From: Ruminococcaceae bacterium OttesenSCG-928-O06
GTDB taxonomy: Bacteria; Bacillota; Clostridia; Oscillospirales; Ruminococcaceae
NCBI GenBank assembly: GCA_030265505.1
Contig: JAJDGD010000001.1
Span: 1-64,000, forward strand
Length of the DNA: 64,000 nt
Direction of reading: 5' to 3'
The first letter of the stretch is position 1. The number at the start of each line of letters is the position of its first letter. The notes under the pieces are model-generated. The model did no database searches. It saw only the letters and a list, made by a program, of their open reading frames with translations, and was not told where the DNA came from. The position numbers and the translations under genes are program-made. This document shows, in pieces, positions 1 to 64,000 of this stretch.

Positions 1-498
1 CGAAGCCTCGGCCGGCGCCGTACCCGCCGCGGGCGTAAGAGTGGCGGCCGTTTGCAGTATCTCGGTGATGTCCTCGGCGTCCAGGCCGCCTTCCGCCACA
101 AAAAACTTCATGCCGTTGCGGTTTTTTGGCAGGTGGCTGGCCGTTATCATGATGGAGCCGTCGAACTTCGTCTCTTTGAAAATGGTGCCCATAAACATAG
201 CCGGCGAGGACGCCAGCCCGCAGTCCACCATGTGCACGCCGCGGGCAGAAAGCCCCTCAATGATGGCCTGCTTGAGCGTTTGGGCGGTCAGGCGGGAGTC
301 GTGCCCTACGCCCACACAAAGGGCATCCGCGGGCTTGCCGGTGCGTTTTTCCAGCCAAATGCCAAAGGCGGCGGCAATGGTGTTTGCCGCTTCGGGCGTA
401 AGGCGCACGGCGGGGCCGCCCTCGGTGGCCAGGGCCACACCGCGTATGTCGCTGCCGTTTTGCAGGTGCAAAAGCCGCTTGTTGGGGGTCTCTTTCAT
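1..498 (-). CDS. Phosphoglucomutase/phosphomannomutase family protein, N-terminal part (gene runs off the window)
   Basis: Minus-strand translation from ATG at 498 gives MKETPNKRLLHLQNGSDIRG... and FDGSIMITASHLPKNRNGMKFF, the phosphoserine-loop motif (TASHxPxxxNGxK) of the alpha-D-phosphohexomutase family; open to window edge. Confidence 0.85.
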   Translation of the reverse strand, partial: MKETPNKRLLHLQNGSDIRGVALATEGGPAVRLTPEAANTIAAAFGIWLEKRTGKPADALCVGVGHDSRLTAQTLKQAIIEGLSARGVHMVDCGLASSPAMFMGTIFKETKFDGSIMITASHLPKNRNGMKFFVAEGGLDAEDITEILQTAATLTPAAGTAPAEAS

Positions 499-556
499 AG
501 GGTCATTCCTCCCGTTGGGGCGTTATTTATATAGCTGGTTGGCAGGGGGCGGCAGG

Positions 557-1439
557 CTAAATGTCTATGCCCAAAAATCGTTTCACCAACAGGCCGATGA
601 CGAAGGACACCAGCGCCACCCCCAGGCTGATGGCCGCCATCTCGCCAAAGCGCCGCAGGAACGGCAACGATTTTGCCACGCTGATATAGTAGTTGAAAAA
701 CAGGATGATGAGGATAACCACTGCCAGCATGGTGGCAAGGGCCGCCACATACATGTGCGGGGGGAACAAAAGGTACGGCAGCACCAGGCACACCACGGTA
801 ACAAGGTAGGCCACGCCGGTGTATACGCTGGATTTAAGTGCCTTGGGGTTGCCGTCGGCACGCTCGGCCAAATAGTTCGACGCCGCCATGCTAAATGTGG
901 CCGACACCCCGGTGATGATGCCGGAAAGGGCCACCAGGCGGCTGTTGGCCATGGCGAAAGTAAGCCCGGCCAACGTGCCGGTAAGCTCTACCAGGGCGTC
1001 GTTCAGCCCCAGTACCATGGCCCCCACATACTGCAGGCGCTCCTCGTCCAGCAATATCGGCCAGTTTGTCCTCGTGGGCCTGCTCCTGGTCTATGATGCT
1101 CTTCGCTTCGGGAATCTCCTGCAGCAGCACCTGGTAGGCCCTGCTGGTGGTATACTCCCCTTTTTCCATCAGCTTTATTACAAAGGTGTAGCCCATGATA
1201 TAACCCATCAAGGTGTACCAGAACACGCGCAAGCGGGCCGGGCCCACGGTGGCGCCGGTGTAGCGCTTCCACACCGCGGCGTGGTCTTTTTCCTCGTCGG
1301 CAATGCGCTGCAGCACCTGGCGGTTTTCCTCATTTTTCTCCCGCTTTGCCATGCGCGCGTAAATCACATGGTCGGTCTCTTCGCTCTGCTGGTATCCCAC
1401 CAGCAGCTTTCTGGTCTCCTCGCTTATCTGGCGCGCCAT
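557..1439 (-). pseudogene. VIT1/CCC1-type transporter with N-terminal ferritin/rubrerythrin-like domain, interrupted by an apparent +1 frameshift near 1053
   Basis: ORF 891..1466 (MARQISEETRKLLVGYQQSEETDHVIYARMAKREKNEENRQVL...QEQAHEDKLADI) continues in another frame as ORF 557..1054 (LDEERLQYVGAMVLGLNDALVELTGTLAGLTFA...); together they make one VIT-family protein. Confidence 0.75.
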
Positions 1440-1561
1440 GCCGCCCTCCTTTTCTGGGCAAAACACCCCGGGCGGCCACAGGCTGCCCTATGTATTAGTA
1501 TACCGTTGCCGGGCTGCAAAAACAAGGCGAACACCGCAGCTTTGCCACCCAAAGCGCAGAA

Positions 1562-1593
1562 AAACGCCCGCGGGCAATGCGCCTGCGGGCTTT
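1562..1593 (-). terminator. Rho-independent terminator candidate downstream of the SGNH hydrolase
   Basis: Minus strand GCCCGCAGGCGCATTGCCCGCGGGCGTTTTT hairpin plus T-run. Confidence 0.5.
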
Positions 1594-1618
1594 GGGCAAA
1601 GCTTCTTTTAACACGTCT

Positions 1619-2323
1619 CTAGCAAAACACCTTTGTGGCGGGGGCCTGGCGGCGGGCCGCTACAAAATCTGCAAAGGCCTGGCACACCAGGGCATAGCCT
1701 TCGCGCGTAAGGTGCACGCCGTCGCTGCCCACAAGGGCTGTATAGTCGTGCCTGTCCAAAAACCGGCGGCGTACGTCCACCAATATGCTGCCGGTTTTTT
1801 TGGCTACCCCGGCCACGATGTTGGAATACAACTCGTGGAAGCGGTAAATCATCTGCACGTCCCCCAGCCACTGCAGGATATTGCGGCGCCCCTCTTCGGT
1901 TTTACCGATAAATTGCAGGTGGCGCGTGGCGTCTATGGGGGGCAGGGTCATCAACACAGGGGTCACGTCGGCCTGCTGCAGCCGGGTCGCCATCTCGCCC
2001 AAAAGCGCCTCAAACCGCTCCGGCGTGGTGAAAGGCGGGTGCTCCCCGGCGGGGTCCTCGGCCACGGCCTGCCAGTCAAAGCTGCAGTCGTTACCGCCAA
2101 ACTCCACCACGGCAAAGTCGCAGGAAAGGCCGCGGGCAAGGTCCTTCTGCAGGTTTTGCCAGCCTTTTTCTATGGTGCTGCCAAAGTGGGCACGGCTGGT
2201 GAAGCACAGGCCAAAACACTGGCCCAGGCGTTCCAGCATCTCCCCTATTACCGAGCGGTATCGCTCCCCTTTTTCAATCACCGTGCCCCGCATCAGGGAA
2301 TCTCCATACAGCTGTACCTTCAT
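1619..2323 (-). CDS. SGNH/GDSL-type hydrolase
   Basis: MKVQLYGDSLMRGTV (GDS block I), FGGNDC (block III), DGVHLTREGY (DxxH block V); RBS-like aggaggcagg upstream. Confidence 0.85.
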   Translation of the reverse strand: MKVQLYGDSLMRGTVIEKGERYRSVIGEMLERLGQCFGLCFTSRAHFGSTIEKGWQNLQKDLARGLSCDFAVVEFGGNDCSFDWQAVAEDPAGEHPPFTTPERFEALLGEMATRLQQADVTPVLMTLPPIDATRHLQFIGKTEEGRRNILQWLGDVQMIYRFHELYSNIVAGVAKKTGSILVDVRRRFLDRHDYTALVGSDGVHLTREGYALVCQAFADFVAARRQAPATKVFC

Positions 2324-2474
2324 GCCTGCCTCCCAACCCTTGCCGGATATATATCTGGTTATCATTACTATGTTATGTTGATTATAATACCACTATACGG
2401 TGCTTGTCAATAGGGTGTGGCAGTTTTTACAACTTTGTGATATACTTGCCCTATCCACTTTTGGGAGGAACCCT

Positions 2475-2993
2475 ATGCAAAACACAAAGCAGGCCACACA
2501 GGGCTTTCATTGCCCACGCTGGGAGGAGCTTCCCGGCATTCCCCTGTATATGGACCAGGTGATATTCCTGTTGGAGGAAAGCCTTGGCGCCTTTGCCGAC
2601 GACAAAGAGCGGGTGGTTACCCCCACCATGGTGAACAACTATGTAAAGCACAAACAAATAGAACCGCCGGTGAAAAAGCGTTATTCACGCCAGCATTTGG
2701 CCATACTGGTGGTGGTAAGCGTGATGAAACGGGTGCTCTCCATCGGGGAGATCACCACCCTTGTGTCGCTGATGGTGGAGCGTTACGGCGCCCAACAGGC
2801 CTATGACCTGTTTTGCGAGCAGCTGGAGGAGATGTTGCAGGGCTGCTATACCCAAAGGCCTTTGCAAGCCGCCGCCGGGGCGGACGAAATGCTGGCCGCG
2901 CTGAATGCCGCGCTGAACGCCCTGGGTGGCAAACTATACCTACAGGACTATTTGGCAGGCTGCCTGGAAGAAACACCCCAGCCGACAAAATAG
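2475..2993 (+). CDS. DUF1836 domain-containing protein (putative HTH regulator)
   Basis: MQNTKQATQGFHCPRWEELPGIPLYMDQVIFLLEESLG...VTPTMVNNYVKHKQIEPPVKKRYSRQHLA is DUF1836-like; ATG preceded by GGGAGGAA. Confidence 0.75.
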   Translation: MQNTKQATQGFHCPRWEELPGIPLYMDQVIFLLEESLGAFADDKERVVTPTMVNNYVKHKQIEPPVKKRYSRQHLAILVVVSVMKRVLSIGEITTLVSLMVERYGAQQAYDLFCEQLEEMLQGCYTQRPLQAAAGADEMLAALNAALNALGGKLYLQDYLAGCLEETPQPTK

Positions 2994-3285
2994 CCCACTT
3001 TGGGCGCTACGCGCAGCAGGGCGACAAAGCCGGGGTGGCGGGCTGCTCGGCGCACCAACCTCAAACCCCGGTTTTATGCATACCCAAGGCAGATGCCCGG
3101 GGCAAAACGCGTTCCGCCCGGCCAGCCATTCCCCCATTTCTTGCCACGGGATACTGTGACGCGGCGTTTTTGCCACATTGTGTCCCGTACAATAGCTACT
3201 GCATTCCTCGCTTCCGTCTCACACATCTTTTCTCTGGCTGGAATTTCCGGGCTGAAACTTCTTTTTCCGCAACACGCAAAAAGCA

Positions 3286-3323
3286 CAAAGCCGGCGGCAT
3301 CTACAGATGCCGCCGGCTTTTTA
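3286..3323. terminator. Bidirectional terminator hairpin
   Basis: AAGCCGGCGGCATC-TACA-GATGCCGCCGGCTTTTT. Confidence 0.75.
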
Positions 3324-3389
3324 TCTGCTTACATTCACCCAGGCCACTTTCTTCCAGCCCTTGCTGCTGCAAAGCTGCAACGCGGCGGC

Positions 3390-4241
3390 TTAGCCCTGCG
3401 CGCGTGCCGCCGCCTTTACCACGTTGCCGGCCAGCACGGTGGAGGTAACGGTGCCCACCCCGCCGGGCACCGGCGTGATGGCCCCCACCACGGCCTGGGC
3501 ACTTTCAAAATCTACGTCTCCCCGCAGCTTTCCTTCGTCGTCTACATGGATGCCCACGTCCAGCACCACCTGGCCCGGGGCAAGGTATTCCTGCCCTATC
3601 ATCTCCATCTGGCCCGCGGCCGCCACCAGTATCTCCGCTTCGCGGCAAACAGCGGCCAGGCCCTGTGTGCGGGTGTGGCAAATGGTAACCGTGGCGTGGC
3701 GGCCCAGCAGCAGCATGGCCAGGGGCTTGCCCACCACCAGGCTGCGGCCCACCACCACCACGCGCTTGCCCTTGGGGTCTATGCCGTAGTGGTCCAGCAG
3801 TTCCATGCAGGCTTGGGCGGTGCAGGGGGCAAAGGGCTGCCCGTGCCCGGTAAACACCCCGGCAAGCGAGGCATCGGTGATGCCGTCTATGTCCTTTTGG
3901 GGCGCCAGGGCGTTGCAAATTTCCTCTTCGTCCAGGGTTTTGGGCAAGGGCCGCAACAAAAGCACCCCGTGCATGGCAGCGTCTGTATTCAGCGCCTGCA
4001 TTTGGGCCAGCATCTCCCCGCGGCCCACCGCCTGGGGCAGGGTTATTTTCCGCACGGCTACGCCGGCCTTTTCACACCGTTTGGCGGCGCTGTTTTCATA
4101 GGCAATGTCGTCCGGCTTCTCCCCCACCCGCACAATGGCCAGGGTGGGCGCCACGCCCTTTTCGCGCAGCTGCTGCGCCTGTTCTGCATACGCTGCCGTC
4201 AGCGCATCGGCCACCGGGGCCCCTCTCAATATCTCGGCCAA
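3390..4241 (-). CDS. folD: Bifunctional methylenetetrahydrofolate dehydrogenase/methenyltetrahydrofolate cyclohydrolase
   Basis: 283 aa, ...YENSAAKRCEKAGV..., GVLLLRPLPKTLDE, PCTAQACMELL, VVVGRSLVVGKPLAMLLL, PVPGGVGTVTSTVL: FolD motifs. Confidence 0.95.
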   Translation of the reverse strand: MAEILRGAPVADALTAAYAEQAQQLREKGVAPTLAIVRVGEKPDDIAYENSAAKRCEKAGVAVRKITLPQAVGRGEMLAQMQALNTDAAMHGVLLLRPLPKTLDEEEICNALAPQKDIDGITDASLAGVFTGHGQPFAPCTAQACMELLDHYGIDPKGKRVVVVGRSLVVGKPLAMLLLGRHATVTICHTRTQGLAAVCREAEILVAAAGQMEMIGQEYLAPGQVVLDVGIHVDDEGKLRGDVDFESAQAVVGAITPVPGGVGTVTSTVLAGNVVKAAARAQG

Positions 4242-4295
4242 ATCTTTCTCCTCTGTGCCGCTGGGCGGCAGGTTTTTTGCGTCGCATCCGGCGCG

Positions 4296-4931
4296 TTACG
4301 CCAGGGCAAAACGCGCTGCCACATCGGCAAAAATTTCATCCGCCAGGGGTACATACTCCGCCAGCAGGGCCTCGGCCTCGCGGTTCAGCCCGGCGGCATA
4401 GGCGGTGTCCTTCATGGCCTTTGTGTTGATGAACACATTCAGCGAGGCACCCTGCAGCGCCGCGCGGCAGCAGGCCACGCCCACGCCCACGTCACTGATG
4501 GCGATGGCCGCGCCCTTTTGGGCATACTCGCGGTGCAGCGCAATGGCGCGGCAGCACGCCTGCATAACTTCCAGCGGCGCTGTGGCGGCACGGCGCAAGG
4601 CGTCTTCCATCACGCGGGCCTTCTCCGCCTTTTCCGCGTCGGTGCCGGCGGGCAGGCCGTAGGCGCGGCTCAGCGGTTCAAAGGCCTCGGCGTCCCGCTG
4701 CACCATGGCTAGCAGTTCCGCCTGCAGGGCGGTGGTTTTTTCCTGCAGGGCCAAAATGTCCTCTTGCACGGCGGCATACTTTTGCTTGCCCACCGTAAGG
4801 CTGGCCACCATGTTGCCCAGGGCGGCGCCCACCGCCCCCACCAGGGCCGCGGCCCCGCCGCCACCCGGCACCGGCGCCGAAGACGCCAGCGCCTCTACAA
4901 ACGCCTCACAGCTTTGCTTTGTAAAATCCAT
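4296..4931 (-). CDS. fchA: Methenyltetrahydrofolate cyclohydrolase / cyclodeaminase family protein
   Basis: 211 aa, SSAPVPGGGGAAALVGAVGAALGNMVASLTVGKQKY, adjacent to folD. Confidence 0.88.
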   Translation of the reverse strand: MDFTKQSCEAFVEALASSAPVPGGGGAAALVGAVGAALGNMVASLTVGKQKYAAVQEDILALQEKTTALQAELLAMVQRDAEAFEPLSRAYGLPAGTDAEKAEKARVMEDALRRAATAPLEVMQACCRAIALHREYAQKGAAIAISDVGVGVACCRAALQGASLNVFINTKAMKDTAYAAGLNREAEALLAEYVPLADEIFADVAARFALA

Positions 4932-4976
4932 GTGTGCATGCCCTTTCTTGTATGTGCGGCAGGCCCTTATAGCCCG

Positions 4977-6401
4977 CTAGTGGTTTGCGCGCCGGCGGCG
5001 CGCGGAATTCTCAATGCCCAGTTCCTCGCGGTATTTTGCCACCGTGCGGCGGGAGATATCTATACCCAGGGTTTGCAGCACGCCGCGCAAATCCTCGTCG
5101 CTCAACGGGCGCGCCTTGTCCTCGGCCTCGATGTACTTTTCGATCTTCTGACGAATCAGCACATTGGACACCGCCTGCCCGCTGGCGCTTTTTACCCCGG
5201 TGGTGAACAGGCTTTTCAGCCCCACGGTACCTGCCGCACAGGTGATGTACTTTTCCTGCACCGCACGGCTTACCGTAGAGGGGTGGATGCCCAAGGGCCC
5301 CGCCACGTCGCTCAGCGTCATGGGCGCAAGCGAGGTGCCGTCCTCAAAAAAGGCCTGCTGCAACTCGGCAATGCACTGGATAACCTTATGCAGCGTAGTG
5401 TTGCGGTCCTCCACAGCCTTCAGCAGGGCCACCGCATCGGAGTAACGGGTTTTCAAATACCGCCCGGTGTCGGCGTCCACCTGGCCCTCCATCAACTTGC
5501 AGTATTCGCGGTTCAGCTCCAGCCCCGGCAAGGCGCGGCTGTTCAGCACCACCAAAAGGCCCTCACCGTCTTTCACCACGGCGGCGTCCGGCACAATGTA
5601 CTGGCTTTGCTCGCCGGTGTAGTAGCCCCGGCTGGGTATGGGGTTCAGCGCGCGCACGGCGTCGGCACTTTGGCGGGCCACCGCGGCGCTGCAGCCCAAA
5701 AGCTGCGCGATGCCGTCTATGTCGTTGTCCGCCAGCAGGGGCAGGCCCTCTTTCACAATGCGCACCGTGTAGTGGTTGAAGTTGGGGCTCTCGGCCAGCT
5801 GCAAAATCAGGCACTCCTGCAGGGTGCGTGCGGCCACCCCGGTGGGCTGCAGGCTTTGCACCGCATACAGCGCCTGCATCACATCGTACAGGGGCAGGCC
5901 CAGCTCTTGCGCAATGTCCCCCGCCTCGAAGGAAAAATATCCCCGCTGGTTCAGGCATTCTATGATGTACCTGCACAGGCTGTGGAATGGGGGCTCCAGC
6001 GGCAGCGCATCCAGTTGCTCCAGCAGCATGGCCTTGAAGTCCTCGCCCCGGTTTTGGGCATACAGGCGCCCGGGGTCATACTCCGCCATGCCGGGGGACG
6101 CATAGTCCCCCCGGGACCATTGGCTCACGTCCGCCTCGTACTCCTCCCACACGGCGTCGTCCACCTCGTCTGCGGCATCCTCGGGCAGGGGCACCGGGGC
6201 AAACAACTCCGCGCCGTCGGCGGCGGCATCGCCGTCCAGTTCCAGCATGGGGTTCTCGTGCAGCTGTTCCTCAATATAATCCGCCAACTGTTGTACCGGC
6301 ATGCGCAAAATTTCTAAAGACTGGTACATGGCGGTGGTCAATATCAGTTTTTGCTGCAGGTTTTGCGTCAAATGCAACTTTTGGCTGTGGTCCATCGCCA
6401 T
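4977..6401 (-). CDS. rpoN: RNA polymerase sigma-54 factor
   Basis: LTQNLQQKLILTTAMYQSLEILRMPVQQLADYIEEQLHENPML N-terminus; SRRTVAKYREELGI RpoN box at C-terminus. Confidence 0.93.
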   Translation of the reverse strand: MAMDHSQKLHLTQNLQQKLILTTAMYQSLEILRMPVQQLADYIEEQLHENPMLELDGDAAADGAELFAPVPLPEDAADEVDDAVWEEYEADVSQWSRGDYASPGMAEYDPGRLYAQNRGEDFKAMLLEQLDALPLEPPFHSLCRYIIECLNQRGYFSFEAGDIAQELGLPLYDVMQALYAVQSLQPTGVAARTLQECLILQLAESPNFNHYTVRIVKEGLPLLADNDIDGIAQLLGCSAAVARQSADAVRALNPIPSRGYYTGEQSQYIVPDAAVVKDGEGLLVVLNSRALPGLELNREYCKLMEGQVDADTGRYLKTRYSDAVALLKAVEDRNTTLHKVIQCIAELQQAFFEDGTSLAPMTLSDVAGPLGIHPSTVSRAVQEKYITCAAGTVGLKSLFTTGVKSASGQAVSNVLIRQKIEKYIEAEDKARPLSDEDLRGVLQTLGIDISRRTVAKYREELGIENSARRRRANH

Positions 6402-6575
6402 GCCCCCCTTCCTGCCGTTTACGAAAACCGCGCGCCGCAAACATTTGCGGCGCACCGGTTTGTCCTCTGCTTTATATTATACCAAACGCCCCCGGCATTT
6501 ACAATTGTTACCGGGCAAAAAGCGGTGCCCGGCACCAGGCTTTTTTGCCCGCCGGGTGTACACCATGCGCCGCTT

Positions 6576-7484
6576 TTAGGCTTTGGGCCCCACCAGAGCC
6601 GACAGCACGATGGAGAGGTATTTATCCCGCGCGCTGGAGCCGCGCGAAGCCAGCACCAGGGGCACCTTGGCGCCCAGGGCCGTGCCGGCAGAGATGGCGC
6701 CGCCGGTGTCCATCAGCGCCTTGACGGCGATGTTGCCGGCCGAAATCTCGGGCATGATGACGATGTCGGCATCGCCCGCCACCGGGCTGTCAAAACCCTT
6801 GATTTGGGCCGCCTCGGCATTCATGGCAATGTCGTAGCTGATGGGCCCCTCCACGATGCACCCGGTAATCAACCCCTCCTGGTTCATCTTTTTCAGTTCC
6901 GCCGCCTCTACAGAGTCCGGCATCTTGGGGTTCACATGCTCCATGGCGGAAAGCACCGCCACCTTGGGTGTTTCCACCCCCAGCTTGTGCATGGCCTCTA
7001 CGGCGTTGTTGATGATGCCCACTTTCTGTTGCAGGGTGGGCTGGATGACAATGCCGGGGTCGGTAAGGCCAAACAGCTTGTGATAATAGGGAGACTCCAG
7101 CAGTGCAAAGGACGAAAGCGTATCGCTGGCACGGATGCCGGTTTCGGAGTTGACAACCCCTTTCATGATGATGGCGGTGTCCAGTATGCCTTTCATCACA
7201 CACTGCAGCTGGCCCTGGTTCACCGCCAGCATGGCCTTGGCCACACACTCCTGCACGTCGTCGCAGGCCACTATCTCGGGCATGGGCAGGCCATCTGCCA
7301 CCGCTTTCCATATCTCGGCCGTCTTGTCTGCAAAGCCATACAACACCGGCTCCACCAGGCCGTCGCGCACGGCAGCGCTTACGGCCTGCAGGGTGTGTTC
7401 GTCGTGGGCGGCCACCACGCCCATGCGGCTTTTGGTGGGGTTTTGCCGCAGCATCTCGTTCATTTGGTCCAGGCTCTTCAGCAT
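6576..7484 (-). CDS. ptb: Phosphate butyryltransferase / phosphate acyltransferase family
   Basis: 302 aa with PTA/PTB family sequence (GVVNSETGIRASDTLSSFALLESP..., VAGDADIVIMPEISAGNIAVKAL), adjacent to butyrate kinase. Confidence 0.85.
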   Translation of the reverse strand: MLKSLDQMNEMLRQNPTKSRMGVVAAHDEHTLQAVSAAVRDGLVEPVLYGFADKTAEIWKAVADGLPMPEIVACDDVQECVAKAMLAVNQGQLQCVMKGILDTAIIMKGVVNSETGIRASDTLSSFALLESPYYHKLFGLTDPGIVIQPTLQQKVGIINNAVEAMHKLGVETPKVAVLSAMEHVNPKMPDSVEAAELKKMNQEGLITGCIVEGPISYDIAMNAEAAQIKGFDSPVAGDADIVIMPEISAGNIAVKALMDTGGAISAGTALGAKVPLVLASRGSSARDKYLSIVLSALVGPKA

Positions 7485-7548
7485 GTTTCTCTCTCCTTTG
7501 GGAAGTGGTTTTGCGGCGGCGTGGGCGGCGTTTGCGCCCCGCCACCAA

Positions 7549-7578
7549 AAGCGGGGCCCCCGCTGCGAGGGCCCCGTT
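7549..7578. terminator. GC-rich hairpin between buk and ptb (possible terminator/attenuator)
   Basis: CGGGGCCC / GGGCCCCG arms at 7552-7559 and 7569-7576. Confidence 0.5.
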
Positions 7579-7588
7579 AAAAATTTAC

Positions 7589-8704
7589 TTATTTGATGTC
7601 GTGGCGGGCCTCAAAGTCGCTGAAAATGTCTTTCTCGCTGTACTGCTTCACTTCTTCGGTGCCGTCCAGCGCGCGGGCCACGCCGGCCGCCAGGCCCTCC
7701 AGCTCGTACTCGCCGGCCATCACTTCCACCGGGGCCAAAAACTTCACATACTCGGTAATCTGCGCCGTCATGTTTTTGTCGTTGCTAAGGCCGCCGGTAA
7801 GCACAATGGCGTCCACCTGGCCCTTCAGGGGAATGCTCATGGCGCCGATAAACTTGCAGATTTGGTATACGGTGGTGTCGAACACAAGCTTCGCATACTT
7901 GTTGCCTTCATCAATCATCTTGCGCACTTCCATGCCGTTGTCGGTGCCCAGATGGTCGGTCCAGCCGCCGGTAAGCTGCGATTTGCTGCGCAGCACTTCG
8001 GGGTCCACGCCTTTTTTCAGCTGCTCCAGCACGTCCACCAGGGTGATGGTGCCGGTGCGGGTGGGGGCCATGGGCCCTTCGCCCCAGGACGCGTCGGAGG
8101 CGTCCACCATGCGGCCCTTGCGGTGGGCCACCACCGAGATGCCGCCGCCGATGTGGGCGATGATGAGGTTCATGTCCTCGTATTTTTTGCCCTGCTTTTC
8201 GGCATAGCGGTGGCCAATTTCCTTTTGGTTCAGCGCATGGCCGCGGCTTTTGCGGTACACACCCTTCAGGCCCGTAAGGCGGGCCAAATCATCATACTCG
8301 TCCACGGTGGGGCCGTTCACAATAAAGGCGGGCTTGCCGTTTTTCTTCGACATTTCGGCCGCCATCTGGGCCGCCAGGTTGGCCGGGTGGCTGCCGCGCT
8401 TGGCTGCTACAACGGCGTTCAGCATCTCGTCGTTCACCGCGTACACGCCGCCCTCAATGGGCCCCAAAGAACCGCCGCGCGCCGCAAACGCGTCAATGTC
8501 CTCCAGCTTGATGCCATGTTTTTCCAGCTCATCCAGCACCAGCTGCAGGCGGTAATCCTTCTGGTCGCCCACTTTGGCAAACTTGGCAAGGTCCTCCTTG
8601 GCATGCTGAATGCCGGTTTTGAACACCTCTTTGTCCCCTTTGAACACACCAATCTTGGTGGAAGTGGAACCCGGGTTGATCGACAGAATCATATACTCGG
8701 CCAT
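7589..8704 (-). CDS. buk: Butyrate kinase
   Basis: MAEYMILSINPGSTSTKIGVFKGDKEVFKTGI..., IAHIGGGISVVAHRKGRMVDASDAS...GPMAPTRTGT: Buk signature; start after tcccctcc-type RBS. Confidence 0.95.
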   Translation of the reverse strand: MAEYMILSINPGSTSTKIGVFKGDKEVFKTGIQHAKEDLAKFAKVGDQKDYRLQLVLDELEKHGIKLEDIDAFAARGGSLGPIEGGVYAVNDEMLNAVVAAKRGSHPANLAAQMAAEMSKKNGKPAFIVNGPTVDEYDDLARLTGLKGVYRKSRGHALNQKEIGHRYAEKQGKKYEDMNLIIAHIGGGISVVAHRKGRMVDASDASWGEGPMAPTRTGTITLVDVLEQLKKGVDPEVLRSKSQLTGGWTDHLGTDNGMEVRKMIDEGNKYAKLVFDTTVYQICKFIGAMSIPLKGQVDAIVLTGGLSNDKNMTAQITEYVKFLAPVEVMAGEYELEGLAAGVARALDGTEEVKQYSEKDIFSDFEARHDIK

Positions 8705-9058
8705 TGCTTTTTTCCTCCCTGTCTGCTTCTCTTCGCATAATATCATTCTCCGCCCGCAGGCGGTTCGCACCAAAATTACGGCCGCACACCGGCGCAGGCC
8801 ACTAGAATTTAATGTACCACAATTTGCCACCAAAGAAAAGCCCGGCTGTGCAAAAAAGCGGCGTTTTCTGCGGGTTTTGGTCCTGCGGCGGGCAACACTC
8901 CGGGCGCGTTTGTTCGCCTCTTGTGCATTCCGCCTGGTTTCATGTGAAAATTCTATATAAATCGCCTGTTCGGGCAGTCCCTGCCGGCCCTTGTGGCCAC
9001 GCCGGCTTTGGGTTATATTGATAGCAAGGCCCGCCACAGCGAAAGGAGAGGGAGGATT

Positions 9059-9568
9059 ATGATCCGCATCGTTCAGGGTGACATCACCGCCTGCCAAACA
9101 GACGCCATTGTGAACGCCGCCAACAACAGCCTTTTGGGCGGCGGCGGGGTAGACGGCGCTATCCATGCCGCCGCCGGGCCCGCCCTGCTAAAAGAATGCC
9201 GCACCCTGGGCGGCTGTGCCACCGGCGGCGCAAAAATAACCGGCGGTTATAAGCTGCCGGCAAAATATGTCATCCATGTGGTGGGGCCGGTGTGGCAGGG
9301 CGGCGGTGCCGGCGAGGAAGCCCTTTTGTACAGCTGCCACAAAAACGCCCTGCGCCTGGCCGGGGAAAAGGGCCTTGCCAGCATCGCGTTTCCCTCGGTA
9401 AGCACCGGGGTATACCGCTTTCCCCTGCACCTGGCCGCGCCCATTGCGCTTTTGGCACTGCAAACGGAAAGCGCCCAGTGGCCCACCATTACCTCCATTG
9501 CCATGGTGTGCTTCGACGACGCCACCTTTGCCGCCTACACCCGGGCCCTGGCGGCGCAGGGCGGTTAG
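9059..9568 (+). CDS. Macro domain protein (O-acetyl-ADP-ribose deacetylase-like)
   Basis: [56 protein letters not shown]-type motif ([11 protein letters not shown]). Confidence 0.92.
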
Positions 9569-9593
9569 GCCGGCACACAAAGCGCCCGGCACT

Positions 9594-9947
9594 TCACGGC
9601 ATGCCCGGCTGCAGGGGGTAGCGTTCTTCTATGGCCACTACCAGGGTCTTCAAAAAAGCCTCTTCCCCCACGGTGTTTATTTTGAAGAACGTGGCTTTGC
9701 TGCCGCCCGCGGTGATGGCCGTCAAAAACAGGTTGTTGCCCTCCCCCACCAGGGCAAGGGTAAGGCTTACCCTGTTGCCACCAAACACGCTGTACCGCTC
9801 AAACACATGCACGGCAACCCGCACACCGCCCAGCATATAGTCGCTTCCATCCTCGCGGCTGGCCGTGCTGCTTCTGCCGATGGCCTCCGTGCACATCTGC
9901 CACACTTCGTCGAAGTGGCCGTTTATCCTGCATTCATACTTCGCCAT
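9594..9947 (-). CDS. DUF6054-like small protein of unknown function
   Basis: [24 protein letters not shown]...[22 protein letters not shown]...[13 protein letters not shown]; overlaps glpK 3' end by 14 nt. Confidence 0.6.
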
Positions 9948-11445
9948 CTGTATTCTCCTTCTGCGGCCGCGCCCAGCCCAGGCTGCGCTGCACTGCGCGC
10001 TGCCAGCCCCCCAGCAGCGCGGCGCGCTGCGCCGCCGCCATAGCGGGGGCAAAAACGACGTCTTGCCGCCACAGGCTGCGAATTTCCTCCAGGTTTTGCC
10101 ACACCCCGCAGGCCAAGCCCGCAAGGTAGGCCGCGCCCAGGGCCGTGCTTTCCCGCACCACCGGGCGCACCACCGGGCAGCCCAGCATATCTGCCTGGAA
10201 CTGCATCAAAAAAGCGTCGCGGCAGGCGCCGCCATCCACCTTCAGGCTGTGCAGCGCAAGACCGGTGTCCTTCTCCATGGCCTGCACCAAATCATAGCTT
10301 TGGTAGGCAATGGCCTCCTGGGCGGCGCGTATGATATGCTCGCGCTTTGTGCCCCGGGTGATGCCCACAATGGTGCCACGGGCGTACATGTCCCAGTGGG
10401 GGGCGCCCAGCCCGGTGAAAGCAGGCACCAGGTACACCCCGCCGGTGTCGTCCACCTTGCGGGCGTAGTATTCGGCGTCGCGGCTTTCGTCCAGCAGGTG
10501 CATTTCATCCCGCAGCCACTGGATGACCGCCCCACCCACAAAAATGCTGCCCTCCAGGGCATACTGCACCGTGCCGCCGCGCCCCATGGCAATGGTGGTA
10601 AGCAGGCCGTTTTTACTCTCGCACGCTTCGGCCCCGGTGTTCATCAGCAAAAAACAGCCGGTGCCGTAGGTGTTCTTGCTCTCGCCTTTTTCAAAGCAGC
10701 ACTGGCCAAACAGGGCGGCCTGCTGGTCTCCCGCCATGCCCGCCACGGGAATGCTGTGCCCCAAAACCTCGGTATGGCCGTACACCTGGCTGCTCTCGCA
10801 CACGGTGGGCAGGCAGGCGGGGGGAATGTCCAGGGCGCGCAGCAGTTCTTCGTCCCACCGCAGCTTGTGGATGTCGTACAGCATGGTGCGGGAAGCGTTG
10901 GTATAGTCCGTCACATGCACACCGCCGCAAAGCTTCCATATAAGCCAGCTGTCCACCGTGCCAAATAGTATGTCCCCGCGGGCGGCTTTTTCGCGCGCAC
11001 CGGGCACCTCGTCCAGTATCCACTTTATCTTGGTAGCGGAAAAATAGGCGTCGGGCACAAGGCCCGTGGCCTTTTTTATGTGCCCGGCATAGCCGTTTTT
11101 GCACAGGTCGTCCACAAGGGGGGCGGTGCGGCGGCACTGCCACACAATGGCGTTATAGATAGGCTTGCCGGTTTCCCTGTCCCACAAAATGGTGGTCTCG
11201 CGCTGGTTGGTAATGCCGATGGCGGCGATGCGCCGCGGGGGCACCCCGCTTTGGGCAATCACCTCGGTCATCACGGCCAGCTGGGAGGAATAGATCTCCA
11301 TGGGGTCGTGCTCCACCCAGCCCTCGCGCGGGTAAAACTGGGTAAATTCCTTCTGGGCGCTTCCCACAATATTCTGCGCCGAATCAAACAAAATGGCGCG
11401 GGACGTGGTGGTGCCTTGGTCCAGCGCCAGTACATAGGGTCCCAT
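9934..11445 (-). CDS. glpK: Glycerol kinase
   Basis: [48 protein letters not shown]: GlpK signature. Confidence 0.95.
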
Positions 11446-11458
11446 ATGGTTCCTCCTT

Positions 11459-12427
11459 TTAGGCGGCGTGGCAGGCCAAAAAGGCATCCACCGTGCCCCA
11501 ATACAGCCCTTCGTCCGTGGTGCTGGCCGCGCCGTGGCCCGCACCCTCTATCACCAACAGCTCTTTTTCGCAGCTGGCGGCCTCGTACACCTCGTACAGC
11601 ATGTAGGTTGGCACAAAGGTATCCTCGCTGCCGTGGATGAACAAAATGGGCACCTGGCTTTTGGCCACCTGGCGCACCGCGCTGGCCTGGTGCAGCCAGT
11701 AGCCCGCGCGCAGCCGTGTAACAACGGCGGAAAAATGCATCACCGGGAAGGCCGGCAGGCCAAAAATCCCTTTCAGCTGGTAGGCAAACTCGTCCCACGC
11801 AGAGGTATAGCCGCAGTCCTCCACAATGGCGCGCACATTTTCGGGCAAATCCTCGCCGCTGGCCATCATCACCGTGGCGCCCCCCATAGACACCCCGTGC
11901 AGCACGATGGTGTGGGGCGCATGTTCCTCGTTGATGGCATTGATCCAGCCCACCATATCCAGCCGTTCGTCCCACCCCATGCCGATATAGTCCCCTTCGC
12001 TCTCGCCGCAGCCGCGGGCGTCGGGCAGTAAAACACTGTAACCCCACTGGGTGTACTGCATCGCCGCGCGTATCATCTGCCGGCCGGTGCCGTTGTAGCC
12101 GTGGGCCAAAATGGCCCATCTTTCCGCGCCTGGTTGCTCTATTTTATAGGCGTGCAGGGAAAGGCCGTCGCCGCTTTGCATCCATACGTCCTCATAGCCC
12201 ACACCGGCAAACCAGGCTTCGTTCTCCTGCTGGCGGCGCCGGGCGGCTTCGTCGCTGCCGCCCAGCACATTGTGGGGCGCCTGCAGCACCACGGTTTTGT
12301 CGCTGGTGGGGTCTATGGCAAGTGTATAAAAATAGCTGCCCGCGGCAAAGCCCGCCACCAACACCACCGCCAGCAGCACCGCCGTGGCTATCCATATCCG
12401 TTTTTTGGTTTTGCCCATCGTTTTCAC
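11459..12427 (-). CDS. Alpha/beta hydrolase with N-terminal signal anchor
   Basis: [14 protein letters not shown]..., [17 protein letters not shown] (GxSxG), [13 protein letters not shown]-terminal hydrophobic helix. Confidence 0.85.
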
Positions 12428-12498
12428 CTGCGCCTTGCCTGCGCGTTTGCATCTTTATGATACCAAACACCGCCCGGGCAATGCAACCGGCGGCATGC

Positions 12499-13485
12499 CT
12501 ATTGCAACACCAAATCGGCCAGGGCTTCGGCCGCAAGGCCGTGGATGTAATACCCCACGTCGGTGTCCTGCAAGGCGTCCAAAATATCCTGCCGCACCCG
12601 GCGGCAGCCGGCCAGCGCGGCGCTTAGCGCCCCCACCTCACCATTGCCAAAAAAGTCTCCGGCAAAATGGGCGCCGGTTATGCGCCCGGCGTTTGTATTT
12701 AGCCATACCTCTACCCCGCCAAAGGGGTAGCGCTGCTTTTTGTACAGTCCCCCCGCGGGGCTGCGGCCCCAGTTCCACTCCCATGTGGCATATTTTTCCC
12801 GCCGCAGGGCCTGCACGGCGGCATGGTCCTGCCGGGTAAGGGCGTAGGGTGTAACGTCCCCTTCGGCAAACATCTCCTCCACCAAAAGCCGCTTGAAGTG
12901 GGCCAGGGGCACCGGGGCGGGCAGCCATTCGGCAATGTTTGTCACACGGCTGCGCACCGAGGCCACCCCCTTTGTGGCAATCTTGTCTGCCGCGGGGGTA
13001 AGCGCAGCATCCACGGCATCTAAATCCGAGGCATATAGCAGGGTGCCGTGGTGCATGGTGCGGCCCTGGCTGTTGTACTGGGCGTTTCCAGAGATTTTTT
13101 TGCCGTCTATCACAATGTCGTTGCGGCTGCTTTGCTGTGCGGGGGCGCCCAGCTTTTCCAGCGCACGCACCACCGGCCGGATGAACAGCGTAAAATCCAA
13201 ATTCTTTTCGCCCTGCTGGTTCACCACAAAGGTAAAGTTCAGGTTGCCTTCGTCCTGGTACATGGCCCCCCCGCCCGAAAGGCGGCGCACCACCTGCACG
13301 CCTTTTTCCTCCAGCAGCGGGGCGTTCACCTCGGCGGCGGTGTTTTGGTAGCGGCCCACCACCACGGCGTTTTTGTTTTGCCACAGCATAAAATATTCCT
13401 CGCTGCGGGGCAGGCGGCGGAACACCACTTCCTCCAATGCCATGTTGCTGTAGGCGTCCGTATAGGGGCTTTCTATGTATCGCAC
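12499..13485 (-). CDS. lplA: Lipoate-protein ligase A family protein
   Basis: NKNAVVVGRYQNTAAEVN, VQVVRRLSGGGAMYQDEGNLNFTF, ISGNAQYNSQGRTMHHGTLLY: LplA motifs. Confidence 0.93.
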   Translation of the reverse strand: MRYIESPYTDAYSNMALEEVVFRRLPRSEEYFMLWQNKNAVVVGRYQNTAAEVNAPLLEEKGVQVVRRLSGGGAMYQDEGNLNFTFVVNQQGEKNLDFTLFIRPVVRALEKLGAPAQQSSRNDIVIDGKKISGNAQYNSQGRTMHHGTLLYASDLDAVDAALTPAADKIATKGVASVRSRVTNIAEWLPAPVPLAHFKRLLVEEMFAEGDVTPYALTRQDHAAVQALRREKYATWEWNWGRSPAGGLYKKQRYPFGGVEVWLNTNAGRITGAHFAGDFFGNGEVGALSAALAGCRRVRQDILDALQDTDVGYYIHGLAAEALADLVLQ

Positions 13486-13652
13486 AGTGTATCCTCCGCA
13501 AAAGCATATTTAGCCCCCGCCACCCGCAGAAAAGCCGCGCGGCAAAAGGCATGTTTCAGTGTAGCGGGGCGGGCGGCGGCTTGTCAACGCCCAACGGGCA
13601 AAAAGGGCGGGCGCGGAAGTGTTGTTCGTGGCAGCATTTGGTGGCCCCGTTT

Positions 13653-13776
13653 GGGAGAGTATAGGGTGTTCCCAAAGAGAACGTCAGCCGCAAGGCGCCT
13701 TGCGAACAACGTCCCCTTGTTGTATGCAGGGCGCCGCGGAAGGTAGTTCTCGGCGTGGAATGCCCTATGCTCTCCC
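13653..13776. repeat. Structured intergenic repeat (MITE-like or ncRNA-like), copy A
   Basis: 20-nt terminal arms gggagagtatagggtgttcc (13653-13672) and ggaatgccctatgctctccc (13757-13776) pair fully if G.U allowed; nested inner stems; related sequence at 50907-51047. Confidence 0.6.
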
Positions 13777-13936
13777 TGCCAGGCTTTCCCACCATATCCC
13801 AACCAACGTAGCGGGCCACTCCATACCAAAAATGGGTTTGACAACGCGATGCCTTGCCCTTTATACTACTAGTTAGTACATCCGTACTACTCCGCCCGGT
13901 GCAGCCCGGCGGCGCCGCCCATTACCAGGAGGAACT

Positions 13937-15352
13937 ATGAACCAAACCACCATACCCGCCGGGGCCAACCCCCTGGGCGCAGATAAAATATCTACTTTAA
14001 TACGCCGTTTTTCCATCCCCGCCATTGTAAGCATGCTGGTGAACGCCCTGTACAACATGGTGGACCAGGTTTTTATTGGCCAGGCCATTGGCATGCTGGG
14101 CATTGCCGCCACCAACGTGGCCTTTCCCCTCACCACCATCAGCACGGCGGTGGCCCTGCTTTTGGGCATTGGCGGGGCGTCCAACTTTAACCTGAAGCTG
14201 GGCGCGGGCGATAAAGAAAGCGCCAGCCGCATTGCGGGCAACACCTTCAGCATGCTGGCCATCTGTGGCGTTGTCATCGGCGCCGTTACCCTGCTGTTTA
14301 TAGACCCATTGCTGGTGGCCTTTGGCGCCACCCCCAGCGTGCTGCCCTATGCCCAGCCCTACACCGCCATCATCGCCCCGGGCATCCCGTTTTTGATTTT
14401 TGCAGCCGGGGCGGGACACATGATACGCGCCGACGGCAGCCCCACCTACGCCATGGGCTGCGTGATGGCCGGCGCCATCTTCAATTTGGTGTTCGACCCT
14501 ATCTTTCTGTTTGTCTTCGACATGGGCATAGAGGGCATTGCCCTGGCCACCACCCTGGGCCAGATCCTCAGCGCCAGCATTGCCTTTGTATACCTTCTCA
14601 AGCGCTTTCGCTCGGTGCCCATCCATAAAGAATATTTACGCCCGCGCGCGCGTTTTGTAGGGGCCATCTGCTCGCTGGGGGTGGCGTCCTGCTTCAACCA
14701 GCTGGCCATGACGGTGGTGCAGATTACCATGAACAACACGCTGCGGCACTATGGCGCGCTGTCCCCCTACGGCAGCGACATCCCCCTTGCCTGTGTGGGG
14801 GCCATCTCCAAGCTGGCCATGCTGTTTTTCGCCTTCCCCATCGGCATTGCGCAGGGCACCCAGCCCATCGTCAGCTTCAACTACGGCGCCCGCCGGTACG
14901 ACAGGGTGAAAACCGCCCTGCGCATCGCCCTCACGGCGGCGGGCATCATCTCCGTCGTCGCCTTTCTCATCTTCCAGCTGTTCCCGCGCCAACTGATGAG
15001 CATTTTTGGCGAGGACGACCCGCTTTACCTGCAATTCGCCGTGCGCTATCTGCGCGTCTATATGGCCATGACCTTCGTAAACGGGATACAGCCCATCACC
15101 TCCACATTCTTCACCTCCATCGGCAAGGCGCGGCGGGGCATGCTTGTCAGCCTTACGCGGCAAATCCTCTTTTTGATGCCGCTGATTTTGCTGCTGCCCA
15201 TGTTTTTGGGCATAGACGGCCTGATGTACGCCGGCCCCATTGCCGACGCCGCGGCCGCCACGGTGTCTGCCCTCCTGATCATCCGGGAGATACGCGCCAT
15301 GGGTGTGCTGCAAAAGCAGCAGGCCGCCATATTGCAGCCCCTGGGCAGCTGA
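13937..15352 (+). CDS. MATE family efflux transporter
   Basis: 471 aa, multiple TM segments, PAIVSMLVNALYNMVDQVFIGQAIGMLGIAATNVAFPL MATE N-terminal motif. Confidence 0.93.
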   Translation: MNQTTIPAGANPLGADKISTLIRRFSIPAIVSMLVNALYNMVDQVFIGQAIGMLGIAATNVAFPLTTISTAVALLLGIGGASNFNLKLGAGDKESASRIAGNTFSMLAICGVVIGAVTLLFIDPLLVAFGATPSVLPYAQPYTAIIAPGIPFLIFAAGAGHMIRADGSPTYAMGCVMAGAIFNLVFDPIFLFVFDMGIEGIALATTLGQILSASIAFVYLLKRFRSVPIHKEYLRPRARFVGAICSLGVASCFNQLAMTVVQITMNNTLRHYGALSPYGSDIPLACVGAISKLAMLFFAFPIGIAQGTQPIVSFNYGARRYDRVKTALRIALTAAGIISVVAFLIFQLFPRQLMSIFGEDDPLYLQFAVRYLRVYMAMTFVNGIQPITSTFFTSIGKARRGMLVSLTRQILFLMPLILLLPMFLGIDGLMYAGPIADAAAATVSALLIIREIRAMGVLQKQQAAILQPLGS

Positions 15353-15399
15353 ACCGGCCCCCCACTTTTGCGTACGCCGCCCGCCTTTGCAGGAACACC

Positions 15400-16020
15400 A
15401 TGTCCAAGAAATATATCAAAGAAGAAATACTGAACACAGCGCGCCGCCTGTTCAACCAGCGGGGCTATAACGAGGTATCCATGCGGGACATTGCCGACGC
15501 GTTGTCCATCAGCGTGGGCAACCTTACCTACCACTACCCCCGCAAAGAGGATTTGATGGAGGCCGTAGTGCTGGAGATGCACCGCTACTACACCCCGCCC
15601 ACGGTGCCCCAAAGCCTGCCGGCGCTGAACGCCCTGTTTGCCCGCTTGCAGAACAACGTGCAGCAAAACGCCTTTTACTTTTGGCACTACACCCAGCTGG
15701 CCCAGTTGTCTCCCGTTATACACGACATTCAAACCAAGGTGCTGCAAGACCACCACGCCATGCTGCTGGGGGCACTGCAGCTGTTTGAAAGCCAGGGCCT
15801 GGTGCAGCCCGAGGCCTACAAGGGCCACTACACCCAGCTGGCCCTGGCAGTGAAGATATTGTGCGTGTATTGGGAGCCCCACAGCCACATGAGCGAGGGC
15901 CTGCCCCTGCCCAACGATTTTCTGGACTGCATTTGGAGCGTGCTGATTCCCGTGCTGACGGACGAAGGCCGGGAGATTTACCGCGAGAAAATCCAGAAGG
16001 TGCGCATAGAGATAGAATAG
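15400..16020 (+). CDS. TetR/AcrR family transcriptional regulator
   Basis: KKYIKEEILNTARRLFNQRGYNEVSMRDIADALSISVGNLTYHYPRKEDLM: TetR HTH. Confidence 0.92.
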   Translation: MSKKYIKEEILNTARRLFNQRGYNEVSMRDIADALSISVGNLTYHYPRKEDLMEAVVLEMHRYYTPPTVPQSLPALNALFARLQNNVQQNAFYFWHYTQLAQLSPVIHDIQTKVLQDHHAMLLGALQLFESQGLVQPEAYKGHYTQLALAVKILCVYWEPHSHMSEGLPLPNDFLDCIWSVLIPVLTDEGREIYREKIQKVRIEIE

Positions 16021-16221
16021 AAGGCCCTGCCGCGGGGCACAGGCCCTTATGCTCGCCTGCCTGCCCCATATGAAAGCACGCGTGTGTCTCTTCCCTTTGT
16101 TGGGAAACAAGGCTCCTGTACCCTCCCCTGCAATGCCTGGGTTTTCCAGCAAACGCTCTCTCCCAAAAAATATTACAACGTTTCATCGCATATACTTTTT
16201 GCTTTTTCTTCATATTTTGCT

Positions 16222-16255
16222 GAAAAAGCCCTGTCGGTGTTGACAGGGCTTTTTC
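16222..16255. terminator. Terminator hairpin between tetR and gntR-type genes
   Basis: AAAAAGCCCTGTC-ggtgtt-GACAGGGCTTTTT. Confidence 0.75.
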
Positions 16256-16307
16256 TTGTGTGTATACTGTGTATAGCGTATATATACGATAATGGCAGGT
16301 GCACCAA

Positions 16308-16679
16308 ATGGACATCATCATCAGCAACAGCGACGGCCGCCCTATTTATGAGCAGATCACCGGGCAGATCAAAAGCCAGATCCTCACCGGGCGGCTGGCC
16401 GCCGGGGAGGCTTTGCCCAGCATTCGGCTGCTGGCAAAGGAATTGCGCATTAGCGTAATTACTACCAAGCGCGCCTACGAGGACCTTGAACGGGACGGGT
16501 TTATTGAGACCATTCCCGGCAAAGGCAGCTTTGTGGCGGCCAAAAACACCGAGTTTGTGCGCGAGGAACACCTGCGCCTGGCCGAGGGGTTTTTGGCAAA
16601 AGCCGTGGATGTGGCCAAAACCTCGGGCATCCCGTACGAGGAACTGGCCGAGATATTACAGGTACTGTACAAAGAATAG
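16308..16679 (+). CDS. GntR family (YtrA-type) transcriptional regulator
   Basis: MDIIISNSDGRPIYEQITGQIKSQILTGRLAAGEALPSIRLLAKELRISVITTKRAYEDLERDGFIETIPGKGSFV. Confidence 0.92.
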   Translation: MDIIISNSDGRPIYEQITGQIKSQILTGRLAAGEALPSIRLLAKELRISVITTKRAYEDLERDGFIETIPGKGSFVAAKNTEFVREEHLRLAEGFLAKAVDVAKTSGIPYEELAEILQVLYKE

Positions 16680-16718
16680 CCCAGGCCGCACGGGCCGGGC
16701 AGCAAAGAGGAACCCATC

Positions 16719-17582
16719 ATGCAACACGCCATAGAAATTCGCGACATTTGCAAAAGGTACCCAAATTTTTCCCTACAGAACGTAAGTTTTAATGTGCCCA
16801 GCGGCAGCATTGTGGGCTTTGTGGGCGAGAATGGCGCCGGCAAAACCACCACCATCAAAGCCATTTTGGGCATCAATAAACTCGATTCCGGCAGCATCCG
16901 CCTGCTGGGGCAGGACATTGCCGACGCCGGGGCGGCCTCGCGTGCAGACGTGGGCGTGGTGTTCGACGAAAGCGCTTTTCACGACTGGCTGCGAGCCGAC
17001 CAGGTGGCGAGCGTCCTGAAGAACATCTACCCCACCTGGGATGCCGCCTATTTTGCCCAGTTGATGCAGCGCTTCCAACTGCCGCAGGACAAAAAGACCG
17101 ACATCAAAAGCTATTCCCGCGGCATGAAGATGAAGCTGTCCCTTGCGGCGGCGCTGGCCCACCGGCCCAAGCTGCTGGTTTTGGACGAAGCCACAAGCGG
17201 GCTGGACCCCATTGTGCGGGACGAGATTTTGGACATGTTTTTGGATTTTATCCAGGATGAGGAGCACAGCATCCTGTTTTCCAGCCATATCACCAGCGAC
17301 ATTGAAAAAGCGGCGGACTACCTTGTGTTCATCCACGAGGGGCAAATTGTGCTGAACGCCGAAAAGGACCTGCTGCTGGAGCAATACGGCGTTTTGCGTT
17401 GCACCGCCGAGGCCTTTGCCACCGTGGACCAAACCCATGTGAAGGGCAGCCGCAAAAGTGGCTTTGGTGTAGAGGCACTGATAGACAACCGCCCCGATTT
17501 TGTGCCTATGGAAGGCGCCGTGGTGGACAGAGCCTCTGTAGACGATATCATGCTGTATACCATACGGGGGAGGCAATCATGA
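16719..17582 (+). CDS. ABC transporter ATP-binding protein
   Basis: Walker A GENGAGKTT, signature SYSRGMKMKLSLAAAL, Walker B LLVLDEATSGLDP. Confidence 0.95.
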   Translation: MQHAIEIRDICKRYPNFSLQNVSFNVPSGSIVGFVGENGAGKTTTIKAILGINKLDSGSIRLLGQDIADAGAASRADVGVVFDESAFHDWLRADQVASVLKNIYPTWDAAYFAQLMQRFQLPQDKKTDIKSYSRGMKMKLSLAAALAHRPKLLVLDEATSGLDPIVRDEILDMFLDFIQDEEHSILFSSHITSDIEKAADYLVFIHEGQIVLNAEKDLLLEQYGVLRCTAEAFATVDQTHVKGSRKSGFGVEALIDNRPDFVPMEGAVVDRASVDDIMLYTIRGRQS

Positions 17583-18220
17583 AAGGGCTTGTGCTGAAAG
17601 ACTTTTATGTGATGCAATACTATAAAAAGAACGTGCTCATCATGCTGGCCATGGTGGTGGTGCTCAGCATCGTTATGCCGGGGGGCTACACCTTTGCACC
17701 CATTATGCTGATGATGTACATGATGATGATCTCGGCCTCGCTGCAAACCTTTGACGAACGCGCCGGGTGGGACAAATATGCCGCCACCCTGCCCTGCGGC
17801 CCAAAAGCCATTGTGGGCGCGCGCTACCTGTTTTATGTGCTGGCCATGGTGGTGTTTATGGTGGCGGGCTTTGCGCTGGGGGGCATTTTGGCCCTGGTGC
17901 GCGGGGCCGAGGCCGGCTGGCTGCCGGAGCTTGCCGCAAGCTTTGCCGTGGTAAGCGGGCTGATGCTGCTGGTGCTGGCTATCTCCACCCCCATTGCCTA
18001 CAAATGGGGGGCAGAGCGCGCCCGCGTACTGATGATTGTGGTGATGATGGTGCCGTACTTGGCCGTGATCTTGCTGCTGCCCTACCTGGAGCCATTTTTC
18101 ACACGCATTGGCGATGCAAACTCCATGCTGCTGCTGGGGGTCGCCGCCGGGGTGTTTTTGCTGCTGTTCGTGCTCTCCTTCTTCTTGTCGGCACGCATCT
18201 ACGCCAAAAAGGAGTTCTAA
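17579..18220 (+). CDS. ABC-2 type permease subunit 1
   Basis: MKGLVLKDFYVMQYYKKNVL... six-TM hydrophobic protein; overlaps ATPase stop (ATG within tcATGA). Confidence 0.85.
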   Translation: MKGLVLKDFYVMQYYKKNVLIMLAMVVVLSIVMPGGYTFAPIMLMMYMMMISASLQTFDERAGWDKYAATLPCGPKAIVGARYLFYVLAMVVFMVAGFALGGILALVRGAEAGWLPELAASFAVVSGLMLLVLAISTPIAYKWGAERARVLMIVVMMVPYLAVILLLPYLEPFFTRIGDANSMLLLGVAAGVFLLLFVLSFFLSARIYAKKEF

Positions 18221-18250
18221 TCCTTGATATCTTACCCATGGGAGGGCGCC

Positions 18251-18898
18251 ATGAAGGGCCTGTTTTTGAAAGACCTGTACGCCCTGCAACGGCAGCGGAA
18301 AGTGGCGCTGCAAATGCTTGTCATCCTGCTGCTGCTTTTTGTTGTGCTGCGCCCCAGTGCCCTGATGCTCGCCAGCATCATTTCGGTGCTGGCGGCCAGC
18401 CTGGCCACCGGCCTGTTTGAGCAAGAGAGCACCACCACCCGGTGGGACTGTTTTGCCGCGGCGCTGCCCCTGCCGCGAAAAACCACCGTAGTAGTGCGCT
18501 ACATCATGGCGCTGGGGCTGGTGGCGTGCGGGGGGCTGCTTGCTGCGGTGGCAGCCCTTGCGGCTGAATACTTTTTCGCGCCTGCTTTTTTGCCGGCCAG
18601 GGCCCTGTACAGCGTTTTGGCCGCTTTGCTGCCGGGTTTTTTGTCTCTGGCAATAGGCCTGCCCATCGCCTTTGCCACCGGCACAGAGAGAGCCCAGAAA
18701 GCTTGCAGCTTCATTGTGCTGTTGCCCGGCACCGCCTTCCTCTCGGGCTCCATCCTCTTCAAAGAGGCGCTGTACACCCTGCCCATCAACGCCGCCGCTT
18801 GGGCGCTGCCGGCCACCGGCATAAGTCTTCTGGCGCTGGTGCTGTTTGGGGCGTCGTACCTGCTCTCGGTGCGGCTGTACGCCGCGCGGGAATTTTAG
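18251..18898 (+). CDS. ABC-2 type permease subunit 2
   Basis: MKGLFLKDLYALQRQRKVALQMLVILLLLF..., paralogous N-terminus to preceding ORF. Confidence 0.85.
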   Translation: MKGLFLKDLYALQRQRKVALQMLVILLLLFVVLRPSALMLASIISVLAASLATGLFEQESTTTRWDCFAAALPLPRKTTVVVRYIMALGLVACGGLLAAVAALAAEYFFAPAFLPARALYSVLAALLPGFLSLAIGLPIAFATGTERAQKACSFIVLLPGTAFLSGSILFKEALYTLPINAAAWALPATGISLLALVLFGASYLLSVRLYAAREF

Positions 18899-19034
18899 CG
18901 CCCCGCCTTTGCCAATACGAAGCAAACGGTAAATTCCAAGATATATCCAGGCCGCTTTCGATGCATGTCGCCGCACGTCGTATCCTTCTCAGCCCGCGCC
19001 TCGCATACGCTTCTCCACTGCCATTTCCCGCATA

Positions 19035-19069
19035 AAAGGCCCGCCGTCCGGTTTGGACGGCGGGCCTTT
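19035..19069. terminator. Bidirectional terminator between convergent genes
   Basis: AAAGGCCCGCCGTCC-ggttt-GGACGGCGGGCCTTT perfect 15-bp stem. Confidence 0.85.
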
Positions 19070-19104
19070 GGGTTCTTTTCAGAGCAGGGCCTGTGTACAG
19101 GGGG

Positions 19105-20175
19105 CTAGCCCAGCGGCGTTGTATCCACCACCACATCGCACCCTTCGCGTATGGCAAACTCTGCAAAATAGCGGTTCTCCATGGGAATCCACTCCTCAAA
19201 AAAACGCTGGGCCAGCTGTGGGCCGCTGCGGTGCAGCACCCGGCGGGCCTGCAGTGCGGCGTCCACCGCCAAAAACATCCGCACGTCGCAGGGGGCGGCC
19301 ACCTGCGGGTGCAGGGCGTACACCCCCTCTATCAGGGTAAGCGGGTGCGCGAGCAGGGTGCGCCATTCCTGCAGCTGCAGGGTTTGGCAGTTGTACGCCT
19401 GGTAGGAAAGCCCCCGCCCCTCGGCGGCGCGGGCGGCCACCTGGGCCAGGCGCTCGTAGTCTATGTTGCCGCCCGCGGCCATAAGGCGCTGCGGGGTGCG
19501 TTGTTGCGGTTGCAGGAAAAAATCGTCGGCATGCACCACGCCGCAGCCGTACACCGTGGCCAGCAGCGCCGCCAGCGCGCTTTTGCCCGCGCCACTCATG
19601 CCGTCTATGCCCGCCAGCACATGGGGCTTTTGGCCCAGGGCGGCGTCCAGGGCTGCAAACACCGGCAAAAACAAGGCGTCACCGCAACGCATGATGCGAT
19701 AATGCGGGGGGTACAGCGCCGCAAACCGCGCGCTGTGGTGCGGCGCGGGGCAGCCGCCCGCGATGTATTCCTCCACCAATGGGCGTAGCGCCGCCGCCCG
19801 CCAGGGCAGTTGGCCCTCCTCGGCCATCTGCACAAGCACTTCCAGCTTTTGTGCAAGGCGGTGGGGGCTGCCCACATGCGCCGCTGCCGCAAGGGCGCAC
19901 AGGCGCGCTATGGTAGCCGGGGCGGGCCCCGCCCCAAGGCCGGCCAGGTGCACCCGGCACAGCCCGCCACCCAGGGGCTCTGCCGGGGGCGGGGCCGCCG
20001 TAAACAAGCCGGGTGTGTCCAATTCCTCGGTAAGGCGCCGGGCAAACGCGGCTTCGTCCGCAATCAAATGCCCGCCGCCCATCTCGCTTTGGTACAGCAG
20101 CTTGATGCAATCCAGCGGCTCCATGCCGGGGTACAGCGAAAGGTGGAAGCGCAGCAGCGCCTTTGTATCCTCCAC
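19105..20175 (-). CDS. Uridine kinase-like P-loop NTPase
   Basis: GIDGMSGAGKSALAALLATVYGCGVVHADDFFLQPQQRTPQRL...NIDYERL: P-loop kinase (UdK/PRK-like). Confidence 0.8.
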   Translation of the reverse strand: MEDTKALLRFHLSLYPGMEPLDCIKLLYQSEMGGGHLIADEAAFARRLTEELDTPGLFTAAPPPAEPLGGGLCRVHLAGLGAGPAPATIARLCALAAAAHVGSPHRLAQKLEVLVQMAEEGQLPWRAAALRPLVEEYIAGGCPAPHHSARFAALYPPHYRIMRCGDALFLPVFAALDAALGQKPHVLAGIDGMSGAGKSALAALLATVYGCGVVHADDFFLQPQQRTPQRLMAAGGNIDYERLAQVAARAAEGRGLSYQAYNCQTLQLQEWRTLLAHPLTLIEGVYALHPQVAAPCDVRMFLAVDAALQARRVLHRSGPQLAQRFFEEWIPMENRYFAEFAIREGCDVVVDTTPLG

Positions 20176-20255
20176 GCTTCTCCCTCCTTTGGGGTTTTGC
20201 GGGCATGCCGCACATTTGAAATGCCCCCGCCCGCGTGCTATACTGGCGGGGCGGG

Positions 20256-20792
20256 TTACTGCTTCACCATGGTGGCACTGCGCACCGAAAACACGATGTG
20301 GGGCATATCTATGCCATAATAGTGCTTCACAAACTCGCCCCGTTCTTCCATGCCCATGCGGCGCGCCACCTTTTGCGAGGCATAGTTGTTCTCGCGTATG
20401 ATGGAGAACACCTCCCCAAAATCCAGCTCATCAAAGGCGTACTCCCGGCAGGCCATGGCGGCCTCGGTGGCGTAGCCGTTGTGGCAGTGGTTGTACCGCA
20501 GCAGGTAGCCTATCTCGGGTACGGTGCGTTCCTCCCACTGCTGCCAGGTAATGCCGCACTGGCCCACCATCTCCCCGGTTTTCTTCAGCACCACGGCCCA
20601 CAGGCCAAAGCCGTCCCGCACATAGCGCATCATCTGCGCGCCCAGCCAAATGCCCACCTCGCTGTGGCTGAAGGTGTGCTCATAGGCGGTCATCACCTTG
20701 GCATCCTGCAGCATGGCCGCCAGGGGACGAAAGTCCTCCTGGTCCATCTCCCGCAGCAGAAGGCGGTGCGTTTCCAATATCTCTTTTCCCAC
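20256..20792 (-). CDS. GNAT family N-acetyltransferase (RimJ/RimL-like)
   Basis: LETHRLLLREMDQEDFRPLAAML...IGYLLRYNHCHNGYATEAAMACREYAFDELDFGEVFSIIRENNYASQKVARRMGM; GTG start at 20792 proposed. Confidence 0.88.
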   Translation of the reverse strand: MGKEILETHRLLLREMDQEDFRPLAAMLQDAKVMTAYEHTFSHSEVGIWLGAQMMRYVRDGFGLWAVVLKKTGEMVGQCGITWQQWEERTVPEIGYLLRYNHCHNGYATEAAMACREYAFDELDFGEVFSIIRENNYASQKVARRMGMEERGEFVKHYYGIDMPHIVFSVRSATMVKQ

Positions 20793-20827
20793 TGTTTTCC
20801 CCTTTGCCCACCACCAACGGAGGTACC

Positions 20828-21346
20828 ATGCCGCGTGATAAAACCCCGGCCCGCCTTGCCCGCCCAAAGCGCCTGTGGGCGGTACGGGCGGCACTGCTTT
20901 TTCTTGTGGCGGCGGCCACACTGTTCCTGTTTTACAATTCCAGCGCCCCCGGGGCGGTCTCCGGCCAGGCCAGCAGCCAGCTGACGGGCTGGCTTTTGGG
21001 CAGCGCCGAGACCGACCCCGCAAAACCCGTGGAGACGGGCATTCGCAAGCTGGGGCACATAGCAGAATACGCCCTGCTGGGCCTGGTGCTGTTTGCGGCC
21101 CTGCGCAGCTTTGCCCCGCGGCCGCTGCGCTATTTTGGCTGGCCGATGGCCTACGGGCTGCTGGCCGGCGTGCTGGACGAACTATACCAGCTAAGCGTGC
21201 CCGGCCGCAGCGGCCGCTTAACAGATGTACTGATAGACTTTGCCGGCGTTTTGCTGGGCCTGTTTCTGGGGCTGGCCGTGCACGGCATTGTAAGGTGGCA
21301 CAGGGCACGCAGACAAACCCGGCCCGCCGCACCGGCAGACATCTAA
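20828..21346 (+). CDS. VanZ family protein
   Basis: FYNSSAPGAVSGQ...IRKLGHIAEYALLGLVLFAAL...DELYQLSVPGRSGRLTDVLIDFAGVLLG: VanZ motifs. Confidence 0.9.
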   Translation: MPRDKTPARLARPKRLWAVRAALLFLVAAATLFLFYNSSAPGAVSGQASSQLTGWLLGSAETDPAKPVETGIRKLGHIAEYALLGLVLFAALRSFAPRPLRYFGWPMAYGLLAGVLDELYQLSVPGRSGRLTDVLIDFAGVLLGLFLGLAVHGIVRWHRARRQTRPAAPADI

Positions 21347-21474
21347 CACGCGGTATACGCGCGGCATGCTGCGCCGTTTTGCACAAGAAGGCCCGCAACC
21401 ATTGTGGGCAGGCAAGCAGTAAAATTTCGCCCTACCATCCGTGGGGCAGGCACCCCTCTCGCTGCTTTTGCTGG

Positions 21475-21912
21475 CTAGCCGATGACCAACATATCATTTT
21501 CGTCAAACTGCCAGTTTGGGCCGTAGGCAACCTCCCAATAGTAGCCGTCCATATCCCGGAAATACCCGCTGTAACCATTCCAGGAGGTCAGCCACCGGGG
21601 GCTTTTCACCACTTCGCCGCCCTTCTCCGCCACCAGGGCAAACAGCTCGTCCACCTCTTGCTGGCTTTTCATATTGCAGGCCAGGGTAATGCCGCCAAAG
21701 CCCCCGGCACTGAGGGCGGGCGGGTTTTCTTCGTCGATGTCCTCCACCAGCTGTTCCAGCGGGAAAATTTCCAGCTTCGTGCCCTGTGTGTTAAAAAACA
21801 CAATGGGCGGGCAGTCCTCTTTTTCATCGGTTTTAAACCCTATGCCTTTGTAAAAAGCCAGGGCCTTTGCCATGTCCCGCACGCCCAGGCAAATCAAGTT
21901 GATCCGGTTCAT
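21475..21912 (-). CDS. VOC (glyoxalase/bleomycin-resistance) family protein
   Basis: MNRINLICLGVRDMAKALAFYKGIGFKTDEKE...FRDMDGYYWEVAYGPNW. Confidence 0.9.
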   Translation of the reverse strand: MNRINLICLGVRDMAKALAFYKGIGFKTDEKEDCPPIVFFNTQGTKLEIFPLEQLVEDIDEENPPALSAGGFGGITLACNMKSQQEVDELFALVAEKGGEVVKSPRWLTSWNGYSGYFRDMDGYYWEVAYGPNWQFDENDMLVIG

Positions 21913-21921
21913 GCTTTTCTT

Positions 21922-21932
21922 TACTCCCACTC
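21922..21932. repeat. attachment core, left copy
   Basis: TACTCCCACTC identical to 31324-31334. Confidence 0.8.
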
Positions 21933-22034
21933 GCAAACTTATAGATTGCTCTAAACATTTTTGTTTTGGTAATATGATTTCTATTTGCTCGATTTGATTT
22001 CAGTTATCCACTGTATATGGTATTTCTGAATTGC

Positions 22035-22067
22035 TGTTATCAAAATGTTATCAGGGTTTTGTTATCA
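22035..22067. repeat. Arm-type direct repeats TGTTATCA x3 (22035, 22046, 22060)
   Basis: Exact octamer three times; same octamer twice at the right end (31245, 31256). Confidence 0.6.
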
Positions 22068-22098
22068 ACTTAAGCTGGGTTGCTTAGAGATTATACCA

Positions 22099-24066
22099 TC
22101 ATATTTCCATCATGCCAATCTCTTTCAAGTAGTGGTATGTACCGTCATAATAGTTATGCGGCCTCGTGGGATCGGAATTGCTTCCATGCGGAATAAAAAT
22201 TATCATACCTTGCCTTGCTCGTGTTAATAAAACACGATAAGCATTTTTTAGATACAGCACGTTTTCCGGCTTATTGATATTCATCCATTTTGAACCTGTA
22301 AAGCTGTAGTGTTCAAAATGATCTCTGACAAACCGTAGATTCGCATCCCAGCAAACTATTGTCCAGTCAAGCTCAAGTCCTTGTATGTCAAACTCTGTAG
22401 CTGTATCTTCAAGAAAATACGATGAGCGAACATCGTTGGCGTCATTTAAGAACCAAGTTGTGGCATCGATTTTACTTTGTACCCACACCCCATAACCACG
22501 GAGCCGCTTTGCCCCTGAGCTTGCGGTGACGCCATAACGTTCAGTTCCTTTTGCCTGCGATTGAATCCACTCTTTAGCCTTGTCTAAGTTCCGGGTAATC
22601 AAGATGGGATAATCTTGATGCAGGTTACTATATAGAGTTTTGGCAGTATCACAATCTACGTCAAGGACAGCTTTCACGAATCCAGCCACGTTTTCGCTTC
22701 TAAACGAGCGCAACGAAACTGCCAAATGTAATGTTTCCACCACTGTATATTTCAAACCGCCTAATAGCGCATCCATAGAGAGACCACGTGTGTACTCCGT
22801 GTCCGTTATCTTATCCGAAACATAAACATCCCAATTTGGAAAGTCATTGCGAAGCGAATTAAACCATTCAATAAGCCCCGCTTCGCCTGTGTTTATCTCC
22901 TGTCCGCCTCCAATAAGGCAAATAATCACAGCCCAATCGCTGTGTCTATCCATAATGCTAATAAGAAATTCCGGTTCAGACATGAGAAAGTTAGGCTTGC
23001 CCTTTTTCCGTGCCATAAAATCTGATAGCATATCTTCGGTCCAGGCACGTTGAGCTTCGTCAAAAATTGCAACCTTTTCAGTTGGTGCTTCACTTGTCGA
23101 AATCGCATCATCTCGAAAATGATGTATTATTTGAATAAAAGCTTTTGCCTTGGTCTTTGCTTCTGATTTTTTTACGCCAAGACGCTCATGCTCATCGCGG
23201 GCAAGTGCTTCCTGTAAAACGTCAACAAGTGGTTGATTTCCAGATAAAAACACCGCATGCTCACTCTCATCGAACTTATGACGCTCATTTGCAATATTCA
23301 AGCCTGCTAAAGTCTTGCCGGCACCTGGTACACCTGTGATAAAACAAATGGATTTCTTATGCTCGTGTTTGCTTTTTTCAATTATTTCATTGATCGCGGC
23401 CGTGGTCTGATTCAAATTTACAGCGCTGGCATCATTTCTCGAAATATCAGTAACATTATGCCCGCGATATAATGCTTGCGCAGCCTCGATAATTGTCGGC
23501 GTCGGCGCATAGGGTGAACTCATCCATTCGGATGCATCTAAAGGGATAGCATTATTTATAGATAATATATATCTAATGGCATCGGCAATGTTATCCTGAT
23601 TGCATTTTATCGTTTCCCAAATGCCAGGCTTCATTTCATGATTGGCAAAAGGATGGACCAGCGCTCTTGTGGCAATTAGCATCGGGACAAGTAAAAGATT
23701 ATGGCTGGTTTTGTGAAAGTTTTTCAGGTCAAGTGCGTAGTCCGTCACCTGGTCCATGGCATGGCGTGCATACTCACGAGAACCAACCTTGAACTCAAGC
23801 AAGAACACAATTCCATCAACAATATACACACCGTCTATCCGATGACCGATGCGTGGGATGGTATACTCGAATACGATATGACCTCTGCCGATTTCAGCGA
23901 GAGCTCTTTTGAGTATGCGTATTTCCTCCAGCCAAGCGTTGCGTTGTAAGTCCTCAAGGGAAAATGGGTTATTACGAGTCAATTCGCCAAGGATTGTGTT
24001 TTCATGCTGTCGTAAAAAAAGTTGAATATCACTTGAATAGAATGCCCGTTGCATATAATGCCTCAT
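22099..24066 (-). CDS. DUF2075-family (Schlafen-like SF1) helicase/ATPase with N-terminal PD-(D/E)XK-like nuclease domain
   Basis: 655 aa; N-term RIDGVYIVDGIVFLLEFKVG (D...ExK); Walker A CFITGVPGAGKT, Walker B VAIFDEAQRAW, C-terminal NAYRVLLTRARQGMIIFIP SF1 motif VI-like. Confidence 0.82.
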   Translation of the reverse strand: MRHYMQRAFYSSDIQLFLRQHENTILGELTRNNPFSLEDLQRNAWLEEIRILKRALAEIGRGHIVFEYTIPRIGHRIDGVYIVDGIVFLLEFKVGSREYARHAMDQVTDYALDLKNFHKTSHNLLLVPMLIATRALVHPFANHEMKPGIWETIKCNQDNIADAIRYILSINNAIPLDASEWMSSPYAPTPTIIEAAQALYRGHNVTDISRNDASAVNLNQTTAAINEIIEKSKHEHKKSICFITGVPGAGKTLAGLNIANERHKFDESEHAVFLSGNQPLVDVLQEALARDEHERLGVKKSEAKTKAKAFIQIIHHFRDDAISTSEAPTEKVAIFDEAQRAWTEDMLSDFMARKKGKPNFLMSEPEFLISIMDRHSDWAVIICLIGGGQEINTGEAGLIEWFNSLRNDFPNWDVYVSDKITDTEYTRGLSMDALLGGLKYTVVETLHLAVSLRSFRSENVAGFVKAVLDVDCDTAKTLYSNLHQDYPILITRNLDKAKEWIQSQAKGTERYGVTASSGAKRLRGYGVWVQSKIDATTWFLNDANDVRSSYFLEDTATEFDIQGLELDWTIVCWDANLRFVRDHFEHYSFTGSKWMNINKPENVLYLKNAYRVLLTRARQGMIIFIPHGSNSDPTRPHNYYDGTYHYLKEIGMMEI

Positions 24067-24078
24067 CTCACCATTTAT

Positions 24079-25560
24079 TTAACTTAACAAGCCTTGAAGT
24101 GTTGTGATAAAAGCGCTAAAGTCCTCGTGAGAATAAATGTCGTCACATAGATATTTGATGAATTGATCTTCATTTATTCCGTTTGAAAATAAATTTGACT
24201 TTAGCACCTTATAAAGATTCTTCCCATTGGTATCGCGCCCCGGAGGAGTCGTCATTTCATAATCGGAAAGGATGTCTTTCAATGATCGCTGTGTAAAGTA
24301 TTTATCACCCAGAGTCTTAGTAAATATCTTATCCTTATCCTGTATTAGTTTTTTTAACAAATATTTTTCAATGCTCTTAACCGGAATAAATGTTTTAGGC
24401 AATGAGTGAAACTGCTGTTTTGCATTCACCTGGCTAATAACATCACCATCATAAATGCTAACTATTTTTTTGCCTACCCCTAATATCTTTCGGCTTGCTA
24501 TATCATGATGCAATTTAAGCATTTGTGACCAGCCCCCGCTTGGTAACACGCACCATAATTTGCTTTGACACAAATTATTTTCCCTAATAGTTTTTTCTAT
24601 CAACGCTCTCGCCAATTCATCTTCCGAGAGTATTAGAAAATCGAAACCGTTTGGTATGTAAAGATTTCGTACTGCATAATTTGGATAACATGGATTTACC
24701 ACTTCAACATCGCCATCGTTGTTTTCTATCATGAAAATGTTATCGGCCGGAATCCTTTGAATAATTTCAGACGAATGTGATGAAAAATATACTGTCATAT
24801 TGAAATTATCTTTTTCAATCAACCGCTCAAACATTGATATCATTCTATCTACAGCAGCAGGATGGAGAGCAAGCTCAGCCTCATCAATCAAAAAAATAAG
24901 TTTTTCGGTCTGAGGTAGCCGATTGCGTATCGTAAGATTGTTTATAAAGTCTATCAAAGAAATTAACATGCTTTCGCCACTGCTCATATTATATTGGCTA
25001 AAAAGGTGTCCATTTACTTCAAGAAAATATGGTATCCCCCTAAAGCCTTGCTCCCCTGAAACCGCCTTTGACTTGATTTTCATAAGCGACCGATAGTGGC
25101 GCCTATCTCCATGTAATATTTCGCTAAGAGTATCCTTTACAAAATTATCAGCAGGGCGAATGAAATCTTGGACATCTTTTTTCATGAACTCTTCCATTAG
25201 ATTGTAATCATAAAAACGCGATCCAATAAAAATACTGCCTTCAAAAAAACCACGGTAACGATTATCAACAGATACACGATCACGATAAAACTTTCCTGTG
25301 CTCCATTTCCCATTATCTAAAAACCAATGATCAATCACACCATCGACATTGATATCAATAGTCGAATCTGGTGTATAGTCGAAATCTCTTAACGTCCAAA
25401 TTGAAGAAGACTTTACGATTAGCGATATGAGCAACATTATGGTGCTTTTGCCACATCCATTTTCACCAACTATTGCATAAAGCCCCTTATCAAGAGGCAA
25501 CTGCATCTCACACGATTTTACATTTTTTATATCCTTTATCTTCAATGACAATTGACTCAT
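24079..25560 (-). CDS. ABC/RecF-type ATPase with C-terminal TOPRIM-like (OLD/DUF4435-like) domain
   Basis: 493 aa; Walker A VGENGCGKST, signature MSSGESMLISLIDF, Walker B LIFLIDEAELALHPAAVDRM, SSHSSEIIQRI; C-terminal FLILSEDELARALIEK...GGWSQMLK...KKIVSIYDGDV (E and DxD of TOPRIM). Confidence 0.82.
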   Translation of the reverse strand: MSQLSLKIKDIKNVKSCEMQLPLDKGLYAIVGENGCGKSTIMLLISLIVKSSSIWTLRDFDYTPDSTIDINVDGVIDHWFLDNGKWSTGKFYRDRVSVDNRYRGFFEGSIFIGSRFYDYNLMEEFMKKDVQDFIRPADNFVKDTLSEILHGDRRHYRSLMKIKSKAVSGEQGFRGIPYFLEVNGHLFSQYNMSSGESMLISLIDFINNLTIRNRLPQTEKLIFLIDEAELALHPAAVDRMISMFERLIEKDNFNMTVYFSSHSSEIIQRIPADNIFMIENNDGDVEVVNPCYPNYAVRNLYIPNGFDFLILSEDELARALIEKTIRENNLCQSKLWCVLPSGGWSQMLKLHHDIASRKILGVGKKIVSIYDGDVISQVNAKQQFHSLPKTFIPVKSIEKYLLKKLIQDKDKIFTKTLGDKYFTQRSLKDILSDYEMTTPPGRDTNGKNLYKVLKSNLFSNGINEDQFIKYLCDDIYSHEDFSAFITTLQGLLS

Positions 25561-25778
25561 CTTACTATCCTTTCTACGTCTTCATATAAAAAATCCATAT
25601 CTATTCCGTGATTTTTGCAGAAATCATTAAATACTGACTTTGCCATCTTATTCGGATGGGTTTTGCCGTTTTCCCATCGATTGATAGTGGCAAAACTTAT
25701 TTTCAAGGCATGCGCCATTTCTTCTTGACTCATACCCAATTGTTCGCGCACATGTTTCACGATTGAAGGAAAATCCAT
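25557..25778 (-). CDS. XRE-family HTH regulator, first gene of the cargo operon
   Basis: MDFPSIVKHVREQLGMSQEEMAHALKISFATINRWENGKTHPNKMA; gaggtga RBS; stop overlaps ATPase start (ATGA). Confidence 0.9.
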   Translation of the reverse strand: MDFPSIVKHVREQLGMSQEEMAHALKISFATINRWENGKTHPNKMAKSVFNDFCKNHGIDMDFLYEDVERIVR

Positions 25779-25904
25779 AAGCGTCACCTCGTTTTTTATT
25801 ATAACACATGCCATAGCATATGCATATCATTTTTCGACAATTATCGCTTATCATCGCAAAAACGAAGAGGGTGACTTGCCGATGGCAGCCGCCCTCTTTA
25901 TCAA

Positions 25905-27047
25905 TCATCTCACATTGTCATGCCTTGTAACCTGTTCCTGCTGATTCCTTCTACCGCTAATTAAATGGGACAGCCCATGCTTCTCAATGATATTTTTATA
26001 ATGGCCATTCTGCTGACGCAGTTCCCAATTTTCCTGCTTCAATTTCCCATTATCAAGCTGTCCTTTAATGGAGCGATATTCATCAAGCTGTTTTGTTAGA
26101 GAAGCAACCGTTTTCGTAAGCTCTGATAACTTCTGCTTCAATCCGGCGATGGTCTTTTCTGCCACCGCCAATGCCTTCTCCAACTTACTCTCACGTTTTA
26201 CCTGCACCACATATTTTTTCGCTGCTGTGACCAGTGTTTGATAATCCTCTTTTTCCAGCATGACCTTTGAGGAAAGCGGGACATTTTTCACATCAATCTG
26301 CTCCACTGCTCTTACATCCAACTGCTGATTCTGGATTTTTGCAATGGATTTCTCCAGAGCCTTGACCTCTTTCGCACGTTCTTCCTTTTTATAATTCATC
26401 ACACTCAAATGCTCATCATGGGTGCCAAGCTGCTCCCACTCAATATCATTGCGCTCCATGACCTGCGAAAGCTGTTCCTTCTCCGAACGTACCCACTGGC
26501 TCCACTCGGTATCACCACGAGCGCCGCCGGCGAATCCCTGTTCAGCAAGCGCCTGTTTGAGCGAAACACGGGTGTCCAGACCACGCTTGCTGCCTGTTGC
26601 AAATGGCACAAAATCTATGTGCAGATGCGGGGTGGCTTCATCCATGTGCAAGTGTGCCGAGAACACATGCATATTAGGATTGCGACGCTGGAAGTCTTTC
26701 ATATATTCATCCAGCACCTTAGCTGCAAGCTGACCATCTTCTGAAACCGCCGCCATATTATCCTTGTTTCCAACTTGCAGGATGACCTCATAGAAAAGTT
26801 TCTCCTGTTTTCCTGTGCGGATTTTCTCGTAATAATTATCAATCCGTCGGTCGGCTCGTTTCTGCTTGTCGTTGTAACGCTGGAGCGCATCATCAAAAAG
26901 ATTGTGGTATACTTGTTTTATCGGCTCGTTGCAGTAAGTAATATTCTGCGAGGAACGCTCAGCATCTATATTTGCAGCCTTGAACTTTCTGCTATTGTGG
27001 CTGACGGAACCTTTTCCAAGCATCACGCTGATGGTTCGCTTCATCAA
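25905..27047 (-). CDS. MobV-family relaxase (plasmid recombination/mobilization protein)
   Basis: N-term ...SVSHNSRKFKAANID..., HLHMDEATPHLHIDFVPFATG (HxDExxPHxH MobV motif), C-terminal coiled coil. Confidence 0.9.
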   Translation of the reverse strand: MMKRTISVMLGKGSVSHNSRKFKAANIDAERSSQNITYCNEPIKQVYHNLFDDALQRYNDKQKRADRRIDNYYEKIRTGKQEKLFYEVILQVGNKDNMAAVSEDGQLAAKVLDEYMKDFQRRNPNMHVFSAHLHMDEATPHLHIDFVPFATGSKRGLDTRVSLKQALAEQGFAGGARGDTEWSQWVRSEKEQLSQVMERNDIEWEQLGTHDEHLSVMNYKKEERAKEVKALEKSIAKIQNQQLDVRAVEQIDVKNVPLSSKVMLEKEDYQTLVTAAKKYVVQVKRESKLEKALAVAEKTIAGLKQKLSELTKTVASLTKQLDEYRSIKGQLDNGKLKQENWELRQQNGHYKNIIEKHGLSHLISGRRNQQEQVTRHDNVR

Positions 27048-27065
27048 TTCTCCTTCCGTTCGATT

Positions 27066-27106
27066 CCGGCGCGAGCCGGGGTTTTGTTACTTTTGTCAAA
27101 AGTAAC
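27066..27106. promoter_or_regulatory. Two adjacent hairpins upstream of the relaxase (possible oriT component)
   Basis: CCGGC-gcga-GCCGG (27066-27079) and GTTACTTTTG-t-CAAAAGTAAC (27086-27106) perfect inverted repeats. Confidence 0.4.
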
Positions 27107-27426
27107 GCAAAAGCACTTTTGACAGCCTACGGCCATCAAAAGATGCTGTTGCGCTCTCCGAGGGTGAAGGCCAGCTTACGCTGGCAGGGGCTTTGCCCCA
27201 TGTTCTGCGGAACATTCCCCAGTGCTCATCACCCTTTGAAAAGGGTGGCCGCACGGCTAACCTAAACTTTATCCACTCGCCGTTAGGCAGGAGGAATGGC
27301 GTTGCCATCCCTCCGCTGTCGAGTGTTATCCGTGAGCAAAACTCAATGGGTTCGGGTTGTATTGTCCCCGGACAATCTCCACCCGCAGGTATGCCCCATT
27401 GACTTTTCCTCCGATCCCGTGTCGGT

Positions 27427-27501
27427 CGTGACGATGGTGACGATGATTTTGACACCAACGTCACTACCGAAAAGACCGTCACGACCGTCACCATCGTCAC
27501 G
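27427..27501. repeat. 16-bp perfect inverted repeat with iteron-like 9-bp tandem units
   Basis: CGTGACGATGGTGACG (27427-27442) and CGTCACCATCGTCACG (27486-27501); right side reads ACCGTCACG ACCGTCACC ATCGTCACG. Confidence 0.6.
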
Positions 27502-28648
27502 CTTCGGAAAGCAGCGTTAGTGTGATGCGCCGCCCCGCATGGCTACGCTCATTCGCATAACGAACATTGTGCTCATCCATCAATCGCCCAGCATTGACAT
27601 TGAGCCGCATGGAGAGTGTGTTAGGTTTCATTTCCATTCTCAATAGCTCAACCAGCTCAGTAGCGGTTCCGCTCCATGTTGGCTGATCCTGTTGCACCAG
27701 TGCAGCCACAGCTTCAAGTAATGGGTCAGGCGGCGCTTGCCAAAGCTCAGTTTCCGCTTTTTCAAGCTGCCATATCAAGCGGTCAGCATCTCGCCGGAGA
27801 TGCAACCGCTGGTCTTGCTGGTCACGCCCGGATATATCCAGCGTAGCGGCATCACTGGTGCGCTTTTCTTTCTGGAGCAGGAACGCTCCATCGGCAGCAC
27901 CCAGCAAACCATTCGTGCCGGAAATCATATCAAACTTGTCCTCCGCCTGTTGCTTTCGCGTGTGGTGCACCAGCAAGAGGCAGATATGGTTTTTATCTGC
28001 GAACTGTTTGAGCTTGCCAACGATTTCATAATCATTTGCATAGCTGAATTTATCGCCGCCTGCCTCACGGACTTTTTGCAGGGTATCTATAATAATGAGC
28101 TTGGTGTCAGGATGCTCGTTTACGAACCGTTGAAGCTGTTCGTCCAATCCGCTGCCGAGCTGTTTCGCCCAAATCGTGAAATGCAAATTATCCGCACTAT
28201 CGGTGCCATACATACGAAAGAGGCGCTCCTGCAATCGCTTCTCGGTATCTTCCAACGCGAGATAAAGCACGGTACTCTTTTTCACTTCATAATTCCAGAG
28301 CTTAATTCCCATGCTGACATGATAGGCAAGCTGTGCCATGAAGAAGGACTTGCCAACCTTGGGCGCGCCCACGAACAGATATGTTCCAGAGTACAGCAGA
28401 CCGTCCACGATGGGCGGTCTGCTGTCGTACACATTCTCATAGAGGTCGCTCATAGAAAAAGTACGCATATACCCCGGCGAGTTATATTGCCGCATCTGCC
28501 GGGCTACTTCTTCAAAACGAAAGTTATCGTTGATTTCGGCGGAAGCGTCTGCTATACTTTGGTTAGTATTTATTGAAATCGGCTGTCCTTCATCTGCGCC
28601 AACAGATGGAATTAGGGCAGTCGCTTTTTCTTCATATGCCATCCACAT
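27497..28648 (-). CDS. RepA-like/RecA-fold AAA ATPase (AAA_25)
   Basis: TYLFVGAPKVGKSFFMAQLAYHVSMGIKLWNYEVKKSTVLYLALEDTEKRLQERL; LIIIDTLQKVRE; LLLVHHTRK. Confidence 0.88.
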   Translation of the reverse strand: MWMAYEEKATALIPSVGADEGQPISINTNQSIADASAEINDNFRFEEVARQMRQYNSPGYMRTFSMSDLYENVYDSRPPIVDGLLYSGTYLFVGAPKVGKSFFMAQLAYHVSMGIKLWNYEVKKSTVLYLALEDTEKRLQERLFRMYGTDSADNLHFTIWAKQLGSGLDEQLQRFVNEHPDTKLIIIDTLQKVREAGGDKFSYANDYEIVGKLKQFADKNHICLLLVHHTRKQQAEDKFDMISGTNGLLGAADGAFLLQKEKRTSDAATLDISGRDQQDQRLHLRRDADRLIWQLEKAETELWQAPPDPLLEAVAALVQQDQPTWSGTATELVELLRMEMKPNTLSMRLNVNAGRLMDEHNVRYANERSHAGRRITLTLLSEA

Positions 28649-28973
28649 CCTCCTTCATTCCATCCATAATGGCGGTAATCAGATGGATGGTGTCCAGCAA
28701 ATCCTCATCCACACCAGCACCAGCCTCGATGCGCTCCAACGCTGCCAGAACTGCCGCAAGCTCATTGCGGAGAGCTTTATATACCCTCGGATTGCCCTGC
28801 ACCACCACCTCGCGGTCTTGCAGCCGCCGGATGATATAATCCTGCTTGGTGAGCCCTGAGAGCCGCACGGCGGTTTCAAGCTGCTCATCCTCTTCGGGCG
28901 AAATACGAAACGCCACAGTCTTGTTGCGCCAGCGGCCTTGTCCATCGTATACTTTTAATGACATATCATTCAC
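28632..28973 (-). CDS. MobC/RHH-like mobilization accessory protein
   Basis: RWRNKTVAFRISPEEDEQLETAVRLSGLTKQDYIIRRLQDREVVVQGNPRVYKALRNELAAVLAALERI. Confidence 0.7.
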   Translation of the reverse strand: MNDMSLKVYDGQGRWRNKTVAFRISPEEDEQLETAVRLSGLTKQDYIIRRLQDREVVVQGNPRVYKALRNELAAVLAALERIEAGAGVDEDLLDTIHLITAIMDGMKEDVDGI

Positions 28974-30049
28974 CCCTTCGTTGTAGCCTGAAAATCAAGC
29001 TGGGTTGCCATTTCCTTTTGTTTCGAGGGGAAAAGATGAGCGTAGCGGTAAGTAATATCTATGCTCTCGTGACCAACACGGTCAGCGATTGCCAGAGCGG
29101 AGAAGCCCATATCAATCAAGAGGCTAACGTGGCTGTGACGAATATCATGGATTCTAATACGTTTGACCCCGGTCGCCTTGCTGCCCCTGTCCATTTCGTG
29201 GTGCAGATAGTGCTTGCTGATAGGGAAAATGCGGTCATTGGATTTTGCGCCATAGAACATCTTAATGTAGTCCTGCATCTCCTGAGAGAGGAAATCCGGC
29301 ATCAAGATTTTTCGATTGCTTTTCTTGGTCTTGGGCGTGGTAATGATGTCTTTGCCTTTGAGTCGCTGATACGATTTTGAAATGGAAAGTATACCTCTTT
29401 CAAAGTCAAAGTCAGCGGGCGTGAGGGCTAATAACTCCCCTACTCGAATGCCGCACCAATAGAGCACCTGAAAAGCATAGTAGGACATTGGCTTATCCAT
29501 CATGGCATCAGAGAATTGCTGATACTCGGCTTTCGTCCAGAACAACATCTCCTTCCGTTCCTCTACGCCCATGTTACCAGCCTTTGCTGCCGGATTGAGC
29601 CGGAGGTCATAATAGCGCACGGCGTGGTTGAATATTGCACTGAGCTGATTATGGATGGTCTTGAGATAGGTTGCAGAATGAAGGTTGCCTCTGGCATCCT
29701 TGATGGTGCGAATCTCATTCTGCCAGTCGATAACATCTTTTGCCGTAATATCGCACAGCGTGCGCTTTGCAAAGTAGGGTAAAATCTTTTTGTCGATGAT
29801 GCTTTCTTTGGTCAGCCAGGTGTTTTCTTTCAAGCGAGGTTTTATGTCCTTTTTATATAGCTCTACAAAGCTGTCAAAGGGCATTTCCACGTCTGCCTGC
29901 TTCTGCTGCAAAAACTCTCGCTCCCAATCAAGGGCATCCTTCCGGGTTGCAAAGCCACGCTTGCACTTCTGCTTGCGTTCTCCCTTCCAGTCGGTATATC
30001 GCGCCATGACATACCATGTTTTTGTATCTTCGTTTTTGAAAATTGGCAT
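28970..30049 (-). CDS. int: Tyrosine-type site-specific integrase
   Basis: MPIFKNEDTKTWYVMARYTDWKGERKQKCKRGFATRKDALDWEREF; catalytic CGIRVGELLAL, IRIHDIRHSHVSLLIDMG, VGHESIDITYRYAHL. Confidence 0.95.
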   Translation of the reverse strand: MPIFKNEDTKTWYVMARYTDWKGERKQKCKRGFATRKDALDWEREFLQQKQADVEMPFDSFVELYKKDIKPRLKENTWLTKESIIDKKILPYFAKRTLCDITAKDVIDWQNEIRTIKDARGNLHSATYLKTIHNQLSAIFNHAVRYYDLRLNPAAKAGNMGVEERKEMLFWTKAEYQQFSDAMMDKPMSYYAFQVLYWCGIRVGELLALTPADFDFERGILSISKSYQRLKGKDIITTPKTKKSNRKILMPDFLSQEMQDYIKMFYGAKSNDRIFPISKHYLHHEMDRGSKATGVKRIRIHDIRHSHVSLLIDMGFSALAIADRVGHESIDITYRYAHLFPSKQKEMATQLDFQATTKG

Positions 30050-30062
30050 TTTTCGTACCTCC

Positions 30063-30272
30063 TCAGTTTTTTGTGGGTGAGCCGTAGAATTTCTCATAAA
30101 AGAACCTGCGGTCAATGCGTCCGGCAATGACGATGCAGCCCTTTTGCTTGAGTTCTTCATTCAACTTGCGGATGAGCTTATAGGCGTATGGCTCCGATAC
30201 ATCCAGAGCCTCCGCAACCTCCTTTACCCGCATAAACAGTTTTTCCGCCAAATTATTTCCTCCTATTTTCAT
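30063..30272 (-). CDS. Excisionase-like small HTH protein
   Basis: LFMRVKEVAEALDVSEPYAYKLIRKLNEELKQKGCIVIAGRIDRRFFYEKFYG, immediately upstream of int. Confidence 0.75.
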   Translation of the reverse strand: MKIGGNNLAEKLFMRVKEVAEALDVSEPYAYKLIRKLNEELKQKGCIVIAGRIDRRFFYEKFYGSPTKN

Positions 30273-30412
30273 TTGTCTTAGACATGCCGCAGATGCCACC
30301 CTGCGTCCTGTGGCTGCCCACGCCACAGGTTTCGTGTCGGGGTACTTTCTGAATCGCCTCCCGATTCGCCCGGGCGATACACACCATTACCGTGATGTGC
30401 GACGGCTATTCA

Positions 30413-30543
30413 CTAAGCGTATTTGCTTAGCTTGTGATTTCATTATACTAAGCATTATTGTTAAAGTCAAGTGGTTTGCGAAAAAATGTTTAACTTTTTT
30501 GTTAAAGTTTTTATTGACTATCCCTAAGCATATATGCTATACT
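30413..30543. promoter_or_regulatory. Divergent promoter region with CTAAGC-N6-GCTTAG-type operators
   Basis: Operators 30413-30430, 30448-30464, 30524-30541; plus promoter TTGACT (30514) N18 TATACT (30538); minus promoter TTGACT (30470-30465) N17 TATAAT (30447-30442). Confidence 0.65.
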
Positions 30544-30576
30544 CATTTCAACAGAGTACAGACAGGAGATGGCAAT

Positions 30577-31098
30577 ATGGCGATTGGTGAAAGAATCCAC
30601 TTTCTGCGCAATTTGCGTGGGATGACACAAAAATATCTTGGTCAGGCGGTCGGCTTTCCTGAAAAGACCGCCGATGTACGCATGGCGCAATACGAATCCG
30701 GTACACGAACACCGAAAGCTGATTTGACCAAAACCCTTGCTAACATCTTGGAGGTATCTCCTCATGCGCTGGACGTGCCGGACATCGACAGCGATATTGG
30801 GCTGATGCACACCTTATTCACCCTTGAAGATTTGCGCGGCCTTCGTGTGACAGAGGTCGATGGCGAGGTCTGCATTAAGCTGGATCAGAGCACTGGCAAA
30901 ACCTATGACGAGATGTCCCAGATGCTTTTTGCATGGCTTGAGCAGGCTAAGAAGCTTGAAGCCGGGGAAATCACCAAAGAGGAATATGACCAATGGCGGT
31001 ACAGGTATCCCGAATTTGACACCACGCAGCGGTGGGTCAAGGTTCCATCCCAGGAACTGAGTGATTACCTCGTAGAAGCCCTCAAAGACAAGAAATAA
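30577..31098 (+). CDS. CI-like XRE-family transcriptional regulator
   Basis: MAIGERIHFLRNLRGMTQKYLGQAVGFPEKTADVRMAQYESGTRTPKADLTKTLANILEVS. Confidence 0.9.
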   Translation: MAIGERIHFLRNLRGMTQKYLGQAVGFPEKTADVRMAQYESGTRTPKADLTKTLANILEVSPHALDVPDIDSDIGLMHTLFTLEDLRGLRVTEVDGEVCIKLDQSTGKTYDEMSQMLFAWLEQAKKLEAGEITKEEYDQWRYRYPEFDTTQRWVKVPSQELSDYLVEALKDKK

Positions 31099-31116
31099 GC
31101 ACCTTTTCGGAACATA

Positions 31117-31156
31117 AAAAACGGTCTTGCTGACAGCAAATCAGCAAGACCGTTTT
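31117..31156. terminator. Terminator after CI-like regulator
   Basis: AAAACGGTCTTGCTGA-cagcaaa-TCAGCAAGACCGTTTT. Confidence 0.8.
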
Positions 31157-31244
31157 CAATGGATAGGGCAGTGGCAACACAGCGGCAACAGGTAAAACAC
31201 ACCTGCAAACCACCTGCGGCACAGAATAAGTGCCCAAATGCTCC

Positions 31245-31263
31245 TGTTATCAAACTGTTATCA
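31245..31263. repeat. Arm-type direct repeats TGTTATCA x2 (31245, 31256)
   Basis: Same octamer, same orientation and same 11-bp period as the left-end repeats. Confidence 0.6.
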
Positions 31264-31269
31264 AAAGGC

Positions 31270-31316
31270 AAAAAGAAATCCCGGAAAGCCGCTTAAATAG
31301 CGAGTTTCCGGGATAG
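31270..31316 (-). terminator. Terminator for guaA located inside the element end
   Basis: Minus strand ATCCCGGAAA...TTTCCGGGAT followed by TTCTTTTTGCC. Confidence 0.65.
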
Positions 31317-31322
31317 TTTTAT

Positions 31323-32849
31323 CTACTCCCACTCTATCGTGCTGGGCGGTTTCGTCGTACAATCGTATAAAATTCGGTTCACGCCGGACACCTCGTTCAC
31401 AATACGGGTAGAGATACGCTCCAGCACCTCGTACGGGATGCGCGCCCAGTCGCTTGTCATGGCATCGGTGCTGGTAACCGCGCGGATGCCCACCGCATGG
31501 GCATAGGTGCGCTCGTCGCCCATCACGCCCACGCTGCGCAGGTTGGGCAGCACGGTGAAGTACTGCCAAATTTCCTCGTCCAGGTGTGCGGCGGCAATCT
31601 CCTGGCGCAAAATGGCGTCGCTCTCGCGCAGGATGAAAAGCTTGTCCTCCCGCACTTCGCCAAGGCAGCGCACCGCAAGCCCCGGGCCCGGGAAAGGCTG
31701 CCTTTGCACAATAAACCGCGGAATACCAAGCTGCGTGCCCACCCGGCGCACCTCGTCCTTAAACAGCAGACGCAGCGGCTCCAAAAGCGTGAAACCCAGC
31801 TTTTCGGGCAGGCCGCCCACGTTGTGGTGGCTTTTTATCAACGCGGCATCCCCTACCCCGCTCTCAATAATGTCCGGGTAAATAGTGCCCTGCAGCAAAA
31901 AGTCCATCTTGCCCAGCTTTTGGGCCTCCTCGGTGAATACCTCTATAAACTCCGCGCCGATGATCTTGCGCTTCTGCTCGGGGTCTGTAACGCCGGCAAG
32001 CTTTGCCAAAAAGCGTTCTCCCGCATTCACGCGTATCACGTTCAGCTTGAATTCTTTGGCCAGGGTATCCATCACCTCGTCGCCTTCGTTTTTGCGCATC
32101 AGGCCGTGGTCTACAAACACGCAGGTCAGGCGCTCGCCAATGGCCTTGTGGGTAAGCACGGCACAAACGGTGCTGTCCACCCCGCCGGAAAGGGCACACA
32201 GCACCCGCCCTTCGCCCACAGTTTTTTGGATGTCCTCGATGGTGGCCTGCACAAAGCTGGCGGTAGTCCAGTCTCCGGTGCAGCCGCACACCTCGTACAA
32301 AAATACGCGCAAAAAGGCCCGGCCAAAGGGCGTGTGCTCCACCTCGGGGTGGAACTGCACGGCATACAGCTTGCGCGCCGCATCCTCTATGGCCGCATAG
32401 GGGCACAGCTCGCTGGTGGCGGTGGTGGCAAAGCCCGCCGGCGGCTGCACAATCTGGTCGTTGTGGCTCATCCAGGAAACGTCGCTGTCCACCACCTGCT
32501 GGATGAGCCCGCCCGTGGCCTGTATCGGGATTTTGCCAAACTCCTGGCGCTGTTGCCGCTCCACCTTGCCGCCCAGGGCCTGGGCCATCAGCTGGGCGCC
32601 GTAGCAAATGCCCAAAATGGGGATGCCCATGTCATACACGGCCGCATCAATGTCGGGCGCGCTTGGCTGGTACACGCTGGCCGGCCCCCCGGTGAAGATG
32701 ATGCCCACAGGCTTTTTCTCGCGAATGGCCTTTATGGCGTCCTTGTAGGGCACCACCTCGCAGTATACGTTGTTTTCCCGCACCCGGCGGGCAATCAGCT
32801 GGTTATATTGGCCGCCAAAATCCACAATGATGATGGTTTGATGTGACAA
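31323..32849 (-). CDS. guaA: GMP synthase (glutamine-hydrolysing)
   Basis: [49 protein letters not shown], ends [13 protein letters not shown]. Confidence 0.97.
31324..31334. repeat. attachment core, right copy (overlaps guaA stop codon)
   Basis: TACTCCCACTC identical to 21922-21932. Confidence 0.8.
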
Positions 32850-32957
32850 ATGGGTTCCTCCTCTGTTTGTGCGTTGGATGTATATCCTTTATTTTACAAT
32901 AAATGCCTATGCAAAGAAAGGGCTTTTTGCTATTCTATGGGCTGGGCAACTGTTCCC

Positions 32958-32997
32958 ATATAAAAAAGAAAGCCCCGCGGGGCTTTCTTTTTTATAT
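32958..32997. terminator. 40-bp perfect palindrome terminator downstream of tuf
   Basis: ATATAAAAAAGAAAGCCCCGCGGGGCTTTCTTTTTTATAT. Confidence 0.88.
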
Positions 32998-33005
32998 GTT
33001 CAAAC

Positions 33006-34208
33006 TTACTCGTTGATCTTGATGACAACGCCGGAGCCAACGGTGCGCCCACCCTCGCGGATGGCGAAACGCAGGCCTTCCTCGATGGCGATGGGGGTGA
33101 TGAGCTCCACGTTCATCTCGATGTTGTCGCCGGGCATAACCATCTCAACGCCCTCGGGCAGGGAGATGACGCCGGTCACATCGGTGGTGCGGAAGTAGAA
33201 CTGGGGGCGGTAGTTGTTAAAAAACGCGGTGTGGCGGCCGCCCTCGTCTTTTTTTAGCACATACACCTGGCCCTGAAACTTGGTGTGGGGCTTGATGCTG
33301 CCGGGTTTTGCCAGCACCTGGCCACGTTCAATCTCGTCACGGGCAACGCCACGCAGCAAAGCGCCCACGTTGTCGCCGGCACGGGCGTCGTCCAGGGTTT
33401 TGCGGAACATCTCAAGGCCGGTAACCGTAGTTTTGCGGCTCTCGTCGTTCAGGCCCACAAGCTCCACTTCCTCGCCCACCTTAACGGTGCCACGCTCCAC
33501 ACGGCCGGTGGCAACGGTGCCGCGGCCGGTAATGGTCATGGTGTCCTCAACAGGCATCAGGAAGGGCAGGTCCTCTTTGCGCTCGGGGGTGGGGATAAAC
33601 TCATCCACCGCGTTCATCAGGGCCAGAATGCTCTGATACTCGGGAGCGTCCTGCTCTTTCGAGTCGCTCTCCAGTGCCTGCAAGGCGCTGCCCTGGATGA
33701 TGGGGGTGTCGTCGCCCGGGAAATCGTACATGGAAAGCAAATCGCGAATTTCCATCTCCACCAGCTCCAGCAGCTCGGGGTCGTCCACCTGGTCCACTTT
33801 GTTCATGTACACAACAATGTAGGGCACGCCCACCTGGCGCGCCAGCACGATGTGCTCACGGGTTTGGGGCATGGGGCCGTCGGCCGCGCTAACCACCAGA
33901 ATGGCACCGTCCATCTGCGCCGCGCCGGTGATCATGTTCTTCACATAGTCGGCGTGGCCGGGGCAGTCCACATGGGCGTAGTGGCGGTTCTCGGTCTCAT
34001 ATTCCACATGGGATGTATTGATGGTAATGCCGCGCTCCCGCTCTTCGGGGGCTTTGTCTATCATGTCATAGCTTTCAAATTGGGCCTGGCCCTTGAAAGA
34101 CAACACCTTGGTAATGGCAGCGGTGAGGGTGGTTTTGCCGTGGTCAACATGGCCGATGGTGCCGATGTTGATATGGGGTTTGGTGCGTTCAAATTTCGCT
34201 TTTCCCAT
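33006..34208 (-). CDS. tuf: Translation elongation factor Tu
   Basis: [32 protein letters not shown]...[26 protein letters not shown]. Confidence 0.98.
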
Positions 34209-34353
34209 GGATCTATTGTCCTCCTTCAATTGTCGAAATCAGCATGTATTGTCATTCTACTAAAAAGCGCTTGAAAAATCAAGCAATTTTACACAACTTG
34301 CCCCCCGTGGGGCAAAGGGTTGCAACAGGGGTGGAACAGCCGGCCTTGGGCCG

Positions 34354-36474
34354 CTAGGTTTTGGCGTGGCCATGCACGATATTTTCGGCCACGTTCTTGG
34401 GCACCTGGGCGTAATGGCTGGGCTCCATGCTGTACTGGCCGCGGCCCTGGGTTTTGCTGCGCAAATCCGTCGCATAGCCAAACATGCCCGAGAGGGGCAC
34501 CAGTGCGTTCACCTGGGTGCCGCTGCCGATGGACTCCATGCCCTGAATCTGCCCGCGGCGGGCGTTCAAATCGCCAATCACGTCGCCGGTATACTCCTCC
34601 GGCACCGTCACGGCAATCTTCATAATGGGCTCCAGGATGATGGGGTCGGCCTTGCGCATGGCGTCCTTAAATGCCATACTGCCGGCAATTTTAAACGCCA
34701 TCTCGGAGGAGTCCACCTCGTGGAAGCTGCCGTCGTACAAGGTTACCTTCACGTCCACCACCGGGTAGCCGGCCAAAACACCGGCCTGCATGGCACCCTT
34801 GATGCCTGCGTCCACCGCAGGGATGTACTCCTTGGGGATGGTGCCCTGGGTGATGGCGTTGACAAACTCGTACCCGGCGCCGGCCTCGTTCGGCTCCATG
34901 CGAATTTTGACATGGCCGTACTGGCCCTTGCCGCCGGACTGACGGGCGTACTTCGTGTCCTGCTGTGCCTCGCTGCGGATGGTCTCGCGGTAGGCCACCT
35001 GAGGTGCGCCCACGTTGGCTTCCACCTTGAACTCGCGCAACAGGCGGTCCACGATGATCTCGAGGTGTAACTCGCCCATGCCGGCAATGATGGTTTGCCC
35101 CGTCTCCTCGTCCGTATAGGTTTTGAAGGTGGGGTCTTCCTCGGCCAGCTTGGAAAGGGCGATGCCCATTTTCTCTTGGCCGGCCTTGGTCTTGGGCTCA
35201 ATGGCCACACGGATGACCGGCTCGGGGAAGTCCATGCTTTCCAGGATGATGGGATGGCGCTCGTCGCACAGGGTATCGCCTGTGGTGGTGTTTTTCAGCC
35301 CCACCGCGGCGGCAATATCGCCGGCGTAGCACTCGGTCAAATCCTGGCGGGAGTTGGCGTGCATCTGCAAAATGCGGCCCATGCGCTCGCTATGGTCCTT
35401 CACGCTGTTGTACACGCCGCTGCCGCTTTTGGCAATGCCGGAATACACGCGGAAGTAGCACAGCTTGCCCACAAAGGGGTCTGTGGCAATTTTGAAGGCC
35501 AGGGCCGCGAAGGGGGCGTCGTCCGCCGAGGGGCGGCTCTCCTCTTCGTCGGTTTTGGGGTTGATGCCGCGGATGTCTTCCACATCGGTGGGGGCGGGCA
35601 TGTAGTCCACAATTGCGTCCAGTAACAGCTGCACGCCCTTGTTCTTGTAGGACGTGCCGCACACCACCGGTACAATGGTGTTCTCAATGGTCTCTTTGCG
35701 GATGGCGGCCTTCAGTTCCGCCTTGGAAATCTCCTCGTCGGACAAAAACTTCTCCATCAGCCCCTCGTCGTAGGTGGCAACGGCCTCCACCATCTCGTCG
35801 TGGTACTTTTGGGCCAGTTCCTTCATGTCCTCGGGAATTTCCTCCACGCGGATGTCCTTGCCCAGGTCATCGTAGTAGACGATGGCCTGCATGTCTACCA
35901 AATCGATGATGCCGCGGAAGTTCTCCTCGGCGCCAATGGGCAACTGGATGGGCACCGGGGTGCATTTCAGCCGGTCCACCATCATGTCGATGACATGGTA
36001 AAAATCGGCGCCCATGATGTCCATCTTGTTGACATACACCATGCGGGGCACATTGTACTTGTCGGCCTGGCGCCACACGGTCTCGCTCTGGGGCTCCACG
36101 CCGCCTTTGGCGGCCAGCACGGTAACGCTACCGTCCAAAACGCGCAGGCTGCGCTCCACTTCCACGGTGAAGTCCACATGGCCGGGGGTGTCGATAATAT
36201 TGATGCGATGACGGTTTTTCTTGGCCGCAGCCGGGTCGTCGGCATAATCGGAATGGTACCAATAGCAGGTGGTGGCAGCACTGGTAATCGTGATGCCGCG
36301 CTCTTGCTCTTGCTCCATCCAGTCCATGGTGGCGGCGCCGTCGTGCACCTCACCCAGCTTGTGGTTAATGCCCGTATAGAACAAAATCCGCTCGGTGGTG
36401 GTGGTTTTGCCGGCGTCTATGTGCGCCATGATACCGATGTTTCTCGTCATCTGCAGAGAAACGTCTCTTGGCAT
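34354..36474 (-). CDS. fusA: Translation elongation factor G
   Basis: [35 protein letters not shown]...[21 protein letters not shown]. Confidence 0.97.
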
Positions 36475-36586
36475 AAGTTCTCCTTTAATCATGCTTGTGC
36501 CCGCGCCGGGGTGTGCCGCAGCGCGGGCAGGGCAAGCCGCCTATGGTGGGCCTGCCGGGGTTTTTTGCTTGGCGGGAATGGCCGCC

Positions 36587-37057
36587 TTAGTACCTGTAGT
36601 GGGCAAAGGCACGGTTGGCGTCGGCCATCTTGTGGGTATCCTCGCGGCGCTTCACGGCGGCGCCGGTGTTGTTGGCCGCATCCATAATCTCGGCCGCCAG
36701 CCGCTCGCGCATCGTGCGCTCGCCGCGGCTTCTGGAAAAACTGGTAAGCCAGCGCAGGCCCAGGGTAACGCGGCGCTCGGGGCGCACCTCCAGCGGCACC
36801 TGGTAGGTGCTGCCGCCCACGCGGCGGGCCTTTACTTCTAAGCTGGGCATGATGTTCTCCAGTGCTTTTTCGAACATCTCCAGCGGGTCGTTGCCGGTTT
36901 TTTCGCGCACAATATCAAAGGCATCGTACACAATACGCTGGGCAACGCCCTTTTTGCCGTCATACATGACGTTGTTGATCAGGCGAGTAACCATTTGGGA
37001 GTTGTACACAGGGTCTGCCAGAGGCACCCGTTTTGGAACATTCCCTCTTCTTGGCAT
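36587..37057 (-). CDS. rpsG: 30S ribosomal protein S7
   Basis: 156 aa [47 protein letters not shown]. Confidence 0.97.
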
Positions 37058-37298
37058 CGCTCTTCCCTCCTTCATTAGGAAATGAAATCATCGGTACTCG
37101 GGGGTAACAAGGCTGTGTCCGTCACCCGCTGCGGCGGCTTTGCCGCCTACGGCTCACGCGGCTGTTGGCCGTGTTCGCCGTGCATCGGGCGTCAGGTGTT
37201 TGCTTCGCAAGCCACCTGCCGGCACAAAGTGCCCCCGTCTTGCCGCAGAAAGGGAACATCTATATGCATCCCTTTATCGGGCAAAAATCTGCTTTTTA

Positions 37299-37715
37299 TC
37301 AGGTCTTTTTGGGGCGCTTGGCGCCATACTTGCTGCGCGCCTGGCCACGGCCGGCAACACCCTGGGTGTCCAGCGTGCCACGGATGATGTGGTAGCGCAC
37401 GCCCGGCAGGTCCTTCACACGGCCGCCACGAATCAGCACCACGCTGTGCTCTTGCAGGTTGTGGCCAACACCGGGGATGTAGCTAGAAACCTCGATGTTG
37501 TTACTCAGCCGTACACGGGCCACCTTGCGCAAAGCCGAGTTGGGCTTTTTGGGTGTCATGGTGCGCACTGCGGTGCAAACGCCACGCTTTTGGGGGCTGT
37601 TTTGGTTGGTGTACTGCTTTTTTTGGCTGTTGTAGTTCTTCCCCAGGGCGGGTGCGGTGCTTTTCCGCTCGCTCACCTCGCGGCCTTTGCGTACCAGTTG
37701 GTTGAATGTGGGCAT
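37299..37715 (-). CDS. rpsL: 30S ribosomal protein S12
   Basis: [24 protein letters not shown]...[19 protein letters not shown]...[13 protein letters not shown]. Confidence 0.97.
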
Positions 37716-38019
37716 GGTTTTCCTCCTTCCATAAAGCGCTCTTTGCGGGGGCATGCGCCCCGGCTTGTATCGTAAAGCCGGAAGCCCGGCCCAATACCTT
37801 TTTCATGGTGTTTTTGCCTCGCGGCCGCATAAAAAAAGCCGCACAAAAACACCTGCCCATATTTGGGCAGCAGGATAATTGTACAGGGTTTACCTTATGT
37901 TGTCAATGTTTTTTTCAGGCGTGGCGGTGGGTGCGCCCAAGCCGCAGAGGGGCCACAGGCCCCAAGCAGCAGGGCGCGCCCACAAGGCCGGCAGTTGGCT
38001 TTGCGCAAAGCGCGCCCTG

Positions 38020-38961
38020 TTATACGGCCGGTGCCCTGCCCACGGCAATCCTGTCCAGGCCGGCAAGGTCCTTATGTATCTCCACGTCCCCATAGCCGTT
38101 TTGCACTAAGATGTCCCGCACTGCGGGGCCCTGGGCGGCGCCAATCTCGAACACAAGGTATCCGCCGGGCTTTAGCTTGCCCATATAATCCCGGGCAATT
38201 CCCCTGTAAAACAGCAGGCCGTCCTCCCCTGCCGGGGGCACCAGGGCCTCTTTCGGCTCGTGGTATAGTTCGGGCGCAAGGCGCGCATACTCTGCCGGGG
38301 TAACATAGGGCGGGTTCGAGATAAGCAAATCTAAGCTGCGTGCCGCCAGCTCTTTATAATAGGTAAGGGCATCCGCCTGCACGGCGCGCGGGGCACCGGC
38401 GCCGGGGTTTGCCGCGGCAAAGGCCGCGATGTTTTTGCCAAGCCAGGCAAAGGCGTCCTCGTGCAGCTCCACCGCCGCCACGCGGGCTGCGGGCAAAAGG
38501 CTTTGCAGCCCCAGGGCCAAGGCGCCGCTGCCTGCACACAGGTCTAAAATGGCAAGGCCCTGGCCCGCCGCGGGCCCTTTGGGGGCAGCGTTTTGCTGCA
38601 CGCAGGCACCTTGCGGTTCGTCTGGCTGGCCGCTATTGCGCGGGGCCCCGCCGCAAAGCGCCGCGGCGTACAGGCATACCTCTTCGGTCTCGCTGCGGGG
38701 CACCAGCACGCCGGGCCCCACCATAATCTCCAGCCCCAAAAAGGGCCAGGCGCCTACAATATACTGCAGCGGGGCACGCGCCGCACGCTTTTGCGCCGCC
38801 TGCCACACCCGCTGCCAGGCATCGGGCGCAAGGGACCCCTGCGCAAAACGGGAGGCCCCCGCAAAATGCTGCAGCAGCACCTGCGCTTCGAAGCCGGCGT
38901 TTTCAACGCCGGCTTCACCAAGCAGTGCTTTTACGCTGTTGTACGCCTCGCGGATATCCAT
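38020..38961 (-). CDS. prmC: Peptide chain release factor N5-glutamine methyltransferase
   Basis: LQYIVGAWPFLGLEIMVGPGVLVPRSETE, LDLCAGSGALALGLQ, DLLISNPPYVTPAE (NPPY). Confidence 0.92.
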   Translation of the reverse strand: MDIREAYNSVKALLGEAGVENAGFEAQVLLQHFAGASRFAQGSLAPDAWQRVWQAAQKRAARAPLQYIVGAWPFLGLEIMVGPGVLVPRSETEEVCLYAAALCGGAPRNSGQPDEPQGACVQQNAAPKGPAAGQGLAILDLCAGSGALALGLQSLLPAARVAAVELHEDAFAWLGKNIAAFAAANPGAGAPRAVQADALTYYKELAARSLDLLISNPPYVTPAEYARLAPELYHEPKEALVPPAGEDGLLFYRGIARDYMGKLKPGGYLVFEIGAAQGPAVRDILVQNGYGDVEIHKDLAGLDRIAVGRAPAV

Positions 38962-38996
38962 ACCGTCCTCTTGTGTGCGTGCGCCGGGGTTTGGCC

Positions 38997-39968
38997 CTAG
39001 CCTACCGGCCCCGGCAAGGGGGCCTCCTCGGCCTCGGCGGCGGGCGGCAACACCGGGCTTACCGCCGCAATGGCCACCTCTATCATATCGTCCTCCGGTT
39101 CGTTGGTGGTAAGGCGCTGTATCCACATGCCGGGGGCGCTTAAAATGCGGGTGAACCAGTTGTCGTACCGGCCGGCCAGCCGCAACACCTCGTAGCTTAC
39201 GGCCATCACCACCGGCAACATGGCCAGCTTCAGCACCATGCGCAGCAGCGCGCCGCCCGCGCCCGCCGGCCAGGGCAAAGCGCTGTTCAAAAAGATGGAG
39301 ATGATGAGCACGATGAAGATGAAGCTGGTGCCGCAGCGCGGATGAAAGCGGCTGTGGGTGCGGATATTCTCCACGGTCAGCTCGTCCCCGGCCTCGTAGC
39401 AGTAGATGGTCTTATGCTCGGCCCCGTGGTAGCTGAACACCCGGTGGATGTCCTTCATGCGGCGCACCAGCACCAGGTACAAAACAAAGATGAGGATTTT
39501 CACTACGCCCTCCAGCACGGGCTTTGCCGCGCCCAGGGGCACAAAATTGTCCACAAGGCTAACGGCGCCCGTGGGCAAAAACATAAACAGGCCCAAAGCC
39601 AGCACGATGCCCAGCACACTGGCAAGGGCCATCACCACCTTGGTGCCGGCATCGCCAAACTTTTTCTCCACCCAGGCGTCGAACTTGCCCGGCTCCTCTT
39701 CCTCATACTCCTCCCCCATGGCCAGCTCTGCGCTGCGCATCAGGGTCTTGTAGCCCATCACAAGGCTGTCTACAAAATTGAACACCCCGCGGATGAAGGG
39801 CCATTTGGCCCAGGGGCGCATCACGGTGTCGTGGGTCTCGGCCACCACTTTACCGTCTGGCGTGCGCACTGCCAGGCACCACTTGGCGGGCCCGCGCATC
39901 ATGATGCCCTCCAAAACGGCCTGGCCCCCCACCGAGGTTTTAACGTTGCTGCGTTTTGCCGGTTTCAA
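38997..39968 (-). CDS. DUF1385 domain-containing membrane protein
   Basis: VGGQAVLEGIMMRGPAKWCLAVRTPDGKVV..., FSYHGAEHKTIYCYEAGDELTVENIRTHSRFHPRCGTSF. Confidence 0.9.
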   Translation of the reverse strand: MKPAKRSNVKTSVGGQAVLEGIMMRGPAKWCLAVRTPDGKVVAETHDTVMRPWAKWPFIRGVFNFVDSLVMGYKTLMRSAELAMGEEYEEEEPGKFDAWVEKKFGDAGTKVVMALASVLGIVLALGLFMFLPTGAVSLVDNFVPLGAAKPVLEGVVKILIFVLYLVLVRRMKDIHRVFSYHGAEHKTIYCYEAGDELTVENIRTHSRFHPRCGTSFIFIVLIISIFLNSALPWPAGAGGALLRMVLKLAMLPVVMAVSYEVLRLAGRYDNWFTRILSAPGMWIQRLTTNEPEDDMIEVAIAAVSPVLPPAAEAEEAPLPGPVG

Positions 39969-41464
39969 ATATCTCTGTCTCCTTCGTTGTGCGTTTCTGC
40001 GGGCGTATCATCTGGTGCGTCCTGGCCGGGGGCCGGGGGCGGCAGGCCTTCGGGCGGGCACTGCCCATGCAGGGGGAAACACAGGGTTACAATGGTGCCG
40101 CGCTGTACTTCGCTTTCAATCTCCAGCGTGCCCGCGTGCTGGTGCATAATCTCATCCACCACCGCAAGCCCGATGCCGCTGCCCCGCACGGCGCCCGTGC
40201 CCTTGTAGAATTTCACCTTTACGTTTTCCAAATCCTCCGGCGAGATACCCTGCCCTTCGTCCTCTACCTGCACGATGGCCACCCCGTCCCCACAGTGGAT
40301 GCGAACTTCGATTTGCCCGCCGGGGAAAGAGTATTTCACCGCGTTGTCCAGCACGTTCACCATCACTTGGCGCACGCGGTTTTTGTCCGCCATCACGGGC
40401 ACGGGCCACTCGGGAATATCATACAGCAGCGCCACGCCCCGCGCGGCGGCCTGCTGGCCGGCCAGCAACACGGCGTTCTCCACCTCGGCGGCCAAATCCA
40501 GCAACTCCACCGAGAGGGTCATCCCGCTTTGCATGCGGGAAAAGTCCAGCAGTTCCTCCACCATGTCGTACAGGCGGTCGGCCTCGCCAGAGATAATCTC
40601 CAGCCCGCGGCGGAAGTTGGGGTCTTCGGGGTCTCCCAAAGCGCCCACGGTCTCCGTCCACCCTTTTATAGAGGTAAGCGGGGTGCGCAGCTCGTGGCTT
40701 ACCGAGGAGATAAAGTCGTTCTTCATCTTCTCGCTTTTGGAGAGTTCCTCCGCCATGTGGTTGATGGTTTGGCACAGCCGGCCAATCTCGTCTGTGGTGT
40801 TTGTGGCAATGCGCGTATCAAAGTCTCCCTGGGCTATCTTCACGGCGCTGCTTTCCACTTTCTGCAGTGGATATACGATAGAACGTATAAAATATACGCC
40901 CGAAACCACGCTGGCCAAAATGATGGCCAACACCAGCACCACGCTGGCCACCACAATGTTCAAAATGGTGCGGTCCACCAGTGTAAGGCTTGTCACCAGC
41001 CGCAGCGCCTCTATACCGCGGGCGGCGTAGGGCGTGATGCGTACGGTTACGGCCATCACCTTTTCCCCGGTCTCGGTGGTGCCGATGAACTGCCCGGTGC
41101 CCGCAGCGCCGGGGCGCAGCGCGTTGGCAATGTCCTCTTGCGGCTGGCGGTAAGCGGGCACCACACCCGAGGAGGTGGCCTCGATCTCGCCGTCTATGTT
41201 CACCAGCATCAGCTCGAACTGGGTTTTCGCGTCAAACTCTTCCACGGTGCGTATCAGGCGTTTGTATCGGTCGTCGGTAGAGGTACCGCCGGTTTGGGAA
41301 AGCTGGCCCTCCAGCTCCAAAAACTTGTTGCCTATGGCCTGGGAAACGTCCTTGTAATAGCCGGAGATGGTGAAATACAAAAACACCCCTTCCGCCACCA
41401 GCACCAGTGCTAGTGTGAAGAAAAGGCTGCCGCGCACCCACCGTTTTGTTATGGAAGATTTCAC
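39965..41464 (-). CDS. Sensor histidine kinase (HAMP, HisKA, HATPase)
   Basis: FISSVSHELRTPLTSIKGWTETV H-box; VMVNVLDNAVKYS N-box; GSGIGLAVVDEIM G-box; N-terminal TM, HAMP. Confidence 0.93.
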   Translation of the reverse strand: MKSSITKRWVRGSLFFTLALVLVAEGVFLYFTISGYYKDVSQAIGNKFLELEGQLSQTGGTSTDDRYKRLIRTVEEFDAKTQFELMLVNIDGEIEATSSGVVPAYRQPQEDIANALRPGAAGTGQFIGTTETGEKVMAVTVRITPYAARGIEALRLVTSLTLVDRTILNIVVASVVLVLAIILASVVSGVYFIRSIVYPLQKVESSAVKIAQGDFDTRIATNTTDEIGRLCQTINHMAEELSKSEKMKNDFISSVSHELRTPLTSIKGWTETVGALGDPEDPNFRRGLEIISGEADRLYDMVEELLDFSRMQSGMTLSVELLDLAAEVENAVLLAGQQAAARGVALLYDIPEWPVPVMADKNRVRQVMVNVLDNAVKYSFPGGQIEVRIHCGDGVAIVQVEDEGQGISPEDLENVKVKFYKGTGAVRGSGIGLAVVDEIMHQHAGTLEIESEVQRGTIVTLCFPLHGQCPPEGLPPPAPGQDAPDDTPAETHNEGDRDI

Positions 41465-41550
41465 AGCTTACCCTCTTGCCATGTTACCGCGCAGATGTGC
41501 CCAATGTGTGACGAAGGGCACGGAAAGGCGGCCCCGGCCACGCCGCGCCA

Positions 41551-41729
41551 CAAGCCAAATTTTGCCCTGCGGGCGCCCTTACCCACGCCTCGCGCGCTCA
41601 GCCGCGCGCTGCTACGGCTCACGCTTCGCATGCCTGCTCGCATTCACCGGGCGTGGGAAAATTTGTTTGCGCCAAGGCTCCATCCAAATTGTTCGCTTTG
41701 CTCTGCAAGCCAAATTTTGCCCTGCGGGC
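41551..41729. repeat. 24-bp exact direct repeat pair in the spacer between HK and RR genes
   Basis: CAAGCCAAATTTTGCCCTGCGGGC at 41551-41574 and 41706-41729. Confidence 0.75.
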
Positions 41730-41839
41730 CCTTCCCGCTGCGGTCGCTTCGCTCCCATGCCTCACGCGCCTTGAGGCCGTTCGGCATGCATCAGGCTCGG
41801 TAGTTTTGCTTTGCAAAGCCTGCCTCGGGGCTTCGCCCC

Positions 41840-42535
41840 CTACGCATTCCACCGGTAGCCATAGCCCCACACCGTGAGGATGTGCTTGGGGTTGCTGGGT
41901 TCGTCCTCTATCTTCATGCGCAGGCGGCGGATGTTCACGTCCACGATCTTCACATCGCCGTAGTAATTTTCGCCCCACACGCCTTCCAAAATCTTTTCGC
42001 GCACCAGCGCCGTGCCACTGTTGCGGAAGAACAGCTCCATAATTTGGAACTCCACCTGGGTAAGGTCTATGGGCTGGCCGCTTTTCAGCATCATGCGGCT
42101 TTTTTGGTCCAGCACAAAAATGCCGCTGGCCAGGCGGCCGTCCTCCTCGCTGCCGGGCTGCGTGCGGCCCACGCGCCGGCACAGGGCATCTATGCGGGCC
42201 TTTAGCTCCGTAATGGAGAAGGGCTTGGTCATATAGTCGTCGGCGCCGATGGACAGCGCCCGCACTTTGTCGGCCTCCAGGGTTTTGGCGCTCAGCATCA
42301 CAATGCCCACCACGGGCGAGGCCGCGCGGATGTTTTCGCACAGGGTGAAGCCGTTCATCCCCGGCAGCATGATGTCCAGTATGGCGCAGCTGAAACTTTC
42401 GGGCGCGGCGCTGAACAGCTCCAGCGCCTCCTCGGCGCTGGCCGCCTGCACCACCTCGTACTCCGCCATCTCCAAATTCAGAACAATCAACTCCCGAATG
42501 GAGCTCTCGTCTTCTACCACCAATATCTTTTTCAT
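41840..42535 (-). CDS. OmpR-family response regulator
   Basis: MKKILVVEDESSIRELIVLNLEMAEYEV..., ILDIMLPGMNGFTLC, C-terminal winged helix ...VNIRRLRMKIEDEPSNPKHILTVWGYGYRW. Confidence 0.95.
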   Translation of the reverse strand: MKKILVVEDESSIRELIVLNLEMAEYEVVQAASAEEALELFSAAPESFSCAILDIMLPGMNGFTLCENIRAASPVVGIVMLSAKTLEADKVRALSIGADDYMTKPFSITELKARIDALCRRVGRTQPGSEEDGRLASGIFVLDQKSRMMLKSGQPIDLTQVEFQIMELFFRNSGTALVREKILEGVWGENYYGDVKIVDVNIRRLRMKIEDEPSNPKHILTVWGYGYRWNA

Positions 42536-42560
42536 ACGTTTCCCTCGTTTTAAGCGCGGC

Positions 42561-43931
42561 TTACTGCAACAGCAGCATGTCTATCGTCTCCCGTGCCTCG
42601 GCGCTTACCATGGTGTGGGTGCGCAGGTAGGTGCTGATGGTACCGGGCACCAGCCTGTACCCGAAAGGCTCGGGGTCGCTTTGCTCCAACACATGCAGGC
42701 TTAGCAGGGTGGCACCGCTCAGGCGGTTTTGCAGCACCCACTCGCCCGCGTTTTCGCCGTCCAGTATCCGCACGGCATTGCGCCATTCGTCGGGCAGGCG
42801 TATGTATACGGCACGGTCACTGTCCAAAAGGCCATACTGCCGGTAAACGGCCCCTTCTTCGGGGTCGGTAAAATCCATCCACTCCACATATTCTAACCGC
42901 TTGTCACCGCGGATAGTCTCGATGGCGTTCTCCCCCATTCGCAGGGGAATCTCCACAACGCCGTCGCCGTCGATATCGCGGGAGAGCAAAAGCGGGTTTT
43001 GCCGGGCCGTGCTGGCACGCATGGTGCCCAAATCGTCTATGGTGTAAAACCGGGCGCCGGAATAGTAGACAAACTGGGTGAACAGCGCGCTGGTATCGCT
43101 GCTGGTGCCGTCCACCACCAAAAGGCGCTCTCCCGCATGGGTTTGGCCGGCCACAAGGCCGGTGCACTGGGTGAAGTTCGAGTCCAGGGCCACGGGCGCA
43201 AGCTCCCCCGCGAAGGCGCCGTCCACCACGGGGATGTACAGCAACTGCAGGTTTTGGTCCTCGCGCGAGACTACCGCAAGTTCCTGTTTGCCGCTGCCGG
43301 TAAAATCACCAATTTCGTAGCGGGAGTATTCCAGGCGGTGTTGCTCGGCTAGGGTGGCGTTTTGGTAGGTGTACAGCCCCAGGGTTTTGGCGTTGAAGTT
43401 GGCGGTGGCATACCCTATGATAAGCTGCATGCCCTCGCCGCCCAAAAGGTCGGCCACCTCCAGGCTGGCAACGTCGGTGGAAAGGCCCTGCACGTCCTGC
43501 GTTACCTGCCAGGCACCGTTTTGCTGTTCCAGCACGGCCACATACACGCTGGTGCCCTTTTCGGCCGGGGCGCCGGGCACGTCTGCCATGCTGTACAGCA
43601 GCACCGCTTCTTCCAGGCCGTTTCCGTCCAGGTCTGCCAGCAGCAAAAAGCTGCGCCAGTCCCCCTCTTTGGGGAACTTGTATTTGGGCTCCACCCCGCC
43701 AAGGTAGGCCACCAAAGCCTTGCGAATCTCGTCCTGCGCTTGGTCCAGCGCAGGGGCCCGCAGCAAGTCGTTCACCCCCTGGAAGGTGATGGGCGAGCAG
43801 CCGGCCAACAAAAGCAGCACGCAGGCCACAACGGCCCAGCGCATCAGGCGCTTTGCCAATGCGGCGCCCCCTTCCCGGCAGGGCCGAAGGGCCACACTGT
43901 GCCCTTTTGGCCCCGTTTTCTTTTGCATCAT
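42561..43931 (-). CDS. Lipoprotein with FG-GAP/VCBS-like repeats, co-oriented upstream of the two-component system
   Basis: Signal MRWAVVACVLLLLAGCSP (lipobox LLAGC); FLLLADLDGNGLEEAVLLY, YEIGDFTGSGKQELAVVS, LSRDIDGDGVVEIPL. Confidence 0.75.
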   Translation of the reverse strand: MMQKKTGPKGHSVALRPCREGGAALAKRLMRWAVVACVLLLLAGCSPITFQGVNDLLRAPALDQAQDEIRKALVAYLGGVEPKYKFPKEGDWRSFLLLADLDGNGLEEAVLLYSMADVPGAPAEKGTSVYVAVLEQQNGAWQVTQDVQGLSTDVASLEVADLLGGEGMQLIIGYATANFNAKTLGLYTYQNATLAEQHRLEYSRYEIGDFTGSGKQELAVVSREDQNLQLLYIPVVDGAFAGELAPVALDSNFTQCTGLVAGQTHAGERLLVVDGTSSDTSALFTQFVYYSGARFYTIDDLGTMRASTARQNPLLLSRDIDGDGVVEIPLRMGENAIETIRGDKRLEYVEWMDFTDPEEGAVYRQYGLLDSDRAVYIRLPDEWRNAVRILDGENAGEWVLQNRLSGATLLSLHVLEQSDPEPFGYRLVPGTISTYLRTHTMVSAEARETIDMLLLQ

Positions 43932-44047
43932 TCTACCATTTCCCCCCTGAAATAGCAAATGGCGGCGGGCGCCTTCCCCCTTTACACCGGCGCGGCAAAA
44001 GAGGTATAATGGCGGCAAGTTTGCCAGCCAAACCCTTTGGAGGAACG

Positions 44048-44971
44048 ATGACGGATGTGTTGATTATAGGCGCGGGGCCCGCCGGGCTTACGGCCGCCAT
44101 TTACGCGGCACGGGCGGGCGTTGCCGCCACGGTATTTGAAAAAAACATCTACGGGGGGCAAATTTCCCTTACCAGCGCGGTGGACAACTACCCTGCTTTG
44201 CCCGGGGTGCCCGGGGTGCAGTTTGCCAACGATTTATACGACCACGCCCTGGCCCAGGGGGCCGAGGTGTTGTTTGACGAGGTGGAGGCCGCGCAGCTAG
44301 CCGGGCCCATAAAAACCGTTACCGCCGGCGGCACTGTGTACGAGGGCCGTACCATTATTATAGCGGGCGGTGCCGCACCGCGCCGCCTGGGCTGCACGGG
44401 CGAGACAGAGTATACCGGGCGCGGGGTGTCTTACTGTGCCACCTGCGACGCCGCCTTTTACCGGGGCAAAACCGTGGCCATTGTTGGCGGCGGGGACACC
44501 GCTTTGGGCGACGCACTGTTTTTGGCCAACCACTGCCAAAAGGTGTACCTTGTACACCGCCGCACGGCCTTCCGCGGGCAGGTGGTGCTGCAAAACGCTG
44601 TACACGCCCGCGCCAATATTGAGATCATCACCCCGGCCACCGTGGCCGCCATAGAAGGCGGCACCGCGGTGGAGCAAGTGGTGCTGGACACACCGGACGG
44701 CCAGCGCCGCCTTGCCGTAGATGGCCTGTTTGTAGCGGTGGGCCAAACCGCCGAGACCGCCCTGTACCAAAACCTGCTGCCCCTGGACGAAAACGGCTAT
44801 ATCCTGGCCGGCGAGGACTGCGCCACCCCCCTGCCCGGGGTTTTTGTGGCGGGGGACCTGCGCAAAAAACCCCTGCGGCAAATTGTTACAGCCGCCGCCG
44901 ACGGCGCCGTGGCCGCCGTGGCCGCCGCCGAATACTGCAACGCCCAAAGCGACGCTTCGCGCGGCGCGTAA
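44048..44971 (+). CDS. Thioredoxin reductase-like FAD/NAD(P)-dependent oxidoreductase
   Basis: MTDVLIIGAGPAGLTAAIYAARAGV, GVSYCATCDAAFYRGKTVAIVGGGDTALGDALFLA (CATC redox motif), PGVFVAGDLRKKPLRQIVTAAADGAVAA. Confidence 0.93.
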   Translation: MTDVLIIGAGPAGLTAAIYAARAGVAATVFEKNIYGGQISLTSAVDNYPALPGVPGVQFANDLYDHALAQGAEVLFDEVEAAQLAGPIKTVTAGGTVYEGRTIIIAGGAAPRRLGCTGETEYTGRGVSYCATCDAAFYRGKTVAIVGGGDTALGDALFLANHCQKVYLVHRRTAFRGQVVLQNAVHARANIEIITPATVAAIEGGTAVEQVVLDTPDGQRRLAVDGLFVAVGQTAETALYQNLLPLDENGYILAGEDCATPLPGVFVAGDLRKKPLRQIVTAAADGAVAAVAAAEYCNAQSDASRGA

Positions 44972-45091
44972 GGCGGGGCCACCCTTGCGGGCCGCTTGCC
45001 TTTGTAAGCCCCCCCTGCCGCGGCGCTGCCAAAGCCGGCGGCGTTTTTCCTGCCCTTTTCCACAAATCATCCTTTGGGAGGATCTCCCCTT

Positions 45092-45790
45092 ATGGGTCTT
45101 TTCACCCCCCTGGCCGCGCTGCTGTGCATTGTGGCCACGGTTCTTCTGGTTGTACGCCTGGTAAACATCCTGCTGCTTATGCGCCGGCGGCAGTTGCCCT
45201 TCAAGCAGGCCTTTTCCCTGGCCCTGCGCCAAAGCGACGCAAAACCGGCCCTGGTGGCGGTGTGGGCCGTGGTGGTGCTGGCCAGCCTTTTGGTGGTGCT
45301 GTTCACCAGCGGCAACATCCGCCACATGTTGGGCAGCCGGGCGCTTGCCCACCTGCCGGTGGGGCGCTACGCCTATCTTGTAGAGGTGTGGGACCGCGCG
45401 GCCGACGCCTATACCATCTACCCGGCGCAGATAGACGTTTCCCCCACCGCGGCAGACCCCAACCTGAAAACCTGGGAGGGCACCGCCGTGAGCGAAGATG
45501 GCCGCAGCTACCTGCTGGCCGGCATATACCGAGGCCCGGGCGATGTTGTGGAATTTGCGCGTCTGCCCCAAATTTCCCCAAACGGCACCCTGTTTGTGCC
45601 CATAGACGACACCACCGCCGGGGTGCGCCTGCTGGATGAAGTTGCCACCTGGCCCGGCTTTGCCCCCGTTTTCAGGCGCACCTTTTTTTATTGGCTGGAC
45701 CTTCTTTTGCCTGTGCCGGTGCTGGTATACCTGGCCTGGCTGGTGCTGCTTTTGCGCAGGCGCATTGCTTGGGGCCGCACCGGCCGGTAG
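45092..45790 (+). CDS. Membrane protein of unknown function
   Basis: 232 aa, TM helices at N- and C-termini; RBS-like tttgggagg upstream. Confidence 0.65.
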   Translation: MGLFTPLAALLCIVATVLLVVRLVNILLLMRRRQLPFKQAFSLALRQSDAKPALVAVWAVVVLASLLVVLFTSGNIRHMLGSRALAHLPVGRYAYLVEVWDRAADAYTIYPAQIDVSPTAADPNLKTWEGTAVSEDGRSYLLAGIYRGPGDVVEFARLPQISPNGTLFVPIDDTTAGVRLLDEVATWPGFAPVFRRTFFYWLDLLLPVPVLVYLAWLVLLLRRRIAWGRTGR

Positions 45791-45886
45791 ATGCGGCCGC
45801 CGCGTTGTCACCCTTTTTTATACGCACATAGCCAAAGGCCCCGGGCTGCCGCCCGAGGCCTTGTTGTTTTTCTTTTGCCGCACCGC

Positions 45887-47086
45887 TTACAAAGCGCACA
45901 TGATGAGCGAGGCGTTGTTGGTGCGGTTGTGCACCCGGCCCGCCGGGCCCAGGGTGGGGGCAATCTCGTAAAAAACATAGCCGCTGCACAGGGCAAGGCC
46001 CGCGGGCAACTGCGCCCGCAGCAGCTTGTCCTCCAAGTTTTCCGCGCCCGTCATGGCGTAGTAGCGTGCAATACAGGGCAGGCTCATCAGCAGGCTGAAC
46101 TCATACCCCTCGGCCTGCTTTTTGCGCATGGCGTCCAGCAAGATGGCCAGGCAGCGTTCGGCGCTCTCCACCACATCGCTTTTCTGTATCAGCCCCATGC
46201 TGATGCGCGTGCCCACCGGCAGCGGGCTGGAAAATGCGGCGCTGCCCTGCTGCACATCGGTGTAGCTGATGCAGCGGATCTCGGGCACGCCGTCCTCTGT
46301 TTGGGCGGCGCGGCGCAGCTGTACCGGCAACGGGCCATACTGCACCAGGGCGTCCACCCCATTTATACGGTCCTCGGGGGCAATGCCCAAACTGCGCATA
46401 TAGTCGCAAAAGCTCATGTCGTCCACCCGCAGCACCAAGTTGCCGTCAGTCTCGCTTACCGCGGGGGCATAGGCTGCCATCTCGGAAACCTGGGCCCCCA
46501 TGGCAAACACCGGGCAGATATCCCCCCCAAGCGCCAGCAGCACCATCCTGTCGGCATAGGCGTGGCCCTCGGCAAACACGGCGGCGCTGGTGGTTTCCAA
46601 ATCGTCGGTGGTTACGCCGCCAAACACCGGCACATCCCCGGCCAGGCGGAACAACTGCTGCACAAACGCATCGGCTGAAAACCCGGGCGCCAGGGGCAAA
46701 AGCGGCACCAAAAGCCGCGCCGGGCCACCCAGCTGGGCCAGGCAGTGGGTATACACCTCTTGCACCTGGGCGGCGGCCGCCTGCTGCTGCAAAGGCGGAG
46801 ATACCGCCACGGCCACCTGCAGGCCTTCCTTTTGCAATATCGTCAATGTGGCGCTTATTTCCCCCGGGCTTTCCTGCAGGGGCAACAGCGCTGTGGTGCC
46901 CCCCACCAGGGGAATACCCAGCCGCGCATCCAGCGCCTGTATAATGGCCTCGCCGTTTAGCTGGGAATCGCACATCAAAATACCCACCGCCCCTTTCAGG
47001 GCTGCGGGCGCAAGGTGCGCGCAAAGGTCCTCCACAACAGTAGTGCTGCTGGTAAAATTGCGCGATTGATTTGTGATTCCCGCCAT
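45887..47086 (-). CDS. FIST N/C domain signal-sensing protein
   Basis: MAGITNQSRNFTSSTTVVEDLCAHLAPAALKGAVGILMCDSQLNGEAIIQALDARLGIPLVGGTTA; FGGVTTDDL; FIST_C-like C-terminus. Confidence 0.75.
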   Translation of the reverse strand: MAGITNQSRNFTSSTTVVEDLCAHLAPAALKGAVGILMCDSQLNGEAIIQALDARLGIPLVGGTTALLPLQESPGEISATLTILQKEGLQVAVAVSPPLQQQAAAAQVQEVYTHCLAQLGGPARLLVPLLPLAPGFSADAFVQQLFRLAGDVPVFGGVTTDDLETTSAAVFAEGHAYADRMVLLALGGDICPVFAMGAQVSEMAAYAPAVSETDGNLVLRVDDMSFCDYMRSLGIAPEDRINGVDALVQYGPLPVQLRRAAQTEDGVPEIRCISYTDVQQGSAAFSSPLPVGTRISMGLIQKSDVVESAERCLAILLDAMRKKQAEGYEFSLLMSLPCIARYYAMTGAENLEDKLLRAQLPAGLALCSGYVFYEIAPTLGPAGRVHNRTNNASLIMCAL

Positions 47087-47243
47087 GCGCCACCCCTTCT
47101 CTGCAAGGCCCCCATATGGCACGTCTGTGCCTGCCGCGGCGGCCTTGGCGTCAAGTTTTACAAATAGTATAACCGGGATGGGTAAAAAAGGGAAGAAAAT
47201 GTGTGCCGCCCCGGAAAATTTATGCAGGGCGGCCCGTTGCGCC

Positions 47244-48647
47244 CTACAATACGGTAAGGCTGGTTTGCCCCGCCTTGTACTGTAAAAACACCTGCCGTCC
47301 GTCAGAATTTTGTGCCACAAGGCCATATAGCTCCAAAATGGGGTACTCAATCTCGTTCAGCACGGTGGTGTAGCCTGCCAGCTTGATGCGCCGGGCGTAG
47401 GCCACGGTTTGGCGGTAGCCTAGCTCTTCGATGGTGAATTCAGCAAAGCCGTCTTGCCGTTTGGGGCCTTGCACCCGGCCGGCCGGCGGCGCGGGCAGGC
47501 CCAGGGCCACCAGTTCCTCCCGGGCTTTGTTCTGCACGGGGCCGGGGGGCTGCCCGCTTTCGGGCAGCGTCATCGGGCTTGCCCCCATCACTCCGCCAAC
47601 ATCGTAACCGCCTTCAAAGGGGTGCGCCGCCTGCAGGGGCGGCACACCTGCCAGCCACAGCAGGGCACTGCCATCCGGCAGCAAGGCCACCTGCAGCACC
47701 GGGGCAAATGTGCTTTGCCCCGCGGGCAGTGCCGTGGCAGAGGCAGACGCCGAAGCGGCGCTTGCTGCAATGGGCGAGGCGGCAGGCACAACACCGGGCC
47801 AAGGCAGGGCGGGCCAGTTCTCCTCCAACACGGGTGGGGCTGCCCACTGCTGTGTTTCCTCTTCCCCGTCGGCCATGTCTTCCCCGCTTTGCGCAGGTGC
47901 GGTGGACGAAGCGCCGCCGGGGGCTTGCGCCTGGGCATTTGTATCTTCGCCCTCGGTGCCCGTGCCATCCACATCCTCGTCATCTTGCCCGGCCTGATGG
48001 GACAGCGCCGCCGCATAGATGCCCGCCACCAGCTGGAAAAAGGCGTCGTTGCCATAGGCCCCTTCCCCCTGGGCCCACCGCACCTGCAAGGGCACGCTGG
48101 CACCCAGCACCTGCGCCGGTGCTTCTTCCAGCACCAGAGCCCGGCCAAAATCGTCTATCTCCTGCGCGCCGCCCACAAGGCCCTCCTCGCCATAGGGCCG
48201 GGCCAGCAGGGCGGCTGCGGCATCGTCCCACAGTGTGGCTGCGTCCACCAGCACCCGGGGCTGCGTGTCTTCCCGTACCTCCAGCTCTATCGCGGCAGAC
48301 AGCATCCACCCCTGAAAAGGCGCCGGGCCCTCACCGGGCAGTTCCAGCACACTTGTCCTAAAGCTTGGTTCTGCTTCCACCCCCAGCATCAGGCTGCCGC
48401 TGTATACCCCGGCCGGGCCCTCGCCGCCCAGCTTCAAAAAGCTTGCCTCCAGGGTGACGAAAAACAGCCACTCCACTTCGCCGTATTGCAAGCGCGCAAT
48501 GCGGGTGTCGTTTGCAGAGATGCTCCAGACCTTCCCGCTGCCAGGGCTGGTACTTTGCACAGGCTGGGGGGCGGGCACCAGCAGGCTGCAGCCGCACAGG
48601 GCCGCAGCCAAAACCAGGGCCAGTGCTGCCAGCATACGTTGTTTCAT
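47244..48647 (-). CDS. Lipoprotein of unknown function with low-complexity linker
   Basis: MKQRMLAALALVLAAALCGCSLLVPAP signal/lipobox; Ala/Ser/Glu/Thr-rich central region. Confidence 0.65.
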   Translation of the reverse strand: MKQRMLAALALVLAAALCGCSLLVPAPQPVQSTSPGSGKVWSISANDTRIARLQYGEVEWLFFVTLEASFLKLGGEGPAGVYSGSLMLGVEAEPSFRTSVLELPGEGPAPFQGWMLSAAIELEVREDTQPRVLVDAATLWDDAAAALLARPYGEEGLVGGAQEIDDFGRALVLEEAPAQVLGASVPLQVRWAQGEGAYGNDAFFQLVAGIYAAALSHQAGQDDEDVDGTGTEGEDTNAQAQAPGGASSTAPAQSGEDMADGEEETQQWAAPPVLEENWPALPWPGVVPAASPIAASAASASASATALPAGQSTFAPVLQVALLPDGSALLWLAGVPPLQAAHPFEGGYDVGGVMGASPMTLPESGQPPGPVQNKAREELVALGLPAPPAGRVQGPKRQDGFAEFTIEELGYRQTVAYARRIKLAGYTTVLNEIEYPILELYGLVAQNSDGRQVFLQYKAGQTSLTVL

Positions 48648-48805
48648 GCCGCCCCCCTTTCTTTTCCATTCGCTTTTGCGCCGTTTTACCCAGTGTAACA
48701 CCCGCGCGCCAAAACCGCCAGCATATATGTGCACCCTGCTTGCTTCAGGGCCGTGCCGCCAAAAAGGCAATGCCACCGCAAACCCTGCGGGCTTACACAA
48801 CAAAC

Positions 48806-48856
48806 AAGAAGCACCTGCTAGCCCGCAACCAACGGCGGATTTTGCAGGTGCTTCTT
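48806..48856 (-). terminator. Long hairpin, possible terminator of the TrpB2-type gene
   Basis: AAGAAGCACCTGC (48806-48818) / GCAGGTGCTTCTT (48844-48856), 13-bp perfect arms. Confidence 0.5.
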
Positions 48857-49054
48857 CGTTGCTACTTTGCCAAACGGCAGGCACTGTAACATTTCCGGCA
48901 AGGCTTTTCAAAAGGTGGTGGTTTGGGGTGCCGCGCCGTAAGGGGGCAAATGCTTGTGTATGGCCGCGCGGGCGTGGGGCACACGCGGCTTCCGCACTTT
49001 CGCAGCCTGCGGCACGATACCCCTCTGTGCTTTCAGCCCCGTCCTACATCCACC

Positions 49055-50422
49055 CTACTTCATGCTGGGCAGCGAGGCAAAACCCTGCGCCAGTTCTGCA
49101 TCGGTGGGCACATAGTCGGTCATCTGGCCGCTGTTGTACAGGGAGTAGGCGCTCATGTCAAAAAAGCCGGTGCCCGTAAGGCCAAACAAAATGGTCTTGG
49201 CTTCGCCCGTTTCTTTGCAGCGCACCGCCTCGTCTATGGCCGCGCGGATGGCATGGGCCGATTCCGGCGCGGGCAGCAGCCCCTCGCCCCTGGCAAACAG
49301 GGTGGCGGCTTCAAACACCTTGGTTTGCTCATAGCTGCGCGCTTCGTCAATAAACCCGTCGTGGTACAGCTTCGAGAGGATGGGCGACATACCATGATAG
49401 CGCAGGCCGCCGGCGTGGTTTGCCGCGGGGATAAACCCGCAGCCCAGGGTATACATTTTTGCCATGGGGGTGATGCGCCCGGTGTCGCAATAGTCGTACG
49501 CGTAGCGGCCGCGGGTAAGGCTGGGGCAGCTGGCGGGTTCCACCGCGATGAAGCGGGGTGTGGCTTTGCCGGTAAGGCGGTCGCGCATATAGGCGCCGAT
49601 GAGCCCCCCAAGGTTGGAGCCGCCGCCCGCGCAGCCGATCACCACGTCGGGGTACTCCTCCAGCATGTCCATGGCAATTTTGCACTCCTCGCCAATGATG
49701 CTTTGGTGCAGCACCACCTGGTTCAGCACAGAGCCCAGCACATAGCGGCTGCCGGGGGTTTTCACCGCCACCTCCACCGCCTCGCTGATGGCGCAGCCCA
49801 GGCTGCCGCCGGTGCCGGGGTGCTCGGCCAAAATGGCGCGGCCCACGTCGGTGGTGTCGCTGGGGCTGGGCACCACCTTCGCGTTATAGGTCTCCATCAG
49901 GGCTTTGCGGTGGGGCTTTTGCTCGGCACTCACCTTCACCATATACACGGTCAAGTCCACGCCGTAGTAGCCACAGGCCATGGCAAGGGCCGTGCCCCAC
50001 TGGCCGGCGCCGGTCTCGGTGGTAAGGTGGGTAAGGCCCTGGGCCTTGGCATAATATGCCTGGGCCACGGCAGAGTTCAGCTTGTGGCTGCCCGAGGTGT
50101 TGTTCCCCTCGTATTTGTAGTAGATTTTGGCCGGGGTGTCCAGCAGCTTTTCCAAAGAGTAAGCCCGCACCAGGGGCGAGGGACGGTACATGCGGTAAAA
50201 ATCCAGGATGGAGCCGGGGATATCCACATAGCGGGTGTTGTCGTCCAGCTCCTGCTTTGCCAGCTCGTCGCAGAACACGGGCGTCAAATCCTGCAAGGTA
50301 GCCGGGGCACCTGTAGCGGGGTTCACCAGGGGGGCGGGCTTTTCGGGCATGTCTGCCCGCAGGTTGTACCATTGCGTGGGCAGCTTCTCTTCCCCAAGAT
50401 ATAGTTTGTTTGGCACTTTCAT
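49055..50422 (-). CDS. TrpB2-type tryptophan synthase beta-like PLP enzyme
   Basis: VPNKLYLGEEKLPTQWYNL N-terminus typical of TrpB2; YEGNNTSGSHKLNSAVAQAYYAK, TETGAGQWGTALA, GCAGGGSNLGGL. Confidence 0.9.
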   Translation of the reverse strand: MKVPNKLYLGEEKLPTQWYNLRADMPEKPAPLVNPATGAPATLQDLTPVFCDELAKQELDDNTRYVDIPGSILDFYRMYRPSPLVRAYSLEKLLDTPAKIYYKYEGNNTSGSHKLNSAVAQAYYAKAQGLTHLTTETGAGQWGTALAMACGYYGVDLTVYMVKVSAEQKPHRKALMETYNAKVVPSPSDTTDVGRAILAEHPGTGGSLGCAISEAVEVAVKTPGSRYVLGSVLNQVVLHQSIIGEECKIAMDMLEEYPDVVIGCAGGGSNLGGLIGAYMRDRLTGKATPRFIAVEPASCPSLTRGRYAYDYCDTGRITPMAKMYTLGCGFIPAANHAGGLRYHGMSPILSKLYHDGFIDEARSYEQTKVFEAATLFARGEGLLPAPESAHAIRAAIDEAVRCKETGEAKTILFGLTGTGFFDMSAYSLYNSGQMTDYVPTDAELAQGFASLPSMK

Positions 50423-50555
50423 TTTATTCACCTGTGATATCAATATATGTTGATATCTTTCCTTTCTGATTTGATGATGCAGCCGTTGTCATCGTTGCGC
50501 CGCGCCATCGCCTTCCCGGCAAGTACATATGGCATGCCTCCATTCTTCCCAAAAA

Positions 50556-50830
50556 ACAAAAAAACCCTTATCCCACACTGGGACAAGAGATTCTCTCCTG
50601 CGGTACCACCCACATTGGCGCAAAGCGCCCGCTCGTATGCACTCCGCTTTTTGCCGGAATACACGCCGCCTTGGTAACGGATGCGGCTCTCCCGTCGGCT
50701 ACTAATCTTCGCACAAGCGCGAATTTCGGGCCGCCCTCATGGGTCCATTCGTTTTTGCCCGTGATGCGGCCTTTTCACCGGCCGGCCGCTCTCTGCCATC
50801 CATTCTGCAAAAACTACTCTTCCCAATCCA
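50556..50830 (-). promoter_or_regulatory. T-box leader with TGG (Trp) specifier codon, upstream of the TrpB2-type gene
   Basis: Minus strand AATGTGGGTGGTACCGC T-box sequence (50601-50610 core), GAA-TGG-A specifier motif (TGG = complement of 50745-50747), terminator TGTCCCAGTGTGGGATAAGGGTTTTTTT. Confidence 0.88.
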
Positions 50831-50906
50831 CGGTTTGTCAGGTTGTGCCAAATTTTACCATTGCGGGCGGGGTTTGTCAAGCCCTCTTCCACTTGGGGCG
50901 TTCCCA

Positions 50907-51047
50907 AAGTGTTGTTTGCGGCCCATTCATACGCTTGATGCAGGAGAGCACAGGGTGTTCCCAAAAGAACGTCAGCTGTAAGGCCCCCCCGCGAACACTG
51001 CCCCCTCGTTGTACGCAGGGCGGCGTGGAAGGTGGTTCTCGGTGTGG
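50907..51047. repeat. Diverged second copy (B) of the structured intergenic repeat at 13617-13776
   Basis: Shares aagtgttgtt(c/t)g(t/c)gg, agggtgttcccaaa..agaacgtcagc, and ttgta(t/c)gcagggcg(c/g)cg(c/t)ggaaggt(a/g)gttctcgg(c/t)gtgg. Confidence 0.6.
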
Positions 51048-51248
51048 GTGGCCGGTGCGTATAAAGGCAGCATCCCACACGTTGTGTGGGCTCGGGTGTT
51101 TGCCTGCGGCAAGCCACCCTCGGCACTATAGTGCCCCTCGCCGTCAAGGCAAATAACGCACTGTGGTTACTGTGCGTCAGGTGCCGCGGAAGGTAGCTGC
51201 CTGTTGCGCATTGGATGGCCGCGCCGGAAACCCAGCAACCTGCCCGCC

Positions 51249-51983
51249 TTACACCACAAAGCCACCGTTGGGGCACAGCACCTGCCCGGTGATGAAAGAC
51301 GCCGCGGGCGACGCCAGGAACAATACGGCCTGGGCTACCTCTTTGGGGGTGCCAAGGCGCCCCAGCGGGGTGGCGGCACACACGTCCTCTATCTCATCAG
51401 GGGTAAACCCCTCCATCATCGCCCCTTCTATGGCGCCGGGGGCCACACAGTTCACCCGCACGCCGCTGGGCCCCATCTCTTTGGCCAGCGCCTTGGTAAG
51501 CGCGATAACAGCCCCTTTTGCGGCGGAGTAGTGCACCTCGCACGCGGCCCCCACCTGCCCCCACATGGAGGCGACGTTGACGATGCTTCCCTCTTTGGCG
51601 CGCAGCATGGCCGGCAGGGCGCGGCGGCTGCACAAAAAGCTGCCGGTGGCGTGCACCGCCAGCATGCGCTCCCACTCGGCGGTGGTGATGTCGCAAAACA
51701 GCTTCTGGGTGGCATGGCCGGCACAGTTCACCAGCACTTGCACTGGGCCAAAGGCGGCCTCTGTTTGGGCAAACATGCGCTCCACGTCGGCCTCCTGGGC
51801 AACGTCGCCCTGCACCACAAGGCACTCGCCGCCCGCTTCCGCAAGGCTTTGCCCCAGCGCCTGGGCCCGTTGCGGGCGGGTGTGGCAGCCCAGCGCCACG
51901 CGGCAGCCGCCCTGCGCAAAACTGTGGGCAACCGCGGCGCCAATATCGCCCGAGGCCCCCGTTACAAGCACCACTTTATCCAT
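51249..51983 (-). CDS. SDR family oxidoreductase (3-oxoacyl-ACP reductase-like)
   Basis: MDKVVLVTGASGDIGAAVAHSFAQGG (TGxxxGxG), NCAGH, VNVASMW...YSAAKGAVIALTKALAKE. Confidence 0.9.
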   Translation of the reverse strand: MDKVVLVTGASGDIGAAVAHSFAQGGCRVALGCHTRPQRAQALGQSLAEAGGECLVVQGDVAQEADVERMFAQTEAAFGPVQVLVNCAGHATQKLFCDITTAEWERMLAVHATGSFLCSRRALPAMLRAKEGSIVNVASMWGQVGAACEVHYSAAKGAVIALTKALAKEMGPSGVRVNCVAPGAIEGAMMEGFTPDEIEDVCAATPLGRLGTPKEVAQAVLFLASPAASFITGQVLCPNGGFVV

Positions 51984-52467
51984 CGGCCCCATCCCCTTCG
52001 GGCAGTTTTTGTTCAGCACGTTTCTTGCGCAAACTCGCAAAAAAATCTTGCAGCAGCGCCGTGCTTTCTTCCTCCAGAAGCCCGCCCTGCACCACCGGCG
52101 CGTGGTTGAAAGGCAGGGCGAACAAGTCCGTCACCGAGCCGCAGCACCCGGCCTTTGGGTCTTTCGCACCGTACACCAACCTGCGGATGCGGCTGTTCAC
52201 CACCGCACCCGCGCACATGGGGCAGGGCTCCAGCGTCACATATAAATCGCACTGCCACAGCCGCCAGCCGCCCAGCTTTTTGCAGGCGGCCTCTATGGCC
52301 AACAGTTCTGCATGGGCCGTGGCGCTTTTGTCGGTCTCGCGCCGGTTGTGTGCGCGGGCCACCACCTGGCCGTCTTTGGCCACCACCGCCCCCACCGGCA
52401 CCTCGCCCTCGGCCACGGCAAGGCGCGCTTCCTCCAGGGCCAGGCGCATCAGTTCTGTGTCATTCAT
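51976..52467 (-). CDS. tadA: tRNA-specific adenosine deaminase / nucleoside deaminase
   Basis: MNDTELMRLALEEARLAVAEGEVPVGAVVAKDGQ, TAHAELLAIEAA (HAE), LEPCPMCAGAV (PCxxC). Confidence 0.93.
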   Translation of the reverse strand: MNDTELMRLALEEARLAVAEGEVPVGAVVAKDGQVVARAHNRRETDKSATAHAELLAIEAACKKLGGWRLWQCDLYVTLEPCPMCAGAVVNSRIRRLVYGAKDPKAGCCGSVTDLFALPFNHAPVVQGGLLEEESTALLQDFFASLRKKRAEQKLPEGDGADG

Positions 52468-52477
52468 CGCGCCCTCC

Positions 52478-53434
52478 TCAGCCAGATACCAGCCGCAAAA
52501 TACAATACCCCAACAGCGCCGCAAACCCCACCGCAAAGGGCACCACCCGGGCCAATAGTTTTATGCGCACCGCCGGGCGGCCCAACCCTTCGGGGGCGGC
52601 AGGCAGCTTCAGCCGGGGGCCCAGGCGGTACTGCCGCACCAGCCACACCGCTGCCAAAAACAGGGCGATAAGCGCCACCATCACCCACACCGTAATGGCA
52701 AAATACACCGTAGGCGCAAGTTTTTCTCTGGCCAGGGCCATCAGCCAGGCGTACAGGTTGTTGGCAAAATGCAACAGCACGCACGGCCGCAAAGAACGGC
52801 TTACCTCGCCCACATAACACAGCAGCAGGCTGAGGATAAACACCGTGGGCAGCTCCCACAAAGTGGCGTGCATCAGGGTGAACAGCACCGAAGTAAGCAG
52901 GATGGCAAACCCCGGGCCCCACACGCGCAGCAGGCCCTGGATGCACCCGCGGAACAGGATTTCTTCTAAAAGAGGCGCCGCAACGCATATTGTTAAAAAA
53001 TAGAACAGATGTCCTAAAATAGTGGCGGGCAAAGCATCCGGTGTGGCGGCCCCGCCCCCTGCAAAAAACAACACCAGGTTGCGCAGGATGTTGGACAGGG
53101 AGTTTGCCGCCACCATAAGGCCCAAAAATAGCGGCAATAAGACTAAAACCGGGATGCGCCCCTTGACGTTTACCAGCCGCAGGCCCAGCGGGCGGCCCTG
53201 ATGCAGCAAAAAGGCGATAGGCGGCAAAAAGGCCAGCAGGCTGGCCAGCAGGTTGTACAACCCCCAGACCCACTCGGGCGCGGCATCGGCGGCATCCGTG
53301 CCGGGGAAAGCCGCCTGTATCAGGCGGGGGCCCAGGCTGCCGGCAACAAGGGAAAGCAGTACCACCAGCACCAGTGCCATGCCCACCAGTGCCGCCTGCC
53401 GCGTGCCCGTTTGCTCTGTTTGCCGCCTGGCCAT
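52478..53434 (-). CDS. CPBP family intramembrane glutamic endopeptidase
   Basis: APLLEEILFRGCIQGLLR (EExxxR), SVLFTLMHATLWELPTVFILSLLLCYV (H motif), multi-TM. Confidence 0.9.
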   Translation of the reverse strand: MARRQTEQTGTRQAALVGMALVLVVLLSLVAGSLGPRLIQAAFPGTDAADAAPEWVWGLYNLLASLLAFLPPIAFLLHQGRPLGLRLVNVKGRIPVLVLLPLFLGLMVAANSLSNILRNLVLFFAGGGAATPDALPATILGHLFYFLTICVAAPLLEEILFRGCIQGLLRVWGPGFAILLTSVLFTLMHATLWELPTVFILSLLLCYVGEVSRSLRPCVLLHFANNLYAWLMALAREKLAPTVYFAITVWVMVALIALFLAAVWLVRQYRLGPRLKLPAAPEGLGRPAVRIKLLARVVPFAVGFAALLGYCILRLVSG

Positions 53435-53583
53435 CGCCGCCCCCTCACTTTGTCTTTACTGCCATGATAGAGAAACCCGGGCAGATTGTCAATGCAAGGC
53501 TTGACAGGGCTTTCGGTGCGTCTTATACTAAATTCAGATGTTAAAACAACTGGTGTATTATTTTCTCAAACGGAGGGACTCTC

Positions 53584-54009
53584 ATGATCATAACCGTAGA
53601 TGAGATTGTACAAAGCACCACCGGCGGCTTTGCCCAAAAATATCCCCATTTTAAGGAGTTCCAAACCGCAGAGGCCTACTTCCCCTACTGGAAGCTGTGC
53701 CTGCAAGCCTTGCAAGACCGCGACCTTCTGGGCCACATCATCTTTTGCAACGATCTGTTCGGCATCCCCCCGGTGAAAACCTTTTTGTGCTATTTTGCCC
53801 CCCAGCTGCAGGAGATTACCGCCCGCGAGGATGCCCGCCTGGACGATTTTGTGAAGAAGGCAATCGGCGCGGTGTGGGGCTATGTATTCAAGGTGGTATT
53901 CTCCTATGCCCAGCAGAAAAGCGTGTCTGTCTCTTTAAACCGGATGTTTATGGTAAAAACGGCCACCTGCTATTTGCAGCCCCAAAAAACCCTGGTACTG
54001 GCCTACTGA
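53584..54009 (+). CDS. Conserved-looking protein of unknown function
   Basis: 141 aa ORF with RBS cggaggga upstream, no recognised motif. Confidence 0.6.
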   Translation: MIITVDEIVQSTTGGFAQKYPHFKEFQTAEAYFPYWKLCLQALQDRDLLGHIIFCNDLFGIPPVKTFLCYFAPQLQEITAREDARLDDFVKKAIGAVWGYVFKVVFSYAQQKSVSVSLNRMFMVKTATCYLQPQKTLVLAY

Positions 54010-54094
54010 GAGAAAATTTGCCCGCTGCCCCTTGCGGCGCGGCGCGAACTGTATTATACTATAAACGTTGCCGCGCACTGCGCGTGCAGCACAT

Positions 54095-54180
54095 GCCGGT
54101 GTGATGGAATTGGCAGACGTGCTTGACTCAAAATCAAGTGTCCATTGGACGTGCCGGTTCGAGTCCGGCCACCGGCACCA
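54095..54180 (+). tRNA. tRNA-Leu (anticodon CAA)
   Basis: GCCGGTG...CACCGGC acceptor stem with encoded CCA, CTTGA-CTCAAAA-TCAAG anticodon arm, GGTTCGAGTCC T arm, long variable arm. Confidence 0.95.
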
Positions 54181-54195
54181 TCCGTTGGTCCATCA

Positions 54196-54228
54196 AAAAT
54201 GCCGTGGGTTATCTGCGGCATTTTTGGC
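54196..54228 (+). terminator. Terminator after tRNA-Leu
   Basis: AAAAATGCCG...CGGCATTTTT hairpin. Confidence 0.6.
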
Positions 54229-54437
54229 GGGGCCGGCGAATGTCGTGCAACTGGCCCCTTGGCATGGCGGCTTTTTTCCCGGCACGACAAATGCTGCACC
54301 GCCTTGCAGCAGTGGCCGCCATGCGCGGCCGCAAACCGTTTGCGCAGGCAGATGCCATGCCCCGCAGGGAAGCTTCCCTGCGGGGCATGTTTGTTACACG
54401 CCGCGCTTTCACCCACCCATTTTTGCGGAGACACCTT

Positions 54438-55070
54438 TTGGAAAAACTGCGACAATTTGTAAAAAAGCGCCCCGGCCTTGCCTTGGTGGTGGCGTTTTAC
54501 CTGCTGGGCATACTGGGGCTGTTTGTGGTGCAGCTGGGGGAGTTTGTGGTAAACCGCGTGCTGTACGTCACGGGCACCCTGGCCCCGGCAGAGCTTACTT
54601 TGGAGGACTTTGACCTGCTGGATTTGGAGGCCGACGGCGACGTGCTGCTGGTGCTGAGTGCCGACCCCCAGATGCTGCTGAAGGACACAAGCCGCCGGGT
54701 GGAAAACCTGGTGGTGGATTTTGCCTACCGCCACCAGCCGCGGCAAAGCAGCGTATACTGGGCCGCGCTTGGGCAAGACTATTCCCGCACGAAGATTGCC
54801 TATTCCCAAAACGCACAACACCAGGTGTATTACCTGCCCGTAACCGGCCGCCAAAGCCTGCGGTTTGACCCCGACAGCCTGAACGGCAACCATATCACCG
54901 TCGGGCGCATCGCCATTAACCAGCCGCGGCCCCTGTGGGCCTTCTTTGTGCCCGGCATGGCGCGCATTGTTTTGGTGGTGGTGGTGCCCGGCCTTGCGGC
55001 AAGCGCCCTTTCTATCCTCTTCCAGGCGCTGGGCCCGCGCCGCAAGGGAAAGGCGGGTACCGGCTTATGA
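54438..55070 (+). CDS. Membrane protein of unknown function, translationally coupled to next gene
   Basis: In-frame TTG start (LEKLRQFVKKRPGLALVVAFYLLGILGLFVVQ...), TM at both ends; stop overlaps next ATG (ATGA). Confidence 0.55.
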   Translation: MEKLRQFVKKRPGLALVVAFYLLGILGLFVVQLGEFVVNRVLYVTGTLAPAELTLEDFDLLDLEADGDVLLVLSADPQMLLKDTSRRVENLVVDFAYRHQPRQSSVYWAALGQDYSRTKIAYSQNAQHQVYYLPVTGRQSLRFDPDSLNGNHITVGRIAINQPRPLWAFFVPGMARIVLVVVVPGLAASALSILFQALGPRRKGKAGTGL

Positions 55071-57043
55071 CGGACTTTCGTATTCTGATAGCCTTTGCCG
55101 CTTTATGCGCTGTGGCGCTATTTTATGTGTCCCTGGGGGTAAAGGGGGCATTGGCCCCCTTCTGCGCCGCCTGCACCGCCATCGTCTGGTTCTCGCTAAT
55201 GGGGGCCGTGGGGCTGCTGCGGGTAGGGGGCTGGCTGTTTTATCTTGCCGCGGCGGCGGCCGTGGTGTGGCTTATTTTGCGGCATGGCCAGGGCAAAAAA
55301 CCCCTGGCCGCACCAGGCTTTGGCTTTTGGTTTTTTGTGGGGGCGGGCCTTGCGCTGATGCTTCTCCTGTACATCCGCCAGCCGCTATTCCTCTATTGGG
55401 ACGAGTTCAGCTTTTGGGGCGCGGCGGGCAAACTTACCAAACTTACCGACACCCTCTTCCCCGTGGCCGAGATTGGCTGGGCGGCACCCTCCACCCAAAA
55501 GCCGGGGCTGGTGGTGTTCAGCTACTTCTTCCAGTTTTTCGGCAACGGCTTTTCCGAATGGCAAACCTACGCCGCAAGCGATGTATTTATGGTGGCGGGC
55601 CTGGCCACGGTGCTGGGCGCCTTTGACAAAAACAAGCACTGGAACGCCGCATTACCCCTGATGCTGGTATTGTTTTTGGTGCCCTTTGCCTTCCGGCACG
55701 GCATCCCCACGCAAATCGTCTCCACGGTTTATATGGACTCCACCGCGGAACTGCCCCTGGGCTGCGCCTTTGGCGCCACGCTGGCGATGTGGTTTGGGGG
55801 CGAGCGCGGGCGCCTGCGCGGCATGGGCCCGGTGTGCCTGGGCCTGGCGTGCCTTGTGCTGCTGAAAGACGCCGCGCTGATGTTTGCCCTGGTGGCCGCC
55901 GTGCTGGTGGCGTGCGACTATTTGTGCACACCCCAGGACAATCGTCCTAAACTGCGTGGGCGGCTGGGGGGCGCGGCGGCGCGGCTGGGCCTGGGGCTTT
56001 TCTGCGTGGCGGCGGTGTTCCTTTTGTGGGACGCGTACGCTGCCTCGGTTATTGGCACAAGCCGGCTGGAGGACGTGGGCGGCACCGCCCAAACGGGCAT
56101 GCTGCAAATGCCCCTGCTGTTTGTACAGGACCTTCTACGCCCCGAGAAAAGCGAGATATTCACCACGGTTACAAGTGGCATGGTGCAGTACTTTTTTATG
56201 CGCAACAACATGTTTGGCAGCGGCTTTACCGCAATGCTGGGCATGCTGAGCATACTGGGGGCCACCGCGCTGTTTTTGTGCCCAAAGCGCAGCGCTTTGC
56301 GCCGCCAGTGCATTGTGTTCGGCATTTTCTCCACCCTGGGTTTTGCCGCGTACTATCTTTTCCTCACCCTCAGCTACCTGTACATCCTCTCCCCCATCGA
56401 GGCGCGGCGCCTTGCCAGCTATGACCGATATGTATACCCCTTTTACATGGGCCTGTTTTTGGTGGTGTTGTTTTTGGCCTGCCGGGGCCTTGCGGCGGCA
56501 AAACGCCGCCCGGCCGCTGCGGGCAAGGCAGTTTTGGTGGTGTTGGCCGCAGGGCTGCTGGTGCGCACCTGGCAGTTTGTGCCACTACAATATTCGGTGC
56601 TGGGCGTACCGCAAGAGGAATACAGCGAGCGGCTGGAGTTCAACCGCAATGTGGCCCACCTGAAAAGCCGGCTGGACCCCGACGGCAAAACCTTTATAGT
56701 AACCAGCCAGGACGAAGGCATGCGCCTGTACATGTATGTGCACGAGATGCTTCCCCTGCGCACAGACTACAGCTATGGCGGCGGCGGGCGCCTGCGGGTG
56801 AAAAAGCCCGGGCCCGACGGTACCTCCCAGGTGGTGGAGGTGACCTTGGCCGAGTTTGAAGAGTATTTGGCCGAGAGCGGCTGCACCACGCTGTATTTTG
56901 ATTCCATCAACGCCATTTTTATAGAGAACTACGGCTCGCTGTTCAGCGACGGGCTGCAGGGCGCCGCCGAAGACCGCACGCTTTTGTACAGCATCTCTGT
57001 GCAAGACGGCCATGTTTGGATGGAGCCTGTGCTGGACGGCTGA
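55067..57043 (+). CDS. Large polytopic membrane protein, GT-C glycosyltransferase-like candidate
   Basis: 658 aa, many TM helices, acidic first-loop motif LFLYWDEFSFWG, soluble C-terminal domain. Confidence 0.6.
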   Translation: MTDFRILIAFAALCAVALFYVSLGVKGALAPFCAACTAIVWFSLMGAVGLLRVGGWLFYLAAAAAVVWLILRHGQGKKPLAAPGFGFWFFVGAGLALMLLLYIRQPLFLYWDEFSFWGAAGKLTKLTDTLFPVAEIGWAAPSTQKPGLVVFSYFFQFFGNGFSEWQTYAASDVFMVAGLATVLGAFDKNKHWNAALPLMLVLFLVPFAFRHGIPTQIVSTVYMDSTAELPLGCAFGATLAMWFGGERGRLRGMGPVCLGLACLVLLKDAALMFALVAAVLVACDYLCTPQDNRPKLRGRLGGAAARLGLGLFCVAAVFLLWDAYAASVIGTSRLEDVGGTAQTGMLQMPLLFVQDLLRPEKSEIFTTVTSGMVQYFFMRNNMFGSGFTAMLGMLSILGATALFLCPKRSALRRQCIVFGIFSTLGFAAYYLFLTLSYLYILSPIEARRLASYDRYVYPFYMGLFLVVLFLACRGLAAAKRRPAAAGKAVLVVLAAGLLVRTWQFVPLQYSVLGVPQEEYSERLEFNRNVAHLKSRLDPDGKTFIVTSQDEGMRLYMYVHEMLPLRTDYSYGGGGRLRVKKPGPDGTSQVVEVTLAEFEEYLAESGCTTLYFDSINAIFIENYGSLFSDGLQGAAEDRTLLYSISVQDGHVWMEPVLDG

Positions 57044-57221
57044 TGCCGCGCCGCCTGCTTCCTTGCAAAGCGCCCGCAAAGATGCCCGCCGCTCTTTCAT
57101 AAAAATTGAAAAGCATCTGCCAAATTCACGCAAGCACGTTGCGGGGTGGTAGATGCTTTTTTTGTCGCCCTCTGCAAAAAGGCACTTTTTGCTTTTAGCG
57201 GGCACTCGCAATGGCTGCCTG

Positions 57222-59774
57222 CTACGCCCCCGGCCACTGCACCTCGGGGCCTATGATGCCCTGCACCATGGCAATATGCACGGCGTCGGCGCGGTTCAGC
57301 GCGCCCAGCTTTGTGTAGATGTTGCCCATGTGCTTTTTCACGCCGTTCACGCTGATGCCCATCAGCTGCGCAATCTCCTCGCGGGTAAGGCCCTGGGTCA
57401 TGTACTCCATCACCATCTTTTCCCGCTGGGTAAGCGTGGTGTTGCGCGGCGGTTTTAGGTTGTTTTCCTCGGCGTGGGTACGGGCCATGGCCTGGCCCCG
57501 CTTTGTAATAGACGCCGCCGCCGCGTACACCTCCTCCAGCCACTGCATGTCATAGTCAAACGCCGCCGCCAGCCCGCCTACTGCATCTATCAGCCGCAGG
57601 GCAGTTTTCCCATACTCCACCAGCACCATCTGCATGTCGTTTGGATATACCATCTCGTACACCTGCTTGAAGTGCCGGGCCGATTCCTCCTCGTCGCCGG
57701 CGGCCAGCAGGTTGCCTGCCATCATAATGTGCGTTTGCGCCCGCGCCAGCCACAGCCCGCGCTCGGCAAATGCGGCATCCAGCTGCGCCAGGTGGGCACG
57801 GGCCTGCTCGCGCTCTCCCCAGGCTTCCAGGTAGCCCGCCACAACCAGGTTCAGCCGGCCCAGGCCGTAGGGCGTGGGGGGGCTGGGGTACACGTTTTGC
57901 CGTATCCAGTCCTCCATGCGCTTTGTGTCCCCCACGCGCAGGTAAAACCAGGCGCGGGCGCTGTCTCGCAGCAGGTGCAGCTGCTGCGGCACGGTGTTGT
58001 CTGCATACAGAACAAGCCTTTCCAGAAAATACTGGGCCTTGGTGTAGTCTCCGTAATACACGCAAATGCGCATCAGCACCCAGCAGGCGTTGCAAATGAT
58101 ATCGTGTTGCTCGCATAAGCGGGCCTTTTGCAGGGCCTGGTAGCTGTACTCCCGGGCCTTGTCCATGTCTCCGCTATAATAGCAGGCCTCGGCGGCAAAC
58201 AGGCTTTCCAGGCCGTGGCCGCCGCCGTTATATACGTTGTCGGCGTCTGGGGCGGCGGCAAATATCGCCTCCAGGGTCTTTTTCAGTTCCCCCACCCGGC
58301 TGGTGGGCAAAAACAGGGTGCTGTTGTTGCCCACCACCAGCACTTGTTTGTCCCGCAGGCTGCTGCCGTCCGGCAACAGGGCCGCCGCTTTTTTCAAAAG
58401 GATGCGCCCCGTGTCCTCGTTCTTCAAAAAGGCGATATCTGCCAGGGCGGTGTACACGTTGCCCAAAAGCTGCTGCTTTTCCTCGCACATGGCGGCGTTT
58501 GCCTCCAGCTGCAAGGCCATGGGCTGCAAAAGCTCTCTGGCCTCGTTCAGGCGCATGTTGTTGATGTACAGGCTGGCGCGGGCAAAGTCTGCTATAGGGT
58601 TTGCCTGGCAATAGTCTGCCGGCAGGTGGGCCAGCATGTCCAGCAGGCCCTCGGCGGTATGGGCATCCACAGCGCCCTTGGGCAGGCGGAACAGCGCCTG
58701 CAAAAAGGCGTCGTAGTCGTGCGCCCGCCAAAAGGCTTCTATGGCCTCGCCGGGCAGGCCATTCTCCATAAACCAGTCCCCGGCATAGCGCTGCGTTTGG
58801 CAGCGCTCGGCTTCATCCAGCAGGCTTTGCCGGTTCGTCAAAAAATCCCTGTACAGCGTTTGCCAGGTGAACAGCTTCGCCGTGTAGTCATAGTCCAAAA
58901 AAATGTTCTTTGCCAGTTCGTCCACCGTGCCGTGGGCGTCCTTTGGCGCAATGTGCTTCACAATCTCCAGGGGAAAACGCGCGAACAGGGACAGATGCAC
59001 CAGCAGCCGGCGCATAGCCGCTGGATAGTTCTGATAATACCGGGTCTCAAACAGCTCTGCCGCCAGCTGCAAATAGCCTTTGTCCGCAAGGGCTTCCTCC
59101 AGGGGCTTACCCTTGTCACAAATGGTGTGTACCGCCATGGGCCAGCCCGCCGTGGCCTGGCACAGGGTGTGCGCCTGGCCCTCGGCCAGGTGTATGCCTC
59201 TCGCCTCAAACAACTGGGCAATCTCCTGCGCGGTGTAGGCAAGGTCCTGCATGGAGATGCGCAGCTGCCCGCCGTCGGGCTTCAGGCCCCCAAAGGGCAG
59301 CTTTTCGTTGCTGATGAGCACCAGCGTGCTGTTTTTCGGCATTTGATACATCAGTTCGTCAAAATAGTGGCGAACCCAAACAGACTTCACATGCTCGAAG
59401 TTGTCCACCACCATCACCAGTGGCTCGCCCTTCTCCAAATGCGGCAAAAACACCTGCCAGCAGTGCTCGGTTTGGGCGGCATTTTCCGGCGGGGGCAGGG
59501 CCTGCAGCTGCTGCGCAAGTTCGGGCATCTCCCAGTGCACAGCCTGCACCAGGCTGTGCCAAAAATGCTGGGCCTCGTTGTCCCGCGGGGCAAACGGCAA
59601 CCACACCACCCGGGCAGACAAGCTTTTTGCAAAGCCCGAAACCACATGTGTTTTGCCATAGCCCGGCCCCGCCACCACGGTGATGAGCGGCTGGCCCATG
59701 CCGGCATACAGCATGTCGTATATGCGGGTGCGGGGGAACAAATTTCCCCGCACCGGAAGAAATCCTCTGTTCAC
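57222..59774 (-). CDS. MalT/LuxR-like STAND transcriptional activator
   Basis: LITVVAGPGYGKTHVVSGFAKS P-loop, ...C-terminal LTQREKMVMEYMTQGLTREEIAQLMGISVNGVKKHMGNIYTKLGALNRADAV LuxR HTH; GTG start at 59774. Confidence 0.88.
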   Translation of the reverse strand: MNRGFLPVRGNLFPRTRIYDMLYAGMGQPLITVVAGPGYGKTHVVSGFAKSLSARVVWLPFAPRDNEAQHFWHSLVQAVHWEMPELAQQLQALPPPENAAQTEHCWQVFLPHLEKGEPLVMVVDNFEHVKSVWVRHYFDELMYQMPKNSTLVLISNEKLPFGGLKPDGGQLRISMQDLAYTAQEIAQLFEARGIHLAEGQAHTLCQATAGWPMAVHTICDKGKPLEEALADKGYLQLAAELFETRYYQNYPAAMRRLLVHLSLFARFPLEIVKHIAPKDAHGTVDELAKNIFLDYDYTAKLFTWQTLYRDFLTNRQSLLDEAERCQTQRYAGDWFMENGLPGEAIEAFWRAHDYDAFLQALFRLPKGAVDAHTAEGLLDMLAHLPADYCQANPIADFARASLYINNMRLNEARELLQPMALQLEANAAMCEEKQQLLGNVYTALADIAFLKNEDTGRILLKKAAALLPDGSSLRDKQVLVVGNNSTLFLPTSRVGELKKTLEAIFAAAPDADNVYNGGGHGLESLFAAEACYYSGDMDKAREYSYQALQKARLCEQHDIICNACWVLMRICVYYGDYTKAQYFLERLVLYADNTVPQQLHLLRDSARAWFYLRVGDTKRMEDWIRQNVYPSPPTPYGLGRLNLVVAGYLEAWGEREQARAHLAQLDAAFAERGLWLARAQTHIMMAGNLLAAGDEEESARHFKQVYEMVYPNDMQMVLVEYGKTALRLIDAVGGLAAAFDYDMQWLEEVYAAAASITKRGQAMARTHAEENNLKPPRNTTLTQREKMVMEYMTQGLTREEIAQLMGISVNGVKKHMGNIYTKLGALNRADAVHIAMVQGIIGPEVQWPGA

Positions 59775-59860
59775 GGCGTCATCCCCTCGGTGCCGGCATT
59801 TTCCCAAACAAAGTATACCATACTTGTAGGAATTTTGCCACTTGCAGGATTTTCTCCATG

Positions 59861-59880
59861 CGGTACCCGTACGGGTACCG
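59861..59880. promoter_or_regulatory. 20-bp perfect palindrome between divergent regulator and EAL genes
   Basis: CGGTACCCGTACGGGTACCG. Confidence 0.65.
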
Positions 59881-60005
59881 TGTGGCCAAAGGGAACCGTT
59901 TATACTACAAAAGGAAGTTTCCGTGCCATTGCCCAACCGCCAAAAGCACATACAAACGGCTATTTGTATGAAGAATTTCACCATTTTTTGAAGAAAGGTA
60001 CCACT

Positions 60006-61967
60006 ATGGCCACAGCACATATCACACCATCTGCTGGAAAACCCGATGAGGAGACAAACACCGTTTTGGGCCCCAAGGCGTTGGAGAGCGCCCTGCAGGA
60101 ACTGCGCCTTGGGCAAGACGGCCGATTTTTGATTTGCTATGACATCACCTCTTTGCGCAACATAAACTGCCTGTACGGGCGCAAGGCGGGCGATGCCTTG
60201 CTTAACGCCGTTTGCCACTGGGTGGCCAGCCTCTCCACCGGCCACTTGTACCGCATCGAGGGGGACCTGTTCTGCATTTTACTGCCAGGCTTCACCCTGC
60301 GCGACACCGAAAAGGTGGTGCGGCGCATTGAAACACGCTTTTCCCAGCCCTGGGCCCTTTTGGCAAACGGGCGCCACTTAGAGGTGTTCACCACCGCCAC
60401 CATTGCGTACATGGAAGACCGTGAGGCTTTTTGGAGCGCCCATTTGCCCGATTTGTTCGCCCGGGCGCTGGACGCCGCCAAAAGGGAACGACTGCCTATC
60501 CTGTTCACCCCTGAGGCCGACCTTCAGACCCGCGAGGACATCCACCTGCAGTTCCACCTGCGCAAAAGCATTTTGCAGGGTATGGACGGCTTTGATGTGG
60601 TGTACCAGCCCATTGTGAACGCCAAAACCGGGGTGTGGCAGGGCCTGGAGGCCCTGTGCCGCTGGACCAGCAGCGAGCTGGGCGCCGTGCCGCCCGATGT
60701 GTTTATTCCCGGCGTGGAGCGCATGGGCCTTGTGCACCGCGTGGGCGAGTGGGTGCTGGACCGCGCCCTGGCCACCTGCAAAGCCCTGGAACTGGAGGCG
60801 CTGAAGGATTTCTTCGTCACCGTGAACATCTCCCCCATGGAGGTGGCGCGCCCAGGCTTCGCGTTCCGGGTGCTCTCTGTATGTGAAAAGCACGACTACC
60901 CGTGTGAAAAGCTGGTGCTGGAGATCACCGAGAGCACCGAGTTCAACTTCACGCCCCAAAACCGCAGCGCCGTAGAGGCCCTGCGCAAGCGGGGCATCCT
61001 GTTTGCGCTGGATGACTTTGGCACCGGGTACTCCGGCTTTGGCAATTTGAAGCGCCTGCCGGTGGACTTTCTCAAGACAGAGCGAGATTTCATCCGTGGC
61101 ATCGAAGAGGACAACTATTTGCAATTTTTCTACTATATTATGTCGGAAACGGCCCACGCCAGCGGCAAACGCCTGATTGCCGAAGGAGTGGAGACCCCCC
61201 AACAGCTAAGCGGCGTTGTGCGCAGTGGCGCCGATTTGGTGCAGGGCTACCTGTTTAGCAAACCTTTGCCCGCACAAGTACTGGCCGGGCGGCTGGACCG
61301 GTTTTCCGTCCCCTCAAAAAACCACATGCCTGTATCGGAAATTGGCAACATGCAGATGTGGCTGCGCAGCAACGACGCCTACAAAATCACCCCATCGCTG
61401 TTCGGGCTTTTAAGCCAGTGCATGAACATCCTGCTGGGCGAGGAAGATTTTGACGCGGCCATCAACCTGGTGCTGGGGATGATGGGCAGCCACTTCAAGG
61501 TAAACCGCGCCTATATCTTTTTACAGGATGCCGGCACCATTTTCAGCAACCGGTACGAATGGTGCGCCGAGGGCCGCACCAGCCAGATGCACTTGTTCCA
61601 GCACATGGATGCCGCCACAGATGGCTTTTATAAGGTTCTGGTGGAGAATAATATCCTGATTGCCACAGACGAGAGCCAGCTGCCCCCCAACCTGCTGCAG
61701 CGCCTGGCCGGCGGGGCACAGCACGGCGCCATCCAGGCCATGGTGGTAATGCCCATGCGCCGCGGCGAGGAAGTGCTGGGCTTTGTAGGCTTTGACGACG
61801 ACCATGCGCGCGCCTGGCAGCCGGAGGAGATTATCATGCTGCACAATTTGTGCCTGTTTACGCTAATTGTGATGAACACCTGTAAGGAGCCAAAGAAAAA
61901 AGCCGCAGACGCAAAGGCGGCAAAGCGCCCGGCGTCTGTGGCCAAAAAAACCGATGTAAAACAGTAA
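60006..61967 (+). CDS. Degenerate GGDEF - EAL - GAF-like cyclic-di-GMP phosphodiesterase candidate
   Basis: RIEGDLFCI in place of GGDEF; EAL residues VVYQPIVNAKTGVWQGLEALCRW, LEITES, ALDDFGTGYSGFGNLKRLPVDFLK; C-terminal GAF-like region. Confidence 0.88.
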   Translation: MATAHITPSAGKPDEETNTVLGPKALESALQELRLGQDGRFLICYDITSLRNINCLYGRKAGDALLNAVCHWVASLSTGHLYRIEGDLFCILLPGFTLRDTEKVVRRIETRFSQPWALLANGRHLEVFTTATIAYMEDREAFWSAHLPDLFARALDAAKRERLPILFTPEADLQTREDIHLQFHLRKSILQGMDGFDVVYQPIVNAKTGVWQGLEALCRWTSSELGAVPPDVFIPGVERMGLVHRVGEWVLDRALATCKALELEALKDFFVTVNISPMEVARPGFAFRVLSVCEKHDYPCEKLVLEITESTEFNFTPQNRSAVEALRKRGILFALDDFGTGYSGFGNLKRLPVDFLKTERDFIRGIEEDNYLQFFYYIMSETAHASGKRLIAEGVETPQQLSGVVRSGADLVQGYLFSKPLPAQVLAGRLDRFSVPSKNHMPVSEIGNMQMWLRSNDAYKITPSLFGLLSQCMNILLGEEDFDAAINLVLGMMGSHFKVNRAYIFLQDAGTIFSNRYEWCAEGRTSQMHLFQHMDAATDGFYKVLVENNILIATDESQLPPNLLQRLAGGAQHGAIQAMVVMPMRRGEEVLGFVGFDDDHARAWQPEEIIMLHNLCLFTLIVMNTCKEPKKKAADAKAAKRPASVAKKTDVKQ

Positions 61968-62023
61968 GTGGGACAAAGCCCTGCCTCAAAATGCAGGACA
62001 ACACAGCCCATAGACAGAACAGC

Positions 62024-62053
62024 AATAAACCGGGCCTTTGGGCCCGGTTTATT
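62024..62053. terminator. Bidirectional terminator between convergent EAL gene and ptsI
   Basis: AATAAACCGGGCC-ttt-GGGCCCGGTTTATT overlapping ptsI stop. Confidence 0.8.
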
Positions 62054-63773
62054 TATGGGAAAGGCCTTCGTCCCGCAACAGCGCCTCTACCTTTGTGGCA
62101 CTTTCGGCGGCAAGGGCCTTTTGCGCCAAGGCCTGTGCTTTTTTGTAGCTTACCCCGCGGATGGCCTGCTTTACCCCTAAAATGGAGTCTGCGCCCATGC
62201 TCAGTTCGTCCACCCCAAGGCCCACCAGAAGCAGGGCGGCTTTGGGGTCGGCGGCCATCTCGCCGCAAACAGCCACGCGCCGCCCCTTTGCGTGAGCGGC
62301 CTGCACCACATGGGAAATGGCCCACAGCACCGCCGGGTGGCAGTGGTTGTACAGGTACTGCATGTTGGGGTTGCCCCTGTCCACCGCCAGGATATACTGG
62401 GTAAGGTCATTGGTACCGATGCTGAAGAACTCGGCTTTCTTGGCCAGGGTCTCCGCCGTCCACACCGCGGCCGGGGTCTCTATCATAATACCCTGGGGCG
62501 GAATGGCCACCGGGCCAAGGCCCTCCTGCTGCAACTCTTGGGCGCATTCGCGCAGCAGGGCGTCGCAGGCGTCCAGCTCTTCCACCTGGCTCACCATCGG
62601 GTACATCAGGCGCACGTTGCCCAACGTGGCAGTGCGCAAAACCGCACGCAGTTGTATTTTAAAAAACTGTGGGTCCGCCAGGCTAAGGCGCACCCCCCGC
62701 AGGCCCAAAGCCGGGTTGTCCTCCACCGGCATCACATAGCCGGGCAGGGGCTTGTCGGCGCCGGCATCCACCGTGCGCACCGTAAGTGGCCGTCCCTGCA
62801 TGCGCCGCGCCGCCGCCGTATAGGCGGTGTACTGGCGCTCCTCGCCGGGCGGTTGGCCTGTCTCCATATACAAAAACTCTGTGCGGAACAGCCCCACCCC
62901 TTCGGCGCCGCGGGCCAAGGCGCCCTCACACTCCCCTGCAAGGCCAATGTTGGCCAGCAAGGCTACGGTGTGGCCATCGGTGGTTTGGGCGGGCAGCCCG
63001 GCCAGCTTTTGCAGCAACTTCTGCTGCTGCAAAAAATGGCGGCGGCTGTCCTCGGCATCTTGCAGGGCCTTTTTGCCGGGGCGCAGCACCACTTCGCCGC
63101 GCAGCCCGTCTATGATGACCATATCTCCTTCCCGCACGCCGGCCATCATGCCCTGGGCCCCCACCACTGCGGGAATGCCCAGCCCCCGGGCCAAAATAGC
63201 CGTGTGCGAGGTCGCCGTCCCAAACTCGGTGGCAAGACCCCACACCGTCTCGCCGTCCATCAGCGCGGCGCTGCTGGGCGGGATTTGCCGCGCCAGCACC
63301 AAAGCGCCGGTGCCGCTGGCCATCTCCTCGCCGGCAATGTCCCCCTGGCGCAGGCAGCGCAACAGGCGGCGGCCTTCGTCGTATAGGTCGTCCGCCCGCT
63401 GGCGGAACACCTCGTCCGGCAGCGCGGCCAGGCGCCCGGCTATCGTCTCCACCGCCCGCATCAGTGCATTTTCCGCGTTGTCTCGCTCTTCCTCAATGTG
63501 GCGCAGCACCAGCTGTTCCAGGTAAGGGTCCTCCACCATGGCCAGGTGGGTAACCAGTATATCGGCTCGCTGGCCGGTGCTTTCTTCTATGCGGGCGCGC
63601 AGCCAGGCGGCACAATGCCGCACCGCCTGTAAAAAGCGCTGCTGTTCGTCGGGTATGGCTTTCTTTTTTATCTTCGCGGCCGCCACTGCCTGTTCTGCCC
63701 CGGCCATGGGGCGGGCAGGGCCAATGGCAATGCCGCGCGAGACCGCCCGGCCCCGGATGCGGATTTCTTCCAT
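62049..63773 (-). CDS. ptsI: Phosphoenolpyruvate-protein phosphotransferase (PTS enzyme I)
   Basis: GTATSHTAILARGLGIPAVVG active-site His; GVGLFRTEFLYM; SIGTNDLTQYILAVDRGN. Confidence 0.96.
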   Translation of the reverse strand: MEEIRIRGRAVSRGIAIGPARPMAGAEQAVAAAKIKKKAIPDEQQRFLQAVRHCAAWLRARIEESTGQRADILVTHLAMVEDPYLEQLVLRHIEEERDNAENALMRAVETIAGRLAALPDEVFRQRADDLYDEGRRLLRCLRQGDIAGEEMASGTGALVLARQIPPSSAALMDGETVWGLATEFGTATSHTAILARGLGIPAVVGAQGMMAGVREGDMVIIDGLRGEVVLRPGKKALQDAEDSRRHFLQQQKLLQKLAGLPAQTTDGHTVALLANIGLAGECEGALARGAEGVGLFRTEFLYMETGQPPGEERQYTAYTAAARRMQGRPLTVRTVDAGADKPLPGYVMPVEDNPALGLRGVRLSLADPQFFKIQLRAVLRTATLGNVRLMYPMVSQVEELDACDALLRECAQELQQEGLGPVAIPPQGIMIETPAAVWTAETLAKKAEFFSIGTNDLTQYILAVDRGNPNMQYLYNHCHPAVLWAISHVVQAAHAKGRRVAVCGEMAADPKAALLLVGLGVDELSMGADSILGVKQAIRGVSYKKAQALAQKALAAESATKVEALLRDEGLSHK

Positions 63774-63782
63774 CGGCTTTCC

Positions 63783-64000
63783 TCAGCCTTTCAGGTTCTC
63801 GATAAAACCGGCCAGCTGCTGCAAAAAGGCCTCTTCGCCCTCGCCTTCCACCTGCAGCAGCACCTGCGTGCCCTGGCACAGCCCCAGCTCCAGCAGCATC
63901 AAAATGCTTTTCAGGCTGGCACGCCTTTGCCCCGCCAGCACTTCCACCCGGCCGGGAAAGGTTTTGGCAAACTCCACCACTTGGGCGGCCGGGCGGGCAT
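63783..64000 (-). CDS. ptsH: Phosphocarrier protein HPr (N-terminus beyond window)
   Basis: ...ARPAAQVVEFAKTFPGRVEVLAGQRRASLKSILMLLELGLCQGTQVLLQVEGEGEEAFLQQLAGFIENLKG; active-site His codon straddles the window edge; adjacent to ptsI. Confidence 0.9.
   Translation of the reverse strand, partial: ARPAAQVVEFAKTFPGRVEVLAGQRRASLKSILMLLELGLCQGTQVLLQVEGEGEEAFLQQLAGFIENLKG

What the first reader, a model, noticed from the sequence alone, without database searches (positions are those of the whole stretch)
22099..25778. Candidate undescribed defence operon: XRE regulator + ATPase-TOPRIM + PD-(D/E)XK-DUF2075 helicase
Seen: three tightly packed minus-strand genes (ATGA overlap, then a 12-nt gap) as cargo between the left att site and the mobilization module. 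Gene 2 has an ABC/RecF ATPase (GENGCGKST, SSGES, LIDEAELALHP) and a C-terminal E...DGD pattern like TOPRIM of OLD/DUF4435 proteins. Gene 3 has a D...ExK nuclease-like N-terminus plus a DUF2075/SF1 helicase. Established: ATPase-TOPRIM nucleases act in Gabija (GajA with UvrD-like GajB) and PARIS (AriA/AriB). Inference: pairing with a nuclease-DUF2075 helicase under an XRE regulator suggests a distinct Gabija/PARIS-like system.
Basis: partly seen in the sequence, partly recalled or inferred. Interest (0 to 1): 0.78.

Follow-up and report, generated by a model that had tools for sequence, protein, structure and literature searches.

The report
Two stand-alone defence genes as cargo
A small mobile element in a gut-type bacterium carries two probable anti-phage genes side by side; each belongs to an already catalogued family that lives alone in all the other genomes and phages examined, so this looks like ordinary defence cargo rather than a new combined defence system.

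Summary
Three tightly packed minus-strand genes (an XRE regulator; an ATPase-TOPRIM protein; a PD-(D/E)XK-plus-SF1 helicase protein) are cargo of a ~9.4 kb integrative mobilizable element at the 3' end of guaA. The interpretation as a distinct Gabija/PARIS-like system is not supported. Gene 3 matches an existing PADLOC candidate, PDC-S41, over its full length (956 bits). Gene 2 is an OLD-like ATPase-TOPRIM protein, nearest to the retron I-B effector model (133 bits) and then HEC-04/IbfA, but no reverse transcriptase is present. In 90 other gene-3 loci from many phyla, none has a gene-2 relative in the flanks held (up to 7 kb each side). In 11 loci with gene-2 relatives (prophages, a Pf phage, plasmids, chromosomes) none has gene 3. 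Across two genome sets (391 and 150) only the window's genome has both. Related elements carry other cargo next to the same mobilization module: a type I methylase, an ABC-F protein, a tetracycline-resistance protein. Best reading: two independent single-gene defence modules stacked in a cargo slot. Gene 3 is a nuclease-helicase whose helicase half resembles human SLFN11/14; gene 2 is a solo OLD-like abortive nuclease. Both functions are inferred, not shown.

The parts
21922..31334 (.). Integrative mobilizable element (about 9.4 kb) inserted at the 3' end of guaA
   Evidence: 11-bp direct repeat TACTCCCACTC at 21922-21932 and 31324-31334; reverse complement GAGTGGGAGTA contains the GAGTGGGA core reported for guaA-specific elements (GIsul2, PMC9376610); element genes from Pfam
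21922..21932 (.). attL core repeat
22099..24066 (-). Gene 3: PD-(D/E)XK nuclease + Schlafen-group-3 (DUF2075) SF1 helicase, 655 aa as called; likely real start 24054 (651 aa). PDC-S41 family
   Evidence: Pfam SLFN-g3_helicase 4e-82; PADLOC PDC-S41 1.8e-288 over residues 5-654; AF2 model and Foldseek
24079..25560 (-). Gene 2: ABC/RecF-type ATPase + TOPRIM (OLD-like), 493 aa
   Evidence: Pfam AAA_15 9e-12; PADLOC ATPase-Toprim_I-B 3.6e-39 over residues 3-489; PDB/Foldseek matches to retron PtuA, GajA, TsOLD
25557..25778 (-). Gene 1: XRE/HTH_3 regulator, 73 aa
   Evidence: Pfam HTH_3 3e-12; ATGA overlap with gene 2
25905..27047 (-). MobV-type relaxase
   Evidence: Pfam Mob_Pre 6e-18; NCBIfam MobV 2e-12, below its cut-off
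27497..28648 (-). RepA-like AAA_25 ATPase of the element backbone
28632..28973 (-). NikA-like mobilization protein
28970..30160 (-). Tyrosine integrase
   Evidence: Phage_integrase 4e-19
30063..30326 (-). HTH_17 excisionase-like protein
   Evidence: weak
30310..31098 (+). XRE-type element regulator (ORF probably starts downstream of the first in-frame start)
   Evidence: weak; homologues in related elements
31324..31334 (.). attR core repeat at the 3' end of guaA (31323-32849, minus strand)

Best explanation
The locus is the cargo slot of a guaA-specific integrative mobilizable element that currently holds two independent single-gene anti-phage modules behind an XRE regulator. Gene 3 (PDC-S41 family) is a one-protein nuclease-helicase. 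Its Schlafen-group-3 SF1 motor would engage and move on invading or replicating DNA, and its N-terminal PD-(D/E)XK domain would cut it (domains shown; substrate and action inferred). Gene 2 is a stand-alone OLD-like ATPase-TOPRIM nuclease that would lie inactive until an infection cue alters its nucleotide- or DNA-bound state, then cut nucleic acid and abort the infection, as reported or proposed for P2 Old, IbfA/HEC-04 and retron OLD effectors (architecture shown; trigger and substrate inferred). The XRE protein would keep the operon low until needed (inferred). The tight spacing gives co-expression; there is no evidence for a joint complex.
For: Gene 3: PDC-S41 full length, 956 bits. Relatives found widely, with 471 confirmed candidates and 80 loci kept, including an archaeon and many bacterial phyla. 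Its same-strand neighbours include type II RM, Vsr, DRT reverse transcriptases, SoFic and other PDC genes. 0 of 90 gene-3 loci carry a gene-2 relative. Gene 2: relatives stand alone in prophage and phage contexts (inside a tail-gene module in L137; Pf phage PfAC13, L023; L114, L138, L139) and on plasmids (L012-L014), with no gene 3 in any of 11 loci. All relatives score best to the same PADLOC ATPase-Toprim model. Genome co-occurrence: only the window's genome has both genes. Cargo swap: related backbones at guaA carry a type I methylase (L132), Lsa-family ABC-F (L133) or Tet(M/W)-family protein (L134) beside the relaxase. Solo OLD-like proteins with anti-phage activity are published: IbfA and HEC-04 (PMC12111858), YbjD (PMC13261556).
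Against: Genes 1-3 are packed as one operon, as partners of a system would be. Collection searches are pattern-based and capped, so a rare clade that keeps the pair could have been missed. Many contigs are short: only 47 of the 90 gene-3 loci have more than 5 kb on both sides. PDC-S41 has no experimental proof of defence that I could find. The gene 2 model is of moderate quality (pLDDT 66.5).
Confidence: 0.78

Rival explanations
1. The three genes form one system: gene 2 senses infection and makes nicks or ends, gene 3 processes the DNA from them, analogous to GajA-GajB, with the XRE protein as repressor.
For: Operon packing with ATGA overlap and 12-24 nt gap; GajA is among the structural matches of gene 2; a helicase follows an ATPase-TOPRIM gene as in Gabija.
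Against: Pair absent from all other loci and genomes examined. Gene 3 is not UvrD/GajB-like and is common alone. Gene 2 matches GajA models only over its ATPase core (43 bits).
Confidence: 0.12
2. Gene 1 and gene 3 are an older unit (XRE regulator + PDC-S41), and gene 2 was inserted between them as an extra module. This is a variant of the best explanation (two modules), differing only in which gene the regulator came with.
For: 11-12 of 90 gene-3 loci, plus L148 in the same order, have an XRE-type HTH gene directly upstream on the same strand; gene-2 relatives usually lack one.
Against: Gene 1 is of another XRE subfamily: the profile of gene-3-linked HTHs does not find it. Its nearest match, L135 (43% over 63 aa), precedes an unrelated gene, so it may be a generic cargo regulator.
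Confidence: 0.3
3. Gene 2 is a retron effector that has lost, or works in trans with, its reverse transcriptase.
For: Best PADLOC model is the retron type I-B ATPase-TOPRIM effector (3.6e-39); solved relatives are retron Ec83/Ec78 PtuA.
Against: No RT-like motif in the element's ORFs, nor in ORFs over 250 aa around 10 gene-2 relative loci. The whole family scores alike without an RT, so the model match reflects kinship rather than a lost partner.
Confidence: 0.06

Closest known systems
PDC-S41 (PADLOC phage-defence candidate, single gene)
   Same: Gene 3 matches the model over 652 of 657 positions, 1.8e-288
   Different: No difference seen; here it shares an operon with gene 2
Schlafen group 3 helicase domain (Pfam PF09848, formerly DUF2075; human SLFN11/SLFN14)
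   Same: Helicase half of gene 3: Pfam 4e-82; top Foldseek hits are SLFN11 and SLFN14
   Different: Sequence identity 8-14%, low TM-scores (about 0.3); the N-terminal nuclease is PD-(D/E)XK, not the Schlafen RNase core
OLD family, Class 1 (P2 Old, T. scotoductus OLD, YbjD)
   Same: ATPase-TOPRIM order, conserved acidic residues, relatives found as single genes including in prophages
   Different: Only weak sequence similarity to the Old model (60.6 bits); here in an operon
HEC-04 / IbfA
   Same: Single-gene ABC ATPase-TOPRIM; PADLOC HEC-04 4.4e-20; plasmid-borne and anti-phage in enterobacteria (PMC12111858)
   Different: Second-best model; IbfA sequence itself not compared (record not held)
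Retron type I-B effector (ATPase-TOPRIM)
   Same: Best model for gene 2, nearly full length
   Different: No reverse transcriptase found; no retron RNA model searched
Gabija (GajA/GajB)
   Same: ATPase-TOPRIM protein followed by an SF1 helicase gene
   Different: Neither protein belongs to the Gabija families; helicase is Schlafen-type with its own nuclease

Membership tests
PDC-S41 | Full-length match to the PDC-S41 profile | tested here: met
   956 bits, residues 5-654 of gene 3 to positions 1-652/657
PDC-S41 | Works as a single gene (conserved without a fixed partner) | tested here: met
   No neighbour shared by more than about 18% of 90 loci; most frequent are XRE HTH and NUDIX genes
PDC-S41 | Demonstrated anti-phage activity | not testable with these tools
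   No paper found in the held library
OLD family (Class 1) | N-terminal ABC ATPase with Walker A, signature, Walker B and H-loop | tested here: met
   Invariant in six relatives; AAA_15
OLD family (Class 1) | C-terminal TOPRIM with E and DxD residues | tested here: met
   E313, D371, D373 invariant; full-length ATPase-Toprim model; TsOLD and GajA among structural matches, on a moderate model
OLD family (Class 1) | Occurs as an isolated gene | tested here: inconclusive
   Relatives are isolated; in the window it is in a three-gene operon
Gabija | GajA family membership of the ATPase-TOPRIM protein | tested here: not met
   GajA models at most 43 bits, ATPase core only; other families score higher
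Gabija | UvrD/PcrA-like GajB helicase partner | tested here: not met
   Gene 3 is a PDC-S41/Schlafen-group-3 helicase; no GajB model hit
PARIS | AriA ATPase with AriB DUF4435 nuclease (separate or fused) | tested here: not met
   AriA/AriAB models hit only the ATPase part (47 and 36 bits); no DUF4435 match in Pfam
Retron type I-B | Effector profile match | tested here: met
   133 bits, residues 3-489
Retron type I-B | Adjacent reverse transcriptase and msr-msd RNA | tested here: not met
   No RT-type [YF]xDD motif in element ORFs and no RT family hit among the element proteins scanned; RNA models were not searched
HEC-04/IbfA | Best match to the HEC-04 profile | tested here: not met
   Significant (4.4e-20) but second to ATPase-Toprim_I-B
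guaA-specific integrative mobilizable element | Tyrosine integrase, relaxase, insertion at guaA 3' end with direct-repeat core | tested here: met
   Integrase and relaxase, repeat, core as in PMC9376610

The most novel reading that the evidence does not exclude
An OLD-like ATPase-TOPRIM nuclease and a Schlafen-helicase nuclease cooperate as a two-effector system under one XRE repressor: a rare or recent analogue of Gabija assembled from two otherwise solo proteins.
Probability: 0.1. Interest if true: 0.55.

Novelty: new member of a known kind. Interest (0 to 1): 0.3.

Why it matters
It shows how a guaA-specific mobilizable element swaps defence and resistance cargo in one slot, and how a nearby helicase can make two unrelated solo defence genes look like a Gabija-type system. 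The more interesting part is the PDC-S41 family itself. It is a widespread, apparently untested nuclease-helicase whose motor is related to the helicase half of human SLFN11/13/14 proteins, found in bacteria and at least one archaeal assembly, so testing it would bear on where the Schlafen helicase came from.

Tried and rejected
Single-protein scans of genome and viral collections found nothing; alignments were needed. PDB sequence search with gene 3 gave only calcium-activated potassium channel chains at E 0.002-0.008, not credible; the fold search replaced it. Papers naming DUF2075 with defence and phage, or PDC-S41: none in the library. IbfA could not be fetched from the record named in its paper; 30 kb of R64 read instead held no annotated ibfA, so gene 2 was compared with the HEC-04 profile only. 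A retron was considered because of the I-B effector match and rejected for lack of an RT. Gabija and PARIS were rejected on profile and partner tests. Promoter and terminator scans gave no more than chance (16 found against 12.2 +/- 3.1; 3 against 2.8). No convincing operator palindrome before gene 1.

Full report
Observation. Gene 1 (25557-25778, 73 aa) overlaps gene 2 (24079-25560, 493 aa) by ATGA, and gene 3 (22099-24066, 655 aa) follows after 12 nt. Relatives of gene 3 begin at its fifth codon and a purine-rich stretch sits just before that codon, so 24054 is the likelier start. G+C of genes 1-3 is 36-43%, against 58% for the window and 60% for guaA, as expected for imported DNA.

The element. 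An 11-bp repeat TACTCCCACTC flanks 21922-31334, and the right copy lies at the 3' end of guaA. Its complement contains GAGTGGGA, the core reported for the guaA-specific island GIsul2 (PMC9376610). Inside are a tyrosine integrase, a NikA-like protein, an AAA_25 RepA-like ATPase and a Mob_Pre/MobV relaxase. DNA of this backbone matches 52 of 150 related genomes, counting the window's own and including weak matches. In the same genus (L132) a backbone 74% identical over 4.7 kb sits next to guaA and is followed by a type I methylase. In two other genomes the relaxase is followed by an Lsa-family ABC-F protein (L133) or a TetM/TetW-family protein (L134). The place of genes 1-3 is therefore a cargo slot.

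Gene 3. Pfam: SLFN-g3_helicase, 4e-82. PADLOC: PDC-S41, 1.8e-288, essentially full length; the next matches are marginal. In 44 sequences the nuclease residues E67, D78, E91-x-K93 and Q106 and the helicase motifs are invariant. The AlphaFold2 model (pLDDT 86.4) has the PD-(D/E)XK core followed by the helicase. Its best PDB matches are human SLFN11 and SLFN14, then RecD, Upf1 and Dna2, with low TM-scores because the domains are arranged differently. An alignment scan of 85,000 genomes gave 471 confirmed relatives, 80 kept, from Clostridia, Bacteroidota, Proteobacteria, Planctomycetota, Patescibacteria and others, and one thaumarchaeote assembly. The nearest, 77% identical, is on a Verrucomicrobia-labelled MAG contig.

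Neighbours of gene 3. Of 90 loci examined (two of them, L018 and L030, are the same contig), none has a gene-2 relative; 47 have more than 5 kb on both sides. Recurring neighbours are an XRE-type HTH gene directly upstream (11-12 loci) and a NUDIX gene (9 loci). Single or few loci have type II methylase plus Vsr, reverse transcriptases of the DRT type, SoFic and other candidate genes. These are defence-type neighbourhoods without a fixed partner.

Gene 2. Pfam: AAA_15. PADLOC: ATPase-Toprim_I-B 133 bits over residues 3-489, then HEC-04 70 bits, then Mad3, Old and PtuA, mostly over the ATPase core. The profile finds retron Ec83/Ec78 PtuA, TsOLD and AriA in the PDB. The model is moderate (pLDDT 66.5), but its fold matches are retron PtuA, GajA and TsOLD. 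E313, D371 and D373 are invariant, consistent with an active TOPRIM. Pfam has no DUF4435 hit. Relatives: 52% identical in a phage contig between tail genes (L137; that copy has an in-frame TAG), 37-41% in other phage contigs and in the Pf phage PfAC13, and 27-34% on Escherichia and Acetobacter plasmids. None of 11 such loci has gene 3, and no RT motif was seen in ORFs over 250 aa at the 10 scanned.

Co-occurrence. In 391 genomes of the class, gene 2 relatives are in G246 and gene 3 relatives in six others. In 150 relatives, gene 2 is in G898 and gene 3 in G869, G891 and G905. Only the window's genome has both.

Interpretation. The system reading fails its own test: gene 3 is an existing candidate model and the pair is not conserved. 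The best explanation is two solo modules in one cargo operon. Published solo ATPase-TOPRIM proteins act alone: IbfA and its homologue HEC-04 (PMC12111858) and YbjD (PMC13261556); the OLD review defines Class 1 as single genes (PMC10568477). Gene 2's action as an abortive nuclease and gene 3's action as a DNA-targeting nuclease-helicase are inferences from architecture. PDC-S41 has no test that I could find. The XRE gene may be a generic cargo regulator: its nearest match in the material, 43% over 63 aa, lies in L135 downstream of a related backbone, also with an ATGA overlap to an unrelated gene.

Verdict. Real, well-formed defence-type cargo; new member of known kinds; interest 0.3, mostly for the untested PDC-S41/Schlafen-helicase family.

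Noticed in passing
L017:6022-6411, L022:2660-3058, L028:8953-9336 (also L026, L033, L063, L072, L075, L079): A NUDIX (MutT-like) gene sits within two or so genes of the PDC-S41 gene in 9 loci, with 4-nt overlaps in L017 and L028; L019 has a MazG-like pyrophosphohydrolase there. A nucleotide-cleaning partner of this helicase may be worth a look.
   Followed up: partly
L031, L038, L041 around the helicase gene: PDC-S41 genes lie beside a C5 DNA methylase and Vsr endonuclease, i.e. inside type II restriction-modification loci.
   Followed up: no
L137:3120-4616: The closest gene-2 relative (52%) lies in a phage contig between tail genes and has an in-frame TAG at codon 45; pseudogene, error or recoded phage not resolved.
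   Followed up: partly
L134:4931-6850 and L133:6869-8407: Related guaA-linked mobilizable elements carry a Tet(M/W)-family ribosomal protection protein and an Lsa-family ABC-F protein in the same slot next to the relaxase.
   Followed up: yes
L023:8452-9963: Filamentous Pseudomonas phage PfAC13 carries a gene-2 relative (annotated 'putative AbiEii toxin') next to its repressor, as likely phage-phage defence cargo.
   Followed up: partly
window:13937-18976: MATE-type transporter, TetR- and GntR-type regulators and ABC transporter genes lie left of the element; ordinary chromosomal genes.
   Followed up: no
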